Shown piece by piece: positions 1 through 40,502 of a stretch of 40,502 nt of DNA. Under the pieces are notes generated by a model, which was not told the DNA's origin, did no database searches, and saw nothing but the letters and a program-made list of their open reading frames with translations. The DNA comes from a virus. Each line of letters starts with the position of its first letter. The stretch's first letter is position 1. Made by a program: the position numbers and the translations under genes. The stretch spans positions 1 through 40,502 of IMG/VR virus record IMGVR_UViG_3300028840_003992; one strand, given 5' to 3'.

Positions 1-919
1 CATCTGCCTTCTCAGTTGCTGTATAGCCGTCTGGGAAAATTTGCGCAGCGGTAAAGGTTGGAGTTGCAGCGCCTGGTTGTGATGGGAACCACCACCAGAA
101 CAAATTCTCTCCGTCCACTTCCTCTACATAAACCTTACCCAAAACGTCAGTTGCAGCACCAGCAGATGGATATGCAGAAAGACTTGTCAAGCCTAGACCT
201 GACACTGTTGCCTCATCCATATCCATGACGTTAAGGTCATCCAGGTACACATTCATTGGAAGAACGACATCCAGTTCCTGATCCTCGAGTAGCTGATATG
301 CATTATGCAGCTCCTCGTACATCTTCATTCTGGATAGGTTCAGACCATCTGTGCCTGCGGTGTAGGTAAACCCAGCTTCTCCGTCAAGATCAGCTATGGT
401 CTTCTCACCGGTACCGCCTGGAAGGTCACCCCAATCTGTACCACCATTAGTGGCTAGGGTTCCCGAAACAACAATTTCACCAAGGTCTACCCTGTCATCA
501 GGGCTTGCTGGGTTATTGTCATATACGAGCTCCTCGTCGACCACACGCCAAAGGCGTAGTCTCAACTCAGAGTCATCCCAAAAGATTAGATAGTCAGCTC
601 CAGCTGAATCGTCCTTGGCTACTGTCTCAAGTGTCGCACCAAAGTCAGTAACCAGGGTAGCTGAAGTAGCTCCAATCCTATACATTCTCAGATTTAGGGC
701 ACCTGCGGTAGAGGCTTCATATAGTCCTCTAGTTAGAGTTCCATCCTTTCCATACTCACGTGCAGAGTCTGCTACGCGCTCTACTACGTGGAGAACAGAA
801 GAGTCCCCCTGACTAGCTGTACCAATTACCAGAACAACAGGGTCGTCATTAACAGGCAAAATCGTTAGATTGCCGTCCTGTTCTTCCTTGAAGATTCCTG
901 GCAGGTAATCGTGAGCCAT
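1..919 (-). CDS. Tail sheath protein, N-terminal part (cut by window edge)
   Basis: About 306 codons are visible from an ATG at 919, with an AAGGAGG ribosome site just upstream; the frame stays open to base 1, so the C-terminus lies outside the window. The N-terminus (MAHDYLPGIFKEE) is followed by a strand-rich stretch with the VVLVIGTASQGDSS pattern, then REYGKDGTLTRGLYEA and LRMYRIGA. This is the usual opening of contractile tail sheath proteins: a PG-turn near the start, an 'IGxAxxG' strand, a 'fG..g.L.r.l.ea' helix and a following R-containing strand. Known role of the family: hundreds of copies form the outer contractile cylinder around the tail tube and drive injection. It is the last gene seen in the leftward late operon, after the neck genes, which is the expected place. 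Recognition is from pattern alone; confidence is good but no search was run. Confidence 0.75.
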   Translation of the reverse strand, partial: MAHDYLPGIFKEEQDGNLTILPVNDDPVVLVIGTASQGDSSVLHVVERVADSAREYGKDGTLTRGLYEASTAGALNLRMYRIGATSATLVTDFGATLETVAKDDSAGADYLIFWDDSELRLRLWRVVDEELVYDNNPASPDDRVDLGEIVVSGTLATNGGTDWGDLPGGTGEKTIADLDGEAGFTYTAGTDGLNLSRMKMYEELHNAYQLLEDQELDVVLPMNVYLDDLNVMDMDEATVSGLGLTSLSAYPSAGAATDVLGKVYVEEVDGENLFWWWFPSQPGAATPTFTAAQIFPDGYTATEKAD

Positions 920-942
920 TTACGGATCCTCCTTACAGGCTT

Positions 943-1656
943 CTACTCTCTTTCAACAGCCAGCTTAATATAAATCTCTTCTAGTGTCTTTTCTTTGAAG
1001 GTCCTTAGCTTTTCAGTCCTGACAAAGAAATTGATCGGGCGACCGTACCACTTGTTCTCGTTTACAACGGCAACAAGATCAGTCTCTTGCCCTTGGTAAA
1101 TCGCTCGTTGGCACCCCTGCATGGTAAACCACCAAGCATATTCCTCCATCAAGTCCTCAAACCATCTGGCACGCTTATTGGCAGTCTTATTTGTTCTGGC
1201 CCAACAAGTGAACTGAACAATATTGTCATACCAATAGCCAGTAGTGATTTGCCGATATCCGGGATTCTCAGGGTCTTCACCTTCTTCTCTAAACATAGGC
1301 CTAAGATTTCTTATATCGCCCTGAAACGGCGCACCCTGACTAAAAGCACCAGGTTCTCGTCTTACTAAACTAAAGGTTATCGTCTCTGTTTCCGATTCAA
1401 AATCAGGCTGTTCTTCCGTGAAATTAACCCGATAATGTTCCGGAATGCCGGCTCTAGTCTCATACATCTCTATCGCTTGGTCTACTAGATCGTAGAATTC
1501 CAGAAGAGATTTAGCCTCTCCAAGCGTTTTGGATCTCTCTAAGCCTGGATGCACGTCACGAAGTTCAGAAACAATTTCGCTATATTGTTGCCGCACTATG
1601 ATGCGCGGTTCTTCCGTGACCTGATCCTCACTCAGTATATCCTGAAGCGTTGACAT
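943..1656 (-). CDS. Putative neck / tail-terminator protein
   Basis: A 237-residue acidic protein starting at ATG 1656, two bases after the previous gene's stop, with a GAGGG ribosome site. The N-terminal third is helical. The rest alternates strands with aromatic-rich stretches (TTGYWYDNIVQFTCWA, WFEDLMEEYAWW) and ends in a mixed alpha/beta tail (EEIYIKLAVERE). I do not recognise a named family. It is the gene immediately before the tail sheath, after two other neck-like genes; in contractile phages that slot usually holds the tail terminator or tail completion protein that joins head-neck and tail. The function is inferred from position only. Confidence 0.45.
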   Translation of the reverse strand: MSTLQDILSEDQVTEEPRIIVRQQYSEIVSELRDVHPGLERSKTLGEAKSLLEFYDLVDQAIEMYETRAGIPEHYRVNFTEEQPDFESETETITFSLVRREPGAFSQGAPFQGDIRNLRPMFREEGEDPENPGYRQITTGYWYDNIVQFTCWARTNKTANKRARWFEDLMEEYAWWFTMQGCQRAIYQGQETDLVAVVNENKWYGRPINFFVRTEKLRTFKEKTLEEIYIKLAVERE

Positions 1657-1658
1657 TA

Positions 1659-2243
1659 CTAGCCCTCTACCCCATTAAGAAACTTACGTTCTTCGGCATA
1701 GCAATCAAGCTTCCAGTATTCAAGTTTACCATTATCTGCCCTCAAATCAATGTTGGCATTGATTCTGTAAAGCTTGAATCTTCTGTATGGAATAACAGGA
1801 TTACCAGCCTCATCTCTAACTACCTCTACTACTTTATCATCTTTTGTGACATCTACACTCGAGCGCATATAAAAGACCATAAGAGGGACATTCATGTGGC
1901 CAGGGGCAATGAGCTGTTCGCGAATAGCCTTGCCAATATCACTGCCTAGCTCAACCATATAGACGTCAACCCAAATTTCGTCCCAGATCCATCTCTCTCC
2001 ATGACAGATGGTGCAGAAGGTATCTACGTCTGCCTCACCGGTTAGGCTGTCCACACAAGGACAGGGAATCTTATTTCCATTCTCGTCACGTCTCATCTTA
2101 CGAAGAAGGGCTGGTTGCTTTTTAGGAATCTCTTGATAAGTACCATCAAACATATTGTTGAGCTCCTGGCGCATATCTGGCTCTGTCCTAGACGTAGGAC
2201 CGAATGTCCTATCAGGAGTGGTTCTTTGATCCCAGAGACCCAT
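1659..2243 (-). CDS. Putative head closure (neck) protein with zinc-knuckle cysteines
   Basis: 194 residues from ATG 2243. An in-frame TTG two codons upstream is possible, but it sits too close to the AGAGG ribosome site, so the ATG is preferred. The start overlaps the previous stop as TAATG, implying translational coupling. Residues near 63-84 carry a Cys cluster, CPCVDS...FCTICHG (CxC, about 13 residues, CxxCH), that looks like a structural metal site. The C-terminal half is strand-rich (WVDVYMVELG, VPLMVFYMRSS, RRFKLYRINANIDLR). The position, between a connector-like gene and the pre-sheath gene, suggests a head-tail joining protein. The exact family is not recognised. Confidence 0.45.
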   Translation of the reverse strand: MGLWDQRTTPDRTFGPTSRTEPDMRQELNNMFDGTYQEIPKKQPALLRKMRRDENGNKIPCPCVDSLTGEADVDTFCTICHGERWIWDEIWVDVYMVELGSDIGKAIREQLIAPGHMNVPLMVFYMRSSVDVTKDDKVVEVVRDEAGNPVIPYRRFKLYRINANIDLRADNGKLEYWKLDCYAEERKFLNGVEG

Positions 2244-3217
2244 TACCAATACCTCTTCTTGTAGGTAGTCTTATATCTGCGCTTACCAGCAGGTCTTTCT
2301 CGAGTATTAGCAGCTGGTATTCGCCTAGAGATTGTTCCATCATCTAAAGATTGCCACAATCTGCTGAATATAGGCCTATCTGGGTCATACTCGCCCTTAA
2401 TTACACCCTTAGGCTGGGTAACCTTATTTGCTAGTCCACCAGCGATAACCTGAGGCTCCCATCGCGCCATACACTCCCTAAGCCTGTCTAGATTCTTATG
2501 TAGCGCAGAAGAATCATATTCAACGCTGAGATCAGCTAGGGTCTTAGAGCGAAGATTCCCAGAACCCATGTTATTTAGCAAAAGGGCTGACGCCATGCAG
2601 GTAACATACTCACGCCTAGCATGCTGATATACATCGGCATTCGTATCTGCTGTATAGAAAGTAATGACGTCAGTCTCTATAGAAGCTTCAAGAATGGCTG
2701 TCTGAATAACGTCATCGAATAGATTCCTTACGAATGACCCAATCTCTAGTCGGACCTTGCGCACATTGGAATAGCCAGGATTGATTGTAGTCATAAAGTC
2801 GAATTCATAGGGATCCTCTAATGCTGAGCCAACAAGTGGTTGAAGCCCAGATGGGATCTCTACATGGATTACGTTGTTATTAGCTAGCTGTGATGGAAGC
2901 TCAGTAATCAGACCAGAGGCAGAAACTTCAAATGTAAAGTGTGCCTCGAGATCTTGCCCTGTGAGCTCACCTTCCCAGAAGTCATGCCAGATACCATCAA
3001 TGTTTGGAGGGGTAAAGATATACTCAAAAATACCCTCACCAAGGTAGCTTGCTACACCAGATACTACCTCGGCATTATTGAGATCTTCGTAATCTTCTAC
3101 AGTGGGATCAAAGATATGCACATAGACGCCAGAGGCCTCAGCGTTTTCGCCAAGATCGTCTCTAAACCGTGCTCTTAGCCCAATTGTTTCGCCTGCGCGT
3201 ACTCCTCGTGTAGCCAC
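2243..3217 (-). CDS. Putative head-tail connector protein with N-terminal Ig-like domain
   Basis: 324 residues from GTG 3217. An in-frame GTG at 3226 lies directly on the AGGAGG sequence and so cannot use it, whereas GTG 3217 is eight bases downstream. Residues about 1-100 form a strand-rich domain (GETIGLRARFRDD, GVYVHIFDPT, IFEYIFTPP) resembling an Ig/fibronectin-like fold. Residues about 150-265 look like a helical adaptor: VRKVRLEIGSFVRNLFDD, a strand pair, then ARREYVTCMASALLLNN. The tail is very basic (KRRYKTTYKKRYW). A helical core with a basic tail, first in the neck block, fits a head-completion adaptor that docks on the portal ring, perhaps with a surface Ig domain. The assignment is inferred. 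Confidence 0.4.
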   Translation of the reverse strand: MATRGVRAGETIGLRARFRDDLGENAEASGVYVHIFDPTVEDYEDLNNAEVVSGVASYLGEGIFEYIFTPPNIDGIWHDFWEGELTGQDLEAHFTFEVSASGLITELPSQLANNNVIHVEIPSGLQPLVGSALEDPYEFDFMTTINPGYSNVRKVRLEIGSFVRNLFDDVIQTAILEASIETDVITFYTADTNADVYQHARREYVTCMASALLLNNMGSGNLRSKTLADLSVEYDSSALHKNLDRLRECMARWEPQVIAGGLANKVTQPKGVIKGEYDPDRPIFSRLWQSLDDGTISRRIPAANTRERPAGKRRYKTTYKKRYW

Positions 3218-3250
3218 TGCTCCCACCTCCTGATGGCATTATAGCCTGCC

Positions 3251-3697
3251 TTAGGCAATTCTAACAGTAATCCCACTCTTATCAAAATCTGAGGGTGTCA
3301 TCTCAGAGACAGGTTTATCGTTGAATCTCCGATCTATCTTATTGAAAGCTCTGGCAATTAACTCAGAATTGGTAAATACTTTAGATCTACCAGACAGCCA
3401 TCTCCAGAGCCTAGCTGGCCACCAGTGATGAAAGAATATGCAATACTTAATAGCCTTGTGTAGCTCTTTCTTCTCCTCTTCGTCTAGATTATACACGACA
3501 CGGAACAGACCGACATCTGCCCAATCCCACGCGATTCCGCGCAGTTCCCATTGGCCATGTGTTCCAATCAGGCATTCTCCATTCCAAATATAGGCATGCT
3601 CCCAATAGCCTTGAGCAGCCCAAAGAGTATCCTTCATCCTAACTAACAGAATATCAGCAGTTCTGATATTGTCTGCTATAGCCTTAAAATTAGACAT
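3251..3697 (-). CDS. Permuted NlpC/P60-like (YiiX-type) protein lacking the catalytic Cys
   Basis: 148 residues from ATG 3697; an adjacent ATG at 3700 is too close to the GAGG site. The order of elements matches circularly permuted papain-fold (NlpC/P60, YiiX-like) proteins. First comes an opening strand (ADILLVRMKD), then the His motif EHAYIWNG, strands (GLFRVVYNL), a helix, and finally a FTNSELIARAF segment followed by a 'pSDf' turn. In active relatives the last block reads C-S-E-L with a nucleophilic Cys; here the codon before SEL is AAT (Asn). The His is retained. The family cleaves peptidoglycan peptides or lipid amides; this member is predicted inactive and perhaps structural. It overlaps the preceding gene by 8 bases, within the virion gene block. 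Confidence 0.5.
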   Translation of the reverse strand: MSNFKAIADNIRTADILLVRMKDTLWAAQGYWEHAYIWNGECLIGTHGQWELRGIAWDWADVGLFRVVYNLDEEEKKELHKAIKYCIFFHHWWPARLWRWLSGRSKVFTNSELIARAFNKIDRRFNDKPVSEMTPSDFDKSGITVRIA

Positions 3698-4337
3698 CAT
3701 GCCTCATTCTAAACGCAACATAGACCTCTCGAGTAGATCCTCCAGCAACAGCGTGATACCTAAGCCTAAATTTGAACCCAGCTGGAAATGACGCCGTGCT
3801 CTCGGATACGATTGGGTCAATCTTTCCACTAGGTGGGATATAGACTGTAATCGCAAACTGTCCAACAACAGCCCCTTCATATGGAGGTCCATCTGGAGCT
3901 ACGACTTGAAGCTCAACATAGTCTCCCTTTTCAGCATTAGCTACCTCAACAACCGCGCCCTGGATCTCTCGAGTCTCAGATAAGACGAGATCTCCGTTTG
4001 TGTCTGCGTCAGCAGGTGCATCAAACTGGAGACCTTCAATAAGTAACATTCTTCCACTTTTACCTGGAAGAATTGTTACATACTGGACGCCCTCATCGGT
4101 CTTTGGAATTGAAACAGGCTCTCCAGTATGAGATCCCACCACTGTTCCAAGAGTGGTTTCATCTCCAGCTGAAAGCTCAGCTTTGAACCAAACATCACAG
4201 TCATCACCATTTAGATCAATGTGATCAATCGCAGTGACAATAGAAGAAGCCTGGATCTCCTTAATTAAACCAGCAATATTAGTTTTTTGGTTTGGGAAGT
4301 CAGTTGAAACAGAAAAAGAATATTTAGATACTGCCAT
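3690..4337 (-). CDS. Virion structural protein, beta-sandwich type, unknown
   Basis: 215 residues from ATG 4337 with a GAGGAG ribosome site. The sequence is almost all strands separated by Gly/Asp-rich loops (VTILPGKSGRMLLIEGLQFDAP, GQFAITVYIPPSG, FKFRLRYHAVAGG, REVYVAFRMRHDV), with no hydrophobic or catalytic segment. The C-terminal strands resemble those of fibre head or adhesin-like beta-sandwiches. It follows the composite fibre gene by 3 bases and overlaps the NlpC-like gene by 8, so it belongs to the same translational unit and is probably on the virion surface. No named family is recognised. Confidence 0.55.
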   Translation of the reverse strand: MAVSKYSFSVSTDFPNQKTNIAGLIKEIQASSIVTAIDHIDLNGDDCDVWFKAELSAGDETTLGTVVGSHTGEPVSIPKTDEGVQYVTILPGKSGRMLLIEGLQFDAPADADTNGDLVLSETREIQGAVVEVANAEKGDYVELQVVAPDGPPYEGAVVGQFAITVYIPPSGKIDPIVSESTASFPAGFKFRLRYHAVAGGSTREVYVAFRMRHDV

Positions 4338-4340
4338 TAT

Positions 4341-5867
4341 TTATACTCCTCGAAGAACTTGCAGGACGATTGGGGCAAGACTACCAAGCATCCCAGCACT
4401 CTCACCGCCGTCACTCGAACGAAACTGGAGCTTGATGGTGGTTGAGACTGCGTTGTTGAACTCAATGAGTCGAGTGATGCCCCAAGGCCAGTCCTGAGCA
4501 GAATTGAAAGACTCGATCCATAGAGAGCCACGGGTACCGCCCAACCGCACGAAGGACCCACTGTTGTTCTGTGCGATGTCCACTTCGGCACGCTCGCCAG
4601 CAGCGCCTGTACTCTGAACGACCCCCTGAGCATGGATGAGAACCCGCTCGCCGGCTGCTGGTGTGAACGTGACTGAGACCCCCGTCACATCTGTCCAGCT
4701 CGTGCTGGAGGTTGATCGCTCGGCAGAGACAATCACTTCTTCGATGTCGCCGAGACCCACATCATCCGCCACCCATTTGCTGGTGCCGTTGTCGAAGACG
4801 AGGGCCTGACCATCCGAAGGAGCCGGTGCGTTGACGTCTCCAATGTCCTTCAGGTTGTTGACGACTCCAGAGGCCGCACCAGTCCGGTCGATGTACTCCA
4901 CCAAGCAGCGCGAGCTGTTGGGGACCGTCTGCTCGTCGGGTTCACTGGCAACAGAGTCCACTACGGTGAGCCGGAACTTGTCGCCCGCGTTGAAGTAGAA
5001 AACCCCGACGCCTGTGATTGTGCAAGACAGAGACTCAGAGCCATCTTCTCGGATGTAGCCCCCGAGGTTGTCTGGCTGTTGTACGAACCCAGACCCGGTG
5101 TCGATGTCGATGTGGAGCTGCGGATTTCCTCGTATACCTCCGGCAGACCCAAACGTGGCAACGCAGAGGGTGGCTACGATGCGGTACCAACCGTCCTCCA
5201 GGATCTCGATCTCGCCAGGATTCACCGTTGTCGAGTGCGCGTAGTAGTCGTCCTTGATGGTCTCGAAAGTCAGCGGGATGACCTGTGCGGTGTTGGTGAC
5301 CTGCATGTTCCCGGTGACATCGACACCCTGGAACATCTTGACGAGAGGACCGCCGCCCGTTCCTTCGGGGAGCTGGTCCTCGGGAACTAAACCATCCCCA
5401 TCAAGACTCGCGTACCCGTTCGCCTGCCCTTTCTCGGACTCCTTCTGGTACTGGGTGTGAGGATCAGCAGCACCTTCATGAGAAGTAACTGCTGCTGCAG
5501 CTGTTCCTGTAGGATCTGCGCCAGCTTGAGCAGCTGTAACACTATGAGGATTATCAGTCTGACCTCTATGAGTAGTATTCGCAGAAACGTCACTATTGGC
5601 AGATACGCGGCCCTCTGTATAGTATAGATTAGTTGAACCCTCAGAAAGATCATCTGTATCATTAATAACCGCATGACTGATCTGTGTCCAAGTTACAGGA
5701 GAATAGTCTGTGAGAACATAAAAGGTATTATCGTCAGTCTGGATAGCTACTCGGCCCACATCATCCGAAGTAAGGCCACTTGCTCCTTCTCGAGCTGACT
5801 GGTTAGCATAAGATAATGATTGTACCCTATGCAGCTCAGTAATTGGTAAAGTCTTGTGCAGAGACAT
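4341..5867 (-). CDS. Composite fibre protein with a foreign GC-rich C-terminal region
   Basis: 508 residues from ATG 5867 with a TAAGGAG site. Residues 1-140 are a fibre-stem type N-terminus. It includes a linker typical of phage fibres, THRGQTDNPHSVTAAQAGADP-like, ending in DPHTQY at 135-140. Residues about 165-330 form one globular beta domain (DGWYRIVATLCVATFG, GVGVFYFNAGDKFRLTVVD) that resembles C1q/TNF-like fibre heads. Residues 380-508 form a second beta domain (FTPAAGERVLIHAQGVVQ, TTIKLQFRSSDGG). The DNA for residues from about 135 to the stop is near 57-60% G+C in sampled lines, whereas the first part is near 40%. This indicates that the tip domains were acquired by recombination at the DPHTQY linker. 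Role: probable receptor or capsid-surface fibre. Confidence 0.65.
   Translation of the reverse strand: MSLHKTLPITELHRVQSLSYANQSAREGASGLTSDDVGRVAIQTDDNTFYVLTDYSPVTWTQISHAVINDTDDLSEGSTNLYYTEGRVSANSDVSANTTHRGQTDNPHSVTAAQAGADPTGTAAAAVTSHEGAADPHTQYQKESEKGQANGYASLDGDGLVPEDQLPEGTGGGPLVKMFQGVDVTGNMQVTNTAQVIPLTFETIKDDYYAHSTTVNPGEIEILEDGWYRIVATLCVATFGSAGGIRGNPQLHIDIDTGSGFVQQPDNLGGYIREDGSESLSCTITGVGVFYFNAGDKFRLTVVDSVASEPDEQTVPNSSRCLVEYIDRTGAASGVVNNLKDIGDVNAPAPSDGQALVFDNGTSKWVADDVGLGDIEEVIVSAERSTSSTSWTDVTGVSVTFTPAAGERVLIHAQGVVQSTGAAGERAEVDIAQNNSGSFVRLGGTRGSLWIESFNSAQDWPWGITRLIEFNNAVSTTIKLQFRSSDGGESAGMLGSLAPIVLQVLRGV
4345..5465. other. GC-rich mosaic insert inside the fibre gene
   Basis: Sampled 60-base lines across this stretch count about 57-60% G+C (for example 4561-4620 and 5281-5340), against about 38-43% just outside it (5641-5700 and 5521-5580). 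The right boundary coincides with codons for the DPHTQY linker of the fibre; the left boundary lies at the gene's stop codon. The reading frame is intact through both. This is the signature of a domain swap of the fibre tip region from a different genome. Confidence 0.6.
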
Positions 5868-5877
5868 TCCTTACTCC

Positions 5878-6603
5878 TTACGGGACATATGTATCTGTCA
5901 AACAGATATCCCCATCCCCACTATATACTAGCTTCCCGTCCGTTTCCATAATCATTCTATTGGGTTGAAAGCTTGCTACATTATTTAGGTCTTCTAGTGC
6001 ATCCTGTAGACTACTTGCAGAGCTATAATTAAGAGTTGAGCTATCCACTCCAATCTTTGTAGAGGCAGGAGGATGATAAACAGTGATGGCTCCTCCAGTA
6101 CTATCTACAATTCCCTCAACTACAATAAAGTTCTGCTGATCAGTAATAGATTCAACGGTATAGTTCCCAGCCGCAGCATTTCCTGTAATTACAACAATAT
6201 CCCCAGCTTTCAGGTTCCAAGTAATCCATTTGCCACCTACTGTATAAACATTACGAGTAGATGCTGCTGTACTATTCAAATCTAATGGAAACTCATTCTG
6301 GACGATCGTAATATCACCAGCTGAATACAATTCGTTTGTGGTAGTAGTCTCGTTATCTTGAGCAACACTGAGCTCCTGAAGCAGCATCTCATCAGGATCA
6401 TAATCCTCAGCAGCAATAGGATAAGTACCATCATCGGCTAGAAGAGTACCAAGAGAGATAGCGTCAGTGAGCTCGAGCGAATCTCTCAACTCAATCGCCG
6501 TAAATTCTTCGCGTAGGTCTCGATTACTGGTCGGATGAGTAATCGTAACTCCAAGATCATCAAGGGTAACATTAGATCCAGTTGTGGTTACTCTAAGCGC
6601 CAT
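5878..6603 (-). CDS. Fibre-like virion protein, paralogue of the next gene upstream at its N-terminus
   Basis: 241 residues from ATG 6603, which has an AGAGGA site six bases upstream. A longer in-frame reading to 6642 would run back through the intergenic hairpin and is rejected. The first ~60 residues parallel the start of the 516-residue protein: M-A-L-x-V, then DLGVTI, then EFTAIELRDS. The middle is a beta domain (GGKWITWNLKAGDIVVITG, NYTVESITDQQNFIVVEG) and the end a short linker (ASSLQDALEDLNN). It is probably a trimeric fibre or adaptor attaching to the same virion site as its paralogue. The exact family is unknown. Confidence 0.55.
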   Translation of the reverse strand: MALRVTTTGSNVTLDDLGVTITHPTSNRDLREEFTAIELRDSLELTDAISLGTLLADDGTYPIAAEDYDPDEMLLQELSVAQDNETTTTNELYSAGDITIVQNEFPLDLNSTAASTRNVYTVGGKWITWNLKAGDIVVITGNAAAGNYTVESITDQQNFIVVEGIVDSTGGAITVYHPPASTKIGVDSSTLNYSSASSLQDALEDLNNVASFQPNRMIMETDGKLVYSGDGDICLTDTYVP

Positions 6604-6618
6604 GTGTCCTCTTTGTAA

Positions 6619-6645
6619 GTAGGGGCGGGAAAGCCCGCCCACTAC
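6619..6645 (-). terminator. Strong intergenic hairpin between fibre genes
   Basis: GTAG and GGGCGGG (6619-6629) pair with CCCGCCC and CTAC (6634-6645), with a 4-base loop and one bulge: an 11-bp, very GC-rich stem just after the stop codon of the 516-residue gene. It is not followed by a clear U-run on the minus strand, so it may be an attenuator or mRNA-stabilising hairpin rather than a full terminator. The next gene's ribosome site lies immediately downstream. Confidence 0.45.
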
Positions 6646-6648
6646 CTA

Positions 6649-8199
6649 TTAGTTACTTTCTCGCCAAGCGACTTCAATTCCAGCTACTGGGTACGAAATA
6701 GCTGTACCATTACAGTAGAACTGGATTTCATCGCCCTGTGATACATCAACATTTGTATCCGTTGCTTGATCACCAGAAGCAGCACTGATTACCAGAGAAG
6801 CAATTACAGAGCCACTACGTCGAACCTCAAAGGTCCAACTCTCTGCACCGTTTGTCTGTGCAAACAGGCCAGTAATGGTTCCATCGCGTAGCATTCTTAC
6901 ACCAGTCTTACTAGTCGCAATACCCTCGCCAACACGCAGGTAAACATTAGTTGCACCAGCATTGTTTCGGGTAGCCATATAGGTTGCCCTATCTACTGAT
7001 AGCCACTTGCTGCGAGTTGCATCATAGGCATATAGAATACCGCCCTTAAATTCTACGTTGCCTTCAACTGGGCTGCCCTTAAAGGTTCCGTCTGATGGCA
7101 GAATAATGTCACCATCGCTGAAGTCAAACTCCCCTATAACCTCATTCCTGGTAGCAACACCAGACAATAGCGCATACTGGGTATGGTCATCATCTAGTAG
7201 ACCAGTCAAGCCACCGTGATCTGTAATGATTCCAGAAGCTGGAGCAATTGCGAACCACTGTGTGCCATCATGAGCATATAGAGTTTCATCATCAGTATCC
7301 CAAGCCAATGCACCTTCACTTCCAGCAGGGAAGGAAGTTGTAACATCTGTTGCCTGAGGCAAGATGAAATAGTCGCCACCAGACATATCAATAGTGCCTG
7401 TGACTGCATTACGAGTTCCATCTCCATCAAGTAGCAAATATTGAGTGTGATCATCATCATCCTTGCCAGTTAGATCACCGTGGTCTCCACTGAATGGAGT
7501 TGGGATATCACTAACAAATGCGATTGATAGCCAAGTAGAGCCATCAAACATATATAGACGATCATCATCATCATCCCAAAATACTTCACCCTCAGAACCA
7601 GTCGGAGTGGTTGTACCGTGAGGCAGGATTAGCTCGCCATCACCAATATCAATACCACCAGAAACATCGTTCCTAGTCTTATCTCCAGCTAGCAATAGAT
7701 ACTGACTGTGGTCATCGTCATCTAGACCAAGGAGATTTCCGTGGTCATTCTGAACACCAGATGCAGTAGCAATTGCCTCCCACTGAGTACCATCCCACAG
7801 GTAAAGCGCATCCTGGTCGCTCCTCCAGAAGGTCTGCCCCTCTACACCAGATGCAGGTAGGGTATCACCATTCGGGAAAACTAGAGCACCAGAAGTAAGA
7901 TCAAGGGTATCGTCCTCAAAGTCAGCCATGAGAACAACGTCAGAAATGAATGCTGCAGCCTGCTCGATTGTTGCGCCATCCTTCGACCACTGGAGAGATC
8001 CTCCAGTAATTAGGGTATGTAGATCAACAGAATCGCGCAGTTCTCTTGCAGTAAACTGACCTCCCCCACCATCCGGATCACCCGCAGACTCAGCAGTCAA
8101 CTCTACCCAACTGGCACCAGTAGGAATAGTTATACCAAGATCCAGAACATCAACATCAGGATCGGTACCGTTATTCCCTGTACGTACATACAAAGCCAT
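6649..8199 (-). CDS. Repeat-containing fibre protein (DHG..DDDH.QY repeats)
   Basis: 516 residues from ATG 8199 with an AGGAGG site. The N-terminal ~60 residues are shared with the following gene. Then come three copies of a fibre repeat with a period of about 88 residues: DHGNLLGLDDDDHSQY (152-167), DHGDLTGKDDDDHTQY (239-254) and DHGGLTGLLDDDHTQY (327-342). Each copy is preceded by a 'LY.(W/F)DGT.W..IA' segment. Residues about 385-516 are a beta domain shared with the 170-residue gene upstream (KWLS, LRDGTITGLFAQTN, SWTFEVRRSG, GDEIQFYCNGTA, EVAWRESN). The DHG/DDDH.QY motif is well known in phage fibres. Its place between capsid and neck genes hints at head fibres or capsid decoration. Confidence 0.7.
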   Translation of the reverse strand: MALYVRTGNNGTDPDVDVLDLGITIPTGASWVELTAESAGDPDGGGGQFTARELRDSVDLHTLITGGSLQWSKDGATIEQAAAFISDVVLMADFEDDTLDLTSGALVFPNGDTLPASGVEGQTFWRSDQDALYLWDGTQWEAIATASGVQNDHGNLLGLDDDDHSQYLLLAGDKTRNDVSGGIDIGDGELILPHGTTTPTGSEGEVFWDDDDDRLYMFDGSTWLSIAFVSDIPTPFSGDHGDLTGKDDDDHTQYLLLDGDGTRNAVTGTIDMSGGDYFILPQATDVTTSFPAGSEGALAWDTDDETLYAHDGTQWFAIAPASGIITDHGGLTGLLDDDHTQYALLSGVATRNEVIGEFDFSDGDIILPSDGTFKGSPVEGNVEFKGGILYAYDATRSKWLSVDRATYMATRNNAGATNVYLRVGEGIATSKTGVRMLRDGTITGLFAQTNGAESWTFEVRRSGSVIASLVISAASGDQATDTNVDVSQGDEIQFYCNGTAISYPVAGIEVAWRESN

Positions 8200-8213
8200 T
8201 TAGTAAAGTCCTC

Positions 8214-8726
8214 CTAAGTAATAGTGTCGTTTCTCCATGCTATTTCAATCCAGGCAAAGGGATCTCGAATGCCTAGGAAAGCGGTTGTATCTGCATAAAA
8301 TTGTATCTGGTCCCCCTCATCCACATCTATATTAATCGAACGGTTATGAGCCCCAGAAACACCAGATAGTGATAGCGACACAATATTCGCAGGATTCCCG
8401 TTCTTTCTAATCTGAAGTGTCCACGTTTCGTTGGTTCTAGTTTGCGCAGCGATGGCAGTAATTGTACCATCTCTCGTCATTCTATATCCTGTCAGATTCG
8501 ACGCTTGATTATCTATCAGGTGTAGATACGAGTTCTTAGCTCTGCCTTTTCTGCCAGCTGCAGCAGTAAGTCTATATGAACTCAACCACTTATCACGAAC
8601 TTCATCATACACCCACAACACTCCACCATCAACTACGAGACTACCAACAATCCCGCCTTGAGAGCCACATCCTCCCAAAATCTCACAAATGATCATCCAT
8701 TTTTTGATGTCATTCGAACTAACCAT
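8214..8726 (-). CDS. Small fibre-tip protein, paralogue of the C-terminal domain of the repeat fibre
   Basis: 170 residues from ATG 8726, whose start overlaps the previous stop as TAATG; the ribosome site is weak, so translational coupling is likely. From residue ~36 it aligns with the end of the 516-residue protein: GGVLWVYDEVRDKWLSS, YRMTRDGTITAIAAQT, ETWTLQIRKNG, GDQIQFYADTTAF and IEIAWRND. It therefore looks like a free-standing copy of that tip domain preceded by a short helical, Gly-rich segment. It is probably a virion surface component. Confidence 0.6.
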   Translation of the reverse strand: MVSSNDIKKWMIICEILGGCGSQGGIVGSLVVDGGVLWVYDEVRDKWLSSYRLTAAAGRKGRAKNSYLHLIDNQASNLTGYRMTRDGTITAIAAQTRTNETWTLQIRKNGNPANIVSLSLSGVSGAHNRSINIDVDEGDQIQFYADTTAFLGIRDPFAWIEIAWRNDTIT

Positions 8727-9067
8727 TAGACTGTATCACCCAACTTAGCTAGAGTATTGAAAGTAATCTTGATGTCATTTGTATTATCTGCACTATCCCA
8801 GGTTGCAGTCAGATAATCTCCAGAGTCTTCTGACAAGCTACTATAATCTCCGAGCATTTGAATCAGCGCTACAGTCCTATCTCCTACGCCTAGATGGAAT
8901 AAGGTGCGTTGATAGCTCATAGAGGCAGAGTGATGGAAAGTATCTATATTGATTCGGCGTATATCAGCATTGATCGCAATATCATCCATTGCGATTATCT
9001 TAGCATCAGCATTCTTGTAGATACGAAGAGCTTGCCCGACTTGCCGAGTATTGGTAGGTCCAGCCAT
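8726..9067 (-). CDS. Small virion-block protein, unknown
   Basis: 113 residues from ATG 9067 with a strong AAGGAGG site. It is mixed alpha/beta with no recognisable catalytic motif (ALRIYKNADAKIIAMDD, RRINIDTFHHS, RTLFHLGVGDRTVALIQM, NDIKITFNTLAKLG). It sits between the Ig-like protein and the fibre-tip paralogue in the structural operon, so a minor capsid or adaptor role is inferred. No family recognised. Confidence 0.5.
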   Translation of the reverse strand: MAGPTNTRQVGQALRIYKNADAKIIAMDDIAINADIRRINIDTFHHSASMSYQRTLFHLGVGDRTVALIQMLGDYSSLSEDSGDYLTATWDSADNTNDIKITFNTLAKLGDTV

Positions 9068-9077
9068 TACAGCCTCC

Positions 9078-9824
9078 TTAGATCTTGATCTTCAGCTTAT
9101 TGCCATCTACCTCTACACTCTTAGCTAGATCTCCTGCTGCACTCACATCAGCCTTAGGATGATCTGTAGCTGGTAGAGCCTGTACAATAATACTATCAGC
9201 ATCTACGGAAGCCGGATCTATTTCCTTGTTAAACTCCACAACAATTTCAGCTAAGTCAACAGACTGCTCAATATCATGATCAGAAGGGGTTGTTTTAACC
9301 ACCTGCAGGGCAGAAAGATCTGTGGCTAGTGCCTGAGCTTGTGGAGTAGCCGCTAGTACAGAAGTTGAAATAGTGCTAGGAAGCTCCTCAATAGATCCTG
9401 TGCCTGTCTGGAACTCCCAATAAACCATACCAGTAATGTCATTGCCATCTGCATCTAGGGTATCTGACACATAAACCTTATAGTCATGCGTCGCGGCAAG
9501 AGGCCTTGTTGGCGTGAAGATTAGCTTAGTGCTAACCCCTGACACAGTTTCGAATTCAAAGCTACCCTCTACGATCCCTGTATATCCAGGAGACCTTAGA
9601 AAGTCATCTAGGTCACCCTGAGAGATATTCTGAGGGAATTTGAGCTCGACCTGGCCTGGGCCAACGAACTGATCCGTATCAGGTCCCTCAATAAAGAAAT
9701 CTTCCTGAAGACGATCAGTATCCATCTCTCTGTTGAAGGTAACCGTAATCTGGCTACCTAGCGGGATATTAGTCCCATCAACAGGCGGAAAATGATCGAC
9801 AATGACATCAACTAGATTAGACAT
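9078..9824 (-). CDS. SbsA/Big_5-type Ig-like domain protein
   Basis: 248 residues from ATG 9824, overlapping the preceding gene by 8 bases. Two copies of the 'bacterial Ig-like 5' (SbsA) pattern are visible. Residues about 8-140 read PxDGTNIPLGSQITVTFNREMD ... LIFTPTRPLAATHDYKVYVS ... DADGNDITG. A second begins near 175 (TTPSDHDIEQSVDLAEIVVEFNKEID) and is shorter, missing the last strands. Such domains commonly decorate phage capsids and bind cell-surface polymers. It lies two genes after the major capsid protein, which suits a capsid-surface role. Confidence 0.65.
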   Translation of the reverse strand: MSNLVDVIVDHFPPVDGTNIPLGSQITVTFNREMDTDRLQEDFFIEGPDTDQFVGPGQVELKFPQNISQGDLDDFLRSPGYTGIVEGSFEFETVSGVSTKLIFTPTRPLAATHDYKVYVSDTLDADGNDITGMVYWEFQTGTGSIEELPSTISTSVLAATPQAQALATDLSALQVVKTTPSDHDIEQSVDLAEIVVEFNKEIDPASVDADSIIVQALPATDHPKADVSAAGDLAKSVEVDGNKLKIKI

Positions 9825-10461
9825 CGGCTACTTTTAGTTCCTCGTCAGATGGAATTAGAGTTACTTCTTCTTCATCTGATTCTACCACGTCAGTGATTTG
9901 TGTCGAACGCGCTCCGGGATCTTCCTGAAAAACCTGATTCCTGGGCGAGTCCATAAGATCACCGCCTTGAACAAACTGGCTAGTCACACTATCAGAATGC
10001 TTAGACACAATCTCCTGAAGAACCTTCAGTACAGACTTTCTCTTTTTCCCCGCTTGCTCGAGCTCTAATAGCTGTCGTACTTGAGCTGGCCTTAGAAGCC
10101 CCACATTCTTCTTTACGGTAGAATGGTGGGCGTCCAAGAGCTCTTTTAGCTTATTTAGCTCTTCCTTGGCATCGTCCATAGCGTCTTTTGGAGCTGTCTG
10201 AGCCACAGGCTGCTCGTGCCCTGTAGTAAATGTGGGAGAAGCAGCTGGAAGAGCTGAACAGGCCTCTAGAAGCGCTTCTTTGTCAGAAACGGCTAGAGCC
10301 CCGATTCTGCAGTTATACATGAGCTGATTCTTTTGTGTGGGGGTTAGCTGGTCCAGATCTACCTCTACAGGACCTGGAGTATCATAGGTGAAGTTCAAGG
10401 GCTCACCTAAAAACAGCATTGATTGTCTATCTCTGTTTGCTAGTGCTACTTGGATATTCAT
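9817..10461 (-). CDS. Unknown head-associated protein, helical middle and acidic tail
   Basis: 214 residues from ATG 10461 with an AAAGGA site. The N-terminus is strand-rich (MLFLGEPLNFTYDTPGPVEVDL). Residues ~110-160 are a charged helix/coiled coil (DDAKEELNKLKELLDAHHSTVKKN, RQLLELEQAGKKRKSVLKVLQEI). The tail is very acidic (ESDEEEVTLIPSDEELK). It is the first gene after the terminator that follows the major capsid gene. No named family is recognised. Confidence 0.5.
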   Translation of the reverse strand: MNIQVALANRDRQSMLFLGEPLNFTYDTPGPVEVDLDQLTPTQKNQLMYNCRIGALAVSDKEALLEACSALPAASPTFTTGHEQPVAQTAPKDAMDDAKEELNKLKELLDAHHSTVKKNVGLLRPAQVRQLLELEQAGKKRKSVLKVLQEIVSKHSDSVTSQFVQGGDLMDSPRNQVFQEDPGARSTQITDVVESDEEEVTLIPSDEELKVADV

Positions 10462-10479
10462 GTTTCGTCCTTTCCTGAT

Positions 10480-10508
10480 AAAAAGAAGGGGAGGTTGCCC
10501 TCCCCTTC
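10480..10508 (-). terminator. Rho-independent terminator after the major capsid gene
   Basis: Read on the minus strand: a perfect 10-bp stem (10499-10508 with 10485-10494), a 4-base GCAA loop, then a run of five T at 10484-10480. It lies 34 bases past the capsid stop. Partial termination here would keep capsid mRNA in excess over the downstream fibre, neck and tail genes. Confidence 0.85.
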
Positions 10509-10541
10509 CATTATACTAACTTGCCTTCTAATCCGCTAGGA

Positions 10542-11771
10542 TTAGCCAAGAACATTAGATGTTGGGTCGATTGCTGCAATGCTACCACTTACGTCAATAC
10601 TTGCACGTGCTGGTAGTACCACCTCGTTCGGTACAACATGTACGTTCTTCAGAACGGCAATTGCCTTTCCTTCATTCAGAATGCCGATACCATAGCGCTC
10701 ACGCAGCTTGATCTTACGGATATCTACGCGTGGGTCATCAAACTCTTCGGTCATGACATCCTCATCAACGATGAGAACACCAAGCTCGCTTGAATCAAAC
10801 ATGTAGATGTCAGTAAGCTTACGACGTGGGTCGTATGGTACAAATGGGCTAACAATGATACGGAATGGAATGTTCATGTAGCCTGGCAACTGAGGACCAG
10901 AGTTCAGGGTCTGTGGATGATCTGTTAGTGGAGACGGTTGGTCGCCCGAAGCTGAGTTCGGAGGAGTAATCAACTGTCCACCAGAAACACCTAGTCCACC
11001 CTGAGAACTGTTATCCCAAGGAGCACGTCCTGCAGGATTACCTGTCCAAGTCGCAAAGAAGGTTCCTCCACCATTTTGCAGAACAAAATAGCGTAGGGTT
11101 GCGTCCTTAACGAACATGGTCCAAGTGAGTGGGTGCATCAACAGTGTGTTGGGGAAGAAGCCCTGTGTGATGATCTGCGCATATGCGTCGAAGATATCAT
11201 CCATAGTCACAGAACCGTTTCCTGCACCAGCCAAATTACGTCCAGTGGTTACACCCTTGAACGACTTGGTTGGATTCACATTGTCGAATACTGGAACGCC
11301 CATACTTCTAATATAGTCGAAGATTTTCATCTCCTTATGACGGGCCAATGCACGACCTGCAGCGCGTAGATGCATACCAATGACATCAAACTGTGAGTAT
11401 CGGATCATCTCGTCAGTTACCTTAACGGCAATACCAGACTTTCCGATGCTCGCTGTCACTGTTGCTCCACCCATCTGCAAGCTGCGCTCTGGGTATTCCA
11501 TTCCTTCAGCAATATCTGCTGCTACCAGAGCTCCCACTGCTGGGAAGGTGATAGTCTGCCCATAAGAATAATTAATTCTCTGTAGCAGGCTAGTTCCAAC
11601 TAGAAGGGGCTCTACAGCTTCCTTCACGATGTTGGAGATTACCTTCGGCATGAGCATGGGCGCATTGGGTACCGAAAGGGCGTCCTCGATTGAAAACTGG
11701 CCATCCTCGAATCTTCCGTTATTTTTCCACAGATATTCGAGTTGCTTGGCATCTTTAATTTCGAGAGACAT
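10542..11771 (-). CDS. Major capsid protein, HK97-like fold
   Basis: 409 residues from ATG 11771 with AAGGAGGT eleven bases upstream. The sequence shows the features of HK97-fold major capsid proteins. There is a helical N-terminal arm (residues ~1-45) and a 'SLLQRINYSYGQTITFPAVG' A-domain-like strand pair. It continues with a long spine helix region (DEMIRYSQFDVIGMHLRAAGRALARHKEMKIFDYI), 'TMDDIFDAYAQIITQGFFPNTLLMHPLTWTMFVKD', and a C-terminal 'RKIKLRERYGIGILNEGKAIAVLKNV' strand block. It lies directly after the protease-scaffold and a second capsid component, and is followed by a terminator, the usual setting of the most abundant virion protein. Confidence 0.85.
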   Translation of the reverse strand: MSLEIKDAKQLEYLWKNNGRFEDGQFSIEDALSVPNAPMLMPKVISNIVKEAVEPLLVGTSLLQRINYSYGQTITFPAVGALVAADIAEGMEYPERSLQMGGATVTASIGKSGIAVKVTDEMIRYSQFDVIGMHLRAAGRALARHKEMKIFDYIRSMGVPVFDNVNPTKSFKGVTTGRNLAGAGNGSVTMDDIFDAYAQIITQGFFPNTLLMHPLTWTMFVKDATLRYFVLQNGGGTFFATWTGNPAGRAPWDNSSQGGLGVSGGQLITPPNSASGDQPSPLTDHPQTLNSGPQLPGYMNIPFRIIVSPFVPYDPRRKLTDIYMFDSSELGVLIVDEDVMTEEFDDPRVDIRKIKLRERYGIGILNEGKAIAVLKNVHVVPNEVVLPARASIDVSGSIAAIDPTSNVLG

Positions 11772-11791
11772 TAATCGGTTACCTCCTTGCC

Positions 11792-12994
11792 TTATCTCGA
11801 GATCAGGTTGATCCTTACAACTAGATTCGCTGCTCCGGCAAAGTGAATCTTATCACTTACACCACCATTCGCAGAACCTGGCATCTGATCCATCTGACCG
11901 GCATAGCCTGGCAGAGAACCAGCTGCGCTGGTGCTGAGACTTGGATAAGCAGTACGTACTCTATCTAGTGCGTCCTTACCCCAAACATCTTCCACCTCAA
12001 TGACCTGACCGATGATATCCTTGAAATCCTCGGTAGATGCTGCGGTGTAGTTAGAGTTAGCGTCGCACATTACGAAATCACCAGCAACTAGGTTACCTAC
12101 TGCGCAGGCAAACTTAGATACTGATGCTGGTGCTGATGCATAGTGACTATAAACTACCTCATAGTCAGTAGCACCGATAGCACCTGTGCTGTACACAGTG
12201 ATAACGCCAGTGGTGAGATCAATGTGCCAGTCACCTGCGGCTACAACATCAGCTGCTGAAGCCTTTTCTACAGCAAACTTGGTTGCTACGTCGCCAGGAG
12301 CTCCAGCACCCTCAGAGAAGGTAATTGGAGTACGGACGGTATTCTTGGCAACTGGTGTGTTGCTCAATGCAACCATTGTAGAAACGTTATTTGCATTGCT
12401 ATCCTCTGTCAGAGCTTCCGGAGTGGTTTCAGTAGCTGGAACCAAAGGTAGCTCTAGAACATAGTCGCAAAGCACGGCAGTTCGGTGCTGCAGGTTGTAG
12501 TTATGACGACGTAGACCCGATGGGTTGAAACCATCATCATAATCACTTGCATCACCAGCCCACTGCCAATAGGCATATGGGGCTACTCCGACCGGTGCGG
12601 ATACCGCCAATGCTACGCCAGTCTGACCCATGAAGGCAGTTACTGCCGAAACATTGAAAGTTCCAATAGCAGCGGTTAGTAGTGGCGCACCAGTACGAAC
12701 ATCAATTACACCAGCCTCAACATCCTGAGCTGTATAGGTAATTGTTGCGCTACCAAGCCCATACTGAGCTGGTACGAGATGTCCGTTATTGTCGAATGCC
12801 AAGATCTTTCCAGGCATTGCAACAAACCAATCCTCGAAGAACTTATCGTAGAATTGAACTGGAAGCCATGACGCTGGCCTGAATTCGCCGTGTGGTCGGA
12901 TACCCTCTGAATGCTCAACAACAGGGATAATATTTCCTACATGATCCCATGTCTTGTGCGTTGGGTTATATCTTCCCAGACTATCGAAAGCCAT
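11792..12994 (-). CDS. Putative capsid decoration / second capsid structural protein
   Basis: 400 residues from ATG 12994 with a TAAGGAGG site. It is beta-rich with many Ala/Gly/Val stretches (SATITYTAQDVEAGVIDVRTGAPLL, DWHIDLTTGVITVYSTGAIGATDYEVVYSHYA). The end resembles a capsid-binding tail (KIHFAGAANLVVRINLI). There is no enzyme motif. It lies between protease-scaffold and major capsid genes, a common place for a decoration or stabilising protein or a minor capsid subunit. The family is not recognised; the call rests on context. Confidence 0.55.
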   Translation of the reverse strand: MAFDSLGRYNPTHKTWDHVGNIIPVVEHSEGIRPHGEFRPASWLPVQFYDKFFEDWFVAMPGKILAFDNNGHLVPAQYGLGSATITYTAQDVEAGVIDVRTGAPLLTAAIGTFNVSAVTAFMGQTGVALAVSAPVGVAPYAYWQWAGDASDYDDGFNPSGLRRHNYNLQHRTAVLCDYVLELPLVPATETTPEALTEDSNANNVSTMVALSNTPVAKNTVRTPITFSEGAGAPGDVATKFAVEKASAADVVAAGDWHIDLTTGVITVYSTGAIGATDYEVVYSHYASAPASVSKFACAVGNLVAGDFVMCDANSNYTAASTEDFKDIIGQVIEVEDVWGKDALDRVRTAYPSLSTSAAGSLPGYAGQMDQMPGSANGGVSDKIHFAGAANLVVRINLISR

Positions 12995-13008
12995 CTGATG
13001 CTTCCTCC

Positions 13009-14463
13009 TTAATTAGTCTCGCTGTCTAGCGGAAGTTTTCCTTCCGCCTGTAGACGCCTGACGTAGGCTCCTGCCTTTTCTCTACCACCCGGAGTAAACA
13101 TGAGCTGTTGCACATGTTCTTGAATCTTTACGAGTTCATCGCCGGTTGCTAGGTTAGAGGTAGGACTCTTCTGGTTACCGTCATCGTCCTGGATTGCATT
13201 AGGATCTTCCACAGTTCCCTGTGGCTCTCTTGCCATCCCATCCCCAAGCTTATCAACAATCTTAGTCATGTCAACTTGCTTCAACACTGTGTCGATCTCC
13301 GCTTGCAGGTCGGAATCCGACATCTCAGTAAAGCTAGTTTCTTCTTCAGTCTTGCCATCGCGCAGAGTTCTAAGCATAGACAGCTTTTCTTCCTTAGAGG
13401 CTCTGTTTGCGGCTGTAGCTTCGGTTAGTGCATCTTGTAGTGTTTCCATATCTGAGAATAGACTTGAGTACTCCTTGCGGAGAGCATCCAGTTGATCTCT
13501 CAAATCACCAACTGTATCCTCAAGCTTCTCAACTTCATCAGCAAGAGCTTGCTCGCATTCTGGATTTGAGGCTAGCTCCTCAGCTACGGCAGCATTCAGG
13601 AATGAATCCTTACCTACCATAGCTGCTAGTCTCTTTAGAATACCTTGAAGCATCTTGACTTCGCTTTCATCAAGGACTGCTTCCTTTGAGAAATGTTGTG
13701 CTTCCTCGAGGGCAGCAATCACCATATGCATCACACGGCCATGCTCTAGGCTGTCTTGCTGTTGTTCCGCCCCAACAGGCTTCTCAACCGCATCCTTCTT
13801 CTTAGAAGAAGATCCACATCCCATAGCCTTAGCTTTACGCGATACACATGCAAGAATCTTACTTTTATCCCCGCCACCCTTATAGCGACCAATCAGCCTG
13901 CGTGCAGCAGTCACATGTGCGCAATCTGGAACAGGGAATGAACGATCTGGACCACAGAAGGTAGACTTAGCAAGCTTCTTTCTCTTTTCAGAGCTGAGCT
14001 TAGCTTCCTCTAGCTTTGTGATTCCAGCTTGAGCTAGTGTAAATTCTTCATCCTCGAATGCAGCTTCAACTTCTGGCCAGAATACTTCGTCGTAAAACTT
14101 ATCTAGATCCTCGTCGGTAAGCTCCTCTGCATCCATGAAAGCAGTAACAGCGTCTTCTAGACTGCCCTCCTCTGTGTCTGCATTACACTTACTTTTCATT
14201 GTCTTGCCTTTCTTTTTCTTCTTATTAGAAGCATCCTCAACCTCTTCGTCTACAGAGCTGCTTACGTCGTCGCCCTCACTAGAGGCGTCTTCAACATCAC
14301 CAGTCTCATCAGCTGATGCAGAATCTGTAATTTCGACATCAGGCTGTACATCTGCGTTCTCCTCAGTCTTCTGTTCAGCTGACTCAGGAGTGTCAGAATC
14401 GGTGATTACCTCATCCTTGATGGTGGCCTCTTGATCCTTAGGATCCTTCTCTTTGTCGGCCAT
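13009..14463 (-). CDS. Nested scaffold protein from an internal start
   Basis: Inside the protease-scaffold gene and in the same frame, Met314 (ATG 14463) is preceded by the sequence CTAAGGAGGA, with its AAGGAGG at 14472-14478, eight bases upstream. This is a near-perfect Shine-Dalgarno as strong as those of real genes here. Translation from it would give a 484-residue product made of exactly the acidic linker, small Cys domain and coiled coil, without the protease. The arrangement parallels lambda C/Nu3, where a scaffold is nested in the protease gene. The evidence is sequence-level; expression is not proven. Confidence 0.6.
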   Translation of the reverse strand: MADKEKDPKDQEATIKDEVITDSDTPESAEQKTEENADVQPDVEITDSASADETGDVEDASSEGDDVSSSVDEEVEDASNKKKKKGKTMKSKCNADTEEGSLEDAVTAFMDAEELTDEDLDKFYDEVFWPEVEAAFEDEEFTLAQAGITKLEEAKLSSEKRKKLAKSTFCGPDRSFPVPDCAHVTAARRLIGRYKGGGDKSKILACVSRKAKAMGCGSSSKKKDAVEKPVGAEQQQDSLEHGRVMHMVIAALEEAQHFSKEAVLDESEVKMLQGILKRLAAMVGKDSFLNAAVAEELASNPECEQALADEVEKLEDTVGDLRDQLDALRKEYSSLFSDMETLQDALTEATAANRASKEEKLSMLRTLRDGKTEEETSFTEMSDSDLQAEIDTVLKQVDMTKIVDKLGDGMAREPQGTVEDPNAIQDDDGNQKSPTSNLATGDELVKIQEHVQQLMFTPGGREKAGAYVRRLQAEGKLPLDSETN

Positions 14464-15402
14464 TCCTTCATCCTCCTTAGCAGCAGAATCATACTGAGGA
14501 AATCCCAGACGCACCTCATAGATTCTGCCCGAATATTCTTCAGCGATTTCAATACTATCTTGAATGCCGTTATAGTGTAGCTCTAAAACCTTGGAATGTC
14601 TATCAGCTGGGACGTTGACAAAGGAATACTCGTCATAGTCAAGGTTACCAGCAATGATAAAGCACTTGGCTCCATCATAAATGGCACCTGGCTTATGCTC
14701 GCACTTCCCTGCATCAGTCCAATCCTGACGACAAATAGAACATACGGCTTTGTCGGTAGTTGCACCAACAGAACCAGTAAGATAACGACCATCTAGTAGC
14801 TTCTCAATCGCATCTCTATTAGCAATTTGGGCTACGATAGAAATATAGCCCAATCCCTGATATCCCTCATCCTCAAGAAGACTATCTCTTAGAAGGCTGC
14901 AGATTGTATCTACCTGCATGCCAAATGGCATCTTGCCTCCAATAAAGTCCTTGAGGAGGACATCAGTGATAATTCCCTTTTCTTTGCCCATCCTGTCTAT
15001 GACACGAAGGCCCTCGGCTAGGTTATAAGCATCTTGAATAGCGCCCGAGGTATCCATATATTGGGCATCAACAATACGACCCACTGGGTCGTTGCCGTCT
15101 TGATGGTGAAGGAGCACGGGCTTTTTATAGTTCTGGGTGAACGTATTCGCGCCCTTCTTCATCTTGTCAGGCAGATAGAATCCATTGTTACGAGTGATGA
15201 TACCTGCATGGGTAGCAGCAATACGTACCAGCAGACCACTTTGTAGCTGTTGCTGGTCAGTAGTTCCTAGACCACTCTCATGCTGAGCTCCCTCGGCAGG
15301 GGGCTTAAAGGCACCAGCATAATCGTCCTGGACTTTTACTAAGGCCTGATCGGTAAGGGAAAACCGGACAGCTTCTCGGAATTTTAGTCTGTTGCCACTC
15401 AC
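13009..15402 (-). CDS. Prohead protease fused to scaffold
   Basis: 797 residues from GTG 15402, one base after the portal stop. Residues 1-270 fit an assemblin-like (S78-type) prohead protease, with a KPVLLHHQDGNDPVGRI strand carrying the candidate catalytic His (99/100) and a GYISIV strand with candidate Ser188. A metal knuckle follows (C221, C224, C234, H236). Residues 315-400 are an acidic, Ser-rich linker ending in a lysine run. Residues ~468-530 form a small Cys-containing domain (LSSEKRKKLAKSTFCGPDRSF, DCAHVTAARRLIGRYK) that resembles a short domain found in other phage head proteins. Residues ~610-680 are a coiled coil typical of scaffolds. Fusion of protease and scaffold lets scaffold removal follow assembly. 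An internal start (next entry) would also give free scaffold. Confidence 0.7.
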   Translation of the reverse strand: MSGNRLKFREAVRFSLTDQALVKVQDDYAGAFKPPAEGAQHESGLGTTDQQQLQSGLLVRIAATHAGIITRNNGFYLPDKMKKGANTFTQNYKKPVLLHHQDGNDPVGRIVDAQYMDTSGAIQDAYNLAEGLRVIDRMGKEKGIITDVLLKDFIGGKMPFGMQVDTICSLLRDSLLEDEGYQGLGYISIVAQIANRDAIEKLLDGRYLTGSVGATTDKAVCSICRQDWTDAGKCEHKPGAIYDGAKCFIIAGNLDYDEYSFVNVPADRHSKVLELHYNGIQDSIEIAEEYSGRIYEVRLGFPQYDSAAKEDEGMADKEKDPKDQEATIKDEVITDSDTPESAEQKTEENADVQPDVEITDSASADETGDVEDASSEGDDVSSSVDEEVEDASNKKKKKGKTMKSKCNADTEEGSLEDAVTAFMDAEELTDEDLDKFYDEVFWPEVEAAFEDEEFTLAQAGITKLEEAKLSSEKRKKLAKSTFCGPDRSFPVPDCAHVTAARRLIGRYKGGGDKSKILACVSRKAKAMGCGSSSKKKDAVEKPVGAEQQQDSLEHGRVMHMVIAALEEAQHFSKEAVLDESEVKMLQGILKRLAAMVGKDSFLNAAVAEELASNPECEQALADEVEKLEDTVGDLRDQLDALRKEYSSLFSDMETLQDALTEATAANRASKEEKLSMLRTLRDGKTEEETSFTEMSDSDLQAEIDTVLKQVDMTKIVDKLGDGMAREPQGTVEDPNAIQDDDGNQKSPTSNLATGDELVKIQEHVQQLMFTPGGREKAGAYVRRLQAEGKLPLDSETN

Positions 15403-15403
15403 C

Positions 15404-18169
15404 TTACTTCCCCTTTAGTTGACTGTTACAGATAGCAAAGGCAGAGGAGGTAGCTTTCTCCTCACTCATATTTGGATTCTTCTTCCTGAGTCGAGCCTTT
15501 ACCCTTGATACACAACGGTCCATCTTTTCTCCATCCGTTAGATTCTCTACTTCTTCTTCGTCTTGTAGGTGATGATCACATGCAACTTCTGCTGCGATTT
15601 CTATACGGCCTTCATCCCAGTCAGGATGCTGAGATCTCAGTCTAGCCTTAGCCCTAGCAACACATTTTAAAAAACCTGCTCGCTTAGTCCTTGGACCAAC
15701 CTGAGAAGCGGCATCCTCTACGTCAGTCACTACCCGAAACGAAGTCTTGCATGCCCTACAAATATAGATGTCTGGAGTGTCTTTCTTCTTAATAGCTGTT
15801 TTACCACACTTTGGGCATTTTGCATGTCCACCTGTGTCAGGCAGAGGCTTGTCTGCAGGCTCCTCACTCATCTTCACTCCCTTAGGAGGAGGCAACGAGC
15901 CCTCTGCGTCTAGCACTGTAGCATCCCGCAATTGGGTCATCTCTTTATACTGTGTCAGGGCACAGCTACAAGACGCATGATAAGGAGGCACGTCGTCCAT
16001 TACTACGTGCTCGAGCTCTATTGGTTGCGCATGATGTGATTTGCAAGCAGAGCAAGCCTCTTTCCTGGCAACACTATATATCTCATCCACCTGCTGAGCT
16101 CTGAGTCCATATGCCACTCCTAGGCTGTATGCCTTCCTAATCTCAACATCCTCAATAAAGTCTGTGCGATATCGGAAAGATTCTAGAACAGCTCTAGTAG
16201 CTCTGGCAATCTCGGCAGGATCTGTATCATTGTTTACTCGGCGCTTAAGAGAAGAAACTACATGGTTGGCTAGTCTAGAGACGTAGTGATTCGCCCTATC
16301 AGTAAAAATCCCTCGAGCTGTAGTTACTTTATTAGCAAATGTCGGGGTAATATTAGACTGAGACGAATAGCCACTGCGGAAAGAAAGAACCTGCTCTGCA
16401 ATCAACCTTTGGATTGTTGTATCGAGTTCAGCTCGCACCATCTGAGCAGCCCAGTCATGATCTAATTTCTGTTCCTGGGAAACTCTAGACACAACATCCT
16501 GAGTAAGCCTCAAGTAAGCTTGTTGCAGATAACCATTCTGAACTCTCTTTGGACGCGATGGGCGTGTCCCTACATTAGTTGCCTTACCACCAGATGGCGT
16601 AGCCTTAGCAACAGCGACCTTAGCCTTTGAGCGCTCCTTCTCGAGTGCCACTTCTTGATCACTCTGAGCTTGTCCTACTTCCTCTACATCTTTCTGACTC
16701 AATTCAAGAAGACTGTTCTTGGCCACAGCCCTAGCCACAGCAGACCAAGGTTCATCAAGAGACTGAATGAGTAGAGTTGGCTCCTGAAACAGCTTCCATC
16801 TCATTCTATGCCATTGTGGATATTTGAGAGCTGTGTCTTCCTCAGACTCAATCTCTTCACGGGTTGGAATCTCTAGTGGCTCCAAACCTGCACCACGACG
16901 GGCCTCATCATGATCTATAATGTCCTTTTCGAACAAGTCTGCATAATGATTTTCTTTCTTAATCTGAGCATCTACATCTATCTCCTTGAACTTCATATGG
17001 CAGATGTTTTCTTCGTCTAGAACATCTGAACCAAAAGTTGACTCTAGGAGAAGCTCGTTAATGATGTACTCGTTAATAAAGGTTTCTAGAACCTGTTGAA
17101 AATCCTTCACGGCATCGATTAGGTTACGAGACATATTGTCGGCAGTAGCACGGTTGGCTGTATGGCCTTCACCCATGTCTACAGTTGAGACAGACAGTCC
17201 AGAGAGCACCCTCTTCTTAAAGTGCTCAAGATATGCTTCTGCTCTGAGAGCTCTACCCTCAGCCCCAATTACCTTAATCTCATGACGTTCGGGAGTAACG
17301 ATACCACCCTCAGATGGCATGAATTGAATTTCTCTTCGAACAATATCTACCTCTAGCTGTCCATCCTCAGTAACACCAGCTGGACGGTCATCTGTGCCAA
17401 CCTTGTATTGGAACAGCGGGAACAGATGCTGATAAACAAGCATCTCGATGTTCTCTTCGATCTTACGAAGGGCCCTGATGTCATCGATAACGGGAACTAG
17501 AGTAGGCGTGCCAAAAACAAAACCGTCCTTGCGATCGTAGTGGATGTGGATAATATCTTTGGGAGAATAATCTTTGTACTCACCATTCGGCATCTTCTGA
17601 CGCCACTTAGTGATCTTGTGACCATTCTGCTGATAGTGCATAGTTTCGGCAGGAGCAATAAAGTAACCTGCTACTGGCTTCATAGTAGTCTTCTTGCCTG
17701 GCTCTCGTCTTACTTCGCCACCAGAAGCATCTATGTTACGTACCTTGATCACAAAGGCATTTGACTTACGAATAAGGCTAGATCCAATAGATCGAAAAAG
17801 GGCCCTAGTAGGAACACCAGAAGCACGAGCAATCTGCGCAAAACGAGTCTTGATGTACCGGATGGTCTTGAGGTTCTTGCCGGTAATATCCCAGCCTTCT
17901 TTGAACATAAGAGCAACCTTCTTATCAAAGGCCTGCCTTACGTAACTATCTGTATCCTCGATACGGCCAATCTCAGCTAGGTCATACTCGGCAGGATTGA
18001 AGGCACCTCTACCAACTGAGCGTGTAGTTCGATACCTCATTACTGGGTCTCTAACTGGGCGCATCAAAGCTGGTCTTTTGGTCTGTGGGACTGGAGCCTT
18101 AATATCTGGGACTGCGTCCTTGACTAAGAACTGTCCTCGTTTGAATATTTCTACGCCGAAAATCTTCAA
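15404..18169 (-). CDS. Portal protein fused to MuF-like head morphogenesis domain and zinc ribbon
   Basis: 921 residues from a TTG codon at 18169, nine bases after AAGGAG; no nearby ATG fits. Residues ~1-450 match portal proteins (DTDSYVRQAFDKKVALMFKEGW, IIHIHYDRKDGFVFGTPTLVPVIDDI, a long stem helix with VYQHLFPLFQYKVG, and VDMGEGHTANRATADN). Residues ~545-745 resemble MuF/SPP1 gp7 head-morphogenesis domains, ending in EACSACKSHH...PPYHASCSCAL (C706, C709, C734, C736). A zinc ribbon follows (C785-x2-C788, C804-x2-C807). Two tandem copies of a ~30-residue Cys-flanked helical repeat close the protein (836-864 and 886-914). The portal forms the dodecameric DNA gate. The C-terminal additions are likely inside the head and may bind DNA or scaffold. 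Confidence 0.8.
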   Translation of the reverse strand: MKIFGVEIFKRGQFLVKDAVPDIKAPVPQTKRPALMRPVRDPVMRYRTTRSVGRGAFNPAEYDLAEIGRIEDTDSYVRQAFDKKVALMFKEGWDITGKNLKTIRYIKTRFAQIARASGVPTRALFRSIGSSLIRKSNAFVIKVRNIDASGGEVRREPGKKTTMKPVAGYFIAPAETMHYQQNGHKITKWRQKMPNGEYKDYSPKDIIHIHYDRKDGFVFGTPTLVPVIDDIRALRKIEENIEMLVYQHLFPLFQYKVGTDDRPAGVTEDGQLEVDIVRREIQFMPSEGGIVTPERHEIKVIGAEGRALRAEAYLEHFKKRVLSGLSVSTVDMGEGHTANRATADNMSRNLIDAVKDFQQVLETFINEYIINELLLESTFGSDVLDEENICHMKFKEIDVDAQIKKENHYADLFEKDIIDHDEARRGAGLEPLEIPTREEIESEEDTALKYPQWHRMRWKLFQEPTLLIQSLDEPWSAVARAVAKNSLLELSQKDVEEVGQAQSDQEVALEKERSKAKVAVAKATPSGGKATNVGTRPSRPKRVQNGYLQQAYLRLTQDVVSRVSQEQKLDHDWAAQMVRAELDTTIQRLIAEQVLSFRSGYSSQSNITPTFANKVTTARGIFTDRANHYVSRLANHVVSSLKRRVNNDTDPAEIARATRAVLESFRYRTDFIEDVEIRKAYSLGVAYGLRAQQVDEIYSVARKEACSACKSHHAQPIELEHVVMDDVPPYHASCSCALTQYKEMTQLRDATVLDAEGSLPPPKGVKMSEEPADKPLPDTGGHAKCPKCGKTAIKKKDTPDIYICRACKTSFRVVTDVEDAASQVGPRTKRAGFLKCVARAKARLRSQHPDWDEGRIEIAAEVACDHHLQDEEEVENLTDGEKMDRCVSRVKARLRKKNPNMSEEKATSSAFAICNSQLKGK

Positions 18170-18182
18170 GAGACTGATCTCC

Positions 18183-20900
18183 TTATATAGCGTCGTTCAG
18201 CTCTCTCATCCATGTATTGACCTGCTCAGCTTGCGCCACGGAGGTCTGTAGAGGACACTTAAACGTTTCTTTGGCCGGAGTAGTAATTGAATCCACAACT
18301 CTAGCGATTTCAGTATCCAGCACCGGATTGCCAGTAAATTCTACCAGAGACTTTAGTCTCTGCCTAGACCGATCCGCTGGAGTTCCAACCACTTCCGCTC
18401 CAGGTTCATCAGAACCAGCTGGAACAGGCCCTACACTGCTAGCTAGATTATTAACTGCCTCTTCGATTAGAGCCGGATTCTCAGTAATAGTGATAGATCC
18501 ATCGTCGTTGGTTTGGATAATACGAGCATCCGAATTAGTTGGAATAAATTTAGAGACATCTATTTCGCTCTCGTCAGGGTCATCACAACTTGCTCCAGCA
18601 GCAAGCCAGGCAATAAAAGAAACCATCATTGCAATAATTTGAATGATCTCTAGCTTCTCAAACTGTAGCGAGATAACTAGGTCTCCATCACCCAGAAGCG
18701 AAGCCATAAGAGCTCTAAATTCACCTACAATTGCAGCAACAAGAGCAGTTACGGCATCAATAGCCTCTCTTAGATATCTAGAGATAGATATAATGATCGA
18801 ACGCATATCTCGCTTGAAGCCTTCCAGAAATCCCCGGAGGCGCTGAGGCAAAACAGTATCTTGTTTGTCTACAGCATCATTTCGTTTCTTCCTGGCAGCC
18901 TCAAGCTCAGCTAAATATGCTCTCCTTGCCTGTTCGTCCTCAAAGTCAACTTCTGCTCTTCTGGCTCTAATTGCTTCTAGTTCTTCATTTGCTTCACGGA
19001 CAGCTTGTTCGTCTTCTCTCATAATGTCGCCAACAAAGGTATCTTCTGCAAAGTTGAACGAAGTTCCCCACTCAGCACCTTTGTAGGTTGTAGCACTACC
19101 TAGCTGTCGTTCTTCTATACTTAGAGCCTCTGGGCGCACATCTACGTCCAAAGCCTCTCCTGGCATATCTAGCTTAATACGAGGAGGTTCCACCGCTCTA
19201 AGGCTAATACCATCAGATTTAAACTCTCTTCCTTGCGGTCCAACATTTACCATCAGATCTCTAATATTCCCCTTCTGGAAGATCGCATTATAGTTAAACT
19301 TTTCAATCATATTGACAAGACCGTCAATAATACATTCGATAGGCTTCACAATTGCTAAAAGAAACTTCTCCATCGTGTCGGCAATACCGGACAAAAACGG
19401 AAGAATAAGGGGCGCAACAAGGTTCAAAATGAAGCTAAACAGTCCGTTAATCGAAAATGCGATGCGCATAAGGAGCAACATTAAGATTGCGATAATCCTT
19501 CTTAGGTCAGGAAGACAGACAAAGCTGGTAATCGCTTTAATGATGGCACATATCTCTGCAAACCTACTGTTTACGTTAAACAAGTTTGCAAGAGCCTCGA
19601 GTTGTCTAAGAAAGTGCTGATACCAGCGCAAGTACTGAAGCAGAGCTTCCTCTAGGTTAGTCTGAAATTTAACAGCAAAATCAGCAGCCGAGCTGATTCT
19701 GAAATCACATGGGAAACAATCCTTTAGCCAATCGGTAAAGTGTTCCGTTAGGCTCCTTTTAGCCTTGGCTCCAGTTCCTCCTGCATCCTCAATAATTGCA
19801 GAAGCTGAGGCATTGAGATTTACTCCAGGATCATCTCCTGTGGTTTCCTCATCGGCATCTGTGTCAATGCCAAGAGCCCCGTCACGAATTGTCTCATCTG
19901 CAAGAGACCTAAATTCCTGAGAACCAGCCATAATTCGGATACTGTTCAAAGACGGTCTCATCATCGCGAAGACAGACTCTTCGGTAGTAGAATATGCAGC
20001 ACCACGCTCAAAAGTAGTTGTGATTGCATAGCAGTCCTGCAGAGCTAGTGGATTGGTTAATCCTGGAGCTGCATCACCAACAGCAGCTCGAGCAGCATCG
20101 GCAATCGCTTTTTCAGTTGGATTAGAAGAGACCTTAAGAGTACCAGCATCAGCAGCAGCCTTCTGGGCAGCCTTTTCAGCATTTGGGAAGTTCTCTGCCT
20201 GGGTAACTGCCGAGTCTGATACCTTGTCTATCTGCTTCGCATATTGAGAAGGATCCTGGTCTGAATTCCCAGCAATCTCATCAGGAAGACCTGGTAGCGG
20301 AATAATTGGCTTGATGAATGTCTTCCAAAGAAAATTTACAAGCATCTCAAGAAGAGTCTGCTGAAAATCTTCCATATTAATTGGCTGAACTATCTGATTC
20401 TTAGTATTCAGCTCTGGACGCAGACCACCAGTCTTTGCAGCCTCGCTATTAAACAAAGAATCAAAACCACTCGTTGTGTCTAGATTCTGTCTTGCCTTTT
20501 CAATCTCCTCTGGAGATACAAGCCCTTGCTTTGCTAAAGCTAGCCCTTTCTCGAGCTGGCGATCTTTACAAGCTGCATATTGTGGATAAGTAATCTTAGT
20601 TGGATCTGCTCCAGGATGAGCTCGTCGCATAGCCTGGATGGTCGGAGCATCAACATTTGGATCTAGCTTAATGACCATATTCTTGGCACGCAGATCAGCC
20701 TTGTTTTGCAGAGCAGCAGCAAGAGTATCTACAGCCTTAGCCAGCTTTCGAGTCTCGTCTGCCTTTGCTAAAACATCTTTGACCTTAATTGGATCGACCG
20801 CAGGAGTAATAGGACCCTGTTCTATATCAGGCTCAACAAACTCAATCTGAGGTCGAAACTCTAGGATGTTCCGACTTGTGTCATCCAGCCTCCTGGACAT
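18183..20900 (-). CDS. Large virion protein with hydrophobic segments, possible internal/ejection protein
   Basis: 905 residues from ATG 20900 with AAGGAGA upstream. The N-terminal half is helical and rich in Ala/Gln/Asp. Around residues 455-560 there is a very hydrophobic stretch (IIAILMLLLMRIAFSINGLFSFILNLVAPLILPF in part, then FLLAIVKPIECIIDGLVNMI). A charged coiled coil follows (EEDEQAVREANEEL through RRAYLAELEAARKKRND), with a second hydrophobic segment near 760 (IIQIIAMMVSFIAWLAAG). Such segments are unusual for a capsid shell protein and suit a membrane-inserting internal protein. The gene lies between a small beta protein and the portal. Family not recognised. Confidence 0.5.
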   Translation of the reverse strand: MSRRLDDTSRNILEFRPQIEFVEPDIEQGPITPAVDPIKVKDVLAKADETRKLAKAVDTLAAALQNKADLRAKNMVIKLDPNVDAPTIQAMRRAHPGADPTKITYPQYAACKDRQLEKGLALAKQGLVSPEEIEKARQNLDTTSGFDSLFNSEAAKTGGLRPELNTKNQIVQPINMEDFQQTLLEMLVNFLWKTFIKPIIPLPGLPDEIAGNSDQDPSQYAKQIDKVSDSAVTQAENFPNAEKAAQKAAADAGTLKVSSNPTEKAIADAARAAVGDAAPGLTNPLALQDCYAITTTFERGAAYSTTEESVFAMMRPSLNSIRIMAGSQEFRSLADETIRDGALGIDTDADEETTGDDPGVNLNASASAIIEDAGGTGAKAKRSLTEHFTDWLKDCFPCDFRISSAADFAVKFQTNLEEALLQYLRWYQHFLRQLEALANLFNVNSRFAEICAIIKAITSFVCLPDLRRIIAILMLLLMRIAFSINGLFSFILNLVAPLILPFLSGIADTMEKFLLAIVKPIECIIDGLVNMIEKFNYNAIFQKGNIRDLMVNVGPQGREFKSDGISLRAVEPPRIKLDMPGEALDVDVRPEALSIEERQLGSATTYKGAEWGTSFNFAEDTFVGDIMREDEQAVREANEELEAIRARRAEVDFEDEQARRAYLAELEAARKKRNDAVDKQDTVLPQRLRGFLEGFKRDMRSIIISISRYLREAIDAVTALVAAIVGEFRALMASLLGDGDLVISLQFEKLEIIQIIAMMVSFIAWLAAGASCDDPDESEIDVSKFIPTNSDARIIQTNDDGSITITENPALIEEAVNNLASSVGPVPAGSDEPGAEVVGTPADRSRQRLKSLVEFTGNPVLDTEIARVVDSITTPAKETFKCPLQTSVAQAEQVNTWMRELNDAI

Positions 20901-20910
20901 CTATCTCTCC

Positions 20911-21330
20911 TTAGGATTCTGTTGCTTCTACTTGTAGCTTTACACCCTGATAAGACGTGACATCAGCTCCTTCAGGAACCTGGACACGAATCCAGAATGG
21001 CAGATATGTATTAGTATCAGTTAGATTACCGAGATTTACACCAGCTCCAGCAGTTTGTAAATCCCATTGTTCTTCTAGTGGCTTTTGGTCGCCAGATAAA
21101 ACCTTCCAACTAAATCCAGTGCTTCCGTCAACAATATCGTCGCCTCCATCAATAGGAGTCACAGTAATATCTGTGTAGACTCGAGCAACATCATCATTGC
21201 GAACATAGAGCCGCTGTTCGTAGACATCGCCTAAAGAGCCATTTAATGCTACGGATAGCGGATTAGAAAATGTTCCATCTTTACTGAATGCAGAACTAGG
21301 ATCTGCCGTTTGATAAACATTCAGAGCCAT
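20911..21330 (-). CDS. Small beta-rich virion protein, unknown
   Basis: 139 residues from ATG 21330 with a GAGGT site. It is strand-rich throughout (DVYEQRLYVRNDDVARVYTDITVTP in part, FSWKVLSG, YLPFWIRVQVPEGAD, GVKLQVEATES), resembling a single beta-sandwich domain. It sits between the large terminase and the 905-residue protein in a run of virion genes. I infer a minor structural or decoration role; nothing more specific is visible. Confidence 0.5.
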   Translation of the reverse strand: MALNVYQTADPSSAFSKDGTFSNPLSVALNGSLGDVYEQRLYVRNDDVARVYTDITVTPIDGGDDIVDGSTGFSWKVLSGDQKPLEEQWDLQTAGAGVNLGNLTDTNTYLPFWIRVQVPEGADVTSYQGVKLQVEATES

Positions 21331-21348
21331 TGTGGTACCTCGGATACA

Positions 21349-23394
21349 CTATATATTTTTACGGCGTGGTTTTCTAGTAGGTTTTCTCAAACCTTGCCGC
21401 CTATAGGCCTCGTCTATTGCCTCACTCAACGTACGTACCCTAGGCGCTGGCTCATCTCTTAAGAAACCAGGATTTGCCCATGGCCTTACCTGGCTATCTT
21501 TTAGATTTCGCGCTGGAAGACCATCTTCTTTGCCAAAGACAGAAGTTTGTTCAACTCCATCTGTCCTCTTCATGGAAGGTCTAGCCTTTTCACGACTTTC
21601 CTTTTCCTTGCGCTTAGGATCCTGGTGGTTGACCACAGTATCACCAGAATAAATATCCGGATCAACCTTTTCTCCAAAATAAGGCGTGATGGTAATCTTG
21701 CTGCTATACTTTGGCTTACCCAATGGAGAGACCTCCATAGTAACGCCAATTACAGCACACATCAACGCATCCAGGACGTGATCTCCACAGGACTCATCAT
21801 TAGCCTTATACACAGGGGTTCCAGTAGCAGTAATACGATCAACAATATAGCCAAGCAGCTGAGCCTCGAGCACTTCGTCTGTTTCGGGAAACTTTATATC
21901 TCCAGCTTCGAATCTACGTACTGTACTCTCAACCAAGAAAGACTTAGCTGGTTTCTTGATTGGCTGCTTCGTAAAGAGATCATAGACCTCTATGCTGCTA
22001 CCAAATTCGTATTTCTTGACAATCTCCCTTAGTCTAGAGTCAGGGTGTGCTGGTCCCTTAGAAGGATCTGCTAGTGAGTCATAGCCAAACTTTCTGAGCA
22101 TTTCCCACTGTGTACCACCAAATCCCGAATCAATATAGACACAGATTGGCTTCCATATTCTATTGAGCTCAACTATCTTCTGCATAGCAAGGGTCTGGGT
22201 CCACCCTTCTCTGGAAACCGTGTACCGATCAACTATAACAAAGACTTGCCTCCTGGGATCGAACCCCAATACGACAATACATGTACCATTCTTAGTATCA
22301 TTCCAGTCTACACCAATAGTATACGTCCAAGTATTCATATGAGGAATGTCGCCGTAGTTATACTTCTCCTTGGCTGCTTGTACCAAAACATTTTGGAATA
22401 CACCTTCCTCTTGTTCTCCAAACTCAGCAAGAATTTCATGCTGGAAGGCAAGATCAGTTAGTGTACTTCTGAACAGAGCTTCCTTTTTGTCGTCCCACAT
22501 CGGATTGACACGAGACGTATAATGAAACTCTTTCCATTCCTTTGAGCTGCATACCTGGAAGAACTTCTCGCGCTTACCAGACGGTGTGGAGCTCATCCAC
22601 ACACTAGCATTTGGATGGTTGGTAATAATTGACAGAGCAGACTCAAGATCCTTTGGAGACAAATAGTCAGCCTCATCGAAGACTAGCATGTGCGCATGCT
22701 GACCACGAACAGAGTCTGCGTTTCCACCTGACTTTGTACCTGCAGTGAATCCCATTACTCTTGAGCCATTGTAAAGCTCAATCGTATATACAGGAGCCTT
22801 TACATTACGGCGCAGAGAATTCTGTGTAACAGGATTGCTTCTAATTAGCTGAGCTAACCGACTAAAGATTAGGTCAATTTGTGCCTGATATGGAGCGATG
22901 ACTACAATTTTAAAGCCCTCGTCCTCCGGGATACCAGGCTTAACGAACATATGATACAGCATTGAGACAACGATTGCCTCAGTCTTACCAGCCTGACGTC
23001 CAATGCGGAATGCCTTGAACTGAGCTGAACATCTAAGCATGTCTGCCTGATAAGGACGATGATAGCGAGACTTCCCTAGAATATTTACGTCTGGATTACT
23101 TTCTCTCCATTTTGTATATTCGCCAGGATCCCTGCGCATCCACACGGCTCCATCTGGATCTAAACAATGCCAGTCTAAAGTCTGTGCTGCCCAAGTTACT
23201 GGATCAAGAATTGCCAAAGCCGTATCCTGCTGAGCTGCAGGAATCGAGCCTAGCATATTAATGTGTTCGTCAAATTTGGGAATACCAGTGCAAGAAATAT
23301 CGAATGTCTGACCAGCGACCAGGTTGTGCTTTTTCTTGTACCCTTTGATACAAGTTATACATGCCTTGTCGCATTGATTAAGATCTAAAGGCAT
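21349..23394 (-). CDS. terL: Terminase large subunit (packaging ATPase-nuclease)
   Basis: 681 residues from ATG 23394 with an AAAGGA site. The ATPase domain shows Walker A IGRQAGKT (131-138), Walker B MLVFDEAD (D240, E241) and coupling motif SSTPSG (268-273). The RNase H-like nuclease domain shows acidic residues in GVDW (D363), YIDSG (D422) and GDHVLDAL (D538/D542). An N-terminal extension carries C8, C12, C15 and C35, a possible metal site, and the C-terminus is a basic tail (TRKPRRKN). It translocates DNA into the prohead through the portal and cuts the concatemer. It is about 70 residues longer than T4 gp17 (610 residues). All key residues are present, so it is predicted functional. Confidence 0.92.
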   Translation of the reverse strand: MPLDLNQCDKACITCIKGYKKKHNLVAGQTFDISCTGIPKFDEHINMLGSIPAAQQDTALAILDPVTWAAQTLDWHCLDPDGAVWMRRDPGEYTKWRESNPDVNILGKSRYHRPYQADMLRCSAQFKAFRIGRQAGKTEAIVVSMLYHMFVKPGIPEDEGFKIVVIAPYQAQIDLIFSRLAQLIRSNPVTQNSLRRNVKAPVYTIELYNGSRVMGFTAGTKSGGNADSVRGQHAHMLVFDEADYLSPKDLESALSIITNHPNASVWMSSTPSGKREKFFQVCSSKEWKEFHYTSRVNPMWDDKKEALFRSTLTDLAFQHEILAEFGEQEEGVFQNVLVQAAKEKYNYGDIPHMNTWTYTIGVDWNDTKNGTCIVVLGFDPRRQVFVIVDRYTVSREGWTQTLAMQKIVELNRIWKPICVYIDSGFGGTQWEMLRKFGYDSLADPSKGPAHPDSRLREIVKKYEFGSSIEVYDLFTKQPIKKPAKSFLVESTVRRFEAGDIKFPETDEVLEAQLLGYIVDRITATGTPVYKANDESCGDHVLDALMCAVIGVTMEVSPLGKPKYSSKITITPYFGEKVDPDIYSGDTVVNHQDPKRKEKESREKARPSMKRTDGVEQTSVFGKEDGLPARNLKDSQVRPWANPGFLRDEPAPRVRTLSEAIDEAYRRQGLRKPTRKPRRKNI

Positions 23395-23403
23395 AAAAAT
23401 CCT

Positions 23404-24048
23404 TTATGGCATTCTCCAGCTAAGAGTGCTACCAACTGCATTGAAGGCCCTGTTAGCATCTAAAGAAACCTCTCTTCTGGCTCTTCTTAGTGCATGTGTT
23501 AGTGCATCACCACGAGTAGCAGTTCTTTGATACATCGCACCATGTGCTCCCTTTCGATAAAACTGCTTACCAATAACATTTTTGTATTCCTTATAAGCAG
23601 CTCCACCATATCTTCCACCAACTGCACCAACACCAGCACCCATTATAGCACCACCGAGAACACTGGTGTCGTCAGACATCATGCCCCAACCAGCACCTGC
23701 AGCTGCACCATAGACAGCATTTCTCCCAGTAGTTCCTAAAGCACCACCCAAGGCACCATGCATATCGCTAATGAACCCAGGACTGTTTGCTCGAGTATAG
23801 TCATAACCTCGAGCTCCATAACGCTGAGCCATATGAGAGCCCCAACCTAATCCAGCAGCCGCTTCAGTTCCGTGGATATAACCAGTCTTGCCGGCTTCGC
23901 TAAGTGTGCGAACTCCAGCTCCTCCGGTTGCTCCCATCCAAGCACCGCCTATATACTCGCCAGCAGCACTCAGTCCACGGCCAACCTTAGAAAGAGTTGA
24001 ACTAACATAATTGCTAGCCTTCCCCATAGTAGTAAAGAAACCAGGCAT
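23404..24048 (-). CDS. Gly/Ala-rich probable internal (ejection) protein 3
   Basis: 214 residues from ATG 24048 with AGGAGGT seven bases upstream, two bases after the previous gene. It is rich in Gly and Ala with repeated small-residue hydrophobic stretches (YGAAAGAGWGMMSDD, VLGGAIMGAGVGAVGG) that could form amphipathic or membrane-inserting helices. The C-terminus is basic (HALRRARREVSLDANRAF). It resembles its two neighbours in composition but not closely in sequence. Such proteins often line the ejection channel or coat internal cargo; this role is inferred from composition and neighbours. Confidence 0.5.
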   Translation of the reverse strand: MPGFFTTMGKASNYVSSTLSKVGRGLSAAGEYIGGAWMGATGGAGVRTLSEAGKTGYIHGTEAAAGLGWGSHMAQRYGARGYDYTRANSPGFISDMHGALGGALGTTGRNAVYGAAAGAGWGMMSDDTSVLGGAIMGAGVGAVGGRYGGAAYKEYKNVIGKQFYRKGAHGAMYQRTATRGDALTHALRRARREVSLDANRAFNAVGSTLSWRMP

Positions 24049-24050
24049 TT

Positions 24051-24884
24051 TTACCTCCTGAGGCCAGGACTATAAGCACTGTCATGCATTAATAGCGCCT
24101 CGTTACCCATAGCCATTCTACCGTTAACTGCTGAACTATTCAACGCTTGCATTGAACGAGCCCTTAGTGTTGCTCCTGTTCCATAAGGGTCTTTTACCGG
24201 AGCTCCCATTTCAAGACTTCTTAGGCCTTTCACATGAGCTTGTGCTGCTTCTCCTACAGCGTAATATCCAGCAAGACCTGCAGCTGCAGCACCAACTATA
24301 GTCGTTGATGCTCCACCAAGAACAGCTCCAGCTAATTTAAAGCCTCCCCATATAGCAGCTTCTGTAGCTCCTGCTTTAGCAGCACCAATTATGCCACCAC
24401 TTTGATAACCCTCGTATATACTATAAGCAGTAAATGCAGGAAAGATAGCTCGACCAGCCATTGCCCCGGCCGTTCGACCAAGCATCTTAACACCGCCCTT
24501 TGCAATGTTTCTTTTGACTCCTGCGCGGAATGACTCTTTGGCTAACTTTCTACTTGCAGCCTGACTAAGACGATGTTTACGAGCAAGACGATATGCTTGA
24601 TGCGAAGATTTTCTTGATTCGCCGATTGCCTCAGCAACAGGAGTATCTTTCCAACCGAGGAAACCACGATAGGTTCCATGATTAGGCCCAGCATACTGAA
24701 AACCAAATGCCTCAGCAACGCCAGCCCTAAAGGCTCCACCATAAGCATTGCTTGCCATACCTCTCCAGGCCTGACGCACACTTCCTGTCCCAGCTAAACC
24801 TAGATCACCAACATGGCGCATTCCCTCGCCAAAACCCTTAGCTCCAGCTTTTACTCTAGAAAACTTACCTTGCTGTGCTGGCAT
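24051..24884 (-). CDS. Gly/Ala-rich probable internal (ejection) protein 2
   Basis: 277 residues from ATG 24884, whose start overlaps the previous stop as TAATG, with GGGAGG upstream. The first half is basic and helical (SSHQAYRLARKHRLSQAASRKL is typical). Residues ~165-215 are a long Gly/Ala/Ile stretch (GGIIGAAKAGATEAAIWGGF, VGAAAAGLAGYYAVGEAA) suited to membrane insertion. The end carries a conserved-looking tail (SMQALNSSAVNGRMAMGNEA). It is co-transcribed with the giant cargo protein. The function is inferred. Confidence 0.5.
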   Translation of the reverse strand: MPAQQGKFSRVKAGAKGFGEGMRHVGDLGLAGTGSVRQAWRGMASNAYGGAFRAGVAEAFGFQYAGPNHGTYRGFLGWKDTPVAEAIGESRKSSHQAYRLARKHRLSQAASRKLAKESFRAGVKRNIAKGGVKMLGRTAGAMAGRAIFPAFTAYSIYEGYQSGGIIGAAKAGATEAAIWGGFKLAGAVLGGASTTIVGAAAAGLAGYYAVGEAAQAHVKGLRSLEMGAPVKDPYGTGATLRARSMQALNSSAVNGRMAMGNEALLMHDSAYSPGLRR

Positions 24885-25792
24885 TAGCCGTGCCTCCCTC
24901 TATGTAGACCTTGAACAATTCCAGTAGCACTATTCTGGAATGTCTTCTGCATTGGACCCATCATTTGAGGAACAGTTCCTAGCGTTCCCATAGGAGCAAC
25001 ACCAGACTCCCTCATAGTCTCAGCAGCTAACATCTGGGTATTGTAATCTATTCTCATGTTTGACGTTAGACCCTGCTGTGCTCTCTGTATATCTCCCCGC
25101 AATGTTGGAGAAGAAGACTGTTGTGACATTGCGTAGGCTCCAGCTGCTCCACCAGCAACACCAAGGGTGATAAATGGATGTTTGATCATGCCGGTAACAG
25201 CCTGAAGTCCAGTGTTAAAGGTCTTTCCTATAGGAGAAAGAGCAGCGGCCCTACGTTCAAATTCTCTACGAAAAGCAGGAACATTTTGAATTTGTTGCTC
25301 AACCAAGTGAGTACCAACAACTGGAGAAAGTTCTGCCATTGCACGCTGTCTACCAGCGGCCATATTTCTCTGCAGAAATCCAGGACTACTTTTCCCTGTT
25401 CCAGCAAACATGTCTTTAAACATCAGAGAGGTTGGAGTATTTCTCCAAGGCGTAGTAGCTCTAGACCACTCTTTCGCAAATTCTGGATACCTTGCCAGCT
25501 GTTTCTTGATAGTATGCTCACCAACAGTAGAAATAGCTGTACGTCTGTTCCTTGCAGCTATTGCGCGACCCAAGGACGTATTTAGACCAAGGGCACCACC
25601 TACAGCTAAACCAAGGACAGCGCCCTTAGCTATGTTTTCAATACGAGCATTAGGGTTAGCATAGTCTCCCTCAATGGCTCCTGCCATACCCCCAACGCCT
25701 GCACCAATAGCAGCACGAGCTGCAAATCCGCCCGTCATAGCTCCTTTACCAAGAGCCTTTGCTCCACCTAATGCTAGTCCAAGAAATCCCAT
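24884..25792 (-). CDS. Gly/Ala-rich probable internal (ejection) protein 1
   Basis: 302 residues from ATG 25792 with an AGGAT site. The N-terminal ~80 residues are Gly/Ala repeats interrupted by one short polar segment (AARAAIGAGVGGMAGAIEG, GAVLGLAVGGALGL). A second hydrophobic patch lies near 208-222 (FITLGVAGGAAGAYAMS). The C-terminal tail ends in QNSATGIVQGLHRGRHG. The first gene after the 1784-residue protein, it is likely to be made together with it. Membrane insertion or channel formation is inferred from composition only. Confidence 0.5.
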   Translation of the reverse strand: MGFLGLALGGAKALGKGAMTGGFAARAAIGAGVGGMAGAIEGDYANPNARIENIAKGAVLGLAVGGALGLNTSLGRAIAARNRRTAISTVGEHTIKKQLARYPEFAKEWSRATTPWRNTPTSLMFKDMFAGTGKSSPGFLQRNMAAGRQRAMAELSPVVGTHLVEQQIQNVPAFRREFERRAAALSPIGKTFNTGLQAVTGMIKHPFITLGVAGGAAGAYAMSQQSSSPTLRGDIQRAQQGLTSNMRIDYNTQMLAAETMRESGVAPMGTLGTVPQMMGPMQKTFQNSATGIVQGLHRGRHG

Positions 25793-25807
25793 AGCTTTAT
25801 CCTACAA

Positions 25808-28800
25808 TTACTGCCCCTTTGTGGCAAATTTCCTATGCCTACGAGCAGAGTCTTTTGCGTTTTTGGATGCATCCTGCATAGCCTGCATATGCAGCCCCTT
25901 TCTCTTTCTCATCTTTTCAAGTCTACCCATTAGCTCTTTATGTACTGCACTCTCTCGAGCAGCCTGTTTGGTTGCTTGATTAGATAGAGCTTTTGTTGTT
26001 CCAGACTCGAGTCTATGGAGACGACCCATTTCACCCCAAACACTTATTTGAGTTTGGATAGCTTGCTTATGAAGTTCTCTACCTGCTCCTGATAGCTCAG
26101 CCTTAGGAATAGCTAAGCCCCAGTCACCAACCTGGTATCTAGCCCCTCGGCGCAAAATTTGGCCTGGATGCAAGTCAAGGTGAAAGACAGGAGAGTTAGA
26201 AGACATAAGCGTCTCTCTGGAATTCAACAGAAACTTGCTTTGACCTTCAGTAGTAAATCCAAGCTGTTTGCCAGCATACTCTTGAATAAATGACGATTCT
26301 CCAGTAGCAAAGACCTCAGGGACAATATCACCGTATGCCTTTCTAGCTGCTTTCTGCATCTCTGCTTCATATGCTAGATAATGTAGTCCCTTTCCTTCGC
26401 CTCTCATGACCTCCATATACATCTTTGAATATTCGTCAATTGCGGCAAGTTCTTGTGCTCCAGGAGCCTCAGCACCCATTCCAAACAGCTTCTTAATTTT
26501 CGACCCAAATCGCTGGCTATGTTCAAATTGTTGTTTAGCAAACTGCCTTTCTAGGTCACCTAGAGGTGGGGATATCATAGGCTTCCCGTCTGTTGCCTCT
26601 AGAGCTTTTTGAAACTGCATTCCTTGTGCAGAAGGCTCTTTCAGCACACCAACTCTTCCTGACCGCTGGCCAAATACTTGAGTAACCTTACCAGCACCAC
26701 CTTCACCAAGATAAGAGCCCTTAACCCAGAACTCCCCTCCCATTTCAATACCAGCTTCACGTCGAGCTCCAGCTAGTAGACTGCCGAGCTCTGTTCCTTT
26801 AGCTGCCAGTCCCTTTGGAGCCTTGGTCTTAACCGCAGCGCCGAGAACTTCTTCCATCCAGCCTATATCTGCAGCAACCGGAAGAGTCCCAAGTCTTTCC
26901 ATGCCTTGGAGAATCTTGTCAGGAGAAACACCCTTCTTGAGAGCAGCCTTAATCCACGCAGATTCAAATGGAACCTTGAGAATCTTGCGCATTTTCTTGG
27001 CTTCTGTACCTTCTGAGATACCCTTAATAGTATTCTCGGTCTGGAAGCCCGGAACAGCCTCTGCCTGCTGCTTCTTTAGAAGCTTAGCTTGCATTCTCTT
27101 AGCAAAAGGAGTTTTTGGATCTAAAGAGGCAAGAGCATTCTCTTTGGTTCGCATCAAGCCTAGCTCGACCTCAACAGTTCCCAAAGAAGGAAGAGGAGAA
27201 GGAACTGCACGAGAAACACCAGGAACAGGACGAGCCTGGCCATAGTCGATAATTCCAAGGCGAAACTGGTTCTTGCCTTGTGGAACCAGCATAATATTAC
27301 TTGGATTTATATCTGGATTCTGCCAAGCAGGCATACTCTGCTCATAAAGCTTTTCAGCCTGCCGACGTATCATATTGACCTGTTCATTCGCTAATCTACC
27401 AGAATCTGCCATACTCCTAAGAGTAGAACCCTCAAAGAGCTCCATATCTAGCTCACCGCCAGTGAACTTGATCTCGCCCATTGGGCCTCTGATACGCTTT
27501 AGAGGAATCTCAATATCTGGGCGAGGACGGAAGCCATAAACATCTGGGGCAAAATGAGGAGCAGCTGCTCTTTGTGCTTGAGCCTCAACTTCGCTAATAG
27601 CACCAATTTTTCTAGCAAATTTGAACTCCTGACCGCGAAAGACTCCGGTCATCTCAAACACACTACCAACTGAACCAGGATCTCCTAGCTGCTTGCCTTT
27701 AGTTGCTCCCTCAAGAGCAAGCTTAAATTCCTTGCTAGCAAGCATTTTCTCAAAAGATTCGCCAGCCTTTACAAGACCACGTAGAGCATTCCAGCCAGAT
27801 CCGAATTCAGTCAAAGCCTGGCGCATTTGCCAAGCAAGACCTTCATGCCCAAGGCCTTCTATCTGTAAATGAGTATCATCTTTACCAGAAAACCTTTTGC
27901 CTCCAATAGGAGCTGGTCCATGAGTCTTCCTAAGGGCCTTACCAACCCTTCTAGCTTGAGCAATCTCAGCAAAGGTCAATTCTCTCTTCTGATCTCCAAA
28001 GCTATTCAAGAAGGAGGCATAGGTTCCAAGAGTCAGATTCCCAGAGAGCTTATCTAGTCTTGTGAGAGTATTATGGGTAATAGTTCTGCCAATGTAGCGC
28101 TGTGCAATGTGGGTAGCCTGGTAGCGAGCATAACTCCACATTCCCCTTCTGTGGATCCGCGCAGTCTCCTCAGCTGCCCTAGCCTGCTCTCTAAGTAGGA
28201 TATCTGTCTTTCTTTCACCAAATGGCAGAGCAGATACAGCTCCTCCCCTAAGGAGCTCCATATTAATATTCGTGCCTTCTTCATTAGCTAGTACACCAAG
28301 ATAACGACCATAGGTCTTCTGGTCCTCAGAAACAATCAGACTTACTCTATCCTGCTGCTCGAGCAAGGCCTTGAGAGCCCAAGATGCCTTTGTTCCTGCT
28401 GGCTGATCTTGCCAAATACGGAATGGAGCTAGAGGGTCTCCCTGGTGAGCTTCAACCTCAGGAGCATCGATACCAGCCAAGCGAACATAAATATCGCCAT
28501 AACCGAACAGAGACTTCAGCCTAGGAATAAAGCCCTTGCGCTTGAGAACAATAGTGTCAGCGTCCTCTACCTCCATCTTGAATCTATCTAGATTGACGGA
28601 TCTCAGGTCAGAGCGCTTACGATTGATAGCCTCAATACGCCCAATATCCTCACGACTGAAGTCAGAAGTACTGAGCTCTCCCAACTTAGCCTGAGACTTA
28701 GCAGATTCTTCCTCAATATACTTACGGATACGTGACCGTTCCCCGGGTTGGTCCATTCTCCTGCGGAACTCGAGAATTCTTGGATCAATTGGGATGCCCA

Positions 28801-31162
28801 TGAGAGCAGTAGGTAGATCCCCTTGGCGCTCCCGCGAAAATTGGACTCCAGCTCCCTTTGGTAGGATAGTCTTTTTTTGCTCCTCTAACGCACGAGAATA
28901 CTCTGTGCGTCCGAAATACTCCTGCAGTGCGATCTCGGGGTCAAACTTTTCAAAGCGGGCTCCTATGGTCTTCCTAGGGCCTGGTTGCACATACTCCCTT
29001 GCAATGCGATCTAGAGCAGGATTCTTACCAAAGGTATATCCGAGATCTGAGTAGGCCAGAGCAGCACCACGGTGGGCAAACATTTCATTCGCAACCCACT
29101 CAGTATATTCGGGCTTTCCAGTAGCTTCAGCTGCACGAATTACCTGAGCATAAGTTGGAGCTTTCTCGGCAAGTGCCTGTACATCAGGTCCTCTACTATC
29201 GAACCATCCACCCAGTTGCTCTTCAGCCTCAGCAATAAACCTAGCCTTATGAACCGGATCAATATTATTGGACCAAATCGCATGAAGACCTTCATGGAGA
29301 ATAGTCTCTTCGACACGCTTAGGATTCAACCAATTATAAAGAGTCTCACCAATAGCTCGTTCCTGGCGATCACTGTCAGCAAGCTCTACAGGAAGAAAAC
29401 CTTGTGCAACAAGATCACGAGGATCGACATAAGCCCCTACTTTCAGGACATTGGCACTTGGGTTGAACGAGCCGAAGGCTCCGAGCGACTCACGCTCCAC
29501 CAGATAATTCTTTATTTTCGCAGCCTTTGCTTGGTCACGCCATCTTAGCTGCTTGTTGAACGCTCTTCTTGCTTCGTTGCGATCTAGAATCTCGAGGACT
29601 AGTTCCTGGTCCTGTGCAAGACGCACAGCGCGTAACATTTTTCTCCATTCGTCCTCTGTGACCTTCTGATCAGCAGTTTGCTGAGAAACCAGACCTCCGA
29701 AGTCTAATGCTCTGAATCCAGAACCAAAGTCAGTATTCTCTCTTCTTGTGGAGCCTGCAACACCCCTATCAACCAAAGCTTCAAATGCATGCTCATTCTG
29801 CTTAACAAAATGATCCTTAATCCACTTCTTCTCTACCCATCTACCCTTGTACCAGTAACCGCGTCTAGTATGGCCCCTTCTCTTGTAGTAGCCCCTTCTC
29901 TTTTTATCATCTCTTCCCCAAAGACCTAACCACCCTGAACCAAAGTCAGCTCGGTCAGTCATCCCACCATGAGCAAGGCCTTCGATAGTATTATAGTCGT
30001 CATCACGACCAGAGAAGAAACGTAGAGGTTTCAGAGCTATCAATCCAGCAACACCAAGACCCATGCCGAGAGCCAATGGATGTCTCTTTAGATATGAGAG
30101 AGCTCTCCTTACAAAGGGAGCCGCAGGCTCGCGGGCTAATTTGCCCCCACCCCTTCCCCCTTCTTGGACAACTTCCTCTAGAGCCTCTCCCACACCTACT
30201 TTGAAGAATTTTTCCTCAATCCCGCCGAAGGCTGCTACCTCTGCCCTAGTTACCCCGTGAGCTGCCAACTCTGAGTCTAGAGCACGGACAAACTGCCCTT
30301 CAATCCCCTGACTCCTAGCAGAAGCAATAGCCTGCTCAACAGTTAGTCCACCCTTGCGAACTCGAGAGAGAAGCTTATTCCTGACAGCAAGCTTGTTATA
30401 AGCCCTAGCTTCCTCTACTGTCCCCATAGCCCAAGGCTTTCTGTGGATCTCCTTAAGAGCCTGAACGTCAGCAGCTGATTCATGAGCTCGAGCCATCTCT
30501 TGGCCTGTACTCATCTGATAGACCAGCTCCTGCTTCCAACCAGAGAAATAGTAGTTCCTCTCAGAGATCTTCCTTGCTATCTGATGTTCTGGCTGATTCT
30601 CATACCTGAAGCCTTGAGTAGCATAGGTTCGAGCCTGAGAAAGTAGATCTGGATCTACAACCTGTCCCAACTCAGACATAGCCAGCTTCTTGGAAATAGA
30701 GTAGGCATACTCTCTACCAAGGTCTCTTATCTGTAGCCTATTGAAAACCTTCCTGAAGCGATCAGCGAGACCATGACGCTCTGCAGCAGTCATGATACCC
30801 GGGATATCAAAGCCAGACACACCTGCCCTTTGGGCGGTAGCCTCGTAGCCAATATTCCAGCCAGCAATTGTAGCTCCAGGAGTACGAGCATGGGTTTCCA
30901 GTACTTTGAGGAACCTCTCTAATCCCCTCTTCTCTGAGACTACTGCTGTCATTTCTCCAGCGGCAGCTTGCTTCTTCAGAGGCTCCCATACGGTTCTTGC
31001 TGACCATCGGGACAGAGTAGTCCCTTGGCTTGGAGGCATATAGTAGGTACGTACTTTCCCGGCAGCTCCTCGAGAATAGGAGATGGACATTACCGGAGAT
31101 TCTCTGAGATTCAATCCTCCGGCTTCTATGTCAAAGAATAGAATAGGAGGTTTCTTGGCCAT
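25808..31162 (-). CDS. Giant multi-enzyme virion cargo protein: exonuclease, metallopeptidase, SNase and two kinase-like domains
   Basis: 1784 residues from ATG 31162, which overlaps the previous stop (TAATG). Domains seen in order. Residues 1-240 are DEDDh exonuclease-like: FFDIEAGG (D11, E13), GWNIGYE (N103, E107), and H227-x4-D232. A transmembrane-like helix covers 361-380. A basic Tyr/Arg/Lys-rich patch covers 416-454. Residues ~560-700 are zincin-like: HEGLH (623-627) with a possible third ligand in ANEMFAH (E693). Residues ~861-1010 are staphylococcal-nuclease-like with D869, R894, D899, E902 and R953 at the catalytic positions. Kinase-like fold A (~1155-1330) has GSVGSV, D1284 and N1289 in PDINPSN, and IDYG (D1306). 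Kinase-like fold B (~1480-1700) has LGEGGAGKV, K1508, HLDLHPGQ (D1663) and GDWG (D1680). A motif IEGLxHxG...FGSGW occurs at 393-411 and 1101-1124, with a partial copy at 477-483. Its place among virion genes suggests an injected effector/processing protein. Domain calls are by motif; the combined role is inferred. Confidence 0.75.
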   Translation of the reverse strand: MAKKPPILFFDIEAGGLNLRESPVMSISYSRGAAGKVRTYYMPPSQGTTLSRWSARTVWEPLKKQAAAGEMTAVVSEKRGLERFLKVLETHARTPGATIAGWNIGYEATAQRAGVSGFDIPGIMTAAERHGLADRFRKVFNRLQIRDLGREYAYSISKKLAMSELGQVVDPDLLSQARTYATQGFRYENQPEHQIARKISERNYYFSGWKQELVYQMSTGQEMARAHESAADVQALKEIHRKPWAMGTVEEARAYNKLAVRNKLLSRVRKGGLTVEQAIASARSQGIEGQFVRALDSELAAHGVTRAEVAAFGGIEEKFFKVGVGEALEEVVQEGGRGGGKLAREPAAPFVRRALSYLKRHPLALGMGLGVAGLIALKPLRFFSGRDDDYNTIEGLAHGGMTDRADFGSGWLGLWGRDDKKRRGYYKRRGHTRRGYWYKGRWVEKKWIKDHFVKQNEHAFEALVDRGVAGSTRRENTDFGSGFRALDFGGLVSQQTADQKVTEDEWRKMLRAVRLAQDQELVLEILDRNEARRAFNKQLRWRDQAKAAKIKNYLVERESLGAFGSFNPSANVLKVGAYVDPRDLVAQGFLPVELADSDRQERAIGETLYNWLNPKRVEETILHEGLHAIWSNNIDPVHKARFIAEAEEQLGGWFDSRGPDVQALAEKAPTYAQVIRAAEATGKPEYTEWVANEMFAHRGAALAYSDLGYTFGKNPALDRIAREYVQPGPRKTIGARFEKFDPEIALQEYFGRTEYSRALEEQKKTILPKGAGVQFSRERQGDLPTALMGIPIDPRILEFRRRMDQPGERSRIRKYIEEESAKSQAKLGELSTSDFSREDIGRIEAINRKRSDLRSVNLDRFKMEVEDADTIVLKRKGFIPRLKSLFGYGDIYVRLAGIDAPEVEAHQGDPLAPFRIWQDQPAGTKASWALKALLEQQDRVSLIVSEDQKTYGRYLGVLANEEGTNINMELLRGGAVSALPFGERKTDILLREQARAAEETARIHRRGMWSYARYQATHIAQRYIGRTITHNTLTRLDKLSGNLTLGTYASFLNSFGDQKRELTFAEIAQARRVGKALRKTHGPAPIGGKRFSGKDDTHLQIEGLGHEGLAWQMRQALTEFGSGWNALRGLVKAGESFEKMLASKEFKLALEGATKGKQLGDPGSVGSVFEMTGVFRGQEFKFARKIGAISEVEAQAQRAAAPHFAPDVYGFRPRPDIEIPLKRIRGPMGEIKFTGGELDMELFEGSTLRSMADSGRLANEQVNMIRRQAEKLYEQSMPAWQNPDINPSNIMLVPQGKNQFRLGIIDYGQARPVPGVSRAVPSPLPSLGTVEVELGLMRTKENALASLDPKTPFAKRMQAKLLKKQQAEAVPGFQTENTIKGISEGTEAKKMRKILKVPFESAWIKAALKKGVSPDKILQGMERLGTLPVAADIGWMEEVLGAAVKTKAPKGLAAKGTELGSLLAGARREAGIEMGGEFWVKGSYLGEGGAGKVTQVFGQRSGRVGVLKEPSAQGMQFQKALEATDGKPMISPPLGDLERQFAKQQFEHSQRFGSKIKKLFGMGAEAPGAQELAAIDEYSKMYMEVMRGEGKGLHYLAYEAEMQKAARKAYGDIVPEVFATGESSFIQEYAGKQLGFTTEGQSKFLLNSRETLMSSNSPVFHLDLHPGQILRRGARYQVGDWGLAIPKAELSGAGRELHKQAIQTQISVWGEMGRLHRLESGTTKALSNQATKQAARESAVHKELMGRLEKMRKRKGLHMQAMQDASKNAKDSARRHRKFATKGQ

Positions 31163-31992
31163 TATTCATCTTCGAATTCAGCATCAATAATGCTCTGAGG
31201 AGAGAGCCCTGAAGATTGCTGAGATTCTTCCCCCTTTTGGAAAGCATCCACCTCTCTAGATAGTTCATCCAATTTGGACCTCATTGCGGACATCTTGGAT
31301 GATGGATCTGAGTCTATCTTTACCTTGAGGGCCGCTTCCTTCTTGTACTTCTCTTGCCTATCTCCTACCATTAGCTTAATAATCTTGCTCTTCCTAGATT
31401 GTAGCCTATCCTTCAATTCCATAAAGGGAGATACGTTCTTTTGTACCAATGGAGTCTGTCCATCATTGGCTATGCCTACTACTTGATCTATTACCAGCTC
31501 TGAGTTTTCTCTTTTGGCTAGGTTCATATTGAGCCTCATGAGCATTACTTCTATCTCGGCTAGCTCGTTAATCATACTGATTTCAGTAAAGTTATTGGGA
31601 TCAATATCGTATTCATCAAAATAGCGAATGATCCACTCTTTCATGAGCTGTACCTCTATCAAGCATTGCTTACCAAGAGGAGCTTTCCCTATGGCTTGTA
31701 GTGGACAACGATCTGCAAAGGGACATCTTGGCCCGCCGCAGTACATGGGAATCATAGCAGCAGAGCCAGTAGAAAGCTTCTGGATGTGGTGATGAATACG
31801 TACAGCCTCGTCCTTGGAAAGCTTTACATCATCATAGTCATCGAGGTTGTGTCCGATGAAACGGAAGAAGTTAGACCTAGTCAGTTTACCAGCACCAGTA
31901 ATGGCAGTGCCACCAAGAGTAATGATCTCCTTGGGTTCCCGCGATTCAGTAGTAGTATTTTTAGAGTCTTTAGGATCCTTCTTTTTGGTCAT
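31162..31992 (-). CDS. Cys-cluster protein, possible terminase small subunit
   Basis: 276 residues from ATG 31992, which has GGGAG six bases upstream; an in-frame TTG at 32007 is less likely. The gene overlaps the end of its predecessor. After a Lys/Ser/Thr-rich start, a helical region carries a four-Cys cluster (MYCGGPRCPFADRCPL, then a C about 15 residues later) suggestive of a zinc or iron-sulphur site. Long charged helices follow (NELAEIEVMLMRLNMNLAKRE, MSAMRSKLDELSREVDAF) and an acidic end. It lies upstream of the large terminase, separated by the giant and ejection-like genes, so a DNA-recognition packaging role is possible. The assignment is tentative; a transcription-related role is equally open. 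Confidence 0.4.
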   Translation of the reverse strand: MTKKKDPKDSKNTTTESREPKEIITLGGTAITGAGKLTRSNFFRFIGHNLDDYDDVKLSKDEAVRIHHHIQKLSTGSAAMIPMYCGGPRCPFADRCPLQAIGKAPLGKQCLIEVQLMKEWIIRYFDEYDIDPNNFTEISMINELAEIEVMLMRLNMNLAKRENSELVIDQVVGIANDGQTPLVQKNVSPFMELKDRLQSRKSKIIKLMVGDRQEKYKKEAALKVKIDSDPSSKMSAMRSKLDELSREVDAFQKGEESQQSSGLSPQSIIDAEFEDE

Positions 31993-32233
31993 TGCGTCTC
32001 CCGTCAATGAGGTCGAAGAGATCAGAGAGATCTCTAATGATAGCCTTCAGTGTATCATAGTCCTCAGCTAGGAAAAATTCCATGGACTTCTTGAAGTAGG
32101 CACAATCCTTCCCCACAAAAGTAAGAAAGTGAGCAGTCCGCTCGACTCCAGAAGAATTGAGGTCTGAGTGAAGTGCGTTCAAGAATTTTCTAAGCTGCTC
32201 GAGATCAAGGATGAGTTGTTGGTCGAGAGGCAT
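31970..32233 (-). CDS. Small helical protein, unknown
   Basis: 87 residues from ATG 32233, with GAAAGGAG seven bases upstream. A longer in-frame reading back to 32419 runs entirely inside the HNH gene and is rejected. It is predicted mostly helical (QQLILDLEQLRKFLNALHSDL, DTLKAIIRDLSDLFDLID). It overlaps the HNH gene by 29 bases and the next gene by 23, so it is part of the same compact operon. Family unknown. Confidence 0.6.
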   Translation of the reverse strand: MPLDQQLILDLEQLRKFLNALHSDLNSSGVERTAHFLTFVGKDCAYFKKSMEFFLAEDYDTLKAIIRDLSDLFDLIDGRRNDQKEGS

Positions 32234-32681
32234 CAAAGCTCCTTTCAGAAAGATCGAGTATACCAGCATGTACTTCGTCATGACAGCGAGAACAAAGAAC
32301 AATTCCATTTCTAATAGTATTCTTCCCACCTTCTGACAAAGGTACAATATGATGGACATGATTAGAGACAGGAGGACGATAATAACCACAAACCATACAT
32401 GCCTCACCATGAGTAGCAATCACAGCACGACGATAAGACCCATTAGACTTACGACGCCCATCAGGACGAATTTGAGCGACAAACTCATAATCAAGATCAC
32501 GAATAGGCTTAGTGGCCGAAGAATAAGTATAAAGCTTCGGAGTAAGATTTCTTGTATGAGTAGAAGGTGGAATTTTATTCCGAGAACGATAACGAGAAAC
32601 AGTAGAAGTCGAAACACCCACTTCCCGCGCAATCTGTCCATTACTTTTAGTCCAATCAATATTTAACCACTTTTCATGCAT
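32205..32681 (-). CDS. HNH endonuclease with N-terminal helix-turn-helix
   Basis: 158 residues from ATG 32681. Residues ~12-38 form a helix-turn-helix (GQIAREVGVSTSTVSRYRS). The HNH module runs from ~95 to 138: C95 and C98, HVHH (H110, H111), a conserved Asn in NGIVLC, then C130-x2-C133-H134 and H138. Metal-binding and catalytic positions are all present, so an active nickase/endonuclease is predicted. It is the first gene of the late operon. HNH proteins beside terminase genes can be packaging partners in cos phages (HK97 gp74); free-standing homing enzymes are the alternative. It has no Shine-Dalgarno at a normal distance, and a possible promoter ends at its start codon. Confidence 0.85.
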   Translation of the reverse strand: MHEKWLNIDWTKSNGQIAREVGVSTSTVSRYRSRNKIPPSTHTRNLTPKLYTYSSATKPIRDLDYEFVAQIRPDGRRKSNGSYRRAVIATHGEACMVCGYYRPPVSNHVHHIVPLSEGGKNTIRNGIVLCSRCHDEVHAGILDLSERSFDASRPTTHP

Positions 32682-32687
32682 TCACAC

Positions 32688-32717
32688 ACAATAGCACAAG
32701 AATCCTATTGAAGGCAA
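32688..32717 (-). promoter_or_regulatory. Possible late promoter with extended -10
   Basis: On the minus strand a TTGCCT (-35-like, 32717-32712) is followed after 18 bases by TGC-TATTGT (extended -10-like, 32693-32688). Transcription would begin near 32681, at the ATG of the HNH gene, which would explain its lack of a Shine-Dalgarno (leaderless start). It is a motif-level match only and could be coincidental in this AT-rich spacer. Confidence 0.3.
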
Positions 32718-32899
32718 ATCTCAGAAATTTTCACATATATAGCTTAGGTACTTAAACTTTTTGGGAGGGCTCCTATGTGTAGTAAAAGAAGGGATATGGA
32801 GTCCCTTCCTAACGGACCCCCGGGTAGCATCTGGAGTCTGTCACTCGTTCACCTTCCAGTCTGATTCCTGGCTAGGATTGGAGAGGAAGGAGAAAGGTT
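32718..32899 (+). promoter_or_regulatory. Divergent control region and leader of the rightward operon
   Basis: The region is AT-rich from 32718 to 32760, then GC-richer. No clear -35/-10 pair for the plus strand was found. A leader hairpin is present (32788-32794 with 32802-32808, 7 bp, 7-base loop). The first rightward gene has GGAAGGAGAAAGG immediately upstream. This is the only place where late and early transcription diverge, so the early promoter is expected here. Confidence 0.45.
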
Positions 32900-33112
32900 A
32901 TGGCTCTCTCGAGGAAACTGAGCTGGGAATTCCAGCGGTTCAATCGCAGGATCAGTCAGTACGATCCGAAAAGCAAGAAAGGTCGTGAGTTGGACAGGCT
33001 GTTCGACGACCTGCTGGACCTTGCTACTGATCGTAAGAATGCTGATGGTACGATTGCTCCTCCCCTCACCGATGAGGAGGAAGATCAGATCATCAGCATG
33101 ATGGTCATCTAA
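32900..33112 (+). CDS. Small charged early protein, unknown
   Basis: 70 residues from ATG 32900 with AAGGAGAAAGG upstream; the first rightward gene. It has basic, helical N-terminal residues (MALSRKLSWEFQRFNRRISQYD) followed by an acidic C-terminal half (LDRLFDDLLDLATDRKN, TDEEEDQIISMMV). No family is recognised. The position, first after the divergent region, suggests early expression. Confidence 0.65.
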   Translation: MALSRKLSWEFQRFNRRISQYDPKSKKGRELDRLFDDLLDLATDRKNADGTIAPPLTDEEEDQIISMMVI

Positions 33113-33123
33113 TAGCCACTACA

Positions 33124-33158
33124 GTACTCCTCTCCCATGCCAGGAGGGAGGGGAGTAC
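33124..33158 (+). terminator. Strong 13-bp intergenic hairpin
   Basis: 33124-33136 pairs with 33146-33158 over 13 bp (one G-U wobble), with a 9-base loop. It directly follows the first rightward gene and is not followed by a T-run, so it may be a processing/stability hairpin or a weak terminator. Two smaller hairpins built on ACTAGT and AGAGGG repeats follow before the next gene. Confidence 0.45.
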
Positions 33159-33244
33159 ATCCTTCTCCTAGCATCACTAGTGCATGGTGTACTAGTGGTA
33201 CTAGTAGAGGGAATGTCCCCTCTCACACTGCTTAGGAGGCAGTC

Positions 33245-33658
33245 ATGTTCGAGTCCATCTTGGCCGTACTCTTCCTCGTCTTCCTGTTCGTGGGCGTACC
33301 CACTGCCCTGTGTCTGCTGTGTTGGGGACTGGTGGACCTGGTCCACATCCAGTCCCAGCTGCACACCCTCACCGCTGACACCGTGGTTGACCCCTGGGCT
33401 GACACCGCAGTTGGGCGTCGAGACCATGCTGTCGGGCCCTACCCTGAGCTGCATGCTGTCATGCCCTACCCTGAGCTGAGTGTACTAGATCAGTACACTG
33501 CCCAGTTCGAGGCACTGCAGGAGGAGTTCCGTACTCTCACCATGCAGTTCGTCAACAATCAGCATGGTATGCACCCAGCACAGTACGAGGCCATGGACAA
33601 GCGCATCCGTGACCTGAGGTACGAGATCAGCCTGGTACAGAGCAAGGTAGGCTCGTAG
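33245..33658 (+). CDS. Small membrane-anchored protein, unknown
   Basis: 137 residues from ATG 33245 with TTAGGAGGCAGTC upstream, the form of ribosome site reused before several genes of this arm. Residues ~4-32 are a transmembrane helix (ILAVLFLVFLFVGVPTALCLL). A short duplication PYPEL..VMPYPEL lies near residues 66-77. The C-terminal half is a coiled-coil-like helix (TAQFEALQEEFRTLTMQF, DKRIRDLRYEISLVQSK). The arrangement is a membrane anchor plus cytoplasmic coil; host-envelope action is inferred. Confidence 0.65.
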   Translation: MFESILAVLFLVFLFVGVPTALCLLCWGLVDLVHIQSQLHTLTADTVVDPWADTAVGRRDHAVGPYPELHAVMPYPELSVLDQYTAQFEALQEEFRTLTMQFVNNQHGMHPAQYEAMDKRIRDLRYEISLVQSKVGS

Positions 33659-33782
33659 TACACACAGCACCAAGGGGTGGGTGCTATACAAGTGCACCCT
33701 GCATGTATGCACATGGTGTGTATACACGTCCTCCCCTGTCTGATGGGGGGCAAGGCCCACGTACGGGCACAAGGAGACAGAC

Positions 33783-33962
33783 ATGAAGGCTGAGTTCGGC
33801 TGGACTGTGGTGCGCCGTCGTGACGGTAAGGTCGTGGTGTACAAGCGGGACTGTGATGTGAACGGTGTGTGGACTCAGGATCTTGTGCCTTACACCTTCC
33901 CGACTCGACGCGAGGCTAAGGAGGCTGCAAAGAAGGGCATCTATCGAGACTACAACAAGTAG
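33783..33962 (+). CDS. Short basic early protein, unknown
   Basis: 59 residues from ATG 33783 with CAAGGAGACAGAC upstream, read by hand (MKAEFGWTVVRRRDGK...). Beta strands with paired charges (WTVVRRRDGKVVVYKRD) and a basic helix at the end (TRREAKEAAKKGIYRDYNK) suggest a small nucleic-acid- or protein-binding domain. No family recognised. The ribosome site and codon pattern match the neighbours, so I take it as real. Confidence 0.65.
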   Translation: MKAEFGWTVVRRRDGKVVVYKRDCDVNGVWTQDLVPYTFPTRREAKEAAKKGIYRDYNK

Positions 33963-34062
33963 CGACATGGCCATAACAGGGGGCCTTGTACCCTGTCCTA
34001 GCTTAATTGACGAAACCATGGGGTGCTAGCTGATGTGTCAGCCCCAACACAAGGAGGCCGTC

Positions 34063-34398
34063 ATGGCTAAGAAGAGCAAGAAAGAGCAGAAGGCCGAGAA
34101 CAACAAGAAGAACCGCGACAACAGCAAGCCCACCCGTCGTCCCAAGCAAAAGGGCAAGGTCACCAAGCAGGTTGCCCAGAAGGACAGCACCTTCACGTAC
34201 GAGACGCAGAAGAGCCTGCAGCAGAAGAAGCTCGACGAGCTCATGGCGATGAACCCCACCGCCTGCATCCACAACATGCGTGACGTGGCGCGCAAGTGGG
34301 CCATGCTCCAGATGCGCAAGCAGCAGCCCTCCAACCAGAGCAAGTTCAGCACCAACAAGTTCGCCAACCTCAAGAAGGTCCTGCGTCTCGAGGCCTAG
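34063..34398 (+). CDS. Very basic small protein, probable nucleic-acid binder
   Basis: 111 residues from ATG 34063, which has CAAGGAGGCCGTC upstream (an in-frame upstream ATG at 34033 has no such site). The first ~45 residues are extremely Lys/Asn/Gln-rich (MAKKSKKEQKAENNKKNRD). The rest is helical with a Phe/Lys-rich end (SKFSTNKFANLKKVLRLEA). Disordered basic tails of this kind bind RNA or DNA; the specific role is unknown. Confidence 0.65.
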   Translation: MAKKSKKEQKAENNKKNRDNSKPTRRPKQKGKVTKQVAQKDSTFTYETQKSLQQKKLDELMAMNPTACIHNMRDVARKWAMLQMRKQQPSNQSKFSTNKFANLKKVLRLEA

Positions 34399-34403
34399 CA
34401 GTA

Positions 34404-34478
34404 GGCCAAGCTGAATAGAATAAAAACGGGCCTGTCTTCGGCAGGTCCTTGGCTCCCCACTGGTACAAGGTGTACCAG
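34404..34478 (+). other. Structured spacer with repeated 11-mer
   Basis: GCCAAG (34405-34410) pairs with CTTGGC (34448-34453), enclosing a hairpin at 34428-34448 (7 bp, loop containing cTTCGg). A second hairpin lies at 34460-34478 (7 bp, 5-base loop). The single-stranded part carries TAGAATAAAAACGGGC; its 11-mer TAAAAACGGGC recurs at 39557-39567. No T-run follows, so this looks regulatory rather than a simple terminator. Confidence 0.4.
34421..34431 (+). repeat. 11-mer TAAAAACGGGC, copy 1
   Basis: Identical to 39557-39567. Both copies lie in non-coding spacers after a gene block and before a structured segment. Confidence 0.5.
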
Positions 34479-34529
34479 GCCTGAAAAGACCATGGCTTAG
34501 GGGAGATGGTATCTGCTAAGGAGGCAGAC

Positions 34530-35630
34530 GTGTCGAGACTACCAAACAACAACCTGCACGAGGTAGCAACTGGTGATCGTAACACCCTGTTGTTCGCCCA
34601 CGACTGGGAGATTATCTGCAGGCCCACTCCGGATGGCAACAGCTGGACCTACAGGATAAAGGGCAAGCTGACGAGAGAGCAGTATCCCTGGAAGCTGGAC
34701 GACAATCGTCCGCTGCAGAGGACTGCAACCCTGATCGACTGCTACCAGGGTGGCTACTACCCGCAGGTGCTCGACGGGCTGGGCAACATCTACGAGCTTC
34801 ACGATCCCAAGAACAGCAAGCAGGCATGGCTGCTTCAGGGCTTCAAGCGTCGCATTGCTGACCAGCGGCACCTCAACATCTACTCCGAAGACTGGATGCA
34901 AGACCGCTTCATCCGCTTCTGGAGAGAGCAACGCAACAAGCGTGAGCAAGAGCGGAACGAGAATGGCAAGACGCATCAATCTCGTGAGGACAAGAAGAAC
35001 CTCGCACTGCTCTGGGACGACAGCCGCAAAGAGCCACTGATGTACTACCACAACGTCCTGGAGAAGGGTCTCACTCGAGATCGGTATGCCTTTGGAGCAC
35101 GACAGGTCTTCGTGCGCAAGTATTCCTGGGCCATCCCCAATCACGATGCCATCGTGAGCATCAGGGAACTGAACATGCCAGTCCTCGAGGTTGGCTGTGG
35201 CTCTGGCTACTGGTCCTGGGAACTTCAGCAGGCTGGTGTCGATGTGGTCGCAACTGACATCGATGTCGGTGAGAACCACAAGTGGGGCCACGATGAAGGC
35301 TGGTTGCCTATCGAACATGGTCACGGTGCTGCCATGGCCAAGAAGTACGCCAAGACACACGCGCTACTCGTATGCTGGCCTGACTTCAGACCCGAGGGTG
35401 GCAAGTGGGCAGAGCATGCCCTCAAAGCCTACCTCAAGAACGGCGGCAAGTGCGTCATCTACGTCGGTGAACCCGATGGTGGGTGCACAGGCACTCGTGA
35501 GTTTCATGACGAGCTGTACAAGAACTGGCGTGCAATCGACGACAAAGAGGATGAAGGTTGGTCACGTGGCGTGGAGATCCCGCAATGGGACGGCATTCAT
35601 GATCGCATGTGGATCTACAAGCGCAAGTAG
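34530..35630 (+). CDS. SAM-dependent methyltransferase-like protein with unknown N-terminal half
   Basis: 366 residues from GTG 34530, which has CTAAGGAGGCAGAC immediately upstream; an in-frame ATG at 34506 lies before that site and would place the Shine-Dalgarno inside the gene. The C-terminal half has class I methyltransferase motif I (VLEVGCGSGYWSWELQQAG, about residues 218-236) followed by the acidic end of strand 2 (VVATDID). A motif-IV-like strand follows (ALLVCWPDF). The first ~200 residues are unrecognised (aromatic-rich, basic helix QRNKREQERNENGK). Early phage methyltransferases modify DNA, RNA or small molecules; the substrate cannot be told here. Confidence 0.7.
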   Translation: MSRLPNNNLHEVATGDRNTLLFAHDWEIICRPTPDGNSWTYRIKGKLTREQYPWKLDDNRPLQRTATLIDCYQGGYYPQVLDGLGNIYELHDPKNSKQAWLLQGFKRRIADQRHLNIYSEDWMQDRFIRFWREQRNKREQERNENGKTHQSREDKKNLALLWDDSRKEPLMYYHNVLEKGLTRDRYAFGARQVFVRKYSWAIPNHDAIVSIRELNMPVLEVGCGSGYWSWELQQAGVDVVATDIDVGENHKWGHDEGWLPIEHGHGAAMAKKYAKTHALLVCWPDFRPEGGKWAEHALKAYLKNGGKCVIYVGEPDGGCTGTREFHDELYKNWRAIDDKEDEGWSRGVEIPQWDGIHDRMWIYKRK

Positions 35631-35642
35631 AGGTCAGCTGCC

Positions 35643-35864
35643 ATGGAAGAGAACAGGATAATCCTTTGGGAGATCGACCAGGTCACCGGTCAGTTCCTCA
35701 TTGCAGGGGTTCACTCCCTGCCCGAGGACATCAAGCTGGTGGACTGTTTTACCCGAATCGGACGCATCTGGAGGGACAACGGCAAGAAGTACAGGGGCAT
35801 CATCCACAGCATCACTCTGATGCTGGATGGCAACGAGTACCGCATCGAAAGGAGACAGAAGTGA
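35643..35864 (+). CDS. Small protein, unknown
   Basis: 73 residues from ATG 35643 with GAGGT eight bases upstream. Its stop overlaps the next start (GTGA). Mixed alpha/beta: RIILWEIDQVTGQFLIAG, a basic middle, and a final strand (SITLMLDGNEYRIERRQK). No family recognised. Confidence 0.6.
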   Translation: MEENRIILWEIDQVTGQFLIAGVHSLPEDIKLVDCFTRIGRIWRDNGKKYRGIIHSITLMLDGNEYRIERRQK

Positions 35865-36190
35865 ACATCGAAGAGAAACTCAACCAACTCGCCAAGCTCT
35901 CGGACGAAGACCTTCAGGAGCAGCTCAAGCTGCTCAGTAAGGAGCTCAGTAAGATCGAGACCAAAGGCAAGGCTGCCAAGACCGAGAAGACCAAGGTCAA
36001 GTGGCGCACTGCCTGGAAGGCCAAGGCATTGCTCTACAACATCGCCCTGGTGGCCAAGTTTCGCCACAACTGCACCCGCTGTGGTGGCTCCGGATACGTG
36101 GAACACGCCAGGGATGCCTACCGGTGCTACTGGTGCAACAACCCTGACTTCGATCGCAACAAGATCTTCTGGCACAAGAGCTGCCGATAA
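35861..36190 (+). CDS. Zinc-ribbon small protein
   Basis: 109 residues from GTG 35861, with AAGGAGACAGAA upstream, overlapping the previous stop as GTGA. A Leu/Lys/Glu-rich coiled-coil-like N-terminal half (EEKLNQLAKLSDEDLQEQ) precedes a CxxC-x16-CxxC ribbon (CTRCGGSGYVEHARDAYRCYWC) and a basic end. Such ribbons bind nucleic acid or a polymerase subunit; the target is unknown. Its stop overlaps the next start as TAATG. Confidence 0.65.
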   Translation: MNIEEKLNQLAKLSDEDLQEQLKLLSKELSKIETKGKAAKTEKTKVKWRTAWKAKALLYNIALVAKFRHNCTRCGGSGYVEHARDAYRCYWCNNPDFDRNKIFWHKSCR

Positions 36191-36372
36191 TGGATCCCAT
36201 CGTCAAGATCTTGCGCACCCCCATTAACCAGCTGGAGCTATCCCTGCAGGTATTGCCTGAGCAGGTTGACCAGTGGGTCCAACACCTGGAGGGTTTGGGC
36301 TACTCCATCATCGCTGTAGAGTATGGCCCCGAACTCCCCGTAAGCACAATCAGATACAAGAAGCTGAAATAG
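36190..36372 (+). CDS. Small protein, unknown
   Basis: 60 residues from ATG 36190, coupled to the previous gene by TAATG. Pattern: strand, helix, strand, strand (LELSLQVLPEQVDQWVQHL, YSIIAVEYGPEL, STIRYKKLK). This is compatible with a ferredoxin-like mini-fold, but no family is recognised. Confidence 0.55.
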   Translation: MDPIVKILRTPINQLELSLQVLPEQVDQWVQHLEGLGYSIIAVEYGPELPVSTIRYKKLK

Positions 36373-36421
36373 TCTAGGCTAAGGCTAGCAGTTAACACAC
36401 AACACCCAAACGAGGCAGATC

Positions 36422-37546
36422 ATGACCAAGAAAGAACTGTATGCAACCGCCAAGACCCTCAACATTCGCGGGCGTTCCCGCATGAACAAGGCTCAGCTGC
36501 AACGAGCCATTGACATGACCTTGGGTGAGCCCATGGTCGAGAAGGAGGCAAGCATGGACAGCAAGCAGATGCTCGTGTCCCTCACCCAGGACATGAACCT
36601 CAAGTTCGACAACGGTGAGCGGGTGAACATCGTTGAGATGCGTGCACCTCGTGATGAGATGGACGTACTCTTCAATGACCCGAGCCCCAACCTCTTCGAG
36701 GACTACAACCTCGAGGCTGAGTTCAACGAGATGCTCGAGCTCCAGGAGGGCATGGCCAGTGTTCGTGCACAGGCCATTGGTCTCAAGCAGGGCGTCATCG
36801 ATGCTCGCAAGGAGGAGTACAAGCTCAAGATGCAGGCTGAGTATGCACTGCGTCGTTACCTGGAGCTAAAGGGCACCTTCAGTGGACTCATGGAGAAGCT
36901 CAACCGTGCCAAGGAGCGCTGGGCTGCTCTCTCGGTCGAGGTCAAGCGCAAGCTCAACGGCGAGAAGAATCGCTGGAAGAAGACTTTCTGGCGTCAGACC
37001 ATGCCGGTCAAGGAGAAGCGTGACAAGGCGTACAAGGAGTTCAACGAGCTCAAGGCTAAGGCCAAGGCTGCAAGCAACAAGCTCAAGGCTGAGTATGCCA
37101 AGTTCGATCTCCACGGCAAGGCTGAGGCTGAGGTCCTGTGGGATCTGTGGTGGGAGCTGCAGGCGGGCTGCAGTGAGTTCACTCAGTGCTCCATGGCTGG
37201 ACACGGACGTCTCTGGGGCGAGTACTTCGACCTGATGAACGACGAGGATTATCTCCTCTTCGTGCAGCTCGATCCCGAGGACATCGACGACCAGAGTCTG
37301 CTGATGGATCCCATCAACACGGAAGAGTGTCTGCGGGACAGTCACCTCGCTGACCCCTTCTCCAAGCCCGACACCTACGAGCGGGACAAGGTGGAAGAAC
37401 TACCTGTCCGTACGTATGGTTACGTGGCTCCGGTGCGTGACGTCACTGACCAGTACAGGCCTGAGGCTGAGCTGGCGGCTGAGTGGGAGGAGTTGGACCG
37501 CAACTTCATGGAGCTCCTGGACGAGCACGACCTCAGCTACGCATAG
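36422..37546 (+). CDS. Rho_N/SAP-like domain fused to a long coiled coil
   Basis: 374 residues from ATG 36422 with CGAGGCAGATC upstream. Residues ~3-33 match the Rho-N/SAP-like fold (KKELYATAKTLNIRGRSRMN, then KAQLQRAI), a small helical domain that binds RNA or DNA. Residues ~95-230 are a long charged coiled coil (LQEGMASVRAQAIGLKQ, KEEYKLKMQAEYALRRY, KEKRDKAYKEFNELKAKAKA). The rest is acidic, with a Trp-rich segment (VLWDLWWELQAG). It is the largest protein of the rightward arm. It may bind nucleic acid and oligomerise; function unknown. Confidence 0.6.
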   Translation: MTKKELYATAKTLNIRGRSRMNKAQLQRAIDMTLGEPMVEKEASMDSKQMLVSLTQDMNLKFDNGERVNIVEMRAPRDEMDVLFNDPSPNLFEDYNLEAEFNEMLELQEGMASVRAQAIGLKQGVIDARKEEYKLKMQAEYALRRYLELKGTFSGLMEKLNRAKERWAALSVEVKRKLNGEKNRWKKTFWRQTMPVKEKRDKAYKEFNELKAKAKAASNKLKAEYAKFDLHGKAEAEVLWDLWWELQAGCSEFTQCSMAGHGRLWGEYFDLMNDEDYLLFVQLDPEDIDDQSLLMDPINTEECLRDSHLADPFSKPDTYERDKVEELPVRTYGYVAPVRDVTDQYRPEAELAAEWEELDRNFMELLDEHDLSYA

Positions 37547-37573
37547 TCTACAAGCTACGCATTAGACTCAGGA

Positions 37574-37610
37574 CTAGCGCTGATCCTGGTCCGAACCCAG
37601 GCAGTGCTAG
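37574..37610 (+). other. Long hairpin with tRNA T-arm-like tip
   Basis: 37574-37582 pairs with 37602-37610 (9 bp, one G-U), then a 2-base bulge. Above it CCTGG (37585-37589) pairs with CCAGG (37597-37601), capped by the 7-base loop TCCGAAC. The tip keeps the T-arm features (G-C closing pair, C56/R57/A58 pattern). No other tRNA parts are present. It lies just before the next gene's ribosome site. Confidence 0.5.
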
Positions 37611-37633
37611 GTCTGCAACAACAGGAGGCAGAT

Positions 37634-37801
37634 ATGTACAGATGCGAATTCTGTGACAACGGAGTCGTGGACTACGACAAAGAGTTCGGTGGACCACCAG
37701 CTCCTGGTGAGCCTGTCATGTGCGACAAGTGCAAGGCTAGGTTCAAACAGGAAGAGGAAGAGATTCTCGCCGACCTGCAACGTCGACAGGAGGAGATGTA
37801 A
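37634..37801 (+). CDS. Two-CxxC zinc-ribbon mini-protein
   Basis: 55 residues from ATG 37634, which has ACAGGAGGCAGAT directly upstream; an earlier in-frame ATG at 37604 lacks a site and lies in the hairpin spacer. CEFC near the N-terminus and CDKC about 25 residues on form a zinc ribbon. An acidic helix ends the protein (KQEEEEILADLQRRQEEM). Small treble-clef/ribbon proteins often act on host transcription; the target is unknown. Confidence 0.65.
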   Translation: MYRCEFCDNGVVDYDKEFGGPPAPGEPVMCDKCKARFKQEEEEILADLQRRQEEM

Positions 37802-37802
37802 C

Positions 37803-38057
37803 ATGAATCTGGAGCTCAGATTCGGCATGCGTCAAACCCAGATCATGCGCTGCAAGTTCTGCGATGGGCACATGGACGACGAGAACAGCCATCGGCCAAC
37901 CTGTCCATACAACAGCGGGCGCATCGTAGAGATGGCTGCTGAGCTAGCTAGCTTTGGCTTTAACGTCAAGCTGCACCAGGGTCAGATCAGCATTGCTGGA
38001 CAGCTCATCAATCCCGTAAGAGCACACATGGCTCTGGAAGTCCTAAACGGTAAATAG
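37803..38057 (+). CDS. Small Cys/His metal-site protein
   Basis: 84 residues from ATG 37803 with AGGAGGAGATG upstream. Near residues 17-35 there is CKFCDGHMDDENSHRPTCPY, a C-x2-C / H-x3-C type metal site. The C-terminal half is a small alpha/beta unit (VEMAAELASFGFNVKLHQG, QISIAGQLINPVRAHMALEV). It follows the ribbon gene by one base. Family unknown. Confidence 0.6.
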   Translation: MNLELRFGMRQTQIMRCKFCDGHMDDENSHRPTCPYNSGRIVEMAAELASFGFNVKLHQGQISIAGQLINPVRAHMALEVLNGK

Positions 38058-38101
38058 TAGGAACTGAACGAACGAAAGGCTACTAAGGAGGCTGAGCCAA
38101 G

Positions 38102-38302
38102 ATGAAAACTTTCCTCATGATTCTCGTCATCGGTGGACTTCTCGGAACTGCTGCGCATTTCGCAGAGACCGGAGATGCGATCAAGGTCATCAGTCGCGAC
38201 GGAGAGGTGTGCGGCTGCATGTACGACGAAACTGGATTCAAAGGGTGTGATGACTCTGGAGACGTGGAATACGTCGTCATCGAAGCATCCACCTGCAACT
38301 GA
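38102..38302 (+). CDS. Tiny exported or membrane-anchored Cys-rich protein
   Basis: 66 residues from ATG 38102 with TAAGGAGGCTGAGCCAAG upstream. Residues 3-18 are a signal/anchor (FLMILVIGGLLGTAAH). The remainder holds four Cys (VCGCMYDET, GFKGCDD, ASTCN) that could form disulphides outside the cytoplasm. First of a run of envelope-type mini-proteins. No family recognised. Confidence 0.6.
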   Translation: MKTFLMILVIGGLLGTAAHFAETGDAIKVISRDGEVCGCMYDETGFKGCDDSGDVEYVVIEASTCN

Positions 38303-38312
38303 AATCATAAGA

Positions 38313-38439
38313 CCTAGATCAGTTCCACTGGGGACTGGCTAGGCTGATCACTTCAGGTCCTTCGGCCCCGACCTGGCGTCTTCGGACAACAACTAAACTG
38401 GGCTAGGCTTGGGAACAGGTCCAACCCCTGTTCTCAGGC
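38313..38439 (+). other. Hairpin-dense spacer with a second T-arm-like hairpin
   Basis: In order: CCTAG (38313-38317) and CAGTTCC (38320-38326) pair with GGGACTG (38331-38337) and CTAGG (38339-38343). Then CAGGTC/GACCTG (38354-38359 with 38370-38375), a GTC-TTCG-GAC mini-hairpin (38378-38387), and a 13-bp hairpin (38407-38419 with 38427-38439) capped by the 7-base loop TCCAACC. The last resembles the 37574-37610 hairpin. It lies between two membrane mini-protein genes. Confidence 0.5.
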
Positions 38440-38472
38440 TTAATTCTAACCAACAGACAAGAGAGACAAGTC

Positions 38473-38808
38473 ATGACCAAGGCTGAGAAGAAAATCTGGA
38501 ACATCATCAAGAACGCAGGTACGGGCGTGGCAGTCGGAACTGGTGTAACGATCTACTGGGCAGCAGCTGCCTTGGTCGCACCAATCGCTTACCCCGTGCA
38601 CAGTGCCCTCATGGGCCTGGCAATCAGTAAGGCAAACGAATGCCACAGCCTCGAGACCGCTGCCCTGACGGTCAGCGGCTTCGGACTGGGACTGGTCCTC
38701 ATTCCGGCTGCTCCGATCAACTTCCTGTGCTCTCCGGTGGCAATCCCTCTGGGTGCCGCAATGGGTGGACTCGTCGGACACGTCGAGAATCAGAAGGAGA
38801 AGAAGTAG
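38473..38808 (+). CDS. Small multi-spanning membrane protein
   Basis: 111 residues from ATG 38473. Three hydrophobic stretches (AVGTGVTIYWAAAALVAPIAYPV, AALTVSGFGLGLVLIPAAPIN, VAIPLGAAMGGLVGHV) suggest two or three membrane spans, with charged ends (TKAEKKIWN; ENQKEKK). Tiny early membrane proteins of this type are candidates for superinfection exclusion or host-membrane takeover; the function is unknown. Confidence 0.6.
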   Translation: MTKAEKKIWNIIKNAGTGVAVGTGVTIYWAAAALVAPIAYPVHSALMGLAISKANECHSLETAALTVSGFGLGLVLIPAAPINFLCSPVAIPLGAAMGGLVGHVENQKEKK

Positions 38809-38810
38809 CC

Positions 38811-39110
38811 ATGAGTGCACTCAAGACCTCAACGATCCTCATCACTGTCTTCGCCGCCCTGATGCTCTTCGTCCTGGCATTCAGCTCAGGCAAGGGAATC
38901 GTCGCCCTCGGAGACTACGAGCATGCTGTAGCCTTCTGTGGGTGTGAGATCGATCACGTCGTGTTCCAGCCTGGTGAGGCTAGCGTCAAGTATGACGCAA
39001 CGCATGACATCACCTACGTGATCAACAAGGGTCACGAGATGGACGTGGCGGTCATCGACCTGATGGCCAAAGCAGAGCACGAGTGCAAGAAACTCGAGGA
39101 GGAGAAGTGA
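38811..39110 (+). CDS. Small single-span membrane protein with external domain
   Basis: 99 residues from ATG 38811 with AAGGAGAAGAAG upstream, two bases after the previous stop. N-terminal span at ~8-26 (STILITVFAALMLFVLAFSS), then a small domain with a Cys pair (AFCGCEID), strands (HVVFQPGEASVKYDATHDI) and a Lys/Glu end. It is organised like the 66-residue protein upstream (anchor plus CxC). Family unknown. Confidence 0.6.
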   Translation: MSALKTSTILITVFAALMLFVLAFSSGKGIVALGDYEHAVAFCGCEIDHVVFQPGEASVKYDATHDITYVINKGHEMDVAVIDLMAKAEHECKKLEEEK

Positions 39111-39298
39111 TGAGCGAAGAAACCAAACAAGCAGAGAACACAGCTAAGTTCGGGGAAGTCCTGGCCACCTCAGCGCGAGTTGCTGGTAAGGGCACCCTGT
39201 TCGGCCTGGTATGGACGGCCAAGCAGGTAGCCAGTGGTGCCAAAGCGACCGGCCGGGTGTTCGCCGAGGAGTGGAAGCGCCAGAAGGAGTCCAGATGA
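39110..39298 (+). CDS. Small protein with amphipathic/membrane helix
   Basis: 62 residues from ATG 39110, overlapping the previous stop as TGATG, with GGAGGAG upstream. It is helical with a hydrophobic middle (LATSARVAGKGTLFGLVWTA) and a basic end (FAEEWKRQKESR). It is coupled to the genes on both sides. Family unknown. Confidence 0.6.
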   Translation: MSEETKQAENTAKFGEVLATSARVAGKGTLFGLVWTAKQVASGAKATGRVFAEEWKRQKESR

Positions 39299-39477
39299 TG
39301 GACGAGGAGAGCAAACCCAGCCGCTTCACCCGCGCATCCAGACGTGAGTTGGACGCAGTGATGCGTCTCTACTACGTCAGCAAGGAGAAAGACCTCGACA
39401 GTGACGAGGTGCGTCGCTGTCTGTTTTGGGTCGACGCGTGGGAGATGGCAGCCGACAAGTACGACTCTCAAACTTAA
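39295..39477 (+). CDS. Small helical protein, last gene of the early operon
   Basis: 60 residues from ATG 39295 (ATG 39298 is an equal alternative), overlapping the previous stop as ATGA, with AAGGAG upstream. Charged helices (RFTRASRRELDAVMRLYYVS, EVRRCLFWVDAWEMAADKY). It is followed at once by a small hairpin and a strong terminator. Family unknown. Confidence 0.6.
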   Translation: MMDEESKPSRFTRASRRELDAVMRLYYVSKEKDLDSDEVRRCLFWVDAWEMAADKYDSQT

Positions 39478-39508
39478 CGACACAGCAGGATCTGCCTCCT
39501 TTCCTGCA

Positions 39509-39553
39509 AGGGGAGCCTGGGAATTCGCCTGGGCTCCCCTTTCTTTTGTTTTC
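39509..39553 (+). terminator. Rho-independent terminator ending the early operon
   Basis: AGGGGAGCC (39509-39517) pairs with GGCTCCCCT (39532-39540): 9 bp, followed by TTCTTTTGTTTT. A weaker 6-bp hairpin (39485-39490 with 39502-39507) lies just upstream. The gene-free structured region begins beyond it. Confidence 0.85.
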
Positions 39554-39556
39554 CTT

Positions 39557-39567
39557 TAAAAACGGGC
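39557..39567 (+). repeat. 11-mer TAAAAACGGGC, copy 2
   Basis: Identical to 34421-34431. Here it lies between the terminator and the long-range stem of the structured RNA candidate. Confidence 0.5.
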
Positions 39568-39606
39568 AGTTTCTTTACTTTCTAGCCAATAAAGTGTCGT
39601 TTTCCT

Positions 39607-39963
39607 AGTACATAGAATAAAGGGGAAACAAACCCCCGAGCGAAGCGAGGGCTCTTTCTGTCTTCAGCAGAAAGAGGAACCCCCCGAAGGGGGGAATAGT
39701 CTCCTCAAGTTGATACCACATTCCAGCAATAGCTGGAAAGTAAGCCAGAGTCGAGGAGAACAAGAGGAGGACCTCTGGCCTAATATACGCCTTAATACCC
39801 CACGAGTGAGACTAACTAACCAGTTATGTCGAAGGAGGGGTAGCTATCTAAAGTGTGGTTCCACAACCGTGGAGCCAGACTAAATAAGCTAAGTCAGTTC
39901 ACTAAAATAATACAAGTCAAGCTCACTAATATAGTATGTAAGTGGTTCTTTATTCTATGTACT
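39607..39963 (+). ncRNA. Candidate large structured non-coding RNA (~357 nt)
   Basis: AGTACATAGAATAAAG (39607-39622) is the exact reverse complement of 39948-39963: a perfect 16-bp closing stem across 325 bases, extendable by two G-U pairs. Inside lie several hairpins. 39635-39651 has GC/GC with a GAA loop and tandem G-A mismatches over CCC/GGG. 39652-39676 is 9 bp with a 7-base loop. 39680-39694 is 6 C-G pairs with a GAA loop. 39721-39738 is 7 bp with loop AATA. 39744-39779 is 7 bp. 39796-39842 is TACCCC/GGGGTA over an 8-bp arm with loop AACC. 39856-39877 is 9 bp with loop AACC. CTCCTC (39701-39706) can pair with GAGGAG at 39753 or 39764, a possible pseudoknot. There is no credible reading frame. 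The strand is assigned from the neighbours; the class is unknown. Confidence 0.6.
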
Positions 39964-40022
39964 CTGTTGAATACAGGGTGCAAAAGGACCGCCCGCGCCT
40001 GCCACAAATACTTACTCCGTAA

Positions 40023-40083
40023 CTGGTCTCTTCCCCTTTTTAAGGGGTGATCAGCTCCACGAGATGACCAAATCTCCGTGGAG
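40023..40083 (+). other. Two back-to-back strong hairpins before the next gene
   Basis: First: CTGGTC (40023-40028) and CCCCTT (40033-40038) pair with AAGGGG (40042-40047) and GATCAG (40049-40054). Second: CTCCACG and AGAT (40055-40065) pair with ATCT and CGTGGAG (40072-40083), with one bulged C. They abut without a spacer and end ~48 bases before the next start codon. They may be a coaxial RNA element, a 3' extension of the large RNA, or a leader control element. Confidence 0.45.
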
Positions 40084-40131
40084 ATGGAGAGGGTTCAAAA
40101 CTCAGTCGGAGAAAACCTCCAGGAGGCAAAG

Positions 40132-40476
40132 ATGTTCTACTACAGCAAGTACTGGGGAACCTGGTCTCGCGTGCTCACACGCTCCCACAACGATTGGGAG
40201 ACCGTGGAAGTCAACATTACTCCCATCAATGCTAGCTTCGAAGATACCAGCTGGGACAAGATCAAGCAGTGCTGGATCAGAGTGCACTGTACTACCCCAA
40301 CGTCTGCTGACACCAAAAGCCTTCCCGCCGAGCAAGAAGAAATGCTCGTTGCTCAGGTAGGTAAGGAAGTCGCTGACTTCCTGATGCATGGCGACATCCT
40401 CAGCCTCATCGACTTCAAAAAGTACAACAAACACAAGAACGGTGGCTGTCCTCTCAGCCTGTGCAGAAAGGGCTAG
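40132..40476 (+). CDS. Unknown early-type protein
   Basis: 114 residues from ATG 40132, with CCAGGAGGCAAAG directly upstream; earlier in-frame starts (40078 GTG, 40084 ATG) lie in the hairpin and lack a site. N-terminal aromatic-rich strands (MFYYSKYWGTWSRVLTR), a middle strand (QCWIRVHCTT), an acidic helix (AEQEEMLVAQVGKEVADFLM) and a Cys-containing end. No family recognised. Confidence 0.65.
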   Translation: MFYYSKYWGTWSRVLTRSHNDWETVEVNITPINASFEDTSWDKIKQCWIRVHCTTPTSADTKSLPAEQEEMLVAQVGKEVADFLMHGDILSLIDFKKYNKHKNGGCPLSLCRKG

Positions 40477-40478
40477 CC

Positions 40479-40502
40479 ATGGAAAAGACTGACCTCGTTT
40501 GT
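40479..40502 (+). CDS. Start of a further gene (cut by window edge)
   Basis: ATG 40479 lies two bases after the previous stop, with AAAGGG upstream. Eight codons are visible (MEKTDLVC). Too short to say more. Confidence 0.35.

Follow-up and report, generated by a model that had tools for sequence, protein, structure and literature searches.

The function of many large phage RNAs is a current puzzle, and two such RNAs, GOLLD and ROOL, have only recently been shown to assemble into RNA-only cages. GOLLD is often >800 nt long and is often found near tRNA islands, and ROOL is a complex RNA borne by phages and prophages that contains multiple pseudoknots (PMC12286853). The structures of both are supported by covariation, and both are often tRNA-associated (PMC12286853). 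In phage ICP1, an abundant ORF-less RNA of ~800 nt was seen by RNA-seq, as was a transcript of the PLE satellite that lies between inverted repeats and was suggested to be antisense to leaders (PMC7567579).

The element described here, 357 nt at positions 39607-39963 of a 40,502-base virus record (the window, that is, the whole stretch of DNA that was analyzed), is probably a structured RNA, as judged from its perfectly matching ends and its predicted fold. ROOL is larger than this 357-nt element. Like GOLLD (RF02032), the element is large, hairpin-rich, phage-encoded, and of unknown function, but it is about half the size and has neither a tRNA gene nor an Rfam match. ROOL is likewise a phage-borne complex RNA, with multiple pseudoknots where the element has a possible one, whereas the element lacks an Rfam match, homologues for covariation, and, as far as the sequence is known, a tRNA island. 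That the element is "comparable in kind" to GOLLD or ROOL is only a resemblance.

The Infernal search against Rfam is consistent with the reserve of the earlier note, which had compared the element with these RNAs without claiming membership: cmscan of the window gave no match at the gathering threshold, GOLLD and ROOL were both absent at E ≤ 5, and none of the group I/II introns, ribozymes, and riboswitches in Rfam was matched. The absence of GOLLD rests on cmscan, because a separate GOLLD search matched no control genome. No tRNA genes were found in the window or in its L014 extension, the genome being incomplete. What stands of the earlier comparison is that the sequence is best read as a structured RNA closed by a long-range helix, and what is unsupported is kinship, given the missing Rfam match, the roughly half size, and the lack of tRNA genes.

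By analogy, we regard the ICP1 and PLE transcripts as the best precedent for the element. They share with it a gene-free spacer in a lytic phage or satellite, and the PLE transcript also its position between inverted repeats; they differ in having been seen by RNA-seq. For the PLE RNA an antisense action on leaders was suggested, whereas the complementarity of the element to phage leaders is at chance level. The element may work like RNAs of the ICP1/PLE type, but membership in any family is unsupported. A retron ncRNA and a TnpB-type guide RNA were rejected because the partner proteins are missing: neither PF00078 (reverse transcriptase, for retrons and DGRs) nor PF07282 (for TnpB/Cas12f-type guide RNAs) had a match in G000 or G003, while control genomes were positive for both.

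Gene context of the element

The window is a tailed-phage fragment that includes terminase and capsid genes. Among cultured phages, these two proteins are closest to those of Moorella phage MTATph1, Bacillus phage KLEB27-3, and Acinetobacter phage ME3, with just ~31-36% identity. The structural genes point leftward, and a block of small rightward genes, probably early, spans 32,900 to 39,477 and continues from 40,132 onward. The interruption is a 654-base spacer (39478-40131), inside which the element sits. The sister contig G003 of the same strain reaches 5.3 kb beyond the window end, and the rightward block goes on there; the window and the sister contig show two differences across their overlap, none inside the RNA. 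The spacer is non-coding by codon score, which bears out the earlier statement that the enclosed sequence is gene-free, and a small ORF at 39853-40050 was rejected as a gene on its negative codon score. The gene that follows the spacer belongs to phrog_30474 and is a candidate target if the RNA acts as a leader; its relatives occur in large Rhizobium, Aeromonas, and Erwinia phages, and some of them carry a CYTH-like phosphatase annotation. In the same strain, L014:7078-7338 encodes a phage protein of 87 residues that matches the C-terminal domain of ribosomal protein L7/L12 in part and below the cutoff (E 1e-4). The features of the spacer and its right flank are as follows.

39508..39541, + strand: intrinsic terminator with a 14-bp stem and the tail TCTTTTGTTT, closing the upstream + strand gene block
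39542..39606, + strand: T-rich stretch from the terminator to the RNA, the presumed promoter site
39607..39622, + strand: 5' arm of helix P1, AGTACATAGAATAAAG, the exact complement of the 3' arm
39635..39651, + strand: hairpin CCC-GA-GC-GAA-GC-GA-GGG; its internal loop may be a tandem G-A
39652..39676, + strand: 10-bp hairpin CTCTTTCTGT/GCAGAAAGAG, from the fold
39680..39694, + strand: hairpin CCCCCC-GAA-GGGGGG, from the fold; the other strand reads C(UUCG)G
39700..39759, + strand: stem A, 39700-39706 with 39753-39759, 7 Watson-Crick bp
39721-39738, + strand: hairpin TTCCAGC/GCTGGAA, enclosed by stem A
39744..39779, + strand: stem B, 39744-39750 with 39773-39779, 7 Watson-Crick bp, crossing stem A
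39797..39841, + strand: arm ACCCC...GGGGT with an inner stem and an AACC loop, from the fold
39842..39890, + strand: arm with the 9-bp hairpin TGGTTCCAC-AACC-GTGGAGCCA, pair probability 1.0
39920..39947, + strand: AT-rich 3' hairpin adjoining P1, from the fold
39948..39963, + strand: 3' arm of helix P1, CTTTATTCTATGTACT, the exact complement of the 5' arm
40132..40476, + strand: next gene, 114 aa, phrog_30474, 168 nt after P1, with the Shine-Dalgarno sequence AGGAGG

Closing helix, internal fold, and strand

The perfect 16-bp long-range stem claimed in the earlier note was borne out: the arms of helix P1 are exactly complementary and 325 nt apart, and its mean pair probability is 0.98 when the + strand is folded. 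Of all perfect, non-palindromic inverted repeats in the window with arms within 1.5 kb of each other, P1 is the longest, the runner-up measuring 12 bp. When the spacer 39478-40131 was dinucleotide-shuffled 150 times, the longest arms with a span of 150 nt or more measured 7-11 bp, and in a survey of non-coding gaps with the sister contig and relatives (51 including the P1 spacer) all others reached at most 11 bp. A naive window-wide estimate (~6e7 pairs within 1.5 kb) gives ~0.01 and is less extreme than the chance of ~5 in 100,000 given earlier for a 650-base region. One further 16-bp repeat (L015 836/1789) is present in ~1.5 Mb of related sequence; the 16-bp length is by itself rare rather than unique. 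P1 is convincing because it is located in a gene-free, strongly folding spacer, and its position outweighs its length as an argument. Eleven other contigs containing the 16-mer were set aside, the second arm being missing from them and their occurrence fitting chance.

On the + strand, 39607-39963 folds with an MFE of -133.3 kcal/mol and a z score of about -6.6, and on the - strand the z score is about -5.1 (100 shuffles each). Without the closing-stem arms it is about -5.5 on the + strand and -3.9 on the - strand; the strong fold is independent of the closing stem. In the fold model, P1 closes a junction of about eight hairpins, several of which have pair probabilities >0.95. The interior is packed with hairpins, as had been described, and the two AACC loops (39818-39821 and 39865-39868) and two C-GAA-G tips (39642-39644 and 39686-39688) were all located. 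The flanking GA/GA of hairpin 39635-39651 could form tandem sheared pairs, and the opposite strand reads UC/UC there. Stems A and B may form a pseudoknot or may be competing alternative folds, and forcing stem B into the nested fold costs ~7 kcal/mol.

The region as a whole tends to fold strongly, and we count this against the reading of 39607-39963 as a discrete RNA domain. Several spacers in the rightward block fold well, and the neighboring spacer 33113-33244 contains long perfect hairpins (z -5.8 on the + strand). A second gene-free spacer of the same strain, L014:8522-8993, lies ~3 kb to the right of the element; it is 472 nt long, has a z score of -6.5, and contains a 16-bp hairpin stem, GATAGGAGGAGGGGAG. 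This spacer showed no similarity to 39607-39963 and had no homologue among the fetched loci. Because strong folding is common to other spacers of the phage, the element is less surprising than it would otherwise be.

Near the spacer, a strong + strand terminator was called at 39508-39541 and nowhere else, and no + strand terminator was found downstream of the element before the 40132 gene. Terminator-like sites inside the element are on the - strand only, which argues against - strand transcription. The unpaired bases of the + strand fold are 52% A, and nearby coding sequence likewise gives A-rich loops (44% A). Only five of the 110 pairs are G-U, so that wobble pairs do not decide the strand. 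The GA/GA motif, the A-rich + strand loops, and the restriction of terminator-like sites to the - strand favor the + strand, and the element would be transcribed rightward. A sigma-70-like promoter was found nowhere near the element, including 39542-39606. The sequences ATAGAATAAA and TAAAAACGGGC recur together at 34415-34431 and occur separately at the left flank of the RNA (39557-39567) and in the P1 arm (39612-39621); they possibly represent a promoter-like element, with a recurrence not clearly beyond chance.

Possible modes of action

In rRNA precursors, long-range leader-trailer stems join the ends of a structured RNA and are processed by RNase III; P1 is also a long-range helix that joins two ends, and we infer its processing only from this likeness. 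Our preferred reading, with a probability of roughly 0.4, is that the element is an orphan: a discrete, self-folding, + strand RNA domain of ~357 nt that is processed at P1 and acts on its own. Transcription would start after the terminator at 39508-39541 and, because no terminator follows the element, continue into the 40132 operon. P1 would join both ends around the hairpin junction and the possible pseudoknot, and would serve as an RNase III-type processing stem by analogy with the rRNA precursors. Processing would release a stable, nuclease-resistant RNA that might be a scaffold or decoy in trans. A domain released or delimited by P1 is favored because P1 sets both ends, the fold stands alone, and the element has no terminator of its own. 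The analysis establishes the stem, the fold, the lack of coding sequence, the gene context, and the absence of relatives from the databases searched; strand, transcription, processing, and trans action are all things that we infer, and excision at P1 is possible by analogy. It is a bolder and unlikely proposal that the element is the first example of a new class of phage RNA, compact, closed by P1, and pseudoknotted, that works as an independent ribonucleic particle or an RNA-only assembly, and that the early regions of this phage group carry several unrelated large structured RNAs. Because the candidate is short and its ends are clear, this orphan would be easy to transcribe in vitro and to probe.

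A cis-acting leader is nearly as likely as a free RNA domain, and is itself tentative. The element would be the 5' part of a ~525-nt untranslated region that controls the 40132 operon, e.g., through put/nut-like antitermination, by protecting the mRNA, or by binding a ligand or protein. The 40132 gene is on the same strand with its start 168 nt after P1, no terminator intervenes, and the element directly follows the terminator that ends the preceding block. P1 and the gene are, however, kept apart by these 168 nt and by further hairpins, neither an expression-platform-like terminator nor a sequestered ribosome site was identified, and no leader family was matched by cmscan against Rfam. The inverted repeat and hairpins might instead act at the DNA level, as a replication origin, a protein-binding repeat, or a cruciform. 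Nearly all pairs are Watson-Crick, so both strands fold, the element is single-copy, non-coding, and lower in G+C than the neighboring genes, and GC-GAA-GC tips are very stable DNA mini-hairpins. We nevertheless consider a DNA element unlikely, as the GC skew does not clearly switch at the element, the + strand folds better than the - strand, and 325 nt between the arms is far for an operator.

It is less probable still that the 16-bp arms are the terminal inverted repeats of a domesticated or decayed miniature inverted-repeat element. Perfect terminal repeats do surround a non-coding core, and such an origin was suggested for the satellite transcript between inverted repeats (PMC7567579), but the window and the sister contig hold no second copy, no arm pair with a spacing of 310-340 occurs elsewhere in IMG/VR or GTDB contigs, and the flanks share CT only, which is too short for a target duplication. 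The least credible proposal is an antisense regulator of phage leaders, after the manner of the P4, P1, N15, or PLE RNAs. Phage-satellite RNAs bounded by inverted repeats and with a suggested antisense role exist (PMC7567579), whereas the duplex energies of the element with phage leaders were no better than chance (a mean z of -0.07 and a best of -2.5 in ~50 tests); an antisense role is disfavored for these phage targets.

Search for relatives and structured spacers elsewhere

The only other occurrence of the RNA in IMG/VR was in the sister contig, which was also the only contig retrieved by IMG/VR scans with four early-region proteins. An IMG/VR capsid scan gave 48 contigs, and the RNA was present in G003 alone; it was absent from the other contigs by blastn, and from the fetched ones also by nhmmer. 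In ~45 relatives, no RNA was found by blastn or by covariance model. Most relatives are without the early region, the rightward block being unmatched in the relatives tested, and the 91%-identical relative G001 stops before the region of the element. The covariance model R1 found the sister contig only, apart from noise below threshold in two phages of INPHARED, blastn of INPHARED and PLSDB gave only noise at E=4, and the capsid and arm-pair scans of GTDB contigs gave nothing. A diverged homologue was thus found in none of IMG/VR, the GTDB genomes, INPHARED, and PLSDB; a 31-base, 81% match in G023 was rejected as an ordinary CCCCCGAAGGGGG hairpin. The missing relatives are an absence of data and not evidence against the structure. 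The early regions of these phages change so quickly that homologues cannot be found, and single-copy structured RNAs, of which the element is an example, are therefore missed by discovery methods that rely on covariation.

Long structured spacers are also present in the relative G013 (L123 12590-13115, 13640-13885, 14616-15095, and 7050-7393). Two of these four end in terminators just before a gene, and in one an imperfect stem closes off ~250 nt. The spacer 7050-7393 was rejected as a counterpart of the element: it has a long closing stem, but one that does not clearly exceed shuffles (p about 0.08), and no sequence similarity. In G040, an AT-rich 680-nt spacer (L154 3326-4007) carries a string of long perfect hairpins, with a z score of about -25 (10 shuffles). 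At L124 4110-4185, tRNA-like halves are permuted, with the T-arm before the D-arm; ordinary genes for tRNA-Arg and tRNA-Ile lie nearby. The large terminase gene at L017 8102-11401 contains an intein-like insertion ending in HN-C, and that at L133 2727-5894 contains an insertion at a site different from that in L017.
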